NCBI GenBank assembly: GCA_002104935.1
Contig: MCGT01000001.1
Location: 1 to 64,000, forward strand
DNA length: 64,000 bases
Direction: 5' to 3'
From: Hesseltinella vesiculosa
Taxonomy: Eukaryota; Mucoromycota; Mucoromycetes; Mucorales; Cunninghamellaceae
Shown: positions 1 to 64,000 of the stretch, piece by piece
Layout: each line of letters starts with the position of its first letter
Position numbering within the stretch: the first letter of the stretch is position 1
Notes under the pieces: model-generated
Database searches by the model: none
What the model was told of the DNA's origin: nothing
What the model saw: the letters and a program-made list of their open reading frames with translations, nothing else
Translations under genes and position numbers: made by a program

Positions 1-10
1 TAGTTATGCA

Positions 11-3000
11 ATGTCCCAAACCATTCTACAACAAAGAGCCTATTTGGAGGGTCTAAAACGGCGCAAAATTGAAAGAGAGGAAGAACAAGAGCGACAAGGT
101 GAGATCTTGCTCCAGAACAAGGACAGCTAACAGAATGCTTTGTTTCAATACATTCAGGCAGAACACCCTGTGCCAGATGCGGAAGGACAGATCATGTGGA
201 TGGTCCGTTCCCGGCTCTGCCCATTCAACAGTAAGTTGACATGACAAGCATTGGTCAAACGAAATATCTGACTGGTTTTTTTTTTTTTTGCTGCTAGGAC
301 ATTATGGGGCACCAACCCAAGCAGTTGTGAGACAGCAGAACAGACAAGGGAGAAGAGCAGGCCAACGGCAATTGGACGCCGCCCGGGCCAATCCCAACGT
401 TCCCCGATGCTCACACTGCATTCTCCCGGACGGAAGCAATGATGCGTGCGAGCACCACGGAAATGCTGCCAGCCACCTCTGCCATGCCCATAAAACCAAT
501 GTGGACGATGTTCTGGGCAACATCATTGGTCCAAACCACACCCCTTTTGTCCGTCGCTGTTCTCTGAAGCATGCCCTGCGATGCTATGGCCATTCCAGAC
601 GGCAGCGAATGCGTGCCAAAGCAAATGTGATGCAAGAAGTGAACGTCGTTGTCGACCATGTGCGGGATCTGTCGATCAAAGCCATGCTTTTTACCCAACA
701 TCATGCTCTGACACTGTTGGAAGGTTCTGAGCCAATCCCTCTCCATTTTAGCTCGCAAGATTACATTTATGGCGTTATGCAGTTGCTGCTTGGTGGTCAC
801 ATCACGAATCAAAATCCGAACCTCCCCCAAGACACAGAATCGATTTTTCACGCATATGTCCAATCATTCGAAACCGCGGATCTCCCAACAGTTCAACCGT
901 TACCTGGCTATTCCCAAACATACGCTCATATGGCCAAGACCCTAGCCACAGCGGTCAAGAATGGCCTGGCTGAATCATTTGAACCTCGCTGCCGAACCTT
1001 CTTGGCGTTCAAACTCCGATCTTTGATTCCAGCCAATGTAAGTTGCGAGGGAAAAGAAGACAGGAACTAAACAACTCTCCATCTTTGCCTCTTAACAGGA
1101 AAAGCCAACTAAAAAATCATTGAAGAAATTGGTGTCATTTGCCTACGACACTCTCTGCGGGACTGACAGCGAACCAGCAACTCCTACGTATGCACATGCT
1201 TCCTGGCAAGATGCTGTGGCGTCAGTGATTTCCAATGTGACCCTAGGGCCGACGCCTGTGAATTTGGAAAATCTAACAGCCAAGTTTAACTTATACTTGC
1301 CCGTCGTGTATGGATTCCTTGGTAAGGGCGTAAAAAGAGGCTCAATTGTGTCAAAGGAAATAGGACTCATCTCTTCCTCCTCCAAAAAATAAAAATAGCT
1401 GAAATGGAAGCCTACAATAATGCAGCCACTGGTGTAGTGAGCGAAGAAACAATCGTCGACTATGCTGACAACAAGAGCTGCTGGGAGCTGCTTACGCGTT
1501 TGGACCAATTCAATGATCTGGGCCGCCGGCAGCAAAACCGCCTTGTCCGTGCGTTTTTCAAAATGGTCAACCATCCGACGATGCCTGTCAGATTTGGCCC
1601 AAAGCTTGGCGATTATCTTCGCAGTGGAATGACAACATTGGTAACAAGAACCCGTGAACAACTCTCGTTGTCACGCCAATTCCTGAATGGACGGTATATG
1701 ATCGACACGTCAGTATGCTTCAGAACGACAACAGCTTCAACAATGCATGTCACAAAAATGTATACCCTGCTGCCTGCTCTTCGATTCACGCGCAAGTTTG
1801 TGACTCTGGATGCCCAGTGTCTGGCCCGGATTTTCGACCAAGCAGGTGCACAACCTCGATACGAAGATTATTTGTTCGTCGGCAATCCTGTGGCAATGGA
1901 CGGCCCTAACGACGAACCATCCAGACGAGGACGACCCAGACAGCCGGTTCTTTCTGACTATCAAAAGATCAAGAAGAAGTTCCTGGTATTTTGGAGTTCG
2001 TTGGATTTCAAAAAGGTCCGACTGGAGCAGTGGTAAGCTTGGGCAGGTGAATAGAAAAAAAAAAAGCGGGCATCGTGGTAATCTTTTTGTTTCCCTAGCC
2101 GAGAATCTCTGGGGTCGTATGATGTGGATGTGCCCCCTGAAGGGAACAAAATAGCATTCAGGAACCTTGTACGAACCGATGGCCATACCCTGGAATTCCT
2201 GTGCGAACGGAAAAGCCGAGAACGCCTGCCTGATCTCGTCATGAGTGACTTGGATGACAACGACATGGTGGAATTTTGGTCCTATGGTGTTGACCCAGGG
2301 CACACGGTGCCCTTCACAGCAGTGGATTCCGAAAAAAATTGCCTTCGATTCACAAACAACGAATTTTACGCCAAATCCGGGTATAAAAAACGTCGATACC
2401 ACCGCCAGCTGTCAACCACCGAGTCTGGGATGAACATTGCACTCAACAGCCTGCCAACGAAAAAAACGGTGTCATCGACCAGATGGACATCGTATTGCCA
2501 GTCGCTGTGCGAGACCCTGCCTGTGCTTTACCAATTTTATGGCTCATCCTTTACCAATGCGCGCTTTTTGGCCTATGTCTCTAAGCAAAAAGTCCTGGAT
2601 GAGATGGTGAACATCTTTGCGTTTGGTGGCAAAAAATATAAAGAACATGACGTACTGTAAGTATGAATGGTAAAAAAGAGAGAGGGGGGGGATAACGGAG
2701 ATTGACGTCAATCTTTATTTTTTTATTCAGTAAAAAAATACCCTTTTCAAGAATACCCCTGGTCATGATGGGCTCTGGTGTGTTCGGCTTCACACTGAAG
2801 GGGAAAAAAACGCGCATGTCAATTATGCCAAAACTCAAGCAAGCCGAGTTGGAAGGACGGCTGCTTGTCTGCGTGGTCAATGAAAGCTTTACAAGTCAAG
2901 TAAGACAGAACTGGGGTGGCGGGAAGAATAGCTGCTCATAACAAGTGTCTTGGTTTTAGGTATGCTGTGCCTGCCACACGCAATCTCTGTCGCTTGCGCG

Positions 3001-3178
3001 AGTTCTTGACCCTTTGACCGATTCCGCGGTTTCCCTCTGGTCTGTAAAGACATGCTACATTTGCCAACGCCATTGGAACCGGGACAAGTCGGCAGCCAAA
3101 AACATTCTGCACCTGGGATATTTGGAACAAGAGAAGCAACCTCGTCCCGAAGTTTTCACCAAGTCAATGAACCATTGA
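11..3178 (+). CDS. Fanzor-type (TnpB-related) RuvC endonuclease, copy 1, multi-exon
   Basis: Predicted eukaryotic relative of IS200/IS605 TnpB. The family is known for RNA-guided DNA cleavage; activity here is inferred. Exons follow GT-AG introns near 232-298, 1039-1098, 1322-1398, 2034-2099, 2659-2729 and 2900-2959. An N-terminal Cys/His cluster (CSHC...CEHH...CHAH, about 410-510) is followed by a long helical region. The RuvC parts are in order: RuvC-I GVDPGHT (Asp codon 2292), RuvC-II VVNESFTSQ (Glu codon 2882), a zinc ribbon CCAC...CYIC, then RuvC-III WNRDKSAAKNI (Asp codon 3083), which matches the TnpB/Fanzor consensus. No in-frame stop was found from the exon at 133 onward once introns are removed. 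The 5' end is unsure: the ATG at 11 joins exon 133-231 only with a phase mismatch, so the true first exon may lie outside the window. It is homologous to the gene at 37077-40419 but very divergent. Confidence 0.8.
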
Positions 3179-3728
3179 TGAAATCCCGAAGATTTCAATT
3201 TTACACCTTTCAAATGTAGACGACAAAGGCGTCTTTGTCTGTCCTTGGTAAGAAAGATGAGAAAAGACAAGGCAGATTCCTTACCTTTTTATTTAGGGTA
3301 AATTTTCAAACCATATCGAAGAGTATGAACTAACATTTCCTTCCCTTTGTACACGGCTCTGCCTTTCCCTCTTGTATTGTAAGCTTCACTCTCGTGGAAT
3401 AGCCAAGCATCACTTTCGTCACTCACCGTTCGATTTTTATTTATTCTTAGCGGTGTTTCTTTTGGTTGATACTGCATGCTCCCTTTCGCCTTCGTGAGTA
3501 CCACGTCCATCTCAAGTATAAGGTTTAGTTGCTTCAGGCTGACACTTATGCCTTAAATATTATAGCTCCACTCTTCGGTTTTTTTTCTCTCTTGGTGCTC
3601 ATCACCACAATTGATACACGACAATGCGACTTTTTTTTGATTTTGTTATTTCACGACTTCGTTATTTTGGTATTCCGACATTCATTTTTTGGATAAAGTG
3701 TACTGGTAGGACATGACAGAATTATTTA
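3179..3728. other. Gene-free stretch between Fanzor copy 1 and DDE transposon
   Basis: No credible reading frame. It begins with a short perfect hairpin, GACAAAG-GCGT-CTTTGTC (3222-3239), 44 nt after the Fanzor stop codon. The rest is AT-rich with no recognised repeat. The right boundary is the inverted repeat of the DDE transposon. Confidence 0.5.
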
Positions 3729-3729
3729 A

Positions 3730-3984
3730 ATGATTTTGGCGCGCAGGATAAAATTTTTAGCAGGCAAAAGAGAACCAATTCACAGGCAAAATAAATTTGA
3801 GTGCACGCAAACCAGGTCTGATTTGCACGCAAAGCATTTCCAGTGCACGTGAATCTGGTTCTCCAGCCACGCAAAGTCGCTTTTTTTTTTTCTAAAAAAA
3901 AAAAAAAACTTCGTTTATTGTAAAAAAAAAGGGGGGGATCTAGAGCATCTCCTCCATGCTCAAACAACGGTCATAAAAGGTGAG
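3730..3984 (+). repeat. Left terminal inverted repeat of the DDE transposon
   Basis: About 250 bp matching the right repeat with small indels. It holds a GCGCGCAGGAT outer core, several CACGCAAA/TTTGCGTG octamers, T/A homopolymers, and an inner block (CAACGGTCATAAAAGGTGAG) that contains the transposase stop codon. The gene therefore ends inside the repeat. Confidence 0.85.
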
Positions 3985-5445
3985 GAGTGCCGGATCCACC
4001 CTTGGCAATCGCTTGGCGTCACGGTAAGCGCAGCCTCACGGATTCTGGGCGCCAGAGAGTCTTGATCATCCAAGGGAGATCTGCGCACACCTGCCTTGAT
4101 TTTGGCCCAACATTCCTCAATCCCATTGAGGAATGGGCTGTAGGGTGGCAAAAACATTGGCTTAAAGCCACGGTTCTTGATCACTGCCTTGACGCTGTCA
4201 CCGGTGTGGATTCTACAGTTGTCCATAATGATATACCTTCCACTTATACCATCATTTTCCAACTTAAGACATCATCGACGAATGCCAGGAAGTCTTCGGT
4301 TCTTGTCCCAGCTTTTGCCCTCATTTTTTTTCCATTCTTGTCAGAGGTCATAGTCGTTGTTGGCTTACGCAAAGTCAGATTGATAATACCAAGCTCGCAA
4401 ATGGCTCCAAGGATGGTGATATTTGGTCCTTTTGATGCTGGCACTTTCACCTTGGGTGTCTTCCCACGAGTAGCCCAACCAAAACCACGGCGGAGATGAA
4501 GGTTGAAACCGGCTTCATCCAAAAAGACACAGCTGCTGAGGAAGTTAAAATCTGGGAGTGCATTCCATTCCAAAATTTTTTCACGACGAAGCTGCCTGGT
4601 TCTTGGGGAATTTCTTGCATCAGAGATAATTTGTACCTTTTTGAGTGTCAGCATGCAGTGTGAGCGCAAATGATTCCGTAAACCAGATGCAGAGATTGTC
4701 ATAGGGGTAAATTGCTCTTCCAAAGCAAATTTCGCTTCAGCCAAAGTATGTGTAGGGTCATCATCAAAAAACGCTACAAGAAAATCTGTGTGTTCCTGAA
4801 ATAGCTTTCTATTTCCACCATTTTTGTGCTTCACACCAGGTATAGGCATGCGCTGTTGCTCATCTTTCCAAAACAGGGCCATGTATCCTTGTGCGGTGCG
4901 CTCCTTGATCCCAACGACTCTACCTGCTCCTGCAGCCGTGTAACCTAAAACATAATGAAACGGGCAAAAAAAAAAAAAAGCAGTAATAAAAATCAGTTCA
5001 TACCATTCACATCAAATAATAATTGCTTACCTTTGTTAGCCACGATATCTATCAGTTCTTCTACTTGAGCAGCAGTATACACACGGTATGCGCCGCGTTT
5101 TGCAGTGAGCGGTTCCTTTTTTGGTAAGACGACATCCGAGGGACCATCCAAATCCATTGGTGCGATTTGGCGCTTGTATAAAGCTTGATATGTTTTAAAT
5201 GTTATCAATTGACCGCGTCCAAGCTCCAGACTATCATCACCTGGCCTGAATTCCATTGCTACTTGCAGTTGACCAGCTGGTGCCGAATGCTTGCTTTTGG
5301 TTTGACGGCAGCCATCAAACGTTTGATAGGTGCCCGCGAGTAAGCTAAGTTCATCTTCCATTGACAAACTTGAGGCAGTTTCTATGGTTTCGGAGTCGCT
5401 GATCTCGTCTGTCGAACGGATATTCCAAATATCGTTTGTTGCCAT
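3960..5445 (-). pseudogene. DDE transposase (DDE_3/IS630-Tc1 type), one intron, one frameshift
   Basis: The start ATG is at 5445. A GT-AG intron (4945-5030) splits a helix-turn-helix region, with the exon junction reading VANK|GYTAAGAGRVVGIKE. The catalytic core has D1 in VFLDEAGFN, D2 in IIMDNCRIHTGD and the third acidic residue in PPYSPFLNGIEECW. This is the classic IS630/Tc1-mariner DDE arrangement used for cut-and-paste transposition. The frame changes between FVDDVLS and NDGISGRYIIMDNC near 4244-4262, so the open frame is broken between D1 and D2. No plausible intron covers the change, so a one- or two-base indel (or a sequence error) is likely. The N-terminal 150 residues are acidic and unrecognised. 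Confidence 0.85.
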
Positions 5446-5573
5446 TTGATTATGATAAGTTAGAAAGGAACAGAAATAATCCTTGCCCGTAATTTATATG
5501 CCTGTCTTCCAGCGTGCAAAAAAAAAAAAAAGGTTAGGCGGCGGGCAACTCACCTGCGACCAAAAAAAAAAGG

Positions 5574-5694
5574 CAAGTCGAACGATGTCGAACGCTCCGC
5601 TTGCCACCAAATGGCAAGTCCACTTGCGACCAATAAAAAAAAGGTAATTGCGACCAAAAAAAAAGGCAAGAAGCGTTCGACATCGTTCGACTTG
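5574..5694. repeat. Perfect 23-bp inverted repeat with nested hairpins upstream of transposase
   Basis: CAAGTCGAACGATGTCGAACG starts at 5574 and its exact reverse complement ends at 5694, giving 23-bp arms separated by 75 bp. The spacer holds a smaller hairpin CTTGCC-ACCAAAT-GGCAAG and two copies of TTGCGACCA. Each arm contains the direct repeat TCGAACG/TCGAACG. It lies between the transposase start and the right terminal repeat. Confidence 0.8.
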
Positions 5695-5940
5695 TCATTT
5701 TTTTTTTTTTTGATTGCAAGCAGAGCGCTTCCAGAGCGAAGTCGCATCTTCCTAAATTTGTTTGTCTCTCTCAATCTCTTCGAAAATTCGCATGGACATT
5801 CAATTTGTATTAGAAAAGGGAAGAGACGAAGAAACGCAGCAACGACCGCCAACCCAGCAGAAAAGACATTACAACCGATATTCGAAAAAAAATAAACACG
5901 AAGTCCTTCTTGAAGCAATCCCATAATCAGGGCAAGAAAT

Positions 5941-6005
5941 CAATTGCTCACCTTTTATGACCGTTGTTTTGAGCATGGAGGCCTTTTTTTTACAATAAAC
6001 GAAGA

Positions 6006-6037
<32 letters not shown>

Positions 6038-6516
6038 GCGACTTTGCGTGTATTTGAGATCTGGTTTGCGTGGGGTGGAGATCAGATTCACGTGCACTGG
6101 AAATGCTTTGCGTGCAAATCAGACATGGTTTGCGTGCACTCAAATTTATTTTGCCAGTGAATTGGTTCTCTTTTGCCTGCTGTTCAAGTTGCCAAATATG
6201 GGTTCATCATCCCGAGCATTGAAACCTTGTTGTCTTCATTTTTTTTTTTTTGTCATAAACCAAGTCGCCCTTTCTGATCGCCGCCATCCCTACTCTTTTC
6301 CCTTTTTTTTTAACTCTTTTTTTTACCTTTTTCTACTGCTTCTTTTTATTTCCAAGGTTAAGCACCGAAACGGATTCGGTAGGTTGCTTGTTTAACATCT
6401 TTTCACTTTGTCTTAAAATGCTCATTCTTATTTTTATCATGAATAAAGGTGCCATTTTCACGTTTAGCAGTCAGACACACAACACTGCTAAAAATTTTAT
6501 CCTGCGCGCCAATCAT
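5941..6516 (-). repeat. Right terminal inverted repeat, interrupted
   Basis: Positions 5941-6182 and 6487-6516 together mirror the left repeat. They include four TTTGCGTG-type octamers at about 6050-6140. The join is split by foreign DNA at 6183-6486, and the pentamer CTGCT occurs on both sides (6178-6182 and 6484-6488). Confidence 0.8.
6183..6486. mobile_element. About 305-bp insertion inside the right TIR
   Basis: This DNA has no counterpart in the left repeat. It is T-rich with no coding frame. The flanking CTGCT pentamers suggest a 5-bp target-site duplication, as made by LTR elements and some DNA transposons. No convincing inverted ends were seen, so its class is unknown. Confidence 0.45.
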
Positions 6517-6526
6517 CACTAAAAAT

Positions 6527-7000
6527 ACTGTATGGGGTGCCCACCCGTGCTTTTGTGAGGTTGAAGAGCAGGCCAACGGTAACTGTACACCGCCCGGGCC
6601 AACGCCAACGTGCCTACCTGGTCTCACTGCATTCTACTTGACGGAAGCAATGGCGCGTGCGAACATCACGGAAACATTGCCAGCCACCTATACCGCGCCC
6701 ATAAGACCAATGTTGATAAAGTCATGACCAACATCCTTCGTCCAAACCGCATCCCTTTCGTTCGACGATTTTCCTTGAAGAATGCATACACGGTCATTCA
6801 AGACGGCTGCGAATGCGCGTCAAAGCAAATGGCGCTCAAGAAATTAATCTCGTCGTGGGCCATGTGAAGCAATGCTTTTTATCCAATACCATGCTCTGAC
6901 ACTTCTAGAAGACTCTGGCCCAAAGCCTCTTCATTGGCTCGCAAGATTACATTTATGGCATGCTGCACCAATGTCCAATCATTTGCAGGAATTTCCACTG
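6527..7000 (+). pseudogene. Decayed Fanzor fragment, copy 3 (N-terminal region only)
   Basis: Nucleotide-level match to the Fanzor exon at about 300-780: both have a TATGGGG start, AAGAGCAGGCCAACGG, the Cys/His cluster CSHC/WSHC...CEHHGN and the PFVRRFSLKNA block. The frame is broken repeatedly after about 6860 and the match ends near 7000. No RuvC segment follows. The match begins about 8 bp outside the right end of the DDE transposon, so the transposon may have landed in or next to this copy. Confidence 0.8.
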
Positions 7001-7189
7001 ACACCGAAGATCTTCGAAGTTTTAGTTCAGTTGAGTTGAGCATATTACTTGTTAATTTTAGGAATATGCTAACGAATGTATTTATGGCTTTCTAAGAGAT
7101 AATAACAACCTGAAATGATTGTCAGCTCCCTTTCCAACATGAAGTCAAGCTGTTCCAAAGAAATCAAATGCAACAAAATAAATAGGCGT

Positions 7190-7220
<31 letters not shown>

Positions 7221-7262
7221 CATTTCTTTACTGTTGCTTACGCTATTGATTCAGCTTGACAC
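7001..7262. other. Gene-free stretch with long T tract
   Basis: AT-rich, with a T homopolymer of about 28 nt near 7191-7220. It is probably the promoter side of the SMN-like gene. Nothing else was recognised. Confidence 0.4.
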
Positions 7263-7949
7263 ATGTCGGTAGATCCTCTTATTGGCCAGACTGTTTTTTC
7301 TGCAGGTGATTCAGTGGTACATCTAGAACCAAGGATTAAAAATATTACCCCATTGACACTCATATGCTCCTATTATCGTGCAATTCTGTCGACAGGATCA
7401 GGACGTTTGGGACGACACAGAGCTGATCGATCAATGGGATGCTGCTAAAGCTTTATATCAGGTAAATCAACGCATATAAGCGCATGAGATCAGCACTCAC
7501 ATCCATGTAGCAACATTACAGCCAAAACAAAAGTCAGGGCCACGTCCCATACGGCTCAACGTATTCGTAAGCTGAGAAGCGAAACACACAAGCCCCACCA
7601 GCTCATCTTTTACTTTCTCTTTTTTTCTTCTTGCAGTAACAATAACAAGCGACAGAAACTAACACACAACCAACAAAAAGTCAAAAAGGTAGGCACCATG
7701 AATGGACAATGAACGAAAAAAAAAAAATTCGACCGCCAGGCTCAAGCCTATCTTTTTGGAAAGACGCCTTTGCCAGGAATGGCAGACCCTGTCCAACCGA
7801 TGCCACCCCAAGCCTCTGCAAATGGTGCAAACCTGGCGCATTTGGACCAGCTTATTCAGTATTGGTTCTATCGAGGCTATGAAGATGGATATCGATATGG
7901 ACAACAACAGGCGCCCCCTGGATCACCCAACAGAGACAGCCACACATAA
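7263..7949 (+). CDS. smn1: Survival motor neuron (SMN)-like protein, five small exons
   Basis: Predicted core of the SMN complex that loads Sm rings onto spliceosomal snRNAs. Exons are 7263-7268, 7396-7461, 7511-7566, 7637-7688 and 7740-7949, giving about 130 residues with all phases matching. The N-terminus DQDVWDDTELIDQWDAA is the Gemin2-binding motif; human SMN has DIWDDTALIKAYDKA. The C-terminus QYWFYRGYEDGYRYG is the YG box used for self-association. No Tudor domain is present, as in Schizosaccharomyces Smn1. A basic, Gln/Asn-rich linker joins the two ends. The two-codon first exon (donor GTAGAT) is the weakest part; the reading through later exons is firm. SMN is lost in Saccharomyces, so its presence fits an early-diverging fungus. 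Confidence 0.85.
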
Positions 7950-8613
7950 CGTTCTTGAATGCATACCCCCTCTGTCAGGCTCAACCAAATACGTACCTTT
8001 GCCCCAACCCTTTCAAGGTGGGAATAAAAAACGAACCAGCTGAAAAATACATTCCAGGAAAAAAAAAAGGTGGAGAGAGACTGGAAGAGGCAATACTCAT
8101 GCCGATCTCGGCAGCCGGCTGCCGAGATGAGCGATGAACAAAAAGAGATGAACGCGTCATGCTTGATTGGCAATGAATTGGGAAAGTGCCATTGTTAAAT
8201 TGAGGGAACCCAGATCACAGACTTTGGGGGTGATTGACATTATCAGCCAAACACATGAAAAATTGGTCGCAATTACTGATAAATGACATGTGTTTTTAAA
8301 GCAGATCACAAAACTAAAACTAAAAAAAAAGCAAACACAGCCCTGGGGCTGCATGTTCTGGGTCTCAATTGGCCAAATCGTCTTGTGTCACGCTTGTCAA
8401 TTAAATGCGTTTGGCAAAGGTGACATTAAAAAGATTGGAAAGTGGCAGTGCTGATGGAAAGTGACGGTTCACTACAGGTGGATGACAGAAAATAAGCTTT
8501 TTTTATTCCCAATCTTACGTTTTTCTCTCCTTGTTCCCCTTTTCTCCACCAAGATTTTTTTTGTTCGTTTTTTTTTTTCCTTTTCATGGACGATATCTTT
8601 TGGCGAAAATGCG
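7950..8613. other. Intergenic region between SMN-like gene and membrane protein gene
   Basis: No credible gene. It contains a perfect 24-bp palindrome (8105-8128) and T/A homopolymers, and otherwise nothing recognised. Confidence 0.4.
8105..8128. repeat. Perfect 24-bp palindrome
   Basis: The half-site ATCTCGGCAGCC is followed directly by its reverse complement GGCTGCCGAGAT with no spacer. It lies 155 bp after the SMN-like stop codon. It could be a binding site for a symmetric dimer or an RNA stem near a 3' end. Confidence 0.85.
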
Positions 8614-10349
8614 ATGACACCAATATATGCCATTGTGATTGGCGACTGCAGGTCTATGGCTGTCAAGAGTCAGGCGTGATTAGATTAATGTATATAGGCA
8701 ACGCCGTGCTCTCGTCAATATTTGGCGTGCTAGGTAAAGAATAAAATGAACTGGTTCCTTATTCTCGGTTCTGCCTACTGACCCATTCCTGTTGAACAGC
8801 GTTTGTTTTATTAACATACAGATTAAAATATTGCAGTCAGGCAATATTCGAAGTAAGGACGAGCACTGGATTCATTCGGCCTAAACCCATCGAGGCCCTG
8901 CTTTTGTTTGCTGGCATTTTTAATATCTGTAAGGCACAAAAAAAAAACATGCAGATGCTAATTTTAATTTTTTTTTCCCACTCCTCCCGTTTTTTCTGTC
9001 GTAGTACGAGCACTCCATGCAATTATATTGGTGACGAATGCTTTGAACAACGTTGCGTTTCGGTCATTTGCTTATGAATTCCCTTGGGCATTTGGTTACG
9101 CCGCTCTTTCCTGTTACGTTTTTGGCGTTGCTCATACGATGTGTGATGTAAGAAATGACCTAATGAAATTTTCTTTTTGGCAGTTTTCCGTTAATTTTGT
9201 TTTCTCATGCAGAATGCAAAATATAATTCCTGGTTCCACAACCCTTTACGTGTGGATATTGTTGGCTCGATATACCTTGTGTCACCATTCATTTCCAACA
9301 ATTACGTTTCCATCTCAGCCGGCGTGTTTGCTTTGCACGGTGACCTTTCAAAAGCGACCGTCTACACAGAAGTCCTTTATTATCTTTGGACGTTTTATTG
9401 TGGTAAGCGATGCACATGTCTTTTCTCTCATAGTGGCATGTGTGACCAGGGTTTGGCAAAGTGGAGAAAAAAAAGGGGGCAACGTTGAACAAAAAAATTC
9501 AAATGGAGTGCGGAGAGAAGGAAAGGGAGAGCTGCCCGATTTTTCACCTTGTCCCACTCAAACTTTTTTTCTTGACTTTTAACCAGGGAGCCTGTCATTC
9601 ATATTCTTATTTGCTGGTTGGCGGCTATCACAGTTGCTCAAGGGCTGCTTACAAAACTATAAACAAGACTATCATGTGTATCAAAAAATGAAGACAGGCA
9701 TTTTAAAAGTCCGATTGGCAACCATCGTTGGCTCACTTTGCTTATTTGTGTTTGGTCTCGTGGTGTTCATCTATGCTTTGCTTCGCGACAAGCTATATAC
9801 CAAGATGAGTGCCCATCTTCTTATTGCGATTGCCTGGACTTTTGATGGTATTGTGGCAACCTCTTTACTCGAAGGTATCCTGATCCTCAAGTAAGACTCG
9901 CGTTTTTTTTTTTTTTTTTGGACGCTCACCCCTTTCACTGCAGCCCACGATTGGCAGGCGTTTTCGGTAAACTACACTTTGGACGCGATAGTAGAGACCA
10001 ACAAACATCGACGTTTGACGATTCACAGCACACCTCCCTAACACCATTGACACTGGCTATGGCCAAAAACGATCGTCCAGGGTTCAGCCCCTTCCGAGCC
10101 GTGCAGCCCTCCTTTTATTATGTCACACCACGTCGCCCATCGCGAAACCCTTCGGGATCATCCGATGCAAGCGGCGAGTCATCCGTTAGAGAGCGAACCA
10201 TTGAAGACGACCTGCAGCAATACAATGCTGTCACTCAAGAAGCACGTGCCCAGCAATATGGCCGTCCTTCCAACATCCATCGCCGACCCAGCCAAACCTC
10301 CCTCGATCCAACGCCGAACCTCATGACTTCTTTTGCAACCTACTACTGA
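8614..10349 (+). CDS. Multi-pass membrane protein of unknown function, multi-exon
   Basis: Not recognised beyond being a polytopic membrane protein. After a basic N-terminus (YRQRRALVNIWR) and the block TGFIRPKPIEALLLFAG, six or seven hydrophobic segments follow: about 8890-8935, 9075-9145, 9250-9330, 9375-9640, 9715-9790 and 9805-9890. A hydrophilic Ser/Pro/Gln-rich tail of about 140 residues (to 10349) is likely cytosolic and rich in phosphorylatable serines. Introns lie near 8730-8820, 8927-9004, 9150-9212, 9402-9588 and 9891-9941, with T runs in several. The first exon is uncertain: MTPIYAI from 8614 joined by a 49-nt intron (8635-8683) keeps the frame. The topology resembles G-protein-coupled receptors only in segment number, so I make no such claim. 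Confidence 0.65.
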
Positions 10350-10832
10350 CTCCCTTTAATTTTCCTCTACATTTCTACTCCATTCTGTAATTCCTTCATT
10401 GTATCATACCTGTATTGAACCTCATGTTATTTTATCTGTCTTTTTTTTTTTTTTTTTTTTAATTGTAAATCGGTGTTGCAAACATAGAAAAAAAATGAGG
10501 GTGATCTGGCAACACTTGAAATCGACCAATAGCTTGCTATCATCGTAGTGGCTACCATGTTCTTCAGAGGGGAGGGGTTGGGGATATCCATTCTTGTAGA
10601 TAAAAAAAAGAGAGAAAAAAAAAAGAATGTCGGTGTGGGTAGAGAAATATAAAGGGAAGGGATATGAATGAGTGACAGTTTTTTTTTTAAAAGTGGGGGT
10701 TCATGCAAGCCCGTAAAATGTATTGTAAATGGCGTGGGATCAAGGAGAAAGGGGAATAAAGAAGAGCTTGCAAATAAAATAAAATAGAGACGTAGTGGCG
10801 GGTAAAGAGGATAAAAACGGTGCATGCTAATT
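10350..10832. other. Convergent intergenic region with homopolymers
   Basis: 3' sides of the membrane protein gene and VAC8. It has T20 at 10441-10460, several A/T runs and AATAAA/AAATAAA-like signals. No gene was recognised. Confidence 0.4.
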
Positions 10833-13330
10833 TCATCGTGGTGACAGGTTGTCTTGATTCGTTGGTGGGACATCTGTCGCGCTGGCATCCGCAGTATCGC
10901 CGTCACGTTTGGGGGCATAAAGTAAGCCGAGGACACTGAGGACGCGTCGAGCCAACCCAACAATGTCCCCTTCCATGTCGTCCATGTTGTCATCGGCTTC
11001 CGAGGCTGCTTTCGACTTCTTCAGAGGTGTGTTGGCAATGCGCTGGATACTGGCAATAATATCGTTGGATTGCGAAATCTTCGAAATCAATTCCTTATCT
11101 AAAAGAAACAAAAGGAAGAGTCAGCTGTCGGTACTCTGGGTGCCCTCCGTTCCTCATTACCATCGCCTTCTAAGAATTGCTCCACCGTCCACACGCCGAT
11201 ATGTTGAAAAGCAACGTCTTGGTTTTCACCGAGGAATTGAACCAAAAAGCCATGGATCCCTTCACCAGGTTCATTCCACACTTTGGCGAAGGGTGTATAA
11301 TCCTTGACTGAGAAAAAAGAGAGAGAGGTCAGGCTTGCATTTGCCAAGGGTGTGTGTGTCTTGGCATTTCTCCCATTGCCTTCTACTTACCTTTAGAGCT
11401 CAGGTTGCCGATGGCAGCTGCTGAGTTGCCTTGGACTTCCATGTTCAAACTTGAAGTGAGAGGCACCAGCACATTGAGGACGTTCATACTAAGCAGACGT
11501 TGCTTCAGTTCATCGCTGAGGGCAAGTACAGCAATGGCTGCAGTCATTTCTGTCTGGACACTGGTTGGCACCTGCTGGATAAGGTTCTTGATCCGTTCAA
11601 CGGCCCCGGCATCAATGATGGCGCGCTTGTTCCGTTCCGAACTGGCGGCCAGATTGCGCAGTGTCGAGATGGCATGGCATTGGATTTCTTCGTTTTCGTC
11701 GTAGGACAACAGCTCGATCAATGGGTTCACAAAGCCCTCGTCGATGATAGGCGATTCGTTCGTTGGGTGGATAGAGATGTTTCGGATGCAGGCAACCGAG
11801 GATAAAATCAATGGCAAAAATGACGATTTCAGCAGACGAAGTAATGGAGGCAGACCTTTGCATCGCACAATTTCCAATTGGTATTTTTCTACACAGGAGA
11901 GGAGAATTGGAGTGACCTCGAATTACCTTTTTGTCACTTCTTACCATCTGACGCCAAGTTTCGTAAAGCCAAGGCTGCTTGGCACTGTACCTTTAGGCTC
12001 TTTGTGTCCATCAAGGCAATCAGGTATTGCACGAGGCGAGAATCAGTTTGAGCAAGCTTTTTGCGGTTGTTGGCTACAAAGGGAGACGTCAGTACTATTT
12101 AACAAAGTGCATTTTGAAGCAGCGTACCATCAACAGCGATGTTGCTCAGTGCCGTGGTACAATAATATTGGACATCGGCATCTTCGGATGAGAGTAAACT
12201 GATCAACACAGGAATGGCACCAGCGTTCACCAATTGTTGTCGGTTGTCCTCTAAAAATGGGAAATCCAATGTCACATGATTGGCGAGACTTTTTTTTTTT
12301 CCTTTTTCTTACGTGTGTGTGTCATGTTCAGCAAAGCACCCGTAGCATTTCTTTGCACGCGTTGATCTTTGGATCGAGCAAGGTCTACCAACAATCGCAG
12401 GGCGTCGGATTTAGCAATCTTGGCCTTGTTTTCATCTAAAGTTATGAAAAAAAGTCTTGCTTGAGAATATTGCAAAAGAAACGAGGAGTGGTGTTACCAT
12501 GTGTGGCAAGATTGGTGATACAACCCACAGCATTACACTGGACTTCTACATTTGGACTTCCCATTTGTCGAATCAATTGCTCCAGACCTCCCAGCTTGAC
12601 AATCAGGAGCTTGTTTTCAGCTTCAAAACAATAAAAAAAATGAGAGGCCATGATGTGAGTAAATAAATGTCAGTCTACTATCACCAACTTACTGTTGACC
12701 GCCAAGTTTCCTAGAGCTGCGCTGGCAGCTCGTTGCACTTCGATATCATGGGACTGTAATAAAAATAAGATCGGGTCCAAGGTTTCTCTGCCCACTTGGC
12801 GCACATCTAAAATGAAAAAGGAGTAGGTATCAAAGGGGCGAAGTGGTATATCGTGTGCTTTTTTTTTTTTTTTTTTTTTACCCTTCTCGGTGATTTCAGC
12901 AAACGCAAGAGCGGCTGACCGTTGTAAATCAACATTATCGGAATAGGCAAGCGTGGATAATGGTCGCAATGGTTCTCCTTCAAAAAAGTTGGTATGGCTA
13001 CGATCTATGTCAATGAAAAACAACATCAAGCAAAAAAGTGTTAATGATATGGGCAGAGCCATTTCACACCGCAAAAAAAAAAAGAGGTCGGGGGCGTCAG
13101 ACGACCAAGGGCCCATGATACAACATGGTCACTTACTCTCAAGGTATTGAAGAAGTTCGGCAATGGCAGCACGCTCGTTCTCTTGCAGGAGAGGCTCGTA
13201 TAAACCAGATTTACTTTGTTCTAAATAACGAATTAAATAAGGAGTCACATTAGCAACGCCATCTCTTACGTTTTTTTTAATAGGACTTACTTCCACAACA
13301 GTCTTGACAAGCACTACATTGGTTCCCCAT
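10833..13330 (-). CDS. VAC8: Vac8-like armadillo-repeat vacuolar protein, about ten exons
   Basis: Armadillo-repeat adaptor of the vacuole membrane. In yeast it supports vacuole inheritance, nucleus-vacuole contacts and Cvt/autophagy. Translation starts at 13330 with [12 protein letters not shown]: Gly2 is an N-myristoylation site and the following Cys residues are likely palmitoylated, as in yeast Vac8. An exon near 12860-12990 encodes [27 protein letters not shown], almost identical to the family's first repeat. Further repeats cover 12720-11400 (for example [20 protein letters not shown] and [20 protein letters not shown]). Each repeat sits roughly in its own exon. The tail (10833-11000) is charged and ends NLSPR. 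It is divergently transcribed from CCA1. Confidence 0.95.
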
Positions 13331-13982
13331 GATGATAGAATGACTGGTTTACAATAGGTGGAAAAGGTAAAATATCAAATAGAATATGGTGTTCTGAAGG
13401 AAATAAAACAATCGCTTGAGACGAATGAGGAGTGTTTCAAAGTATGAAAATCAAAAAAAAGGTTGTTGATGATAAACGTGGATGGACACAGTTCAACAAT
13501 ATACTTTGCTAAACAATGTCGATAAATTGATAATTGATGGGGAAAGAGAGAATAGCACTAAAAAGTAAAAAAGCAAATTTGAGAGAGAGAGAGAGAGACA
13601 CCACACCTGACAAAGTGATTGCAAAGAAGGCAAAAAAGAAAGGGTGAGAAAATTCATCGAGGCAGAGCAAATGGCATTTTTTTGAAAATCCGCCATGTTC
13701 TGAAGGCAGGGGAAGCGTTGCCCATTCTTGGTCCCTGCGAGCGCTTGATGCTATGAATGACATTATTCATGCTGTTCACCCATGGCCTGTGCCACTGTTG
13801 TCTTCATGACTCATCGTAAAAAGTGACCGCAGCTCACCACCACTTCAAAAAAAAAAAAAAGGCGGAGACTCGCAGAAAAAAATAATAATAAATGGTCGGC
13901 TGCTGGCACACGCTCTTTTATTCTTTGTTTCTTTTCCTACAAACTTTTACTGACTCGTTGATCGTATACAAGACTTGTTTGT
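13331..13982. other. Divergent promoter region VAC8/CCA1
   Basis: About 650 bp between two gene starts. It includes a GA microsatellite (about 13582-13599) and A/T homopolymers. No gene was recognised. Confidence 0.5.
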
Positions 13983-15816
13983 ATGCGCATCTCCTCTTTA
14001 CGTGCTTTACTTCATTCTTTTCGCCTTCCTCAACCTACCCTGTACCAACGTTCCATTCAAACCATGCAACAGCCAGTACTTGCCACCAAAATCTACGGCC
14101 AAACCAATCAAGGTCATGATATGCAGATCGTCCTGACACCTAAAGAAGCTCAGATTTGTGATCTCTTGAAAAACGTCTCGGATTACATTGCAAGCCAACG
14201 TCCTGAGCTCCCTCCTATTGAATCTCGCATTGCTGGTGGCTGGGTCCGCGACAAGGTAACATACAGTGGCCATGATAGAGACAAAGTTTTATTTTAGCTC
14301 ACTCTGCTTTCTTTTCCATGATCATCTCAATAGCTCCTTGGCAAAGAATCGCACGATCTCGATATTGCTTTGAACGACATTATGGGCTACGAATTTGCTG
14401 TCCATGTCAATCAATACTTGGAACAGCAAGGCATGGCCACACGATCCATCGCCAAAATTGACAGCAACCCAGCCAAATCCAAACATTTGGAGACCGCCAC
14501 CACGAAGCTGTTTGACCAAGAAGTTGATTTCTGCAACCTCCGCACTGAGGTCTATGATGAAGACAGTCGCATCCCGTCTCAAATAGTAGGTGTCACATGG
14601 ATGCGAAGAGAGATGTGCGCTTAGCTTACTTTTTTTTTTCTCTATAGACATTTGGGACTCCCACCGAAGACGCCTACCGTCGTGATACCACCATCAATAG
14701 TTTATTCTATAATATCAACACTCATTCTGTCGAGGACTTGACCAGCCAAGGCTTACCTGATCTCGCATCAGGCACCATCCGCACGCCCTTGTCACCCTAT
14801 GAAACGTTTAGAGAAGATCCGCTTCGTGTCATGCGCTGCATTCGATTTGCCAGCCGTTTCAATTTTACCCTCGTACCAGAGCTTCTGGAAGCCGCCAAAG
14901 ACGTCACCATCAAAGATGCCCTTGTCTCAAAAATCAGCAAGGAACGGATCGGTACCGAGCTTGAGAAGATGATCACCGGCCCTTCCCCTGCCCTTGCCAT
15001 TCACTACATACACGACCTGGGACTCTACTCTACTGTCTTTGACTCGGGCGTACTTCCTCCTTGCCCCGCATCACCCCCTGTCCAAGATCCTAGGCTAGCT
15101 GTTCGTGCTGTTGATACCCTGCAATGGCTTCTTGTCAACCACCTGCCTTCGCAACCGGAGAACCAAGTACGCCTGCTCTACTACGGCGCAGCTCTTCTCC
15201 CTTTCCTAAACGTGTTTACTGTAATCAAAAAGAAGAAAATGAACGCGGTCCAGCTGGTCCTTCGCGATGCCTTGAAAGCAACCAACCATGATAGCGGCGA
15301 CATCAACACCCTCTTCCGCGGCATCCCTATCCTTCAACAGGCAGTGCAGCAACAACAACACAGTCCCATCTCTCGCCCAGACCTAGGCATGATCATCCGA
15401 GACATTGGACCTCTTTGGTCGACCTCCCTCCACCTCGCTTTGCTCCACACCATCCTCACCTCGCAGCCAGATTGGCACGGCCAGGCCCCTGCTCCAGCTC
15501 CCATCCTTGAATGTATACACGATTACCAAGCCTTGTATACTCAAGTATATGATTATGCCATTCAAGATGCCCATGCCTGGCGACCCTTGATGGATGTAAG
15601 TGGTGATAGCAATGCTTCAAGGGATCATAGCTGAGTTTTTTTTTTTTTTTTTTTACAAAGGGCAAGAAAGCTACTCAGCTGCTTGGGGTAAAACCTGGTC
15701 CCATCGTTCAAGAGCTGATGCATGTGATGATGTACTGGCAACTGGAACATCCGGATAGCACAGTGGAGGACTGTGCTGAGATGCTCAAAACTTACTGGGT
15801 AGACAAGCAATCTTAA
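13983..15816 (+). CDS. CCA1: CCA-adding tRNA nucleotidyltransferase
   Basis: Adds or repairs the 3' CCA of tRNAs using CTP and ATP. Class II nucleotidyltransferase features are in order: RIAGGWVRDK|LLGKESHDLDIAL (the GG and DxD motifs that bind NTP and metal), the neck motif RRDTTINSLFYN, the REDPLRVMRCIRFASRF block, and a helical C-terminal body ending HPDSTVEDCAEMLKTYWV. Introns lie near 14256-14333, 14587-14647 and 15596-15660. There are two in-frame starts. The ATG at 13983 gives an Arg/Ser/Leu-rich leader (MRISSLRALLHSFRL) typical of mitochondrial import; the ATG at 14064 (MQQPVLATK) omits it. Yeast CCA1 likewise uses alternative starts for mitochondrial and cytosolic/nuclear forms, so dual targeting is likely here. 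Confidence 0.95.
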
Positions 15817-16243
15817 CTGCATACTACGTAATCGGCTCCCCTTTACCCCTTGTAAATTACGAAAATAAAAAATTTAATATTTCGGGACAGGTTCACTTCA
15901 TTTCACCAGCGAAGTGTCCCGAGGCGAGTAGATTTGTTTAACCGCGTTTTTATTTTATTTATTTTTTTATGCCTTCATCCGAGCTCAATCCAATCGAGCA
16001 ATTCTAGTCAATGGTCAAAAAGCAAAGTGATATGCAACAAGCTTATTGAGAAGGAAACGTTGATGATCTGGATCAGTGAAGCTTCTAATAACTTGAAGTT
16101 AAGTGATTTTACAGGGTTTGCTTGACATTCTCACAATGCTTGGACAAGTGTCGCAGCAAGCAAGCGCTTTGAAAAAGCTGATTTAAAAAAAAGGACGAAC
16201 GTCAATTAAAAAGATATATTCAAAAAATGGTAATTCTATATTG
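15817..16243. other. Convergent intergenic region with hairpin
   Basis: 3' ends of CCA1 and midasin face each other. A stem TCGGGACA...CACTTC (15882-15899) pairs with GAAGTGTCCCGA (15911-15922), with a 4-nt bulge. Nothing else was recognised. Confidence 0.5.
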
Positions 16244-19200
16244 CTAAGAAGCTACAAAGCTAAAATACTGACGGAGAGCATCAGCCAGGGCTTCGGGGAG
16301 GCTGTTGATATCTCGTAGCACCATAAAGTACTGGAAGGGGAAGGTTTCTAAATAGGGTGTCATCTTCATCGAGAGCTTGCCGTTGGTGGTAACATATTTC
16401 ACATTGGTCATGCTGAGGATGGAATCCTTTTCGGGCTTGTTGTCAAGGACAATAAAGATGATCATCACACGTTGGTCCATGGCCTGGCGTACAAGAGCTT
16501 GAAGGGATTCGTGGTCCTCGCAAATGCCGTCAGAGATAATGAGTTGCAATTGCCATAGGTCGGATGAGGAGTGGGAATGGCGGGCGTTGTCAAAGAGATT
16601 GAGCGAGGATTGTACGAGCTTATTGATGTACGTCTTTTGTTGGGCAAAGGTGAATTGCTGGAGTACTTGGGCGCCAGATTCAGAGGTGAACGGCTGATCA
16701 AAAGGATGCAAGAGACGCACACTTTCACCAAAGGATGTGATGCTGATATCACCAACTTCAAGCTGAGACATGGCCTTTGCAATCAACGACAGGGCTTCAT
16801 AGGCAAGTTGAACAGAGTGGTTTTCCGACATGGATTTGGAGTCATCGATGGAGATCATGACTTGGTATTGGCGTTTGCTGGGTTTGGTGCGACGCAACCA
16901 GATCTTGTCCTTCTTGAACTGACTGGCAATGTAGGGAATGATCTTCTTCATGTTGAGACGTTTGCCAGTGCGGTAATCGCCCTTGAGTTTGGTGGCAAGG
17001 GTTGGCTCGAGGATCAGTCGTAGTTGTTCACACAAGCCCATGGCTAGGTCGTGGGTTAGATTTTCGTAGCCTTGCCACAAGTTGCGAGCTTGAGTCATAT
17101 CACGGCCTTCTTCACGCCACAATGCAACCTGGGTGTCAGTAAAAAAAAAAAAAAATAAAGTCAGGCACACTGTTTTGCTGCGTATATTTTTAATCTTATC
17201 GCCTTACCTTGGCTTCAAGATCATCACGCATGCGTTCAATATCTTGATCATCCAGTGGCTCACGGGCAATCACTGCTTCATCAATAGTCAGTCCAAGAGC
17301 ATCTTCGTCTAGATCGAACGGGTCTTGTCGATCGCGGTTCAGCTGCTTGCTCACAATGGCACCACCGCGGTGGTCATCACCAGCACCAGACGTTTCTTCA
17401 TTATCATCGCGACGAAGCAGGGACTCGGGGGCAGAGGGCATGGCATCCAAAGCATTGGTTTCTTCTGGTAAAGAGGGTTCTTCAGGCTGTTCAGCTGCAA
17501 CTTGGTTGTCGTCTGCAGTGTCTTCGTCCATGGCTGCGACATCCTTGAGGAAGTCCTGAGTTTGGTCGGCCTGAGCATCTCCCATAGTCTGCATATCATG
17601 CGATTCTTCATCATTCTTGACATATTCAAACGAGTGGTCTTCCTTGACTTGCACTTGGTCTTCCTTGGTGTTATCTTGCTTGGGCTTGTCGTCGCCTTCT
17701 TCATCGTCGTCAGGTTGATCCGTTACATCACGGAGACGTCGGCGCCAATTTTCCAAGGCATCACCCAGGCTGCGTTCAGGGTTGCTTTGCTTTGTTTGTT
17801 GCTCATTCGTTTTGTCAAGGTCATCCGAAGCAGAAGGTTCCTGTTGCTGCTGCTGGCGGCCACTGTCGGCAGCACCGGCTTGGTCCTGGTCCGTGCTCTC
17901 GTTTTGAGCAGCATCTTGGTCGTCGTTTTTCTGGTCGTCATCGGTATTGTCTTGCTTGCCTTGTGAGCCAAGACTAGACTTTCCAGTTTCACCACGCACA
18001 CCAAGTTGGTTATTTGCCTGGTTGTCGCTCATGGGCTGTTCACGGTTCTGGGCTTGGTGAAGCTCATCATCTTCATCCTGGTCATCATCCATCAGCTGGC
18101 CTTGTTGTTGCTTTTGTTCATCCATATCACCAGCAGGTTGATCCTCACCAGCCTCATCATCTTCGCCAGGCGATTCATTATTGTCGTCGTCATTGGCGTC
18201 TTCGGCGGCAGCGTCATCATCCTTGACCTGGCCAGAGCCATCATCTTCTTCGTCCATAGGCACATCTTGCTGATCTTGGTCCTCGGCCATGGCTTCTTGA
18301 GTGTCTTGAGGGGCTTCATCCAAAGGATCTTGGAAAGCCTCATCTTCTTCCATGCCATCATCATCGATGTCCATCTACAACAGTAAAAATGAGTGCCCAT
18401 TTCTTTCCCCTTCTCTGCCCGATTCTACCTGATCGTCACCAGGCTGGTCGTCAACATCCATTTGATCTTCGCCTTGGTCGTTGGCATCGGCATCCATTTC
18501 CATGTCATCAGGCAATTCAAGCGTGTCTGCTTCAGGGATGTCGGCTTGCATTTGTTCACCGGCAGGATTGTCATCGGCACCATCTTGATTGTCGTCTTCA
18601 CCTTCATCACCGTCTTGCTCATCGCCTTGCTGTTGCTGGTCAGTAGAGTCATCTTGCTGTTGCGGCTGGTCGTCGGGTTGCTGATCCTTGTTGGGAGGTG
18701 GCTGATCGGAGGTTTCCTCTTCTTCTTGGGCCACAATGTCGGCTTCACCTTGCTGTTGTTGTTGTTGATCGACTGTCTTGTCACTATCACGGAGCTGATC
18801 TTCGGCATTTTCATCTCCCCACATCTTGTCGTCTACAGCATCAGGGTCCATGTCGTCCACATCGCCGATCTGTTCATCAGGATCTTCTTCATCATCCGAA
18901 TCGCTATCGCTGTCTTGCTCGTCCTGGTCATCATGTTCGACGTCTTCAAGTTCACCATCAAAGTCATTTTCCATGTCAAGGCCGTTCTTTTCTTCCTTGG
19001 ACGACTTGTTTTCATCCTTGGAAGGTTCATCGTTCTGAGTGCCCAGGACTTGCTCTTCGTCTTCGATTTCTTCACTGACGTCCTTGGCACCTTCTCCTTC
19101 GCCGATGCCGGTACCAGCTGTCATTTGGCCATCCATGTCACCAGAGTCAGCCTCGTCATCTTCCATGCCTTCGGGTGAGCAGAAGCCTTTGGCGATAATC

Positions 19201-22200
19201 AAGGTAAACGAATTGATCATGCAGTAATTCATCTTGGCCATGGCTTTGTGGCGAAGCAGTATATCACCAAGGGTGTGTTGCGACAGGAGCAAATATTGGT
19301 GCACATAGGGCAAGGCTTGTGACACGAGCGCATGTGCATCCGTCATAGACACGGAAGCTTGTTGATCAAGCTGCTGAAGCGTCTGCAACAATCCAACAAC
19401 GCGATGGACCATACTGTCAAGGTGGAGGGCGGAGAGGAGTGTGAATTGATGGTCATGCTGTTTCTTGATATAATCATCGTTCATAGCATCAGGGTCTTGT
19501 TCATCGTCTTCATCTGTAGTAGCTGGCGCGGGCTTCATTTCAGGAGCTGTGTCCGCGGCCTTCTTCAAGTCTTGCACAGCAACAAGGGTGGCGTCAACAA
19601 TGTCATTCACATACTGTAACAGGGAACTGAGAGATGCAGCTTCGTCAGGCTGGTCTTGGATGAGAGCTGCATTGAGATCAAGCGTGCAGGCCAGTGTCAG
19701 ACTGTCAAGAACGGGTTGCAAAATGGGGATCTCAATTGGCTGGGCAGACGTTAGCTGGTTTTCGAGGTTCGTTTTCAAAGTCAAAAGGCGAGTGGCATTG
19801 TCATTCAACTGGGACAGGACATTGGAAGACATGACTACAACGCCAGTTGAAGCTTGGGCATGTAGAGAGAGCTGGCCATACAGAACATCGATGCGTTGCT
19901 GTGCCTGATGGATATCGCGTTGCATATCATGCAAAAAGCCTGCAAAAAAAAAAAGAAAGTAAAAAAAAAAAAGTTAAGAGGGGTAGCAAGGGCAGCGGTG
20001 GCATTTGTGTACCTCGGGCCATGGCGCCTTGCTTAACCATCGAAAGAAGCTGCATGGCGTGTCGAAGAGCAACAACTGTGTGATCCAGACGTGACTTGTG
20101 TTGAGCAAGTTGGGTATTCAAATCGGCAGGCAAAAGATCGGCCGTAGGCGTGGCGTTCTTCAGTTGCTCCAGCTGCAAGGCAGCGCCCTGCAAGATGTAG
20201 AGTTTGTCTTCCAACTTTGAAAGCACGCTGCGTTCCTTGGTGACAAGCGAGAACAAGTGCTCAGTAGCAGCTGTGCTCTTTTCCACTTCGAGCAATGATA
20301 CGTCCTTGCTGACTTGTGTAGTGCAAACTGAGCGCATGTGCGACAGACGAGCTACGCAGCGGTAAAAGTAGTCATCGGCGCGATGCCAAACAGCTAGCAT
20401 ATCTTCGACAGGCTCTTTGCAAAAGCCGGTGAGTGACAAGGACGACGTGGACAAGGATGACGACTTGAAGGAAAGTGGCATCATGGGGTTCAGCAGAATA
20501 CGTTCGAGACAAGGAGTACGCGTTTTGAATAGGCGGGAGGTGTCTGCGTTTTGTTCCAACAGCGCTGCCGAGGCACGCCAGCGCAAGCCAAGGCGTTTGA
20601 ATTCCTTGAGAAGGTCGACGAGAGCTTTCTTCTTCAAAAGTTTGAGGTGCTTGACTTGGCTCTTGTTTTCTTCCGTCAGAGTTGCAGGCGTTTCTTTCTG
20701 GAAATGCTTGATTTGTCCAAGGATTTCGTCCATGAAAGGTTCAAGCAACACTCCTTGCGTCGGGCCAGACCAGATGGACTGCTGGCAAACCTTGATAACC
20801 TTGCGCAACGTGGCATCGAGATCCAGCAGATGAGGCTTGACGGTTGAGCGATCATTGAAACTGATGACAGCTGCAGGGGGAGCGGGCAGTGCTTGGTTGG
20901 TGCTGGGTGAGGACCAGATGCTGGGTTGGGTCAGCTGATGCAAAAGAGAGTCGTAGCGGTCGTTGTATTTTTTCTCATCGCCATATTGGAACATGGCACG
21001 CTCTTCATTGTAGTTGGCAATGACCATGAGCATGGACGTTTGAAGCACTTCCCGGTACTTGCGGATGCACTTGTGGAGTTGGCGATGAGTCTTTTGCGCA
21101 GACTGACGCAGGGCGTAGACATTGACGTCCTTCCATGTGGCGATCTTGACAAAGTCTTTCAGCTCCTTCTCGATAGGTTTTCGAAGCTGGGCGAGCATGG
21201 TGTCGGCATGACCGGCAAATTGCTGGTAATACTGGTGAGCGTTACGCAGGATCGTCGCCACCATGGCGTCATTGTCGTCGTTATACAATCGAGCTTGCAC
21301 GGAAACTTGTCGATAGAAACTGTCGATCAGGGCGAGGCGAGGCTTAAACTGGATCAGAGAGGCGGTTTGCATAAATTGATCAAGGGCGCCGAGCAGCTCT
21401 TCAAGGTTCTTTTGTGTGTCGACTGATTCATCGTCGCTTGACGCAGGGACCAGGCGGGCGTGTTGTACAGCATCATACATGTGGAACCAGTGTTCATAGA
21501 CAGCCGACTTGTGGACTTGTTCTTGGGCAGCCAGCAGTTTGGGCCAGCAGTTGAGCTCCAGTTGACGCCAGCGCACAATCATTGCAACGACTTCATCACG
21601 CTGTGCTTGAATTGATACATGTTTAGCAGCATAGGCTTGCCAGTCTTCAGACTTTTGCAAGAGGATTTCAAACCCGGTCATGAATTTGGCCACGGGTGAA
21701 GTAATGTCGAAGCCAAGGATGCGGTCGCAAATCGTCACCAGCTGCTGCAAAATGATGTGCTCGGGCCATTCCTATATGAAATGAGTGTGACAAGGTAAAG
21801 TGAGCCACCTATTTCAACAAGATGACAATGAAAAAAAAAATTACCGTGAGAATAAACTGCAATCGATCCTTGAAACGCAGGATAACAGGAGCAACAAGCT
21901 TGGTTTCAGCGATGTTTTCCGAGGTGTAAAAGTCGTATATAGCATCGTCGCTGGAAACATCGGCTTCCAGGCGATCAATGGCTAGTTTGGTCATGCGGAG
22001 GTGGCTCAGTTGGCACTGGCGGTCCACTGCCACATCAAAGGCAGTGGTGGACAAGCGAGAGAGCTGTCCAGCAGACTGGTAGGCTCGCTGGGCTTGCTTC
22101 TGAAGCGCTGACGACACGGGCGAAGGGGGTTGGCGGGCAATCAAGTCAATGTCAAATTGTTCAAACAACGTGCGGTGCAAATCACCAATGCGTTGGATAT

Positions 22201-25200
22201 CATGGTCATCCAACACAGATTCCTCCTTGACGTCTTCATCGAGACTGTTGGCAGAGGGAGGGGCATCGTCAGTGTCATTCAGCGCTAGGTCTGCAAAGGC
22301 TTCGTTAAAGTCGGCAAAGAGCTGCTTTCGATCCTGTTCTTCTTGTTCTTCTTCAGTGGTAGGCTGATACTTCTTTGTTCGGGTCTTGAAGAGTTGTTCC
22401 TTTTCAGCTTCCTTTTGGCGCTTGTAGGCAAGGGCAGCCTTGTGGATGACGACGATCTCAGAAAAGAGAGTGTTCAGGCAGTCCAGGTCGTCGGCTTTGA
22501 GGAATCCATGATGGCTGATGGAGATCATAAGTTGCTGGAACGCCACAACTAAGAACCGGAGGTAGAAAGACCACTTGCGTGACGTCGGTGCTCGTTCAAA
22601 GATGACAGTCTTTAAGCGCAGGAGTTGGTCTGTAGTGGCAAGGGTTCGCCAATGGAGAGGCGACACGGTGTCGGGTGAGTTGACATTTGCTGGCAAAGGT
22701 GAATCGGCAGCGATGAAGAGACGGGTGACAGTGGCGACAAACGCATCCATACCATCATGGCGAGGAAGAGAGGTCATCAAACGTAGACCACGCTTAATGT
22801 CGTCCACAGCAACAAGGAGAGGCTGCAACATGTCACGGTACAACGGGTACTTGGCTTGGAGGCGATCGACAAATTGCTGGGCATTGTCTTGAATCAGCTG
22901 TTCGCGCTGCAACAAGGCAGTAGTGGCAGTTTCGTTGTCGGGTTGTTGGCGATCGAAGTCATCAATAAATGCAGTGACACTCTTCTCCACAAGGCCGGCT
23001 TGCAAGTAGCGAAGGTCGACAAAGATGTCATTCAATTGGGATTTTTCGGGACGAAGTGAGAAAGTGGTCAGGTTTTGGGCAAGTTCTTGGTCAACGTCTT
23101 GCAGAGCTGCTTGATAGGAGGAAATCGTGGGATTTGTGCTATTGCCGGTTATCATTGTTTCAATCTTTGCACGCGTATCAATGGCCTGGGTATATTGCTG
23201 CTTTTTGCAGTTCAACAGGTCAACAGAGAGACGGGATTCGGAGGTCGGGTCGGCAGGATAATCGGGGACGTAGCAAGCGATAAAAGTAGAGCCAAGGCAA
23301 ACACGAGCTTTGCCGATGGCAACGAGGAAGTGGATGGAGCGATTGAGGCGGTACTGCTCGACAGCTTTTGAAATAAAGGACATGGTTTTGATAAAGTCCT
23401 TATTGAATTGACGGGCTTCGAGCTGCTTGACGATAGATGACAGAATTTCTCGCACCTTTTCAAAGTCTGGTTGGGTCACATAGTTTGTGTAGGAATCGAG
23501 GGTCTGGGCAAACGCGCGCACTTGATCCATCAATGGCGACAATGCCGAAGCCAAATCTTCTGAAAGCATGGGTATGGCAGCCGTGAAGAGCTAGGTAAAG
23601 CGAAAGTCATTAGAATTCTCCCTCTCTGGTGTCCAAGGAGCAACATACCTGATGAGCTGAAGCAATCACTGAGCAGAGCTCCAAGACTCGGCGATCATTT
23701 GATTGTGTATGAGACAACAAAAACGACTTGAGGTTTTTCATCTGAGCCAGAGCATCGTCATACATATCAGCACCAATGTGATCCACAGAGCAACTAGTGA
23801 AAGTAGACGGGGGTCAAGATTTGCTTTGGCAGCAGTTTGAATTATGAACAAGGAGTTCTGTGCTTACAGTATATTCAGACATGCCAAGGACTCTACGCTT
23901 TCAAAAAGGTTGAGGGAACCGTTCGAAATCACCATGGGCTATGAGAACCAAGTATATCCAGGTGAGTAAAAAAAAAAAAAAAAAAAAAAAAAAGGCGAGG
24001 AGTAAATGGCTTACCTTGTCACTTCTGGTGGGGAAGAGCTCAAACAGGCTAGCTTGTGTCACGCTAGATCTCCATTGTCGTTGTTGCCAAATGTGAACGG
24101 CATCTTGAATCAAACCAGTTAGGGCAACGTTCACTTTTTGTTTGTCTAAATAAATGAATAAAAAAGATTTAGGTGAATTTAAATGATTTGAGCTGCGCTT
24201 TCAAACACCAAAAGTGAGTACCTTGAGAATCCAAGAGCCATGAGAGACGCTGATAAGGTAGTAGATCCAGTGGAGGGCGACTTGAATGTTGCAAGGAGAA
24301 GGATTCGAATTGTTTCAGCACATTACCAATGTCCGTTTTCTAAAAGACAAGAATTTTAGAGTGATATAGTGCAAATATGAAATTAACGCGGTTGCTTACA
24401 AAGTCACAGCGATAAAGCAAAAGTTTGGTCAACAATTCGAATTCCTTGACAGTGCTGGCATAATCATACAGAGGATACAAGGCTAGTTTCCATGATGAGG
24501 CTTGCTTTTGATCTTTCAGGTCATCCAACTTGGTTTGCAAAAACTTGGGCAGTTGCTGAAGTGACTTTTCCAATTCAGCGACATCATCGCCGGACGATTC
24601 GTCCAGAGTGTACAAAGTGGCAATACCTTCGACCAGCGTCTTCTTCAGTTCTTGGTCAGCATGAACAATAGCATCTTTGCCTGTGATTCCCAATTCTAAA
24701 CACAGAAAATGTTAGACTTCTGCCCGGTATCAAGAGCCTATTCATTATTTTTCTCTTACCGCGTTGTGGATGGAAGGCATCCAAGGACAGGTTGATTTGA
24801 TTCAGCTCCAGTTCCAGGGCATGCAGTGATGGGGTGGCAAGGGTGACAGGGCTATAGTGCTTCCACAGCTGCTTCATGAAGCGAGATGTTTCAAAGTCAA
24901 ACGACGAAATGATTTGATCCAAATGCAGTTGGCAGTCGGTGAATCGAGACGCTTCGGCTTCGAGAACTTGATCTGGAAGCATCAGGCCCTTGAGTGAGCG
25001 CAGGACGAGTAACAGCTGATCCAGAGGGAAGTCAATTGATTGCAAAGCAGCCCATACAAAATCATAGAGGTCGAGGATATCGTTGAGGCGCTTCATTATG
25101 GATGCGGTGGCAGCCGACAAGAGATCTCCATCAAGCCATTGCAGCAAGGCTTGGGTAATGGTAACAAGCAAAGGGTAAAAGTGGGCAATTACAGGGTGAG

Positions 25201-28200
25201 AAAGCTGTGATTCTCCCAGGCGCTGTTGGTGGAAACTGAACGATTGCTGAATGCTTGTGAGGTTAGCGACTTTGAGGCGTTGTGCTGTGGTAGACATTTG
25301 CTTCATGGCGTAATCTTGTTTGCACAGTCGAATCAAGAGGCGGAATGCCTTGTCAGGCTGGGAGGAGCAGGACAAAAAAAGTTAGTGGTGATGCACTCGT
25401 TTTTTTTTAAATAAGCATACCATGGATTCAGTGTTTGGGCGAGGAGCTACTGAGGCTGTCAAGGCGTGATCATGCAGGGAACGCAAGAGTGCAGCAAGTC
25501 GTTCAAGGATATGGTTATGTTGAACAGAGAAGTGTTGATGAACAAATGCTAACCATCGTTGACGAAGGCCAGTGTCTGCAACGGTCACAGCTTCCAAGAA
25601 AAAGTCACCAGCTATTTCAAGTTGGTCTTGCTGCGAGTCAGGAGAAAGAAGCAGATTGAGCAAACAAGCACCCTGGAGTGCAACCATAGCCAACTGGGCA
25701 TCTTGGCGGAATAGTGAGCCACCAACGAATAATGGGCAGTTGCTGCTGGAATTGAATTCAGCAAGGAGATTTGGCGACAAGGTGTCTTGTAACAAAGAAG
25801 TCAAAGTGGCGGGAGCACCCTTAACATCAACAAACACGTGGTAGAAAGCATCCTGAACAGCATCCTTGAGCGATTGGCCACGTTGCAGTCGTTCTACCAG
25901 GTAGCGTGCCATAAGCAGGTAATCACGCACGTTCTTAGTAGGTGTACGACCGGGGCGGCTGAAGGCCATTGCATCGTCTTGCAAGTCGCGGATCACCAAA
26001 GGCAGCTGACTGCCGCGGACACCCAGACCATTAGCAAGTTTGAGTACGTCTTGTTCATTGTCGTTCCATTTTGCGTCCACCAAGGCGATTTCAATACCAC
26101 GGTTACGCATCGCTCGAGACAATTCGCCATGCTGGGGATCAACGGTCATAAACATGCGGAAGTTGGGATGAGGCTGGATCACTTTAACTTGGCCATCAAC
26201 AAGGCCCCGTTCGTTCACCATGAGCACCCCATTATTCTCAAACAATGGGTTGAGTCGATCCAGGACAGAGGGGTTACACAAGTTGGCATTGTCAATGAGC
26301 AACCAGTGACCATGTTCGAGGGCATCAATTAGCAAGCCATCGATCCATTCGAATTTCCCAGCGATCGATTGGCTCTCCAACGATTGCAATCGTTGTACCA
26401 GTCCTTGTACGTTGGAAATAGCATTTTCAGCATCGCGGTCGATTGTGGCAGTTCCAGAAATACTCTCCAAGACAGCAGCAATCAGAGTGAAATCAAGGGA
26501 TTGGCCATTGCGATTTTGCTAAAGACGTGAAGAATGAGAAGCTGTGTTCAGGGGCAAAAAAAAAAAAATACCTGTTGCAAGCGTTGTTGTTGTTCCAAAG
26601 CGTACCAACGTTCATTAAGAAGCTGGATTTGTTGCAGCAGGGCAGGGACATCGCCATGACCGGATGATAGGGCGGTCAGCAGACATTTGGTGGCACGATG
26701 GGTCAAGCGGCGGAGGGTATCAACGATGACCTGACGGTGACGGTTGAGATCGACTTGCTCAAAGCCGCCGAGTAATTCCATGGTATCGACGCTGTTATTC
26801 ATGGCAAATTCTTCCAAACGATTGCCAGTCATCTTGGACAACATGCGCACAAGTGAGGTTTTGCCCGAGGCAGAGGGGCCAGTTAGAATGGCCATCCATC
26901 CAGCTTGCACACAGTCGATCAGAGAGGCCATGGGCGACAGGAAGGTTTGCAAGAGGTGTTCTTCATCGTCGGTTACAGAAGAGGCAATGGTGCTGTCCAG
27001 GCCGGCACTGGTACGGGAGATTGAGGCATGGCCGATGACAAGGGTATCGGGTGTCAACGCATAGGAGGGGTGGGGAAGATGGTCATAGGTGCAGCCAAAC
27101 ACGGACTCATAGAGAGCAATGACTTTTTGTCGGTCTTCGTTGGCACGCATACGCTGCAGGTAGATGATATCCAGGTAGACGGAGGGGTCGGTGACATGGT
27201 TAGACTCCATGAGCTCGAGCCAGCGGAACACATCACGCAAGTTGAATTCCCAGGGGCTGCCTTTACGTCCAAAGGAGCAGTGGACCATGGTTTGATCGTA
27301 CATTTGGCTGTTGAAGGTGATCATATGGTTGAGTGTAGCAGGAGGGATGGCTGGGAATAAGTGGGTACAAATAAACAGCAAATCGTCGGCCGTCAGCTGT
27401 TCAACGTAGACCTGGGTGAATCGGTTGACAAATGATTTGGGCAGGCCCTTGCGACCGCCACCTTGTTGAAGAGGATTCTGGGCACCAAACACACGGAAAC
27501 CTTCGGCACAGAAGAATTCACGATCCAGTTCAGGAATATAGACAGCACCACGATGATCGAGACATGAGTTGAGACCTTCCAATACCGATTGAGACGCAAG
27601 ATTCAGTTCATCCAAGAGCACCCAATGACCGGCCTTCATGGCCTGCAAAAAGGGAGCATCACGCCAAGCAAATTCACCACTCTGACCGCCTTCGACTGGC
27701 AGATCCGAACCAAAGAGGTCCATCAAATCCGTTTGTTCAGACAAGTTGATGCGCACCAAAGGCTGTCCTGCAGCTGCAGCCATAGCCTATGGAAAAGAAG
27801 CACAAAGGAAACAAAAGCGTAAGATGCACGGCAGTTCATTTTCTTTTTTTTTAAAAAAAAAAATAATAATAATAATTCTTACCGAGATGAGACTCGTTTT
27901 GCCTACACCAGGGCTGCCTTCCAAAAGGATAGGTTTCTTGAGCTGCATGGCTCGGACAACGCGCATGGCATTTTGGCCGGTGGTGGGAGCTTGCAGAGTA
28001 AATTTGACGTCAGCCTTGGCGTTTTGGCCACGAGGGATAGCAAAAGGACCAATTCGCAGCTGGTCGTCCGTCAAGGTAACAGCATACGAGGACATGAGTG
28101 ATTGCAGGTCGGCATCATCAGCCCCAGCCATCAGTTGGTGCAGGCACTTTTGTCGGAATTCTTTGAGCACATCGCCGGCAAGATAAGTTCCAGAGGCACC

Positions 28201-31200
28201 GTGGGTACCAAGGGCATCAAGAAGAACCAGGAAACAACCATGGACGAAGCAAAGGTGAGGATCCAGCTGCTGCGCAACGCCCACGTTCAAAAAGCGCACC
28301 CAAGCGAGCATGTCACGAAGAGAGATCACAGCGTTGGATTGGCCAAGAGCATGTGTGTACCACGACACAAAGTCGAGCATTTTGTCAGCAAAGGGGAGGA
28401 GCAACTCTTTGTTAGCCAGCTGTTCGACTAGAATGCTGTGCAAGTCGTCGCGGTCGGTTACGGATGGCACCCAGATTTCGGTAAAACGGTTGCGCAAGGC
28501 AGGGGATAGTTCCTTTTTGCCATAATCACCACCGGGATTCATGGTTGCCAGGAATTGGAAGCGGGGTGCACCGATCAGTTCTTCGACTTGCTTGCCACCT
28601 TTTTCGGCGAGCACCAATAAGCGGCTGGGTTCGAGCACTGAGTTGAGGCGTTCCAGCACCGAGTCGTCGGCCAGGGAGATTTCATCGAGAAGAAACAAGT
28701 GGCCATCCCGCATCGATTGCACGAGTGGACCGTCATGCCAGGCAAAAAGTTCCTTCTTTTCCATAGCGCCTTCATCATTTTGTCCAACATTGTCTTGTCG
28801 CACAGGTCGTTGGCCACCGAGTAGATCGCTTGTTTCGGTGTTTTGGTGACAATTGACGATCATGAGTTCCTGGCTGTAGGTTTCGGCAAGCATCTGACAC
28901 ACAGTTGTTTTGCCACAGCCAGTCTCGCCCACAAGTAGCACGGGTTCATTGAAGGCCAGGCAGCGAGCAACCAAGGTGAACAAGCGCCGCATTGCCTTTG
29001 TCCACACCAGTTGGGTATCTTGGCCAGACTTGGCGGCATGGTCGCGTAACAGGCGGTCGTAGATGGCAAATTCTTCCAAGCGGCTGGGATCGTACAGTTT
29101 GGCTTCGTCTAGCTCACACTTCATCACCATTTCTAGCACCTGTTTCACAACCATTTTTTCCTCAGGACGGCGACATCGTTCAGCTAGGAGCATATACTAC
29201 AAAAAAAAAATGCAAATGATTAGCATCGGGGTTTCCTCTTTTTTTTTTTTTTTCTATTTTAAATTACCCCATGTTCAGCAAGCTCTTCATAACCATTGGC
29301 ATCACGACCAGCCCATCGGAAGAGATCACGTAAAGTGATAAAGCCGTGACGCTGTTCAAAGATTCGGGTGCTTTGGCGTCGTTCCATCAATGTCTGATAC
29401 ACCTTGACAAGTCGCTTGCAGTAAGAAGGTGCGATTTGGCAGCGTTGCGACAGAATGGTTTCCAATTCTTCTTGAGGGATATCATCAAAGTGCAATTCCA
29501 AGAAGCGATTGCGGAAAGCGCGCGACAGGGCCTTGCGGCCACCATACAGACCTGCAGGGTTCTGGGTGGCAAACAGCATGAAATGGGGGTGAGGTTTGAC
29601 AACTTCTTGGGTTTCGGGAATGAGCAATTCACGGTTATCGTCAAGCAAACGATTGAGAGCTTCCAAGACATCAGATGGTGCCAAGTTCAGTTCATCAAGC
29701 ACAATCCAGTAGCCATGGCGCAATGCCTCAACAAGGACACCTTCTTGGAAGACAAGCTGGCCATCGGGATTGGAAACGTATGTGCCGAGGTATTCTTGCA
29801 GGTCGGTGTGCTCGTGGTTATTGATACGCACAAATCGGTGACCAGTCTTCTTGGCAAGGTATTCGATCATACTGGTTTTTCCGGCGGAGGTGGGACCTTG
29901 GATCAGTACGGGGAATTTGCGGGACATAATGACGCGAGCGAGATTGTACAGCTTCGTTTCGACGGAGGGCGTGATGATATAGTGCGTGTCGTCAATGGGC
30001 TCAAAGGGGCCTTGTTCCAACCAGAAATAACCAAACTGGATAAAGTTGGGGGAAGGCTGGCGAGGGATCTGAGTGACAAGTTGGGTGACCTGCTTGACAT
30101 TGTTGAGCAGGGTCTTGTGGATTAACTGGCGCATAAGAGCTTCACTGTCCTTATCGAGCTGGGTCAAGAAGGTCATGCAGAAGCCTTCGTAAAGAGAGCG
30201 GCGGAGTCCGTAAACGGGTTGGATTTGGACGACATAGGTCAAAGCACGTGCAAGGGTACGGATGCTGAAATGGGGCCGCTGGTTGGCGCCATCGACCAGC
30301 TTGTGTTGTTGTGCGAGCTGTTTGGCCTGTGAGTAAAACTGAGCAACGTCGTTACAGGCATGGTCGTCACCGGCAGACACAGGCGCTAGATATTGGCGGA
30401 CAATCTGGAGCAAGTCATCGTATCGGGTGTCGGGGGAGTGCACGTAGAATTCGGTCATTCGGTTGCGTAGGCCAGGAGGTAGGTCGCGTTTACCGACATC
30501 TGTGGAAGGGTTCATACAAGCAAACATGCGGAAGTTGGGGTGGCGCTGAATAGGCTCGACGTCGCCCTTTTCGGTTAGGAGCAACGAGCCTTCGGCATCT
30601 TCCAGCAAACCAGACAGGCACTCCAGGGTTTCAGTGGTGGCCAAATTGATTTCGTCCATGAGGATCCAATCGCCCTGACGGACAGCCTTTACGAGAGCGC
30701 CTTCGATGAAGCTAAAGACAAACTTGTTCTTGGCTTGCACTTGCTGCACTTCGAATTCGTCGATCTGTTGCTTTATTTTTTTCCATGCTTCACGAAGCTG
30801 CGGCGAGGTGACCCGCTTTGTCGAGGCAGGTTCGCCTGCGGCTTGTTGCTTGGAGCCAGCGTTGTCTTCCAAGGCGAATTTCTGATTGGCCATCTTGATC
30901 GCTTGCTTCAGCAGTGTGACAAAGGGCACCCATTTTTGGTGGATGTATGCTTTACGGAAAGCTTCCAAAAATTTGGCGTTCTTTTTCACCGAAAAGGTAC
31001 GTTCAAACAGGGTGTCAAAGGCGTCACGGAGAGGCATGGCTAGTACTTTGCCGTCCACAGGCTTGAAACCACCCAGCAGGTCGGAGCTGTCGGATTGCTG
31101 AGACAAGTTGACGACAATCAGGCGCTGGTGCATCATGTCAGCAAGCTGCTGGACAACAGTGGTTTTGCCACAGCCGGTTTCACCAACAAGCAGGACAGGT

Positions 31201-33545
31201 TCGTTGAGGTGAACGGACACGGCGATTTTTTCCAGCAGGCGCAGGGCGTGGTTGGTCATGGCAAAGGAGCGTTGCTGTGTGGGTTTTATCAAGGCATGTT
31301 GTTGACGTTGGCGGCCAGAGGTAACCATGGATGTCAGATTGACGCGACCAACACGGACAGACGAGATGGAGGATTCAAAAGTAGGTTTGTACTGGTCGAC
31401 ATAGTGGCGGACGACAGCCGATGACAGCTGAAGAGGCTCGCCGATGCGTTCGAGCACAGACACCCAGATAGCATAGTCGGAAATCATGCCACAGAAGCAA
31501 TCGATCGCTTCGCTAAACAGGTCCTGGCGGATGGATTCGTCCAGGATATCGGAGGAGGTCATGGAGGAGCCCAGATGCGCACCGAACAAGGCATCGATGC
31601 GGTGGCACCATTTAATGAGATCACGCGAGGAGATGTGGCGGCCGTTGGAAGCTGATGATGAGGAGAAGTTGGTGTCCTGGTACAAATCAACAATGGTTTG
31701 GAAGACCTGCATGACGATTGGCGCAAAGTTGCCAATATGGTTGAATTTTTGTCGCACAACAAGCTCCAGTTCTTCCATGGTCAGAGGTTCGACTTGCACA
31801 TGGGTCCACAGGTTGGCACCTGCCACCAGGTCACCGCCGCGCGACGTCAGGCGGCCTGAGCGAGAAGGAATGAGCGAGCGTGTGCCAAACAAATGGAAGC
31901 CTTCCTTGGCCTTAATTTCTTCCCCGCGGGAAGGAATAAAGAGGCGGCCCTTTTCGAGCAACGGCAGAAGCACCGAGATAACTTCAGCTGGAGCGAGATC
32001 GATGTCTTCAATAAGCACCCAGCGACCTTCTTGCACTGCAGTTGTAAGCACACCAGCTTGCCAGCGGAAGGACCCAGGTGTGGATGTAGAGACGTAGGTA
32101 CCGAGGAGCACTTTGGGATCAGTCTGGTCGCCCAAATGAATCTTCACGAGTTCTATAAAGCAAAGGAGAAATGAAAAGATCAGCGTGTGAGTGGATGGGG
32201 TCTCATTCAATTAACTTAGGACGTACGATCTGCCCGTCCAGTTCGAATGGCGAGGTCTTCGACCAAAGAGGTCTTGCCGGCACCGGTTACACCTTCCAGC
32301 AAAGTGGGGGCGCCAATGGAAAGGGCTAGAGCAATGGCATGCAAGTTCCGGGAAGTGGTCCCTGTCAAGACCAATTCTGGTTGTTTGTCGTGGCTCGAAG
32401 TTGGGTGTTGCTGGAACGGCTGGGCCATAAGGATGCCGCAGAGATCGATGGTCAAGGGCGAGAGATCGGTCAGCGAAAGCTTGTCGTCGTTGGATGTGCA
32501 GGATGGATAGTTGTTTTGTGTAAAGGTGATTTGCTCATGAGCGAGACGCTGCTCTTCGTACAATCTGCGCACAAAAGAGGAGAGGTTAGCAAGGAGACAT
32601 TTGCACGAACAAAAAACACGTACCTCAGCATACGGAGGTCAACTTGCTGCCCATCAAAAGTAGCCATGAGAGGATCACTGCTCCTGTCTAAATCCATACC
32701 AAGGGAAGCGTGCACGAGCTGTTTTGATTGTCGATCATTCAAGCCAAACGCCATGGCTAGGCACGAGGCGACCAGGAACCGAACGGTGACATCCTGATGT
32801 TGCAATAGTGGAACCAAAGATGAGATATTCCAAATAAAAGCAAAAGTAGACGTTGAATAATGCAAAAGTTGGTATGTGGTGTAAAGTAGGTCATGAAGGC
32901 TGGATGCGTCTATGGTTGTTGGCTAAGGTAGAAAGAAAAGGTTAGGTTCCATGCCTCCTGTTGAACATTTAGATGTTTTGGCACTTGCATGAGATGAGTG
33001 TTGATTGATACGTTCAAATAATGAAGGAGAATGCATAAAATAGGATACAACCAAGCTAGAAAGAAATGGTAAATGACAAGGTTGTTTTCCTTACTTCTGG
33101 TTTTTTTTTTTCGACAAGCTTACTTTTGGATTTGAGGTACAATGGGCAATGTCAATGCAAACGTTTTTGCCAGAGTTTCCGTTTTACTGACAACAAGGGA
33201 GGAAGTGGCCAAAGGATCAGCCTGCATAAAGTCGAGAAAGCCGGGATTGGCAAGGCGAGCCAAAAGATCGATAGCGATGGGACGATACAGGTGGATAAGC
33301 TTGATGGTCCAAGGGTGATAGAGTAGTAGTCGAGCAAGCGTGTCAAGGACCTTGGACTTTTCAATCTGTTGTGGCTGTTTCACAAAGGTGTGCAATAGAG
33401 AGGTATCGATTGATCGTAGCAAGCTGCTGTCATTGTCGACGGCCCAAGTCGTCCATTCCTTCGTAGCAGCCACAAGATCAAATTCAAGAGGATCATAAAT
33501 CGATTCCCTTGTTGGATCTACTATCATACCGTCATGATCAACCAT
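16244..33545 (-). CDS. MDN1: Midasin (REA1/MDN1), giant AAA+ ATPase of ribosome assembly
   Basis: Dynein-like AAA+ motor that strips assembly factors (Rsa4/Ytm1 in yeast) from pre-60S particles. The start is MVDHDGMIVD at 33545 and the stop is at 16244. Six AAA modules are visible by their P-loops: GVTGAGKTSLV (about 32.27 kb), GETGCGKTTVVQQL (31.16 kb), GPTSAGKTSMIEYL (29.87 kb), GETGCGKTTVCQML (28.91 kb), GSPGVGKTSLI (27.91 kb) and GPSASGKTSLVRML (26.86 kb). Walker B boxes include LIEDIDLAP, LMDEINLA and LDELNLAP. A helical linker spans about 25.4-19.9 kb. A Asp/Glu/Gln-rich region covers about 19.2-17.2 kb. The C-terminal MIDAS/VWA domain has DDSKSMS near 16.84 kb. Numerous short introns interrupt it. 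It is one of the largest fungal proteins (roughly 5000 residues expected), and no broken module was seen. Confidence 0.95.
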
Positions 33546-33736
33546 GGTTTTGGTGATCGATCGTTGCAAGTTAAAAAAAAAAAAAAAAAAAAAGTGAAAA
33601 AAAGGGACACAGAGCGATAGAAAAAATTCTTTTTTTTCAATACCCGGCAGCGGCTTTTTCATGCCTTCGCGCCTGCGCCATCATTCTTTTTCTTTCTTTT
33701 TTTTTTTCACCCATTGACTTTTTACCATTATACATC
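33546..33736. promoter_or_regulatory. Short divergent promoter between MDN1 and small OCIA-like gene
   Basis: Only about 190 bp separate the two start codons. It contains A20-type and T-rich tracts (around 33570-33592 and 33700-33710), which in fungi often exclude nucleosomes at shared promoters. No specific site was recognised. Confidence 0.4.
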
Positions 33737-34222
33737 ATGACAGCAAACACCAGGTTAAAAGCAGCTATTGCTGAAGAACACCCTGTAATGTCACCGTTCC
33801 TATGTACTAAAAATGCGAATGAGAACCTCATTAACGTCCTATAGAATTGGGTTGCGCCAAGGGAATGCCAAGAACAAGCAACAAGGCAGGGCATGCTTTT
33901 GGCCAGTATGTCTCTTTCCTTTAGTGCTTCCTCCTATTGATTATTCTTTCATATTAGTTGCCGCAGGCATAGTAGCACGTAATGGCAATGATATCCTATG
34001 GCTCCTACCTACTCACTTTTGGTCTATACCGTAGTTCCTCTAGGAAGAAAGGCCGGACTCGATAAGAACAAAGCACTCTTTGCTGCCCTTGGTAAGTATT
34101 TGGCCACTCTTAAGGAAAAAATCCCTTTTGTTTTTACTTTATTTTTCTATATAGGCCTTTCAGGCATCACAGGCTATGCGTCATCAAAAATTATCTTTGA
34201 AACTTGTAGATCTGTAACGTGA
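33737..34222 (+). CDS. Small OCIA-domain-like membrane protein, multi-exon
   Basis: Tentative. Exon 1 (33737-33784) encodes MTANTRLKAAIAEEHP. Exon 2 (from about 33845) encodes NWVAPRECQEQATRQGMLLA. Later exons give LDKNKALFAALG and, after an intron ending near 34155, LSGITGYASSKIIFETCRSV. The spacing of EC...G...(loop)...GI.GY..SK....TC resembles the OCIA domain of small mitochondrial/endosomal membrane proteins. The middle exon (about 33967-34035) can be spliced in more than one way: one reading keeps SIVAR, another skips a hydrophobic stretch. Frame and length are therefore uncertain. Function is inferred only from this weak resemblance. Confidence 0.45.
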
Positions 34223-34779
34223 GAGAACGTGTATAAAAAAAGGGATCGGGTCATCTCTGCTGCCTTCTGTGATGCATTATAGAACTACAGTTATCTTTAT
34301 CCCTGCCCTAAGACGTCTGAATGACCTAGTGAATCTCAGTCTCACTCTTCATGTGCTTGTCTGCGTGCAACACTGCATTTGTGCTATCTGATATTTCACG
34401 ATTTGTCCATTTATTTATGAACATAAATTCTGAAGGGGGCGACCATTTGAAATGAAGAAGGCGAAATAGTGTAAATTTATTGACAAGTGAAAGGCAGTTT
34501 CAACGAGTACTGTAATTTACATGGGGCAAGTTTGAATGAAAGCTGTGAAGGCTGAAATTTCAAGCGGATAGGTGAAGTTTGCCCAGCCAAGCATTTGATC
34601 TCCGCCCAACAAAGCCCAACTCTACTGCACTAAAACTTTCCATAAAACTGGCACTGTGCATAATGAAAAGTATTGCTGTGAAATGCACAGATACCTTGGT
34701 TATAGTGGTGTACTAGTGGACATGGATCTGGAATAAACATAAAAAAAAAAAAAGAGCAATGTGAAAAAAAGAGATAAAT
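34223..34779. other. Gene-free stretch left of MITE-like element
   Basis: AT-rich with no credible frame. An A13 run (34741-34753) lies just before the foldback element. Confidence 0.4.
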
Positions 34780-35533
34780 CAATTGTTCGCCGTGGTTTTT
34801 GATCAGAACGGCAGGGGATCCTCTGGTGAAAAAGGTAGGCTTTTTATTTTTTTAAGCTGGGGAATCGGAGGTGTCAAAAACGCAAACGATCAAGAATTGG
34901 CTGAGCAACCTTCACCGATCGATCTGATTTTTTCGGCATCATCATCAATTTTGTACTTGCACATATGCTGTAAATTGCACATCAATCCAATCACTCAAAA
35001 GGGCTGTACTGCTTTTTTTTTTTTTCAAAATGAGGAAAAAAAGTGGGTTGCCGTATTGAGTTTCCCACACAGCGCCCTCGATTCCTAGCCATGCACGCAA
35101 GGCAATGGTGAGCAGTGAAATAGGTGCCTTCGTCAAAACATAACATGCATGACAAAGGTAGTGACAGTATTTCTTCATCAAATCAGGGCTATGGATTTTT
35201 TGGAATTTTCATACGTGTGCCAGACAGGAACAAAAAGGCACTTTGCGGAGACTGAATATGTCCATCCATTTTTTTTTTTCCTCTTTATGAAAAAAGCAAT
35301 CACTGCACCATCCTTTTGAGTGATTGGATCGACATGACACTTTGCGCAAGCTCTCAAATACATGAATGGTGATGATTCTCCAAAAAAAAGGTCGATTGGT
35401 GAAGGGTGCTCAGCCAACTTTTGGTCAATTTCGTTTTGACACCTCCGATTCCTCAGCTTAAAAAACTGAAAAATTAGCCATTTTTGCCAGGGCATCCCCA
35501 GCCGGTTTGATCAAAAATCACAGTGCAAAATTG
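34780..35533. mobile_element. Foldback/MITE-like element with about 230-bp inverted arms
   Basis: Position 34780 (CAATTGTTCGCC...) onward is mirrored by the arm ending at 35533. Shared inverted blocks include TTTTTGATCA, AATCGGAGGTGTCAAAA, TTTTTTAAGCTG, GGTGAAGG.TGCTCAGCCAA and TTTTGAGTGATTGGAT. The arms run to about 35010 and from about 35305 and diverge by perhaps 20-25%. The centre has no coding frame, so it is non-autonomous. Target duplications were not identified. Relatives occur at 53241-53413 and, weakly, at 36766-36833. Confidence 0.75.
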
Positions 35534-36712
35534 TTTTAAATCAAGCCACCCTACTGCCGTTCCTCTTGCGGCTACTGCTGTTGCCGTTCCTATTGTGGTT
35601 GCTGCTGCCGCCGCCGCCGCTGTTTCTGATGTCCCTGCTGGTGCAGTTCCTCTTCTTGCCGCTGCCTCTGCAGCAGCAGCAGCTGTTATTGCTGATGTTC
35701 CCCCCCTGAAGTTGCTGTCTCTGCTGTTGCTGCTGCCGCTGCTGTTCCACATGCTTCTGCTTCTGCTGTGGCTACCGTTCCCACTGCTTCTGCCACTCTT
35801 CCTGTTGCTGCTGCCGCTGCTCCCGCTACCACCCTTCCTGGCGACGCTCTTCCTGGCGCTGCTACTCAAGCTCCTGCCACTTGTGCTCCTGTTGCTGTCC
35901 CTGTCCCTTCTCGCGTTGCTGGCCAAAAGCGATGCGGAACGGAGACGAAAAAGAACGTTTTTCTGGTAAGCATCCTTCATTTTAAAGAAAATGACGTTTT
36001 CCAAGTCACACTTACACTGATTGCTTTCCCATATTATTTTTGTAAACCGTCGTGGCGTGAAGTGTAAGTTGTTGAAAAAAAAAACAAGCGGACTGAATGG
36101 CCTACCAAATTGGGGTAACGCACGTTTTTAATTTTCTTAGTTCGATGCTCGTTTGGCGCCTCCACCACTGTCCGGGCCGTCTGCCCATCAAGCTCCCTTG
36201 GTTGTGGCCCTATTTTGCTCGCTCTCCCTGGCGCTGTTTTGGTCCCAGGCCCTGTTCCTGGCCACTGGCCCATACTAGTCAAGTTATGCCGCTGTCTCCG
36301 CCTGCCCCCTGCCCCTGCTCTGCGCAAGCTCAGTAAAAGGCGCATGCAAGGTAAGTCATAAAAAAAAAACGCTCGTGCTGTTGACTAGTCATTATTTTTT
36401 TTTCTGCTCTTAGGCAAGCTTGCTCTCCAACGCCGCCCAGCTGGACGTCAGCCCAAGCCCAACCCTCTCCCCTTCCGCCCTTGCCGCGCCAACACTGTGG
36501 CAGCATCGGCTGCCAAGAGGGCGGTAAAGACAATGGTGGACTCTTCTGCTGCTGAGTGGTCCAGCAGCTGTGCACTGGCTAGCCGTGAACGGGCAAACCT
36601 TGCCATGGCTAATCTGGCTTTCCGATCCATGGGACATCGTGCCCTATCTAACCGTACCCTGGCAAGCCATGGGGTCCCCTTTGACATTTTAAAAAATAGG
36701 AAGACGAAATAA
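35523..36712 (+). pseudogene. Decayed Ala/Pro-rich reading frame next to the MITE-like element
   Basis: Not recognised. Codons rich in GCT/GCC/CCT give an Ala/Val/Pro-rich chain from about 35523. The frame jumps at a C7 run (35700-35706) from VIADVPP to EVAVSAVAAAAA and then continues to GTETKKNVFL before a GTAAGC donor (about 35966). Downstream blocks (about 36140-36350 and 36415-36712) need another frame change to stay open, ending RTLASHGVPFDILKNRKTK. Two frame breaks and low complexity argue for a pseudogene or chance repeat-derived frame. It begins inside the arm of the foldback element. Confidence 0.35.
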
Positions 36713-36765
36713 AGCATATACCACCGTTTGAATCGGTGTGATATTTTTCATATGACGGAGCTATG

Positions 36766-36833
36766 ATTAGTGATTCTGAAAAAACCAAATCAATAGGTGG
36801 ATGTCACCAAGCCAAACTGTGAAGGATCATGCT
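36766..36833. repeat. Weak relic of the MITE-like arm
   Basis: TGATTCTGAAAAAACC, then TCAATAGGTGGATG and ACCAAGCCAAACT follow the same order as the arm at 53260-53310 (TGATGCTGAAAAAATC, CCATTGGCGATTG, CCCGGCCAACT). Identity is low. Confidence 0.4.
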
Positions 36834-36958
36834 TTGACTTCCCTTTTCCCCCAGCTAAAAAATTTACTAAAAAGAGCATGAGCCATCTACACTTCGGAGT
36901 TACAAATGACAGACAAGCAATCCACTATGGAAAAAAAGAAAACTCCGTTACCAATCAG

Positions 36959-37017
36959 AACGTGTGTTAAGTGTTGGCTAAAAGCACCAGTTACCGGATA
37001 AAAGCATTAAACACGTT
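36959..37017 (-). ncRNA. Inverted repeat 3' of Fanzor copy 2; candidate guide-RNA/3'-UTR structure
   Basis: AACGTGTGTTAA (36959-36970) and TTAAACACGTT (37007-37017) can form an 11-bp stem with one bulge around a 36-nt loop. TnpB and Fanzor guide RNAs are typically encoded at or past the nuclease gene's 3' end, so position and structure fit. Nothing in the sequence proves transcription. It may equally be a 3'-UTR stem. Confidence 0.3.
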
Positions 37018-37076
37018 CTTGCCAGAGCAGACGGTAACCCCTTTTGCAGGGTTGCTTTGGTGAATAAATATGAAAA

Positions 37077-40000
37077 CTAAGCGGTAGGAGAGGTTGGAGG
37101 GCGTCGGCGTGGGCAAAAGGCCAGGGGGCGTTGCTTGTGTTGGAAAAAGTGTTGACCAATGGACACCATATTGCAGGCCGCCATGACATCCCGGTCAAAG
37201 ATGACCACACAGGAGCTGCAGCGCAGAAGTCCATAAATCTTGCCACCATTCACGACTGGGTTTTTGGTTGGGCCATGGCAGATAGAGCAGAGCTGCATTG
37301 AAGAAAAAGAATGAGCCACCTCGTTGCTGACATGCTTTTTTTTTTTTACCCACCTTGCTTGTTTTGAACTCATTCAGTGAGATAACAGCAAGCTTGCCCT
37401 GTCGTTGTCGGTTTTCCAATTGGTCAAACACCAGGGAAGACGAGCCAGGAAGTTGCTTTTTGAGCGGGGCGGCGACCTTCCGGCCCTTGAGGCCATCACC
37501 AAAGAGTATTAATGGAACTCTTTCGCTGGGAAACTTTGTCACACCGTGACGAATGCGTGTGTTTGGCTTCATTTGCGGTGCAGGTCTACAATGGAAAAAT
37601 AAGCCCACCTGGACCTCCTGAATACTACGACAACTTGCCTCTTTTCTTCCATTTCATTGATCAGATCAATGCGGTGGTCACGGTCGAGGTCGCGTTGGGT
37701 GCGCATGGTATGTAATGTTGCTTCCCATAGATCCATCGTCCCAGGTAGCATCGAGCCAGCAGAGTATTTTAACAGATTTTCGGTCTTCACGATAGAAACA
37801 TCCAGCGCGGCAAGGTGTTCCACCATCGCCTTCTTGGCCATGCTGATCTTGAAGGCCTTTTTCTTCCGAGCTTTCTTCTGACGCTTGCGCCGATTGCGGT
37901 GGGTACGTTTGCGGTGGCCACGCACATTGCGCTGGGACTTGACATACTTCTTGGACAGTCCAGCAAGAACACTGGCAACGTATGCGACACCCCGCTGGCG
38001 CCCTCTGTAAGCATTGAAGCGGTCGATGGAATGCTGAAGGCCGTAAAAGTCGAAGAAGAGTGGGAGACGATCGAGCAGGTATTGGATTCGGATGTCATAT
38101 TCGGAGGCGCTGGTGCTTCGGTGGGAAGGGATGGCAGCCTCCAGCTGATGGAACGGTAATTGCTGACCTCGGAAAGAGTATGTCGTGGAAACCTTGCGTC
38201 GTTCCAATTGTTGGATTCGTCGCTGCGTTCCACATTGCGAGCGGTATTCCTTTGCTGATACCTTGATGACTCGGTAAGGCAGATGGTGAGACTGGGGGAT
38301 CGGGGTGGTAGGATCGGCATCGTCAATCATAGGCATAGAGAGATTTCCTTGTTCCATATCAGTGCTGCCAGTGGCGTTGTCAAAGTCCTGATGTTGATGT
38401 GCAGGCTGAGCAGTACGAATAGGACATGGGGTGTCGATAGCCATTTGTTCTTCGTCATTATCGTTATCGGGTTCACCTTCACCTGCAGAGTCTTCGTCAT
38501 CCCGGGTTTCAGGGAGCATAGAAAGTGGATAAGGGGTGCCATAGCTTCCGGTGACGATGGCACGGCGGCCTGGATCGACGGCGACCATGTCGAAGCGATC
38601 GACCAGTTCGGTATCCCAGTGGTCCAGGCTGGGCAGCTTCATCGTTGGGCGATGCGTGGTTGGCAAACGAATAAATTCAAAGCAGCACGAAACGCCATCA
38701 CACCAAATGTGGCAAGCAAACAGTGGACGGTTGTATAGTATACCCTCAAGCATGTCCTGGACACTAGGTGAGAAGAACAAGAAAAAAGTTGGAAGTTGTT
38801 TTTTTTTTTTTTTTTGGTGTCTGCAAAACTTGCCTCCCGTACCCAGGGCCGCCAAAGTTGAACTTCTCCATGTGGAACACCTTGAAAAACATGGGCAAGG
38901 CACGGATGAATGCGGCGTCGGGTTCACCAGCCATATCATTGTTGCCTGCTTCACCACCAGCGGTAGCCACAGCGTGACCAGGAGCATCGCATTCGGCTAG
39001 GTATTTGATCGTGTCGGGTAGGATGGAGATGAATCGGCGTCCAAAGTGGGGCTCAGGAAGGATGGTAAGCTTTGGGCATTTTTTGGGGTTGGCATTGGGC
39101 TGGGACTTGTACTGCTCGTATTGCTTGTTGATGTTGGTGTAGACAAGCAAGGCACTGCTAGGATTTCGGGACAGAGTTGTTGATGTCAATTTACCAACGT
39201 AGTGGGGTTTCAAGGCCAGTGTTTTCGCCTTCACATCGGCAATCGCCGCTTCTTCGGCAGACACGCCAGGGACACTGTTTGTGGCCGATCCAGATGTGAC
39301 CCCTGATTGATGGTGGGAGGGTCTTTCTGCGAAGTTTGTGTAGATGTCATCCACCTGCTGGTCAATATGAGGGATCTGAAAGAGACAAAAAAAAGTCAGA
39401 ACACATTCCCTTTTTTGGTACCGCCCTTTTAAAAAACTTACTTGGACATCCGTGATGGCAAAGGAGAATCGAATAAACTTCTTGACCTTTTTCTCAAAGT
39501 CGATCACCAAGCAATTGGAGTAAGCGGTGGCAAGCGTTGACAAACATGGCCCAAAAGTACCTCCATAGAATTTATGCGGGTGATGGAAGTGATGGCTGCG
39601 GTCATCAGCAGGAATGAGTAGGGCTGCATTGTCGAGCGGATCCATGCCGTGGTGGTCGTTGGGGTTGTACACGATGTTTGGGTGGTCGCGGACAAACTGG
39701 TTCCAGTGAGGCAGAAAGGTGGGAGGAAGGCTTCGCAGGATGTGAGCGTTGGTGATCCCCGGTCGCCGCGGGTTGCGGGGATAGATGAGCTGCGAGATGG
39801 ACAGGAGACCGTTCTGGCTGATCATGATGCTTTTAAAGTCAGACGGGTGAGTGAGAGCGAAATGGTTGATAAACAATTGGAGGCGGAAAAGGATGTTCTT
39901 GTTGCAGGCGCTGGTCGATTCTATGTTGCGCTTCAAAGCGAGCTTGAACGGTTGCCGGACGGCATCTTCAAAGCTTTTTTTTATCGTGTAGCGCTCACCA

Positions 40001-40419
40001 CCTGGCATCATTTCGTTGATGTAATCCTTCTTGTTCATGCGATGGTAAGGACAGAGGCGGCTGGCAGACGAACAGTGTCCCATTTGGCCGCATGTGGCAC
40101 ACGGTCCCACAGCATCAGGATTTCGCTCATCTTCTTGGCGCAGCCGTCTCCCCTCGGCGCGATCGTTTTGTTCCTGTTGTTGGGCACGTCGTTGTGGCGT
40201 GGGCCCAGTTTCCCGTCCTACGAAGATGGGTAAAGAAAAAGACATGATGGAAGTGATGGATGACTTACTTTGACGATAGACTTTTGCTTGTGACCAAACA
40301 GTGTAGAATTGTTCGGTGGTCATCCAAGCTTGGCCCAACTGATCAGGCAACGCCCGGCGGAAATCTTCTTCAGGGATGTGGCACAGAGTTACGTAGACGG
40401 ATTGAAGAAGCGATTGCAT
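37077..40419 (-). CDS. Fanzor-type (TnpB-related) RuvC endonuclease, copy 2, six exons
   Basis: Predicted eukaryotic TnpB-like nuclease, apparently intact. Introns: 40218-40268; about 39376-39441; 38764-38833 (GC-AG donor AG|GCAAGT); about 37571-37638; 37293-37353. An N-terminal Cys cluster (CATCGQMGHC...CPYH) leads to a long helical region. RuvC-I is MVAVDPGRR (Asp codon 38574-38576). It is followed by an acidic insert (DEDSAGEGEPDNDNDEE) and a basic, NLS-like stretch (KRTHRNRRKRQKKARKKK). RuvC-II is ISLNEFKTSK (Glu codon 37369-37371). The zinc ribbon is CSIC...CSSC, then RuvC-III FDRDVMAACNM (Asp codon 37188-37190). The FY...RF.AY block before RuvC-II aligns with the gene at the window start, but overall similarity is low. 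It is divergent from TRS65. RNA-guided cleavage is known for the family and inferred here. Confidence 0.85.
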
Positions 40420-41064
40420 CAGGGAAAGATAGAAATTGAGCAGAAATAAAGAAAAAGATAGAAGAGCCTAGATAAACAAACAAACAAAAAGAATCGCGTG
40501 TTGCGGAAGATCAAACCAATGTCATGCCAGTGAGCATGACCGCCAATCACATCCTTAGCCCTTTTTTTACTACGTACCTTTCTTTTTGAAATATAAAATG
40601 AAGTAGCGTACCATCAATGATAAAGGTAGCACTCTTTGCCTATCTCTATTGCTCATTTTACTGTGCTTCTTAAATAAAAACTTAACACTGCCTGGCAAAC
40701 CAAACCACGAAAAAAAAAAATTCAGGCCCCAGAGTCATCCTCAGTTAAACAAAAATGCTCCAGATTGGAGAAGTTGCGACTATCCATATCATTCTGTCTA
40801 TTTCACGCATTCCTCTCCCTATGCCTTACCATGCTTGGTCTATAAATCCAAGGTGGTAAAAATAACATGCTTTGCAGAAAGATGCGACAAATTCTTTTCT
40901 GCAAGCGGATCATGTTAGTGCGCTTAGTAGCGCATATGCAGCTGGCTATTTGATTGGTTGCGCTGTTTTTTTCTTCTCAAATTTTCCATAGTGAATCATT
41001 TCGCCAGTCGTGCCTTATTTTTTGTCTCTCTCTTTCTTTTTTTTTTTTTGCAGCGTATTGGCAC
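40420..41064. promoter_or_regulatory. Divergent region between Fanzor copy 2 and TRS65
   Basis: About 645 bp between two start codons. It holds a CAAA microsatellite (about 40471-40489) and a T11 run before 41050. No reading frame looks coding. Confidence 0.4.
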
Positions 41065-43409
41065 ATGGCATCAAACTCGAATATTTCGACAGAACTGTTC
41101 TTTAATGAGCTTTCTTTCAAAGTAATAATTCCAAACTTGGATTACAGCAAAGACAACCAAGTAACCTTTGATAAAATCATCAATTCCCCTGAACTACGTT
41201 CGTTTGCATTTTATGGCAAGTTTTAGTCGTTTGACTGACGAGAAAAATCAATGCGCTAACTGGCAAACACGCTCCCCCTATTGTAGATGAACAACTACGA
41301 GTGTACCTATATGTGCGTCTGCCATGTCACATTGCTGGGTCTGGCCCAGACGTAACCGAAGCAGTGCATCACTTTTTCCAGCAACTCGATGTCCACTTGG
41401 AAGCTTCTATCCAGGACATGTCAACACATCATTCATCTCTGAGTAATGCCTCAGCGGCATCCACCGCCTTGTCCGCTGCATCTAGTGCACCCACTTCACC
41501 TCAGCTCACCAAACGTGACGTCGGCCGCCCCAACACAGAATTGCCACCCTTTTACTCCCATACGTACAACGGTCGTGGTCAAGATCCTGATCCCCTCTTT
41601 TTTGAACATGATCAAGCCCATTGCTGCCTCTTTCCTATCGACATTCCCATCGGTAAGCTCTCTTGTCCGGCTTATTTTTTTATGAAAAAAAAAAGAGCGG
41701 AAACCACCTTTCTAACCGGTTTTTCTAACGTCAGTGTATATGAAATCAAGAGGCAACGCGCCAGGGCTAGCCATTCATTGTAGCATCGCCTACCGACCAT
41801 TACCAGCAAAGGATACCTCTTACAAGGAACAAGCTGAGCTAGATCAAGCTGAATATGACGTTAGCCTGTTTGATACAGTCGATTTGTTGCAAGGCCTTGG
41901 CGAAGGTACATGAACAGCAAAATATAGCAAATCTGACATATCACACACTTTTTTTTTTTGTTAGACCCGATCTTTTCTGTTTCTGGCAACAACCCACCTT
42001 CGCAACATTTTATTATGGAAAATCGAGGGCGCCAGCCTAACGGCAATGACGCTGCGCCTACGCCATTGACGGCATCCACCAGCACACCGTCCCAGTTCAT
42101 GACTCTGCGCACCCAAGTTTTTGAGTCCATCCCTCTCCGCTCTGGCGTCACTGTGAAAATGCGCACCACCAACGCAAACGTCACCGACAAGACTGTCATG
42201 ATGTCTGTGGAACTGGAGAACCCTATTGAAGCTGGCTGCGAGTTTCTAGCTACGCATATGGACGTGCAAGTGTCCAATGCTGTGGTCACCCCCGCCTTCA
42301 CCAAAGATGTAAGCTTGGAGGTTACAATGGAAGGAAAGGAAAGATGAAAAAAAGAATCGTTACAATTTTTTTTTGTTATTGCTATTTCGTAGATGGCCCA
42401 GCCTGAACTGCTGAACAGATCCGATCAGATGGTATTTGTGTACAACGTGACGCTCTTGGAAGATGGATCCACCAAACCGCCTACCGCGGCGAAACGAATC
42501 TTCACGCCTCGCCGACCCACCGTGTCAACGGCACCCATTCCACCACCTCAAGACGAACGCATCCAGCCACAACGCGTGGTCATCCAAATCTATGGCTCAC
42601 CCATTATCCATGGCTGCCAGGCCCAAGCCCTTCGATCCAAGTGGAACACCATGCTCGATGTGTCTTGCCTTCGCCAACGAAGAGAAGATGCTGCTGACCC
42701 TCGCTTCCAGGCCCTACTAACGTCTTTGACAAGAACACAGACATCTGTCGCAAACAGCACTGCAGGTTCACCCAGCCGCTCGCTTGCTAGCCCAGCCTCG
42801 TACCACTCGGACTACAAGCGCATCAGCCGCCCCAACAGCGATTTCTCAGGACCTGTATCCAAAGGAGGATCCTCGATGCGACGTGCGCCCGAAATGGAAG
42901 TTGCCGACGGCATTGTCATCAGCTTCACGGCCCCAGACACAGTTATGGTTGGTAAAATATTCTCACTTCAGCTCTTTATTGTCAATCGGTCTAAGCACAC
43001 CCGTCGATTCCAAGTCATGATACCCAATCGCCGTCCCCAGCCACCTTCAGACGTTCTCCTTGGCAAATCAAACATGCCTATTCTACCACAGCAATCGCCT
43101 GTTGACCCTTTCATGGAGGAGTCGGGTAAAGCAAAGAGAGAACGCATGAACGTAGCTGACCTCTTTCCTTCCCATTTAGAATTCCTGCGCCAGTACTTTG
43201 AAAACGAAACCCATGAAGCTGACATCATCAGCCTAGAAAACAACATCAACCTTTGCCCCTTGGGTCCGTCGACCTCCCAGACCGTTGATATTCGATTTAT
43301 TGCCGTCAAGGAAAAACTGCACACGGTGGATCTCGTTCAACTTGTGGATCAAGACACCGGATTTGTCACCAATCTGCGCCATGTTTTGGAGGTATTTGTA
43401 GAGCATTAG
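41065..43409 (+). CDS. TRS65: TRAPPII subunit Trs65-like protein, multi-exon
   Basis: Subunit of the TRAPPII tethering/Rab-GEF complex at the late Golgi. The start MASNSNISTELFFNEL lies just after a T-rich tract. Exons continue with YLYVRLPCHIAG, a Ser/Ala-rich loop, the beta-rich middle, and the C-terminal immunoglobulin-like region ending DIISLENNINLCPLGPS...TVDIRFIAVKEKL...VDQDTGFV. That pattern of bipartite beta strands is characteristic of the Trs65 family. Introns lie near 41216-41286 (donor G|GCAAGT, likely GC-AG), 41652-41735, 41907-41965 and 42309-42393. A Ser/Pro-rich insert (about 42730-42880) interrupts the C-terminal half. The family call rests on the C-terminal block and general architecture. 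Confidence 0.8.
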
Positions 43410-43578
43410 GTCCAGCTTTATTCTACTCAATAAAACGGCCCTCCGCTGTACAAGGAGAAGACTTGGTGCCACCTCTATCACACGCATACCCAATTCCTGG
43501 CGGCCGACACACCTCAGCCCAGTCGATGAAGTAGGAATAGAAACGTGGCGTTTTTATTATAGCTGCCTGACGTGTCAG

Positions 43579-44583
43579 TTATAACCAGGACACCTTGAAG
43601 GTAGAATCATGGTCCTTGTTAAATATATCCTTGTAAAGCTCTAGGCGGCGGGCGTTTCGATAACGGTAGCCACCAGCAGCTTCCAGTTTTTCCTTGGTGA
43701 GAACAGAAACGCACATGTCATCGTCCAGCTTGTCGCGGCACTCGGCGATGATTTCGCCAAATGGATCAATGACCATCGCGTGGCCGCCCTTGAGCTGGTC
43801 ATCATCCATACCGATGGGGTTGGTAAAGACAGCGTAAATGCCATTGTCATAGGCGCGAGCTGGCAGCCACTTCATCAGCCAGCCTCGGGACTTGGGACCA
43901 TCCAATTCTTGGCGCAGTCGCACAGGATCTACGTGGCGCTGTTCCCACAGCTTCGGGTCTACAAAACCTCGGCCAGGACCTTTCGAGGGAGTGCAGCCTG
44001 TGACATGGGGCATGAAAATGACCTCGGCCCCCAGAAGAGTAGTAGCACGTACATTTTCAATGACATTGTTGTCGTAGCAGATCAGAATCCCGCATTTCCA
44101 GCCAAACAGGTCAAACACCACGTAGCTGTCGCCAGGGCTAAGGAACTTGCTAATGAATGGATGCAGTTTGCGGAACTTGGCGACAAATTCTTGGCCATGA
44201 ACGCATACGTAGGTGTTGTAGATCTTGCCTTCAGAGTCCTTTTCATACAGTCCAGCCAAAATTGCAATGTTGAGGCGTGTTGACATATCCATGAGGGCTT
44301 GAACACTTGGGCCATCTGGGACAAACTCTGCCACCTCGAGCAACTCATCATACGTCAGGCGCTTAGCAAACGTGTAACCCGGGATACAGCATTCGTTGAA
44401 GCTGATGACTTGGCAACCGTTGCTCTTGGCCTCGGTTGCATATCGCTCCATCAGATCCAGGTTGTATTTCTTGTCTCCGTTTTTGTTTTCGAATTGAACA
44501 GCAGCAACCTTCATCGTGCTCCGTGTTGAGGCTAAAAATGAAGTTTTTAAAAAAGTATGAAAGAGTGTTGTCCTTTGCATCAA
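43579..44583 (-). CDS. Carbon-nitrogen hydrolase (nitrilase superfamily), single exon
   Basis: Hydrolyses a non-peptide C-N bond; the substrate is unknown. The Glu-Lys-Cys triad is visible: Glu in VISFNECCIPGY, Lys in KFRKLHPF, Cys in CGILICYDNNVIENVR. The chain of about 310 residues from MKVAAVQFENKNGD (44514) spans the whole alpha-beta-beta-alpha domain and ends KDHDSTFKVSWL. An earlier in-frame ATG (44583) adds a Thr/Ser/Arg-rich, acid-free leader (MMQRTTLFHTFLKTSFLAST), which could direct import into mitochondria. The region with CTPSKGPGRGFVDP and RGWLMKWLPARAYDNG is seen in fungal and bacterial aliphatic-amidase/N-carbamoyl hydrolase-like members. No intron is needed. Confidence 0.9.
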   Translation of the reverse strand: MMQRTTLFHTFLKTSFLASTRSTMKVAAVQFENKNGDKKYNLDLMERYATEAKSNGCQVISFNECCIPGYTFAKRLTYDELLEVAEFVPDGPSVQALMDMSTRLNIAILAGLYEKDSEGKIYNTYVCVHGQEFVAKFRKLHPFISKFLSPGDSYVVFDLFGWKCGILICYDNNVIENVRATTLLGAEVIFMPHVTGCTPSKGPGRGFVDPKLWEQRHVDPVRLRQELDGPKSRGWLMKWLPARAYDNGIYAVFTNPIGMDDDQLKGGHAMVIDPFGEIIAECRDKLDDDMCVSVLTKEKLEAAGGYRYRNARRLELYKDIFNKDHDSTFKVSWL

Positions 44584-45164
44584 CCGGAGTATTTAAGGCT
44601 TCATTAGCCCGTGATTTCGGCCATGTGGGGTTTTTTTTTTTTTTTTTTAGTTTTTTGCGTTTTATTTTGTTGAACGTGTCGATGCGAAACTGGGGAATCT
44701 GAGATGTAGTTGTATTTTCTATTTTTAATAACAGCTATTTTTAAACGCGTGGCGGACCCTGATGACAAAGAAAAGATGGATGGAAGGGTCAGTTCCGTCA
44801 CTGAGCCACCGTTGTCTTCCCCCCTTCCAATCTTCCCAGGTTCCAAGTTGAGGTAATACCAACTGTAGCGTTATTTTCTGATGTCATCTATTTATTTCCA
44901 GATGAGAGTTATCAGACATTCTGTCTGTAACAAAGTCGGAAGCATCGATGCATGAGCAAAATATCACATCCCAGTTTAGACGGACTTACACTCTTTCCAT
45001 GAATAAGTGGCGGCTCTCCTGGAAGACAGGTGGCGGACTTTGGATTTCCGAGTGTCGCACAAGCCAAGACAAATTTGGCGCAACTTTTTTTTTTCTTTTG
45101 TCAGGATGACCAAATGCATAAAGTCGCATTTTGAGAAGTTGCCTTTTTCCACGATCCTTGGTGC
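44584..45164. other. Gene-free stretch upstream of the nitrilase-family gene
   Basis: Contains a T17 tract (about 44632-44649) and AT-rich DNA. Short frames are not convincing. Confidence 0.4.
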
Positions 45165-45560
45165 TTGTGCTTCTGGTGTTGTTCAAATCAGCATGAGAAG
45201 TCCACCTACAGGGAACAAAAAAGCAAACTTGATCAAGTTACCTACAAACACATTGGCATCGGCACAAACACTCACCACTACATCACCTTCTTGAATGAGG
45301 TCATGAATACAGTATCAGGCTCAGCGCGCACCTTCACTTCAGCCGAAATTCATCAGGTTGCTACACAGCAAATTTATGATTTTTGCCATAGCCAAAATTT
45401 GTTGTTTGTATGAATCTACTTGTAAGTCATTAGTACACCGAGGCTCAATGAGTCAAGTGGGCAAGACGCGCAAAAGATGAGATTCCCACTGGAAAAACAA
45501 CCATGCTTGTTGAAGCTCATTGGCAAAGGCACATACAAAAAAATCCACTGCTTTGCAGTT
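45165..45560 (+). pseudogene. MULE-type transposase relic
   Basis: Two frame-shifted pieces fit the C-terminal part of Mutator-like transposases found in fungi. The first has HIGIGTNTHHYITFLNEV...FTSAEIHQVATQQIYDFC (to 45413). The second, in another frame, has WARRAKDEIPTGKTTMLVEAHW (about 45455-45524); the KTTM.VEAHW block normally precedes the SWIM zinc region. Stops and a frame change separate them, and no catalytic DDE core remains. The family call is from memory of the motif and is moderate. Confidence 0.45.
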
Positions 45561-45763
45561 GAAGGTCTCACTTTTTTCTCTCTCGAGTCCATCTGCATCA
45601 TCACCATCGACCAAGAACAGGCTACTTGGATTTTGTTATGATATGAAGGCAATGCCGACGACTTATCCTCTAACAGGAAGTCACTCTTCTTTATTTCTTT
45701 ACAAACAGGAAGCAGGAGTAATGCATTTACTTTCGGCTGACGATCTTGGAGGCGGCTTGGGCA

Positions 45764-46970
45764 CTAGGGAACACTATTATCGATGGCACAAAAGAGATAT
45801 TGAGTTGAACGCTGCTCTAAAAGAGAAGGGAATAAGAGCTTACCCAACAAATCGGCAATTTGCACATGAGGAGGACGGTTAGCGGTAAAGACAATGATTT
45901 CAGCTACAGCACACAAAAACGATCAGTCATCATCTATTTTCCTATCCCACAGAGATGTATACCAATATCCTGAGCCACCAGAGGTTGCATGCCCTTGTAC
46001 ACGTTGTCAGCCTTATCCTTGTCACCACGGAAACGCACGGTACTGAATTCGGTGTCGACCTAGACGAAGATAAAAAGGGCATGTGAGCAACTTCAAAGTA
46101 TAGCCTGACTCGTTGCTCCGTTGGTTGGGTGTTCTTACCAAGCCGGGGCAGATGCAGGACACGTTGACGGGGGTATCGACCAATTCAATCATCAATGACT
46201 TGGTGATAGCACCAACAGCATGTTTGGCAGCTACATAACAAGGAGAAAAAAAAATGAATATGGCGCATTGACATGCCATCGCCTGATCGCTTTCCTTACC
46301 ACAATAAATGGAGCCTTGCGAGTAGGCTTCCTTGCCAGCAATGGAACCGACGTTGATCACGTGGCCGGCTTGACGTTCAATCATGCCGGGGACAAGAGCT
46401 TGGGTGACAAACACAAGACCCTTAACATTGGTGTTCAACATGAAATCGATATCTTCTTCCGACACGTCCACCAAGTCATCCAAGCCAATGGCACCCTTTG
46501 AGAAAGTTGGTCAGTCTGCCCTACTCAAGATGTTCAGGAAAGTTTACCCCAGCATTGTTGACCAGGACATGGACATCCTTGAATGGAGCAGGCAGGCTGT
46601 CAACGACATTTTTGATTTGGATCTTGTCGCGCACATCCAATTGAGCAGCCAAGACTTGGACATCACTATGGGCTTGTGTCAGCTCTTGCTTGAGAGCTTC
46701 CAGGCGATCCAAGCGGCGAGCAGTCAGGACCTATAGAGAGAAATAAGGACTCAATGTTCAAGTTTGTTATGCTGATAGACAATGACGTACGAGGTGAGCA
46801 CCTTCTTTGGCGAATTCACGAGCACAGGCTTCACCGATACCAGAAGAAGCGCCGGTGCTAAATAAAAAAGGTATGAGTCATAGTGGCCATGTGGGGTTTT
46901 TTGGTCATCGTCAACGGAATGATCGTTGTTAAGTTTACATGAATACAACTTTGCCTTGGAGACGACCCAT
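45764..46970 (-). CDS. Short-chain dehydrogenase/reductase (yeast YMR226C/YdfG-like)
   Basis: NADP-type classical SDR. Yeast YMR226C and E. coli YdfG oxidise 3-hydroxy acids such as L-allo-threonine or serine; the substrate here is inferred. The start ATG at 46970 gives [11 protein letters not shown], spliced to [21 protein letters not shown] (the TGxxxGIG nucleotide loop). ARRLDRL fits NADP preference. LVNNAG, catalytic Ser in [13 protein letters not shown], and Tyr and Lys in [17 protein letters not shown] follow, then [27 protein letters not shown] and [19 protein letters not shown]. There are about six short introns. The C-terminus is unusual: homologues end in a conserved FPTNQAS-like tail, but here the frame runs on as [13 protein letters not shown] and stops at 45764, so the end is either altered or an unrecognised last exon. 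Confidence 0.85.
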
Positions 46971-49527
<2,557 letters not shown>

Positions 49528-49650
49528 GTCCTCTACTCTTTCTTTGACATTAAACGACGGCTTTGAGTATGTATAACAAAAGGCTTGGTTATTTACTAGA
49601 AAATATACAAAATGGGGGAGGGGGAGGGGGGGATATTCATAGATGAGAGA

Positions 49651-51158
49651 TCATTGTTGTTTGGCTGGCTTGGCCGCCTTCTTCTTGATGTACAAGCAAC
49701 CAATGTCCATGTGGGTGCAAATTTGCTGGATGACGGAGAGCGCAAAGCGAGCATAATGGATGATTGTCACAATGAGCAAACCGATCACAATCGAACGATG
49801 GTCCTTGTCCAATGACCTGCATAAAAGAAAAATGAGCCGCGTTTTCTACTATATTTTGTCAGGTCTTACAGGATGTTGTTGGTTTCCAAATACGCATACA
49901 AGTAACCAAGACCCAAGAAGCCAAACACAGGGGCATTGATGATAGGGAAAGGCAATTTGGCCACATGAGCAACAATCATCAGACCGACCTGGAAACCAAA
50001 CAGCAGGCCGAGGATGGGGATAAACAAAGCCAGATGCTCATGCACCAGGTCAGGCCACAAGCACATCCATTTGTAACCAAGGAAGCACATGACAAGAAAA
50101 GGTGTCAAACCCAACAGAGCCTTGGCAATGGATCGATCAGGATGTGACATGTCAGTGGGCGATCGCTTGACTTGGATGACATTGATGATGCTATGGAGAT
50201 ATCCCAAGGATTAGAAAAAAAAAGATCAGGCTCCGCTGTTTTCACATGCACGGCTGCCACCCAACTTTTTTTTTTTTTTTTTTTTTTTTTTGCAACTTAC
50301 GCAAAAGCGATGTTGAGAATTAGGATAACCAGGCCAAGGGCAATCAAACAGTGGTTCAATTGCAAGGCACCAACAAGGCGACTGTAGGCATTGGTAGACC
50401 ATTGGACTTGAGGGAGAGCTTCTTCTACACGCAGAGTCCAGAGGGCAGGGCCAAAATAGCCGGTGATCAATTGGACGCCCACCAGCATCAACACGCCTTC
50501 GACAGGTCCACTAAAATAGCCCAAATAGAGCACGCCGGTGTGGTATTCTTCCCAAGTGGACAGGTAAAAGTTGCCCAAACTAGCCACCAACGAAGCCACT
50601 GTCCACCAACTTTGGCCCAAGTACGTGGCTGATGCCCAGGTCATTACACCCAACGACGTGTTGATGGCATCGCAACCATGATCAAAAAGTTCACCTAACG
50701 GGCCTTGGGCGCCTGTTCGTCGAGCTTGTTTACCATCAATGGCATCCAGCGATTGGTAAATAAACAGACCTGCGCCAAATCTAGTTCATGTCCAGGAAAA
50801 AAAAAAAAAAAAACTAACGTAAATAAACATGCCATGGCGTCTTTTTTTTTTTCCCCTTACGTATAATAGACCCAGTTGGGACAGGGACCCAGATCAGGAG
50901 CATAGTAAAACAAGGTGAAGACATTGGCAACAATAAACAGCAAGCCAAGTAGGGTGATCAAGTTGGGTCTACAAGAGAAACAGGTCAGGTATAGTTCTAA
51001 AAAGTGTTTTGTTTGACTTACGCTACCCAAAGAGGGAAGATCTTGACCAAGTTGTTCCAGTAAGGAGCAAGAATGTAACGGGAAATGATGGATTTGTCTA
51101 CGCCTCCATATCTGTACTTGTACAGATTGTCCAGACTTTGCTCGGGAATGTAGCCCAT
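49651..51158 (-). CDS. EPT1: CDP-alcohol choline/ethanolamine phosphotransferase, multi-exon
   Basis: Final step of the Kennedy pathway: transfers phosphocholine or phosphoethanolamine from the CDP form to diacylglycerol in the ER or Golgi membrane. The start is MGYIPEQSLDNLYKYRYGG (51158). The signature DG..AR........G...D...D is present as DAIDGKQARRTGAQGPLGE and FDHGCD near 50.70 kb. Multiple transmembrane helices follow (for example LITLLGLLFIVANVFTLFYY and LFIPILGLLFGFQVGLMIV), and the lysine-rich C-terminus IKKKAAKPAKQQ could be an ER-retention signal. Introns lie near 49818-49869, 50192-50299, 50780-50860 and 50970-51021, the last three flanked by long homopolymers. Whether it prefers choline (CPT1) or ethanolamine (EPT1) cannot be told. 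Confidence 0.93.
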
Positions 51159-51558
51159 GGTTAAAAAAAAAAAAGCCAAGTGAGTGAGGAAAGAACAAGA
51201 CGAAAAAAAAAAAAAAAAAAAAAAAAAAGTCAGCCGCTTTGAAGGTGCACGCCCTGCCCCCCACGCTCGCTGAATCGGGTGCTGAGTTGGAAATCGCTGC
51301 CCCATCAATTTTGAGGTACTTTTTTGCACTTGCTGTAAAGAAACACATGCCCTCGGTTTTCGGAAACCGAGTGTCTCCCTTTCGTTTTGCTTCCAGCGAT
51401 AATCCAAGTAGAGTAGTCAGTGACAAAAAAAAAGCGCAGCGCTTGCGAATGAGATCAACAAATTCATCAAAAGGAGGGAGGGGGGGGGGGGCTTTCCTTT
51501 TTTGGTGCTGCCATCCGGCCCATTTTTTTTTTTTCATTCTCTTTCTGGTGTTCCCGCG
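51159..51558. promoter_or_regulatory. Divergent promoter region EPT1/GPD1
   Basis: 400 bp between start codons. It holds an A-rich block of about 25 nt (51204-51228), a G-rich run (about 51476-51491) and a T12 run (51523-51534). No gene was recognised. Confidence 0.5.
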
Positions 51559-52839
51559 ATGCTATTAAAGTGTGCACGGCATTCTTTTCGTCTTTCTTCC
51601 CGTTCTCATTCAAGGTTTTACTCGATGACTATTCAAAAAGAACGTGTTGGTATCATTGGCTCTGGCAATTGGTAACATGGCATAAAATCTCCCTCAGTCA
51701 GCTCACAGCCCTTGCCTTCTTTTTGAAGGGGGTCCGCTGTGGCAAAGATAATTGGCGAAAATGTGCAAAAGCATCCCGAGACATTTGAATACCCAGTAAG
51801 ACAATGGGTGTTTGAAGAAGATTACAAGGGTCAGCCATTGACAAAGGTGATCAACGAAAGCCATGAGAACCCAAAGTACCTACCTGGAATTAGGCTACCC
51901 AACAACGTTCAAGCCGAGCCCGACCTTATCAAAACTTGCGAGGACTGCACAATGCTGGTGTTTGTGCTGCCCCATCAATTTGTGAGAGGGGTGTGTGACG
52001 ATCTGCAAGGCAAGGTGAACCCAAGCGTCAAGGCTATTTCATTGATCAAGGGCCTCGAGATCAAGCCGGATCAGGTGACACTCTTCTCGCAAGAGATCGG
52101 TCGGCGCCTGCATTTGACCCATCCTGTTGCTGCGCTCTCTGGTGCCAATATTGCAGATGAGGTGGCCAAGGAACGCTTCTGTGAATCCACCATCGGCTGC
52201 ACTTCTGCCCAAGCTGGAGAACTGTTTCACCGCCTGTTCGCTACCCCTTATTTCCGAATCAACGTCATCGGTGACCCTGTTGGCGTGGAACTGTGCGGTG
52301 CCCTGAAAAACGTCGTGGCCGTAGCTGCTGGGATTTCGGATGGTTTAGGGTGAGTCTGTTTTTTTTTTCCTCGATCCTGCTTTTACTCACGACGACAAAT
52401 AGGTACGGCGATAATACAAAAGCAGCCTTGATCCGGATAGGCTTGATGGAAATGCGCAAGTTTGCAAAATCCTTTTTTGGTGGGGTCGAGGATGTCACCT
52501 TTTTTGAATCGTGCGGTGTCGCCGACTTGATCACCACCTGTGCTGGCGGGTGAGTGGCCAAAAGAAACTTGTCGACGACATGCATACCTATATTTTTCTT
52601 TCTTTCATCATAGACGCAATCGACGTGTGGCCGAGGCATTTGCAAAGACAGGCAAACCAATCGATGTGCTGGAAAAGGAAATGCTGAACGGCCAAAAATT
52701 GCAAGGCACTTTGACTGCCATGGAAGTTCACCAATTTTTGACGCATCACCAAATGACCAAGGCATTCCCCCTCTTTGATGCTGTGTATAGAGTTATTTAT
52801 GAAAAAGCTCCTCTGGACACCATTGTGCGAAATCTCTAG
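51559..52839 (+). CDS. GPD1: NAD-dependent glycerol-3-phosphate dehydrogenase, four exons
   Basis: Reduces dihydroxyacetone phosphate to glycerol-3-phosphate, supplying glycerolipid synthesis and redox balance. The Rossmann motif [15 protein letters not shown] is split by the first intron (about 51673-51728). Further blocks are [27 protein letters not shown], the catalytic-Lys segment [37 protein letters not shown], and [13 protein letters not shown]. Other introns lie near 52350-52402 and 52550-52614. There are two in-frame starts: 51559 adds [22 protein letters not shown], an Arg/Ser-rich leader without acidic residues, and 51625 gives MTIQKERVG. The long form may be mitochondrial and the short form cytosolic. 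A C10 run follows shortly after the stop. Confidence 0.96.
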
Positions 52840-53240
52840 ATACCCGAATTCCCCCCCCCCGTGCGGAAAGCAGGTTTTTTTTTATAGGGCGCGAATATAT
52901 CCATTTTTTTTTTTGCGGATAAATCAATCGTGTGAGTAGTCAAACTCTCTTCGAACGCGTGAGAAAATAATGTGTAGTGAGCGCAAAACCATAAATATGA
53001 GCGCATAGGGTGCGAGCGTACCTAAAAAAAATGGAATGGACACATTGTTGGGAGCCCCGTAGTGAATTCATTAGGATTGGGATGTACAGATACGGTAGCC
53101 CAGCACCAAATTGTCGTGGAGGACGATGGTTTTGACCATGCTACATCTTTACATGCGCTTTGATGTATGCTTCATTTGAAAACGAAGCCAGGGCACTGTG
53201 CGGTGGTTGAATATATCGTTCCAACTTTTTCTCCATTTTG
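52840..53240. other. Gene-free stretch after GPD1
   Basis: Starts with a C10 run (about 52851-52860) and T tracts. It has several GAGCGCA-like words (about 52978-53012) but no coding frame. Confidence 0.4.
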
Positions 53241-53413
53241 TATCAACGGTGATGATGCTGAAAAAATCAGGTCCATTGGCGATTGCCACCCGGCCAACTT
53301 TTGACCAGATTCGTTTTAGCATCTCCGATCCCCTAGCTAGAAAAAATGAAAAAATTGGCCATTTTCACCAGAGGACACCCAGTCAATCTGATCAAATATC
53401 ACAGGACAAAATT
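53241..53413. repeat. Solo arm of the MITE-like family
   Basis: Matches the right arm of the foldback element at 35350-35533 in the same orientation. Shared blocks in order: GGTGATGAT, AAAAA.C.GGTC, CCAACTTTTG, ATTCGTTTT, CATCTCCGATCCCCTAGCT, TTGGCCATTTTCACCAG and GATCAAA. The opposite arm was not found nearby, so this is a truncated or solo copy. Confidence 0.7.
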
Positions 53414-53988
53414 GGTTGAAATAGATTCATTCCAAATTTTCCATTCCAGTTCAAGGTGAACAGAAGTGAGCACGAGTAAATTGACAACTCTCTCAGACAA
53501 CAGGGGGAAGAGTTAGAGACTGGCAAGCATGCTCTAAAAAATCATTCGAACGTCCTTTGTTCAATTTCATTCACAGCTCAAAGAAATACGTGGTAGCCGT
53601 CGAACGATAACAGAATCTGGTATACATGAATAAAGCAAACACACGTTGAAGAGCCTCCCCTGTTATTATCCACATTACGCATATTATTGGACAATTTCAA
53701 GTACGGTATAACTTTGGTATCCACCCTTTTGCCTCTTTTTTAAGCAAAAGTTGAAGTGACCCCAGGCTCGCCTGCCTGATGAAACAAAATCAGCTGGTTT
53801 TATTTTGCTGAGATTTCTTTGAGTGTGGTTTTTCTTTGTCCTACCCTGCCTGTTTGACACCTTCTAACTTTTCTCGGCTCGGAAATATATTAAAAAGCGT
53901 GCCACGCAAGGTTACAAAAAAGGGATGTGGCCAATGTTTTATTTGAAGGGGCGAGCAAAAAAATGAGACCAGGCAACCGATCAGACGA
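53414..53988. other. Gene-free stretch
   Basis: AT-rich intergenic DNA between the repeat arm and the 3' end of the next gene. No frame, structure or repeat was recognised. Confidence 0.4.
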
Positions 53989-56419
53989 TCATGTCACCAT
54001 TTCTTCATCGTCATCTTGCTGCAGCTCAGTGATATAGACGAACAGGTCAGGCATGCGTAGGACATAGACGTTCCAGTAGACATGAAGTGTGTTGACCATG
54101 GTGACAATGTGCCATGGGTTGTTATCGTCGGAGACAGCAGAGAAACGGTCATCTTGAGGACACAGCAAATCTTTGGGCAAGTGGTATGGGCTGCCCTGAA
54201 TGTGGCGGGGTGGGATGGCAGCCGTTGGCTGGATGTGAATGACATAATCGAGATTGGGATCTAGGGCTGAGCATGAAGGCAGCACAAGAGCATAATAATA
54301 ATGACCAAGCACAAACGGAGTGGATGCTGTCTTGTTGGGCAAAGCGCTCAGCATAAAGTGGGTGACGTCCTGCGGATCTTTACGCCAAGAAGAAACAGGC
54401 GCAGGCGCTTGCAGGTAGGACGAGTGCGAGGACATTGGCAGGTTAGTGCGTACTTTGGGAGGCTCTGGTACCCATCGTGGCTGGTTGTGGTCGTCGTAGG
54501 TATTAACGAGGATGGACACCATACGCTGGCTGCTGTGGTGATCCATGATGATAAGCGAGGCACGATAGGACGGTTGGTAGGTTGTGACGAGTAACAGCCG
54601 CAGTAGATACATCAATAAAAGACAAACTACCCCAATACGTGCATACATACTCCGTGGCTGTTTTGCTGTCGCCTTGGCAAACGGTGAGCTGTTGTCCAAT
54701 AGCTGGTTGAACTTATCGATGATCAAGCTGTATGTGCTGGCAGCCGCTAGCTGGATCGAGGGCGGGCTGGGCTGCCTGGTAGATGGCGCGATGGGTGTTA
54801 TCCTTGATGAGGTGGTCGGGGTTGTGGATGTGGAGTGGATGGAAGCAGATGCCATGGACTGCATGGAGGCAGCCGCAGTAGGTACAGCAAGTTGCATTGG
54901 GGTTTGATCGCCGTCCAGGTCGAGTTGGTGTCGTTTCTGCTGGTGTAGGATAGATCGGAGCAGCTTGGAGATGACTGAGCGGTCGATGTTGACAAACTGG
55001 AACAGGGACAGGACATGGTACGGCGTAGGTGGGACTAGGCTGGAAGTGGCCCAACACTGGCCAAGACGCTGTTCCATCATGGTATCTTGTTGCGATGAGG
55101 GGCGATTGGAACCTCGAAACTGAAAGGAGGGCTGGTCTACCACTAGGTTGGATATGTCGGTCATCTTGATGCGCCATTGGCAAAATAATAGAGCCAGCTC
55201 GTTGCGTCGTTGGTCAAGCGTACGGGGCTGTTGGGGTATCAGGCGTGGGTGGGGGAACGAGTCATGCAAAGGAATCAACGGGGGTGACGGCGAAGGCGGG
55301 GTGGGTGACGTGGGCGAGGTAGGTGATAATGGACTGGGCTGAGAAGGAGGTGCAGAAGGCATTGCGGTTTGGCTGGAGACAGACAAGATCGGTAAGATTG
55401 GTATGGACAGAGCCGACAATTTCCACAACAGATCCATGTCCATGGACACCTGGCCTCGGTAGGCTTGGACAGCGTCGTGGTAAAAATAAACGCAGAGGTC
55501 GATGCCGCTTGGGGAAGCATCAGCAAAGACATGGCCGTCAAACGGACGCTTTTGCTGGTCGGGTGGGAGCTGAAGAATGGCATCGAGTTGGTAAGCGGGA
55601 AAGTGAGGCAAACACTGGGAATAGACGTAGTGCAGGACCGTTTCTGGGTCGTAATCCTGGGTGGTGAAATCGGCTTCGACTATCGCAACGCCATTGTCTT
55701 CAAACATGGTCATACTATCCATGGCAGGCGGCAGGTGTGAAGGTGGTTGGTCATCCATGAAAAAGAGGCTGAGAGGTAGCAGGTGATGCTTTTTTTCTCG
55801 AAACGATTCCGCAGCAAAGGAGGCGGTCGACGAAGGATCTTGATGGCGAAACAGGCTTCCTGACAGGCCGTCGCATAGTTTTTTAAGGAACAGTCGTTTT
55901 TCTTCATGGGCGGCAAGACCAATATACATGACTCGGAGGAAGGTGAGGTTTTCGAGTTGTTCAATGTCGTCCATTTGCTGAGCAAGCTGGTCATTCTTTT
56001 GCAGGTAAGAGAGCATGGAATCCAGGGAATCGGTGGTGGTGGGAGGGGTATCAGAAGACATGGATGGATCATTCATGGCGTCAAACAGCAGACCATAGTC
56101 AACAGACGATGAGGGTTTTCGTTGAGCCGCAGCAATCGGTGATAAAGGGGAGTGAGGGCAGGATGACTGCAGCGTATGTGTCTGGGTTAAGGAGGGCGAT
56201 GGATCATGCGTTTGCACCGATAATCGACGTTCTCCGTGTTTGGCATCTGTCAAAATAAACACAGTGTGAGACCACTTTTTGTTCCAAGGAGGGACACATG
56301 GTTACATCATGGTTGCCACGGGTACAAAAAAAATGCCTCCACCCCCACCTTTTTTTTAAAATACCTTTTTTCGTTTGAATCAGGGATCTGTTGGAAAGTC
56401 TAGGTGATTGATTGGTCAT
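53989..56419 (-). CDS. Unknown protein of about 770 residues, possible degenerate GTPase-like fold
   Basis: Not recognised. Exon 1 starts at 56419 (MTNQSPRLSNRSLIQTKK) and joins through a GT-AG intron (about 56249-56366) in phase to DAKHGERRLS and a long uninterrupted exon ending at 53989. Residues around LTFLRVMYIGLAAHEEKRLFLKKL, later SGIDLCVYFYHDAV and DLLWKLSALSIPILPILSV look like the strands and helices of a small-GTPase-type fold whose P-loop is lost. This is inference only. A Pro/Ser-rich linker follows, then a central helical region, a single hydrophobic segment (VVCLLLMYLLRLLLV, about 54.62 kb) and a C-terminal beta-rich part (HFMLSALPNKTASTPFVLGH) ending in an acidic tail (QQDDDEEMVT). 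Confidence 0.75.
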
Positions 56420-57201
56420 GTGTTCTGCGTACAACCTGACAATGAGCAAAAAAAAAAAAAAAAAAAAAAAGTGAGACAAGGAGATATTACGACGGAGGCA
56501 CTTCACGCATAGGCGTCAGTTGTGCGATGCCCACACTTTTGCCCAGGGGTAATGAGTAACATGGGCAAATGTGCTTGTCATTAGTTTATCGCATTTCTTT
56601 ACCGTACAAAACAAAAAGGCAAATGGCGTGGGTGCAATATCCAAAAAGGTAAGAAGGTGTTGAATAATAAAGACAGCGCGGGAAAAAAAAAGACGAGGCA
56701 AATACAAAAGAAAAGAAAAAAAAAAGGTATATCGAGAAAGGCTTGAGAGAAACTGATGGAGACAAGTACGAATGGACAAGGACAGTAGAATGAATGGAAT
56801 GATAAAAAAAAGTGAGAAAGAAAAGGAAAGCAGGAAAAAAAAACTCTCCCCTTTTTTTCTCCAGTTGCAAAAAAAAAAAAAAGGCGGGGTCATGTGATGA
56901 CCTGAGATCAATTTTTCATTGGTCAAATCCAGGGGTAGAAGAAGCTGTGCAATTTCTTGACGAAGAGCTAAATCAAGCCTTTCAAAACCTATGGGTAAAT
57001 CATGTTCACTGTCCCAGAAGCTTCCTTTTATTTTTTTTTGTTTCATGATCTTACCTGTCACCGACAGTACCGGTTACAAAAAAAGGTCGTACTTTTTTTT
57101 TGTGTTCCCCCTTTTTACCATATTTAAAAAAGGCTCTTTTTTTTTCTTTTTTCTTTTTTTGTTGTTGCTTTTGTTGTTGATTTAACCTTCTCTCTCCATC
57201 G
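56420..57201. promoter_or_regulatory. Divergent promoter region, unknown gene / BEM1
   Basis: About 780 bp, very homopolymer-rich (A21 near 56450-56471, A14 near 56869-56882, and T tracts before the BEM1 start). A minus-strand frame of about 50 codons near 56900-57061 lacks support. Confidence 0.4.
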
Positions 57202-58981
57202 ATGTTTAGGACAACACGACAACGTACTGAGCAGCGTCAGTCTTATTACAAGCCCAAACATACCAATCCCATCGACTATACGCTACTGCCAAAAAAAATC
57301 ATTAAAGCCATTGCCTCCTACACAGCTCAAGAGCACCATGAACTATCCTTCCAGCAAGGCGACTTTTTCCATGTCATTGGCCGAGAAAACGATCTTCATT
57401 GGTATGCTGTGAGCAATCCTCTCACCAATGCCAATGGCCTGGTCCCTGTTTCTTATTTCGATGTCGTTGATAAGGCCAATCGCACTCTCAGTGTCATTCA
57501 GCCGGCTCTCCCTGCTATGAACAGCTTTCAAGGTAGGTCCCTCATATTAAGAAATGGAGGGGCAAGGAAGGCTGACTTGTGGCGTTTTTTTTTTTAGAAC
57601 AAGGCTTGACTCCCAGGCAACATCGACAAACATTTGGGGTTGTGTTGTACGATTTTGACGCCCAGCAAGCCGACGAGCTGTCGTGCAAGGCCGACGATCG
57701 TATTGTGTTGCTGGCTCACTGCAATGACGAATGGTACGTTGCCAAACCCATTGGTCGATTGGGTGGCCCTGGTTTGGTGCCCATCTCCTTTGTTCAGCCA
57801 TTTGACATTGTTGCCAACCAGCCTCTGGCATCTGCTGCCATCCCCAGCCTACACGAGTGGAAACAGCAGACGGCCGATTACATCATGTCCACTATTTCCC
57901 TAAACGAGCCAGCCATGCCTCCCTTCCTTTCCTCCTCTGCATCCTCACCCTCCATTGTTACTCAGAGCTCAGACCGAGACATCAAACACACCTCCCTAAC
58001 ACCTTCCTTTTCTAGCAGCACAAGCCAGCCGGCTCTCCCTGCATCCATTGTTTCGACCTCTTCCGCAGCACCTGCAGCCACCCTTCCTGTGCCCAACCGC
58101 TCATCTCTCCGCCCAGCTTCTGGCGCTCTCACTGTTTCATGCTCCGTCCATTCGTACATTTTTGAAAATGATCAGTTCTGGTTCATTCTCTCCACCACCC
58201 TTAGCAATGGAAAATATCGAATTCTCTATCGGCTGTACTCTGGTATGTCTGAGAGAATGAAAACAGGACGCGGATCGCTCACCACTTTTTTTTTTTTTTT
58301 TGCCGCCTGGCTGGGCTCAGATTTTTATGAATTCCACATTGGTCTCATGAAAAAATACCCTCGGGAGTCTGGCAAGGAAAACAAGAAAGATCGCATTGTC
58401 CCTTTTATGCCTGCGCCTGTGGATCATGTGGATCATGATATTACAAGCAAGTCTATCTAAAAAAAAAAAAAAACGTTGAACTTTGCCACTCATCCACCTC
58501 TTTCTTTCCTCCATTTTTATTTGTAGAGGAACGCCAAGGTGACCTGGACACGTACTGTCAAAAGCTATTAGCCCTACCTCGGTACATCTCAGAATCTAGT
58601 CTGGTACAAGTTCAGCTTTTTGGTTTGAAACAAGGTGACATCGGCGCCGACCAAGAACCCACGCAGAAAATGGAAACGGAACAGGTGTCCGTCAGCGAAA
58701 GCGTCCAGCTTGCCAAGAAGCGAGCGTCGCTCGGTAGCAAAGTTAAAATCAAGATTGCATTCAAGTCTGACATGTATGCTATGCGGGTGCCAACCGACTG
58801 TAGTTTAGACGAACTCAAGGACAATATCAAGGACCGCATCGGCACCCTTGGCCCAATGACTTACCGCAATGAAAACCAACATGGGCGTCTCTGTCAGCTG
58901 GAATCAGCGGTGGACATGGAAGAAGCCATTATCCTGGCCATCCAGTATGGCAAACTCACCATCCATGTTGATGCCCTGTAA
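57202..58981 (+). CDS. BEM1: Bem1/Scd2-like polarity scaffold (SH3-SH3-PX-PB1)
   Basis: Scaffold that brings together Cdc42, its exchange factor and PAK kinases at sites of polarised growth. Domains are in order. SH3-1: KAIASYTAQEHHELSFQQGD...GLVPVSYFDVV (about residues 30-95). SH3-2: GVVLYDFDAQQADELSCKADD...WYVAKPIGR..GLVPISFVQ (about 57630-57800). A Ser/Pro-rich linker follows. PX: FENDQFWFILSTTLSNGKYRILYRLY|DFYEFHIGLMKKYP..RIVPFMPAP (58150-58430). C-terminal PB1: VKIKIAFKSDMYAMRVPTDC...LCQLESAVDMEEAI. Introns lie near 57532-57596, 58241-58319 and 58449-58526. The domain set and order are diagnostic of Bem1. The stop is only 143 bp before the VPS41 start. Confidence 0.95.
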
Positions 58982-59124
58982 TTATAGTTATTTATTTATG
59001 TTTATCGCATACGAACCCCTTACCCAGTATAAATTTTGAAAAAAAAAAGAGCCTTACTCGTTTTACCTTTTTTTCGCCTCCTTTTTTCTTCCCGCTTTTT
59101 TTTTCTTTTCATCCTCACGATAGA

Positions 59125-62100
59125 ATGACATCACTGGACAATACCATCGATCCAGCCGATCCTGACGATACTCATGTAGACACCCATGCAACCACTGAGC
59201 AACAAGAGGAACCCATTGACTCAGAATCTGAAGTAGACGACGACGAAGAAGACGACGACGACGACGACAGCGATTATGATGAAGAACCTAAACTGCGTTA
59301 TCGACGATTGGGTGCCAGCGTACGTGAATTGTTTGCCAAGGACGCAGCATCTGTTTTAAAAGTATCTGACAAGTTTGTGGTAAGATGCATATCCCTCCCC
59401 CTCAGAATGGGACGCCAACGCGGCTTACTTTGTCATTTTTTGTTTCAGGTCCTTGGAACGCATTGGGGTGCTGTACATGTACTAGACTTTGAAGGCAATG
59501 TTGTCAAGAGCTTCCAGCGCCACAAGGCCACTGTGAATGATATTTCCATTGATGCTTCAGACGAATACATTGCCAGTGCCTCCGATGATGGTAAGCAGCC
59601 ATTCCTTTTTTACCTTTGTCTCTTGATTTCCAACGGGTGCCTTTTTACTCTTACATAGGAAAAATCTTTATCTATGGTCTATACACGGACGACATCCAGC
59701 ACTTTGATTATCGCCGGCCTGTCAAGGCAGTAGCCATTGACCCCGAATATGCACGCAAGAATACCCACCAGTTCGCATCCGGTGGCATGGCTGAACAACT
59801 GATCATGAACGAAAAAGGCTGGCTTGGGCACCAAAACACTGTGCTGCACGCCAACGAAGGGCCAATCTACAGCATCCAGTGGCGAAACAATCTGATTGCC
59901 TGGGCCAACGATGCTGGCGTCAAGGTCTACGATACCAACAGCGGCCTGCGCATTTCCTACATTCACCGACCTGCCAACAGTCCCCGCCCCGATCTGTATA
60001 AATGTCGTCTGGTCTGGAAAGACGACAAAACCCTGATGATCGGCTGGGCAAATACTGTCAAAGTAGCACATGTCTTTGTAAGCACGCAATTTTTTTTTTT
60101 TTTTTTACCCCATCTCTCATCGCCTACTCCATTTCTTTTACCTACTAGGAAACGCCTAGGCAACAGCAAGCCACCGGCCAGCCCCCATTGTTCATGAAGA
60201 TCATCACCATGTTTCAAACGGACTATATCATTGGCGGTATCGCACCCTTTAACGACACCATCCTTCTACTGGCTTATTTGACAGAAGACGAGATCTCATC
60301 CAGCGATGTCGACACGCTCGACCCAGCCTCTCAACGGCGTCGACTTGCCACCCGCCCTGAATTACACATTGTGGATCCAGCCCAGGACAATGAAGAAGTG
60401 TCTGTGGATGTGCTAGCCATGCATGGATTTGAGCACTACCAGGCCAATGATTATACCCTCGGTTTTCTCATGGAAGAAGACATGTTTTATATCATGGGAC
60501 CCAAGGACGTGATTGTCGCCCGACCGCGCGATTTGGACGATCATCTGGAATGGCTTATGGAGCATGGCAAATATGGCGAAGCCTTACAAGCAGCACGCGA
60601 AGAACAACAACGCCGCCGCGTCGCCGGTGTCGAATCGCCCGACACCATCAGCCAGCGTTTTGATGCCAAGACCATTGGCCAAACTTATCTCAACTACCTG
60701 ATTGACCAGAAACGCTATGAAGACGCTGCCAAAGAATCCACCGATGTCCTCGCCAATGACAAGGCCGAGTGGGAAACTTGGGTCTTCCGCCTCGCTGAAC
60801 TGGGTCAACTCCAGGTAGGAGAAAAGTGTGAACACCTGAGCGCGGCTGCTAAACCCCTGCACCCTTTCCTTTTTTTCTAATAGGCCATTGCTCACAGGAT
60901 CCCCATGGATAATCCCCGTTTGAGTAGCACTGTCTATGAAATGGTGCTGGCTTGGTATATGCAATGCGATCAAAAAGTAAGCTAGGATGATAAAACGGTG
61001 ACGAACAAACCAAGTATTATTTTATGACACCTTAGACGTTGCTGGACATCATTCATGTGTGGCCAGTGGACCTGTACAACTTGCCAAGCATCGTCGTGGC
61101 AATGGAAGACCAGCTGGCCAAGGATGTTGACAATGAAATTCTTCTCGAGTGCCTAGCTGACCTGTACACCTACAACAACCAGCCTGACAAGGCAATCGAA
61201 TACAACCTGCGCCTCTTCCGACCCAACGCCTTCGATCTGATCCAAGAGTATGACATGTTCGAGGCCGTCAAGGACAAGGCTGTCTTACTTTTAGAATTTG
61301 ACCAGCACCTCTTGGAAAAGACAAAGAGAGACGACCCAACCACTTCCACAAAGCCCAGCTCCTTGCCTGCAGTCCAACTCCTGGTTAAGAACACTGAAGT
61401 CATGCCGGTATGTACTGCTCCGAACCACAATCGTCCATCCATCTCATCGTTCTCTCGACGCTGTTTTATAGCCATCGAAAATCGTTCGCCAATTGCGCCT
61501 GCATCGTCCTTTTCTGCACACGTACCTGGATGCCTTGTTTGACCGTGACCATCACCTAGGAGCCGAATTCCATGATCTGCAGGTCGAATTATATGCCGAA
61601 TATGACTACCCCAAGCTCTTGGACTTTTTGCGAACAAGCACTTATATCTCTTTGGAGAAAGTAATTTCAATGATGGATAACATTCCCGCCTCCCCTCTCA
61701 CTTTTTTTTTTTGATAGGCCTATCGCACCTGTGAAAAGAAAGACCTCGTACCAGAAATGGTGTTTGTCCTCGGCCGAATGGGAGATAACAAGAAGGCTCT
61801 GATGCTGATTATTAACCGGTTGGGTGATGTACAACGTGCGATTGATTTTGCCAAGGAACAAAAAGATGACGACCTTTGGGAAGACCTCCTAACGTATTCG
61901 ATGGACAAACCAAGTAAGACTTCTAGAAATAGAAGCATGGCTGAGGCAGTGACTCATCAGGTCTTTTTTTTTTTTTTCACTGTCGCTCAGTGTTTATCCG
62001 TGGCCTGTTGGAAAACGTGGGCACAGATATTGAGCCTTTACGCCTGATCCAACGCATCCCTGACAACCTGGAAATCGACGGATTGAAAGATTCGTTGCTC

Positions 62101-62672
62101 AAAATCCTTCAAGACTACAATTTACAGGCAAGTCGTGGGGCGGCGGGGAAAAGGAGGCGCAGTACAATTAACTCTTTGTGAAATAGATGTCGCTGCACCA
62201 AGGCTGCGAAAAAATCCTTGTTAGTGACAGTGTTTATTTAGCTGACCGTATGTACAAGACGCAAAAACGAGGGGTGCACTGTCAAGGTAAAACCGCTGGG
62301 AAACGATCGCCATGTTTATCTCTTTTTTTAATATTAGACTCGATGCAGTGTGCGATTTGTGAGGAGCCAGTGTTCAGTCATGATGATATGGATAGCTATT
62401 TGAACGCGATGATCTTCTTCTGCCGCCATGCCTTCCACGAACAATGTCTGCTGGAGAAAACTGATGTCCATGTCCAGGACCTGCCCTCGATCCAATCCAC
62501 CCAAAACAGCCTGTCCAGCAAAGTCAACCATGCCGCCATCCTCAAATCCTCGGGCCACCTCGTCTGCCCTCTCTGCCTCGAACAGCAAGCTGGTGGCAAT
62601 GCGTTTGTCAATCGAATGAAATCGCAACGCAAATCCCCTGTTCGTTCGCCTCAGCCCTCCATTGTCTATTGA
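59125..62672 (+). CDS. VPS41: Vps41, HOPS vacuole-tethering subunit, about nine exons
   Basis: HOPS subunit that tethers late endosomes and AP-3 vesicles to the vacuole through Ypt7/Rab7. The N-terminus is strongly acidic (about 59200-59290, DDDEEDDDDDDSDYDEEP). An N-terminal beta-propeller follows (LGTHWGAVHVLDFEGNVVKSFQRHKATVNDI, ASASDDGKIFIYGLY, IYSIQWRNNLIAWANDAGVKVYD). A clathrin-heavy-chain-like helical repeat region comes next (about 60.6-62.1 kb, for example NKKALMLIINRLGDVQRAIDFA). The C-terminal RING-like domain is CAICEEPV...FFCRHAFHEQCLL...VCPLC (62345-62580), as in the family. Introns lie near 59380-59449, 59591-59659, 60079-60149, 60815-60884, 60978-61035, 61408-61471, 61662-61718, 61913-61990, 62128-62187 and 62249-62338. 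Confidence 0.96.
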
Positions 62673-63285
62673 TGCTACCCCTTTTCCTATTGATCCCCAT
62701 CCTTTCCGAATTGCCGATACCTCTTTTTATTACGCTTCCTAGAAGCTATCTTCGCATTGAAATGAAACATCACGCTCGCCATCGGAGACAAATGGCTGCT
62801 GCCTTGACGGTTGATTTTATTTTATTTTTACCGACTTCATGTGACATTGTTGACACAGCTTGATTTTGGTGACGCCAAGTAGTAGACAACGTGGGGATCG
62901 GCAGGCACCATGTGTTGCCATAAAAGAAAGGATACAAAGGCTGTGCTGTCAAGTAAAAGAAGAGGTGCGTGGGGATCAATGGAGACTTATCATCGATGGA
63001 AGGTCCGAACACTCGGTAGCTGGGCTGATGCATGAATCTGCTGAAAACATAGCCACAAAGAACGGCTCTACCTGCATGCCTTTTACCGAGTTTCTTGCGA
63101 CGAAAAAAACTCACGATCTCTGGAAAGTTGCTTGATTTGGGCAAAACTTTATCCTCTGCACCAATTGCCATCTCCGATTTTTTTGCCCTGTATCTACCTC
63201 GTAAAAAAGATCAGCCTTCTCCCTCTCTCTTTTTTTTTTTTTTTTTTTTTTTAGCACCCATCTATTTCCACTCTCTTTGAACTCA
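62673..63285. other. Intergenic region between VPS41 and oxidase gene
   Basis: Holds a minus-strand open stretch (about 62770-63025, SPLIPTHLFFYLTAQPLYPFF) that I cannot assign, and a T22 tract (about 63231-63252). No confident gene. Confidence 0.4.
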
Positions 63286-64000
63286 ATGTCTACCACTATT
63301 CCCAAGCAAAAAATCATCATTGTCGGTGGAGGCTGTTTTGGTCTATCGTCTGCCTACGCTCTATCACTGAAGCCTGAATATGAAGTATGGGTGTATGACC
63401 GTCTGCCAATTCCCGTGCCAGATGCCGCCTCCACAGGTAAAGTGGTGAGAGTTGTAGGGGTGTATCGACTTATCTTTTACTTCCAAGCCAGATGTGAACA
63501 AGATCGTAAGGGCGGACTATGGCGACGACACGCTTTATATGCACTTGATGTTTGAAGCCTTTCCTCTCTGGCACCAATTCAACAAGGAACGTGAAGCTCT
63601 TGGTCAAAGCCCCGTGTTTCATCAAAGTGGTGTCCTATTGTTGAGCAGCAATGGATCATACTCTCCTTTTGAACAAGCCAGCTTGAAGAGCATCCGAGAA
63701 GCTGGTCATGGCTATGCCATTGAGGAATTCCTGACCCCCGAGAGCATCGTTTCTCGCTTCCCTCAATTCAAAGGCGCAGTGGACCGTGGCTACGACATAG
63801 GCTATTTGAATAAGGAAGGCGGTAAGTGATATATACCAAAGACACAGCTTTTAATAGAACCGGACAATGGGATATGGAAGCCAATGCAGAGTAATGACTC
63901 ATTTTTTGTTCATACCAGGTTGGTGCAACTCCCGAGAAGCAGTGGTCCATATGTACAACAAATGTATTTCCCAAGGCGTCCGATTTGTCACAGGCTCGGG
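63286..64000 (+). CDS. FAD-dependent amine/amino-acid oxidase (DAO family), 5' part only
   Basis: Truncated by the window end. The start MSTTIPKQKIIIVGGGCFGLSSAYAL (63286) carries the GxGxxG dinucleotide-binding motif of DAO-type flavoenzymes. It is followed by VWVYDRLPIPVPDAAST, an intron (about 63437-63491), VNKIVRADYGDDTLYMHLMFEAF.LW, FHQSGVLLLSSN and DIGYLNKEGG. The ST|xVNKIVRADYGD block resembles sarcosine-oxidase and fructosyl-amino-acid-oxidase-like fungal enzymes, which bind FAD covalently or non-covalently and oxidise secondary amines. A second intron (about 63820-63917) precedes WCNSREAVVHMYNKCISQGV. The substrate cannot be set from this part. Confidence 0.88.

Follow-up and report, generated by a model that had tools for sequence, protein, structure and literature searches.

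The question raised by this locus is whether positions 37077-40419 of the window, the stretch of 64,000 nucleotides of Hesseltinella vesiculosa DNA that was analysed, hold an intact gene for Fanzor, an RNA-guided nuclease that cuts DNA, and to what kind of element such a gene belongs. The span from stop codon to ATG is exactly 37077-40419 on the minus strand, as the earlier note had placed it, and the translation of 40419-37077 in six exons stays open and encodes 1013 aa (Table 1). Copies of the locus were sought genome-wide, and the family counts at least 23 in the 27-Mb genome, a lower bound. Their segments are 78-99% identical in protein sequence. C26 is a 24th copy with an internal deletion, C23x and C85x are remnants, and C1e (locus L031) is a 50% relative whose segments show 40-53% protein identity.

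Table 1 Positions in the window of the element, its predicted exons and its ends
Feature	Position	Strand	Basis
Whole element, 4071 bp between inverted ends (4.07 kb)	36923..40993	-	copy comparison and terminal repeats
Left copy of the 4-bp target duplication GATT	40994..40997	-
Left terminal inverted repeat, CACTATGGAAAA	40982..40993	-
Exon 1	40269..40419	-	spliced reading
Exon 2, with the N-terminal Cys/His motif	39442..40217	-	spliced reading; motif read by eye here
Exon 3, GC donor at its end	38834..39375	-	spliced reading, copy comparison
Exon 4, with CDG motif, RuvC-I DPG, acidic insert and basic helical segment; GC donor at its end	37639..38763	-
Exon 5, with GDG motif and NEFKTSK (RuvC-II glutamate)	37354..37585	-
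Exon 6, with C4 zinc ribbon and RuvC-III DRD; PF07282	37077..37292	-
Candidate ωRNA (omega RNA) guide scaffold region, model R1	36923..37062	-	noncoding conservation
Right terminal inverted repeat, TTTTCCATAGTG in gene orientation	36923..36934	-
Right copy of the 4-bp target duplication GATT	36919..36922	-

The spliced reading and its Fanzor motifs

We infer from the genomic sequence that the 1013-aa gene is spliced. The earlier note had found the splice phases open through six exons, and this stood with one correction, namely that introns 3 and 4 need GC donors (AG/GCAAGT, the slash marking the exon end), which gives GC-AG introns of 70 and 53 bp. A reading with only GT donors for these two introns shrinks intron 4 to 23 bp, is disfavoured by the copies and was rejected. 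At the same place in intron 3 the donor is AG/GT in 12 of 20 copies and AG/GC in the other 8, and the intron-4 donor is GC in 21/21 copies and GT (GTAAA) in C1e, where introns 3 and 4 seem to interrupt codons at the same phase, a judgement that for intron 3 comes from the frames only. This variation between GC and GT donors supports independently both splicing and selection on the gene. Exons 4, 5 and 6 measure 1125, 232 and 216 bp across the 20 copies compared, the exceptions being C1c and C23b (exon 4) and C25a (exon 6); exon lengths are thus nearly fixed, and introns 4 and 5 differ in length. Exons 4-6 are open in 18 of 20 copies (closed in C33b and C23b), and nine other copies could be read end to end, six of them open (C13, C6, C47, C1d, C1c and C10) and three with stops (C34, C25a and C78). 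The description of the gene as apparently intact was borne out by the open 1013-aa reading and by the catalytic motifs kept among the copies. Over the nuclease half of 19 copies, the broken C23b being set aside, mean dN was 0.042 and mean dS 0.156, a ratio of means of 0.27; dS measured from the 37077-40419 copy reaches 0.255 and that of the closest copies, C13 and C23a, is 0.014. The ratio of 0.27 indicates that the nuclease half stayed under constraint while the element was copied many times, and the dS of 0.014 that copies have also arisen recently.

DPG, NEFKTSK, CxxC/CxxC and DRD..AACN, all named in the earlier note, were found in the spliced reading. Motifs were counted in 20 RuvC halves (19 copies and C1e), setting aside the broken C23b, the internally deleted C26, and C12a, C46 and C1b. 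DPG, both CxxC and DRD are present in 20/20 and the RuvC-II glutamate in 19/20. Copy C47 (L022) carries Asp at this position (NDFKTSK) in an otherwise open reading frame. The glutamate is of the alternative type (EFKTSKLC), with six residues between it and the zinc finger, and the combination of DPG with a glutamate at that distance from the zinc finger is what the accessible text of PMC10711439 terms the "molecular fingerprints" of Fanzors. The search pattern in the same text permits gaps of 12-18 and 4-8 residues, and the zinc ribbon here, spaced CxxC-19-CxxC-4-D, exceeds the first by one residue. RuvC-I and RuvC-II are 381 residues apart compared with 120-160 or 125-275 in published search patterns, which are not definitions; the gap lies beyond them because it takes in a long helical segment, which includes a basic stretch, and an acidic insert. 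For the TDG motif expected in the WED domain of Fanzor1, the putative counterpart is CDG in the 1013-aa protein and SDG in C1e, and the genome's other Fanzor family has TDG.

PF07282 (TnpB/Cas12f zinc ribbon) was the sole Pfam family reaching E 1 in the 1013-aa protein, with E 2.7e-8 and 34.3 bits against a cut-off of 26.3. The PHROG 'transposase' family 506 matched at E 7.2e-6, NCBIfam TnpB families reached E 0.003-0.02, well short of their curated cut-offs, and the weak matches in the zinc-ribbon region comprised TnpB models as well as Cas12f2, the latter in one sequence of four. Among solved structures the best matches, weak and in the zinc-ribbon part, were mimivirus L79 and LaTranC, and a transposase appeared weakly as well; the mimivirus proteins are classed as Fanzor2 in the available part of PMC3627910. 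No chain named Fanzor occurred among the PDB matches up to E 10, and the N-terminal half gave nothing meaningful against solved structures (best E 0.34). The PF07282 match, the presence of at least 23 copies genome-wide and the dN/dS of 0.27 show that the gene is not a chance reading. The proposed Fanzor identity is supported by the catalytic fingerprint and the open frame over six exons. The gene is carried by a eukaryotic transposon with terminal repeats rather than by an IS607, and by this context the Fanzor is most likely of Fanzor1 type.

The exon-4 piece, modelled alone from two sequences, gave a poor model (mean pLDDT 51), its confident part being only the helical segment with the basic stretch (block pLDDT 69-87). 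The basic stretch, described as NLS-like in the earlier note, starts at residue 772 and may be an NLS; since it is largely kept in C1e and lies inside a predicted helix, binding to nucleic acid is as plausible a role. Between the 37077-40419 copy and C1e the acidic insert differs much.

Searches for homologues elsewhere found none with the whole protein (7986 candidates) or with residues 85-310 (257 candidates), and a search with the RuvC-half profile found two proteins, both labelled Hesseltinella vesiculosa (Mucorales); absence elsewhere is not proven by this, because gene sets often omit repeats and the search needs shared words. One of these relatives, P0001, shows 95% identity with C1e across 320 residues and is therefore a close relative and not the same gene copy. 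Within the genome, the RuvC-half profile matched the other Fanzor family with a probability of 96.9 over 122 columns at the C-terminal end, the N-terminal halves of the 1013-aa protein and of that family are alike too (E 4.5e-6), and a plain alignment that starts at the DG motif and covers the rest of the RuvC half gives 25% identity for the L041 Fanzor. The L041, L034 and L032 families share DPG, the zinc ribbon and the N-terminal Cys/His motif. The earlier note had taken this N-terminal Cys cluster as a possible mark of an uncharacterised lineage, a suggestion that was not supported, since the motif C-x2-C-x(n)-H-x7-CP was found in 8/10 scanned loci of the genome's other Fanzor families (10 of 12 10-kb loci, L035 and L038 left out).

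The genome contains 46 PF07282 matches, with several Fanzor families besides that of the 37077-40419 gene; one Fanzor, at C1:1367676, is 2.6 kb from a MULE domain (C1:1370485). A Fanzor of a different type, with VDPG, lies at 240-3169 (plus strand) of the window, resembles the L041 and L034 proteins and is probably what the earlier note counted as copy 1. By eye its first zinc-ribbon cysteines look lost and its frames broken, so it seems decayed. About 1 kb from it, at 4247-5011 (minus strand), is a DDE_3 transposase domain (E 7.7e-7) that could be a mariner-type partner.

Ends and insertion sites of the copies

The element around the gene, its copies, their target preference and the conserved noncoding core at the 3' side go beyond what the earlier note described. 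On the right side similarity among copies stops at about 36920 in nearly all of them, and on the left it stops at or inside 40993, bar short run-ons through A-rich or flanking bases and the C25a alignment, which runs on leftward some 55 bp past 40993. A Pfam scan of the Fanzor protein and of ten further reading frames of the element, shorter frames lying outside it, detected no transposase or recombinase domain. The termini, CACTATGG...CCATAGTG, fit CACTA. Transposons of the CACTA/EnSpm group have CACTA termini and a 3-bp target duplication; the duplications here are of 4, 8, 10, 11 and 12 bp, not 3, so this filing was dropped. As to what moves the element, its CACTA-like termini hint at a transposase that acts in trans. 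A ACCAATCA box lies just inside both ends (36923-36960 and 40945-40993), and the right end of C1e retains a CCAATCA. The genome has seven matches to CACTA-type transposases (PF02992), several of them near contig ends, which could supply a transposase for CACTA-like ends.

The left-end pattern had 19 matches, 17 in family copies and two at sites with 3 mismatches (C2 and C16), with one in the reversed control, and the right-end pattern had 23, in 20 copies and in C1e, C23x and C85x. The exact 12-mer ends gave 38 matches, ten of them outside the family, with 22 in the control. A search of the end patterns for an autonomous partner thus yielded family copies, C1e, remnants and a few single sites that may yet include one; no ghost copies of the family were recognised among these matches.

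All 23 copies for which both flanks are available share one final G at the right end, and GA follows in 22 of them (GG in C78), or in 25/26 with C26, C23x and C85x added; GA makes up 6.4% of the dinucleotides in the window, and C1e has CA. The left end is ragged: CACTAT is exact in 9/23 copies, replaced by other letters in 8/23 and lost further in 6/23. Flank pairs and left ends were counted in these 23 copies, leaving out C26, C1e, C23x and C85x. Target duplications are convincing in 7/23 copies, all beginning with GA, and 16/23 show none that is convincing. Those of 4 bp are GATT in the 37077-40419 copy, GAAG in C23a and GAAT in C56a, and those of 8, 10, 11 and 12 bp belong to C6, C1c, C1d and C33b, all with eroded left ends. 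Matching flank bases total 88 in the true pairs; in 5000 re-pairings this total averaged 56 and never exceeded 81. Four true pairs score at least 7, a score that three at most reach after re-pairing. A shared flank of at least 4 bp occurs in 9/23 copies against 3.7 by re-pairing, two of them (C56b and C25a) away from the junction, so that some of the 4-bp duplications may be due to chance. Of 17 copies with an outer left end, 11 have a GA placed exactly 10 bp ahead of GGAAAA; the base before this GA is T or C in 11/11, and also in C33b and C6, a pyrimidine rule noticed post hoc. The remnant at L086 (C85:260221) matches just the outermost 87 bp or so of the right end, with GATT next to it, as an extreme 5' truncation would leave.

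Conservation of the 3' noncoding segment

Between the stop codon and the right end, comparison with C1e showed a 60-column core with 46/60 identical positions, a middle stretch with 17/46 and the last 33 columns with 27/33. The core begins about 20 nt past the stop codon, at a distance of some 75-135 nt inward of the right end. Its 46/60 is below the best 60-nt coding window against C1e (47), yet above silent sites, third codon positions being identical at 172/507 (34%). The 37077-40419 copy is identical to C10 over 140 nt, although their dS is 0.17; such identity in some copies could reflect gene conversion. A covariance model of the segment, run on 27 sources, matched the window, the family loci L029, L030 and L043, and C1e, C23x and C85x, with every other match at E 1.5 or above, and gave a weak match (E 5) at the element's left end.

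The folding energy of the segment was no better than that of shuffles (z -0.64). A 9-bp helix (columns 46-54 with 103-111) was considered and rejected, two of its pairs being broken in 8 and 9 of 16 sequence types and three more in one type each. In the structure that we named, one pair changes on both sides, no better than in shuffles; the RNAalifold structure has four covarying pairs, each in a single row. No known RNA family reached its gathering threshold in the window. With an ordinary fold and thin covariation, the proposal of a guide RNA rests on sequence conservation, by which the 140 nt before the right end are a probable ωRNA guide scaffold. In SPu-1, according to the available text of PMC10432273, an ωRNA segment lies between the stop codon and the right repeat, and a conserved CA with the TA duplication makes up the CATA TAM. 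By analogy, the predicted TAM here should lie within 5'-YGANN.

Possible modes of spread and comparison with known systems

We consider it likely that this is a mobile element with a Fanzor as its only recognised gene, in which the 3' segment serves as guide scaffold and the flank as guide, directed at the element's own empty site. The spliced mRNA would be translated into the 1013-aa RuvC nuclease. The noncoding segment that extends from the 3' side of the gene into the right end would form the scaffold, and the host DNA just past that end would supply the guide sequence; with a guide taken from the right flank, a copy would be aimed at the site of its own insertion whenever that site is empty. 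Cleavage of the empty site could then be followed by repair from another copy, which would restore or spread the element. A one-ended form of copying, in which the Fanzor complex fixes the right end and the YGANN target and cuts, and repair copies leftward with an imprecise finish, is rather unlikely; if true, it would explain the constant right ends, the ragged left ends and the longer duplications where the left end is lost.

The protein may be a Fanzor and the conserved 3' segment nevertheless a transposase-binding end, with the guide made elsewhere or not at all. We regard this as unlikely, if a little less so than the other alternatives. Conservation in the terminal 33 columns equals or exceeds that of the inner core, the CCAATCA box stands inside both ends as expected of a protein-binding end, and the RNA fold is not significant; against this, the core is split off from the right end by the poorly conserved middle stretch, and the left end gives only the weak model match. 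It is likewise doubtful, to about the degree of one-ended copying, that the nuclease itself acts as a transposase-like or homing enzyme without a separate transposase. The lack of a transposase domain within the element would fit, as would end patterns that match Fanzor copies, C1e, remnants and single sites, and left ends that are ragged when right ends are constant. Paired inverted ends and short target duplications are, however, the usual products of DDE transposases, and the genome contains transposases of CACTA type (the seven matches above) and MULE type (21 matches).

That the nuclease is an unused passenger, open only through recent copying, might be read from the stops in three of nine other copies and from the Asp of C47; the dN/dS of 0.27, measured on 19 copies that lie up to 0.255 in dS from the 37077-40419 copy, together with kept exon lengths and varying introns, makes this highly improbable. 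Least credible by far is another RuvC family, whether bacterial TnpB contamination or a Cas12-like protein: it could account for the weak zinc-ribbon matches to TnpB models and to Cas12f2 (the latter in one sequence of four), but not for the introns, the copies on many large contigs or the DPG with the alternative glutamate. Under the favoured reading of a guide-directed Fanzor element, the family allows a direct test of how target site, TAM and guide RNA are connected: one genome holds at least 23 copies, many of them open, whose right ends are constant, and there are a target motif, a predicted TAM and a guide-RNA candidate of limited extent. The copies are also a useful record of insertion sites for a Fanzor element.

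Literature searches for Fanzor with Mucoromycota or with non-canonical splicing found nothing; subscription papers lay largely outside them, so an earlier description is possible. Fanzor with Mucorales led to PMC11423790, and by title nothing on Hesseltinella vesiculosa transposons concerned this family. In the same genome, the 3' RNA model R1 has no significant match in the L041, L034 and L032 loci searched. As far as the accessible text of PMC11423790 describes it, PpFz1 of Parasitella parasitica is a Mucorales Fanzor1 that also has an extra segment inside RuvC, an FRI of about 100 aa that binds cyclophilin; it is a precedent for an insert, to which the excess in the 381-residue gap may correspond. 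The Chlamydomonas elements CRe-1/2/3, in the available part of PMC3627910, are likewise multi-exon Fanzors with 5'-truncated copies and variable duplications (one-ended transposition), and they carry Helitron ends. SPu-1/SpuFz1, in what is accessible of PMC10432273 and PMC3627910, also places a Fanzor between inverted repeats, with conserved bases on the left, an RNA segment from the stop codon to the right repeat and no transposase found; SpuFz1 has 633 aa in one reading frame, a putative TA duplication and the CATA TAM, in contrast to the 1013 aa, six exons and YGANN target found here. The Fanzor1 elements of Mucor, Rhizopus and Phycomyces (MCi, ROr and PBl), as given in the main text of PMC3627910, are fungal as well, several of them without their own transposase, and MCi-2 resembles the present element in that its copies hardly differ in the 3' part, vary in their 5' regions and have duplications, there of 11-12 bp, with a fixed pattern. 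Compared by description, their ends are MuDR-like (9 bp) with MCi-2 and MCi-5 unclassified, against CACTATGG inverted repeats and GA-initial duplications of 4-12 bp here, and the words CACTA and EnSpm are absent from that main text. The element looks like a new Fanzor family of a known kind.
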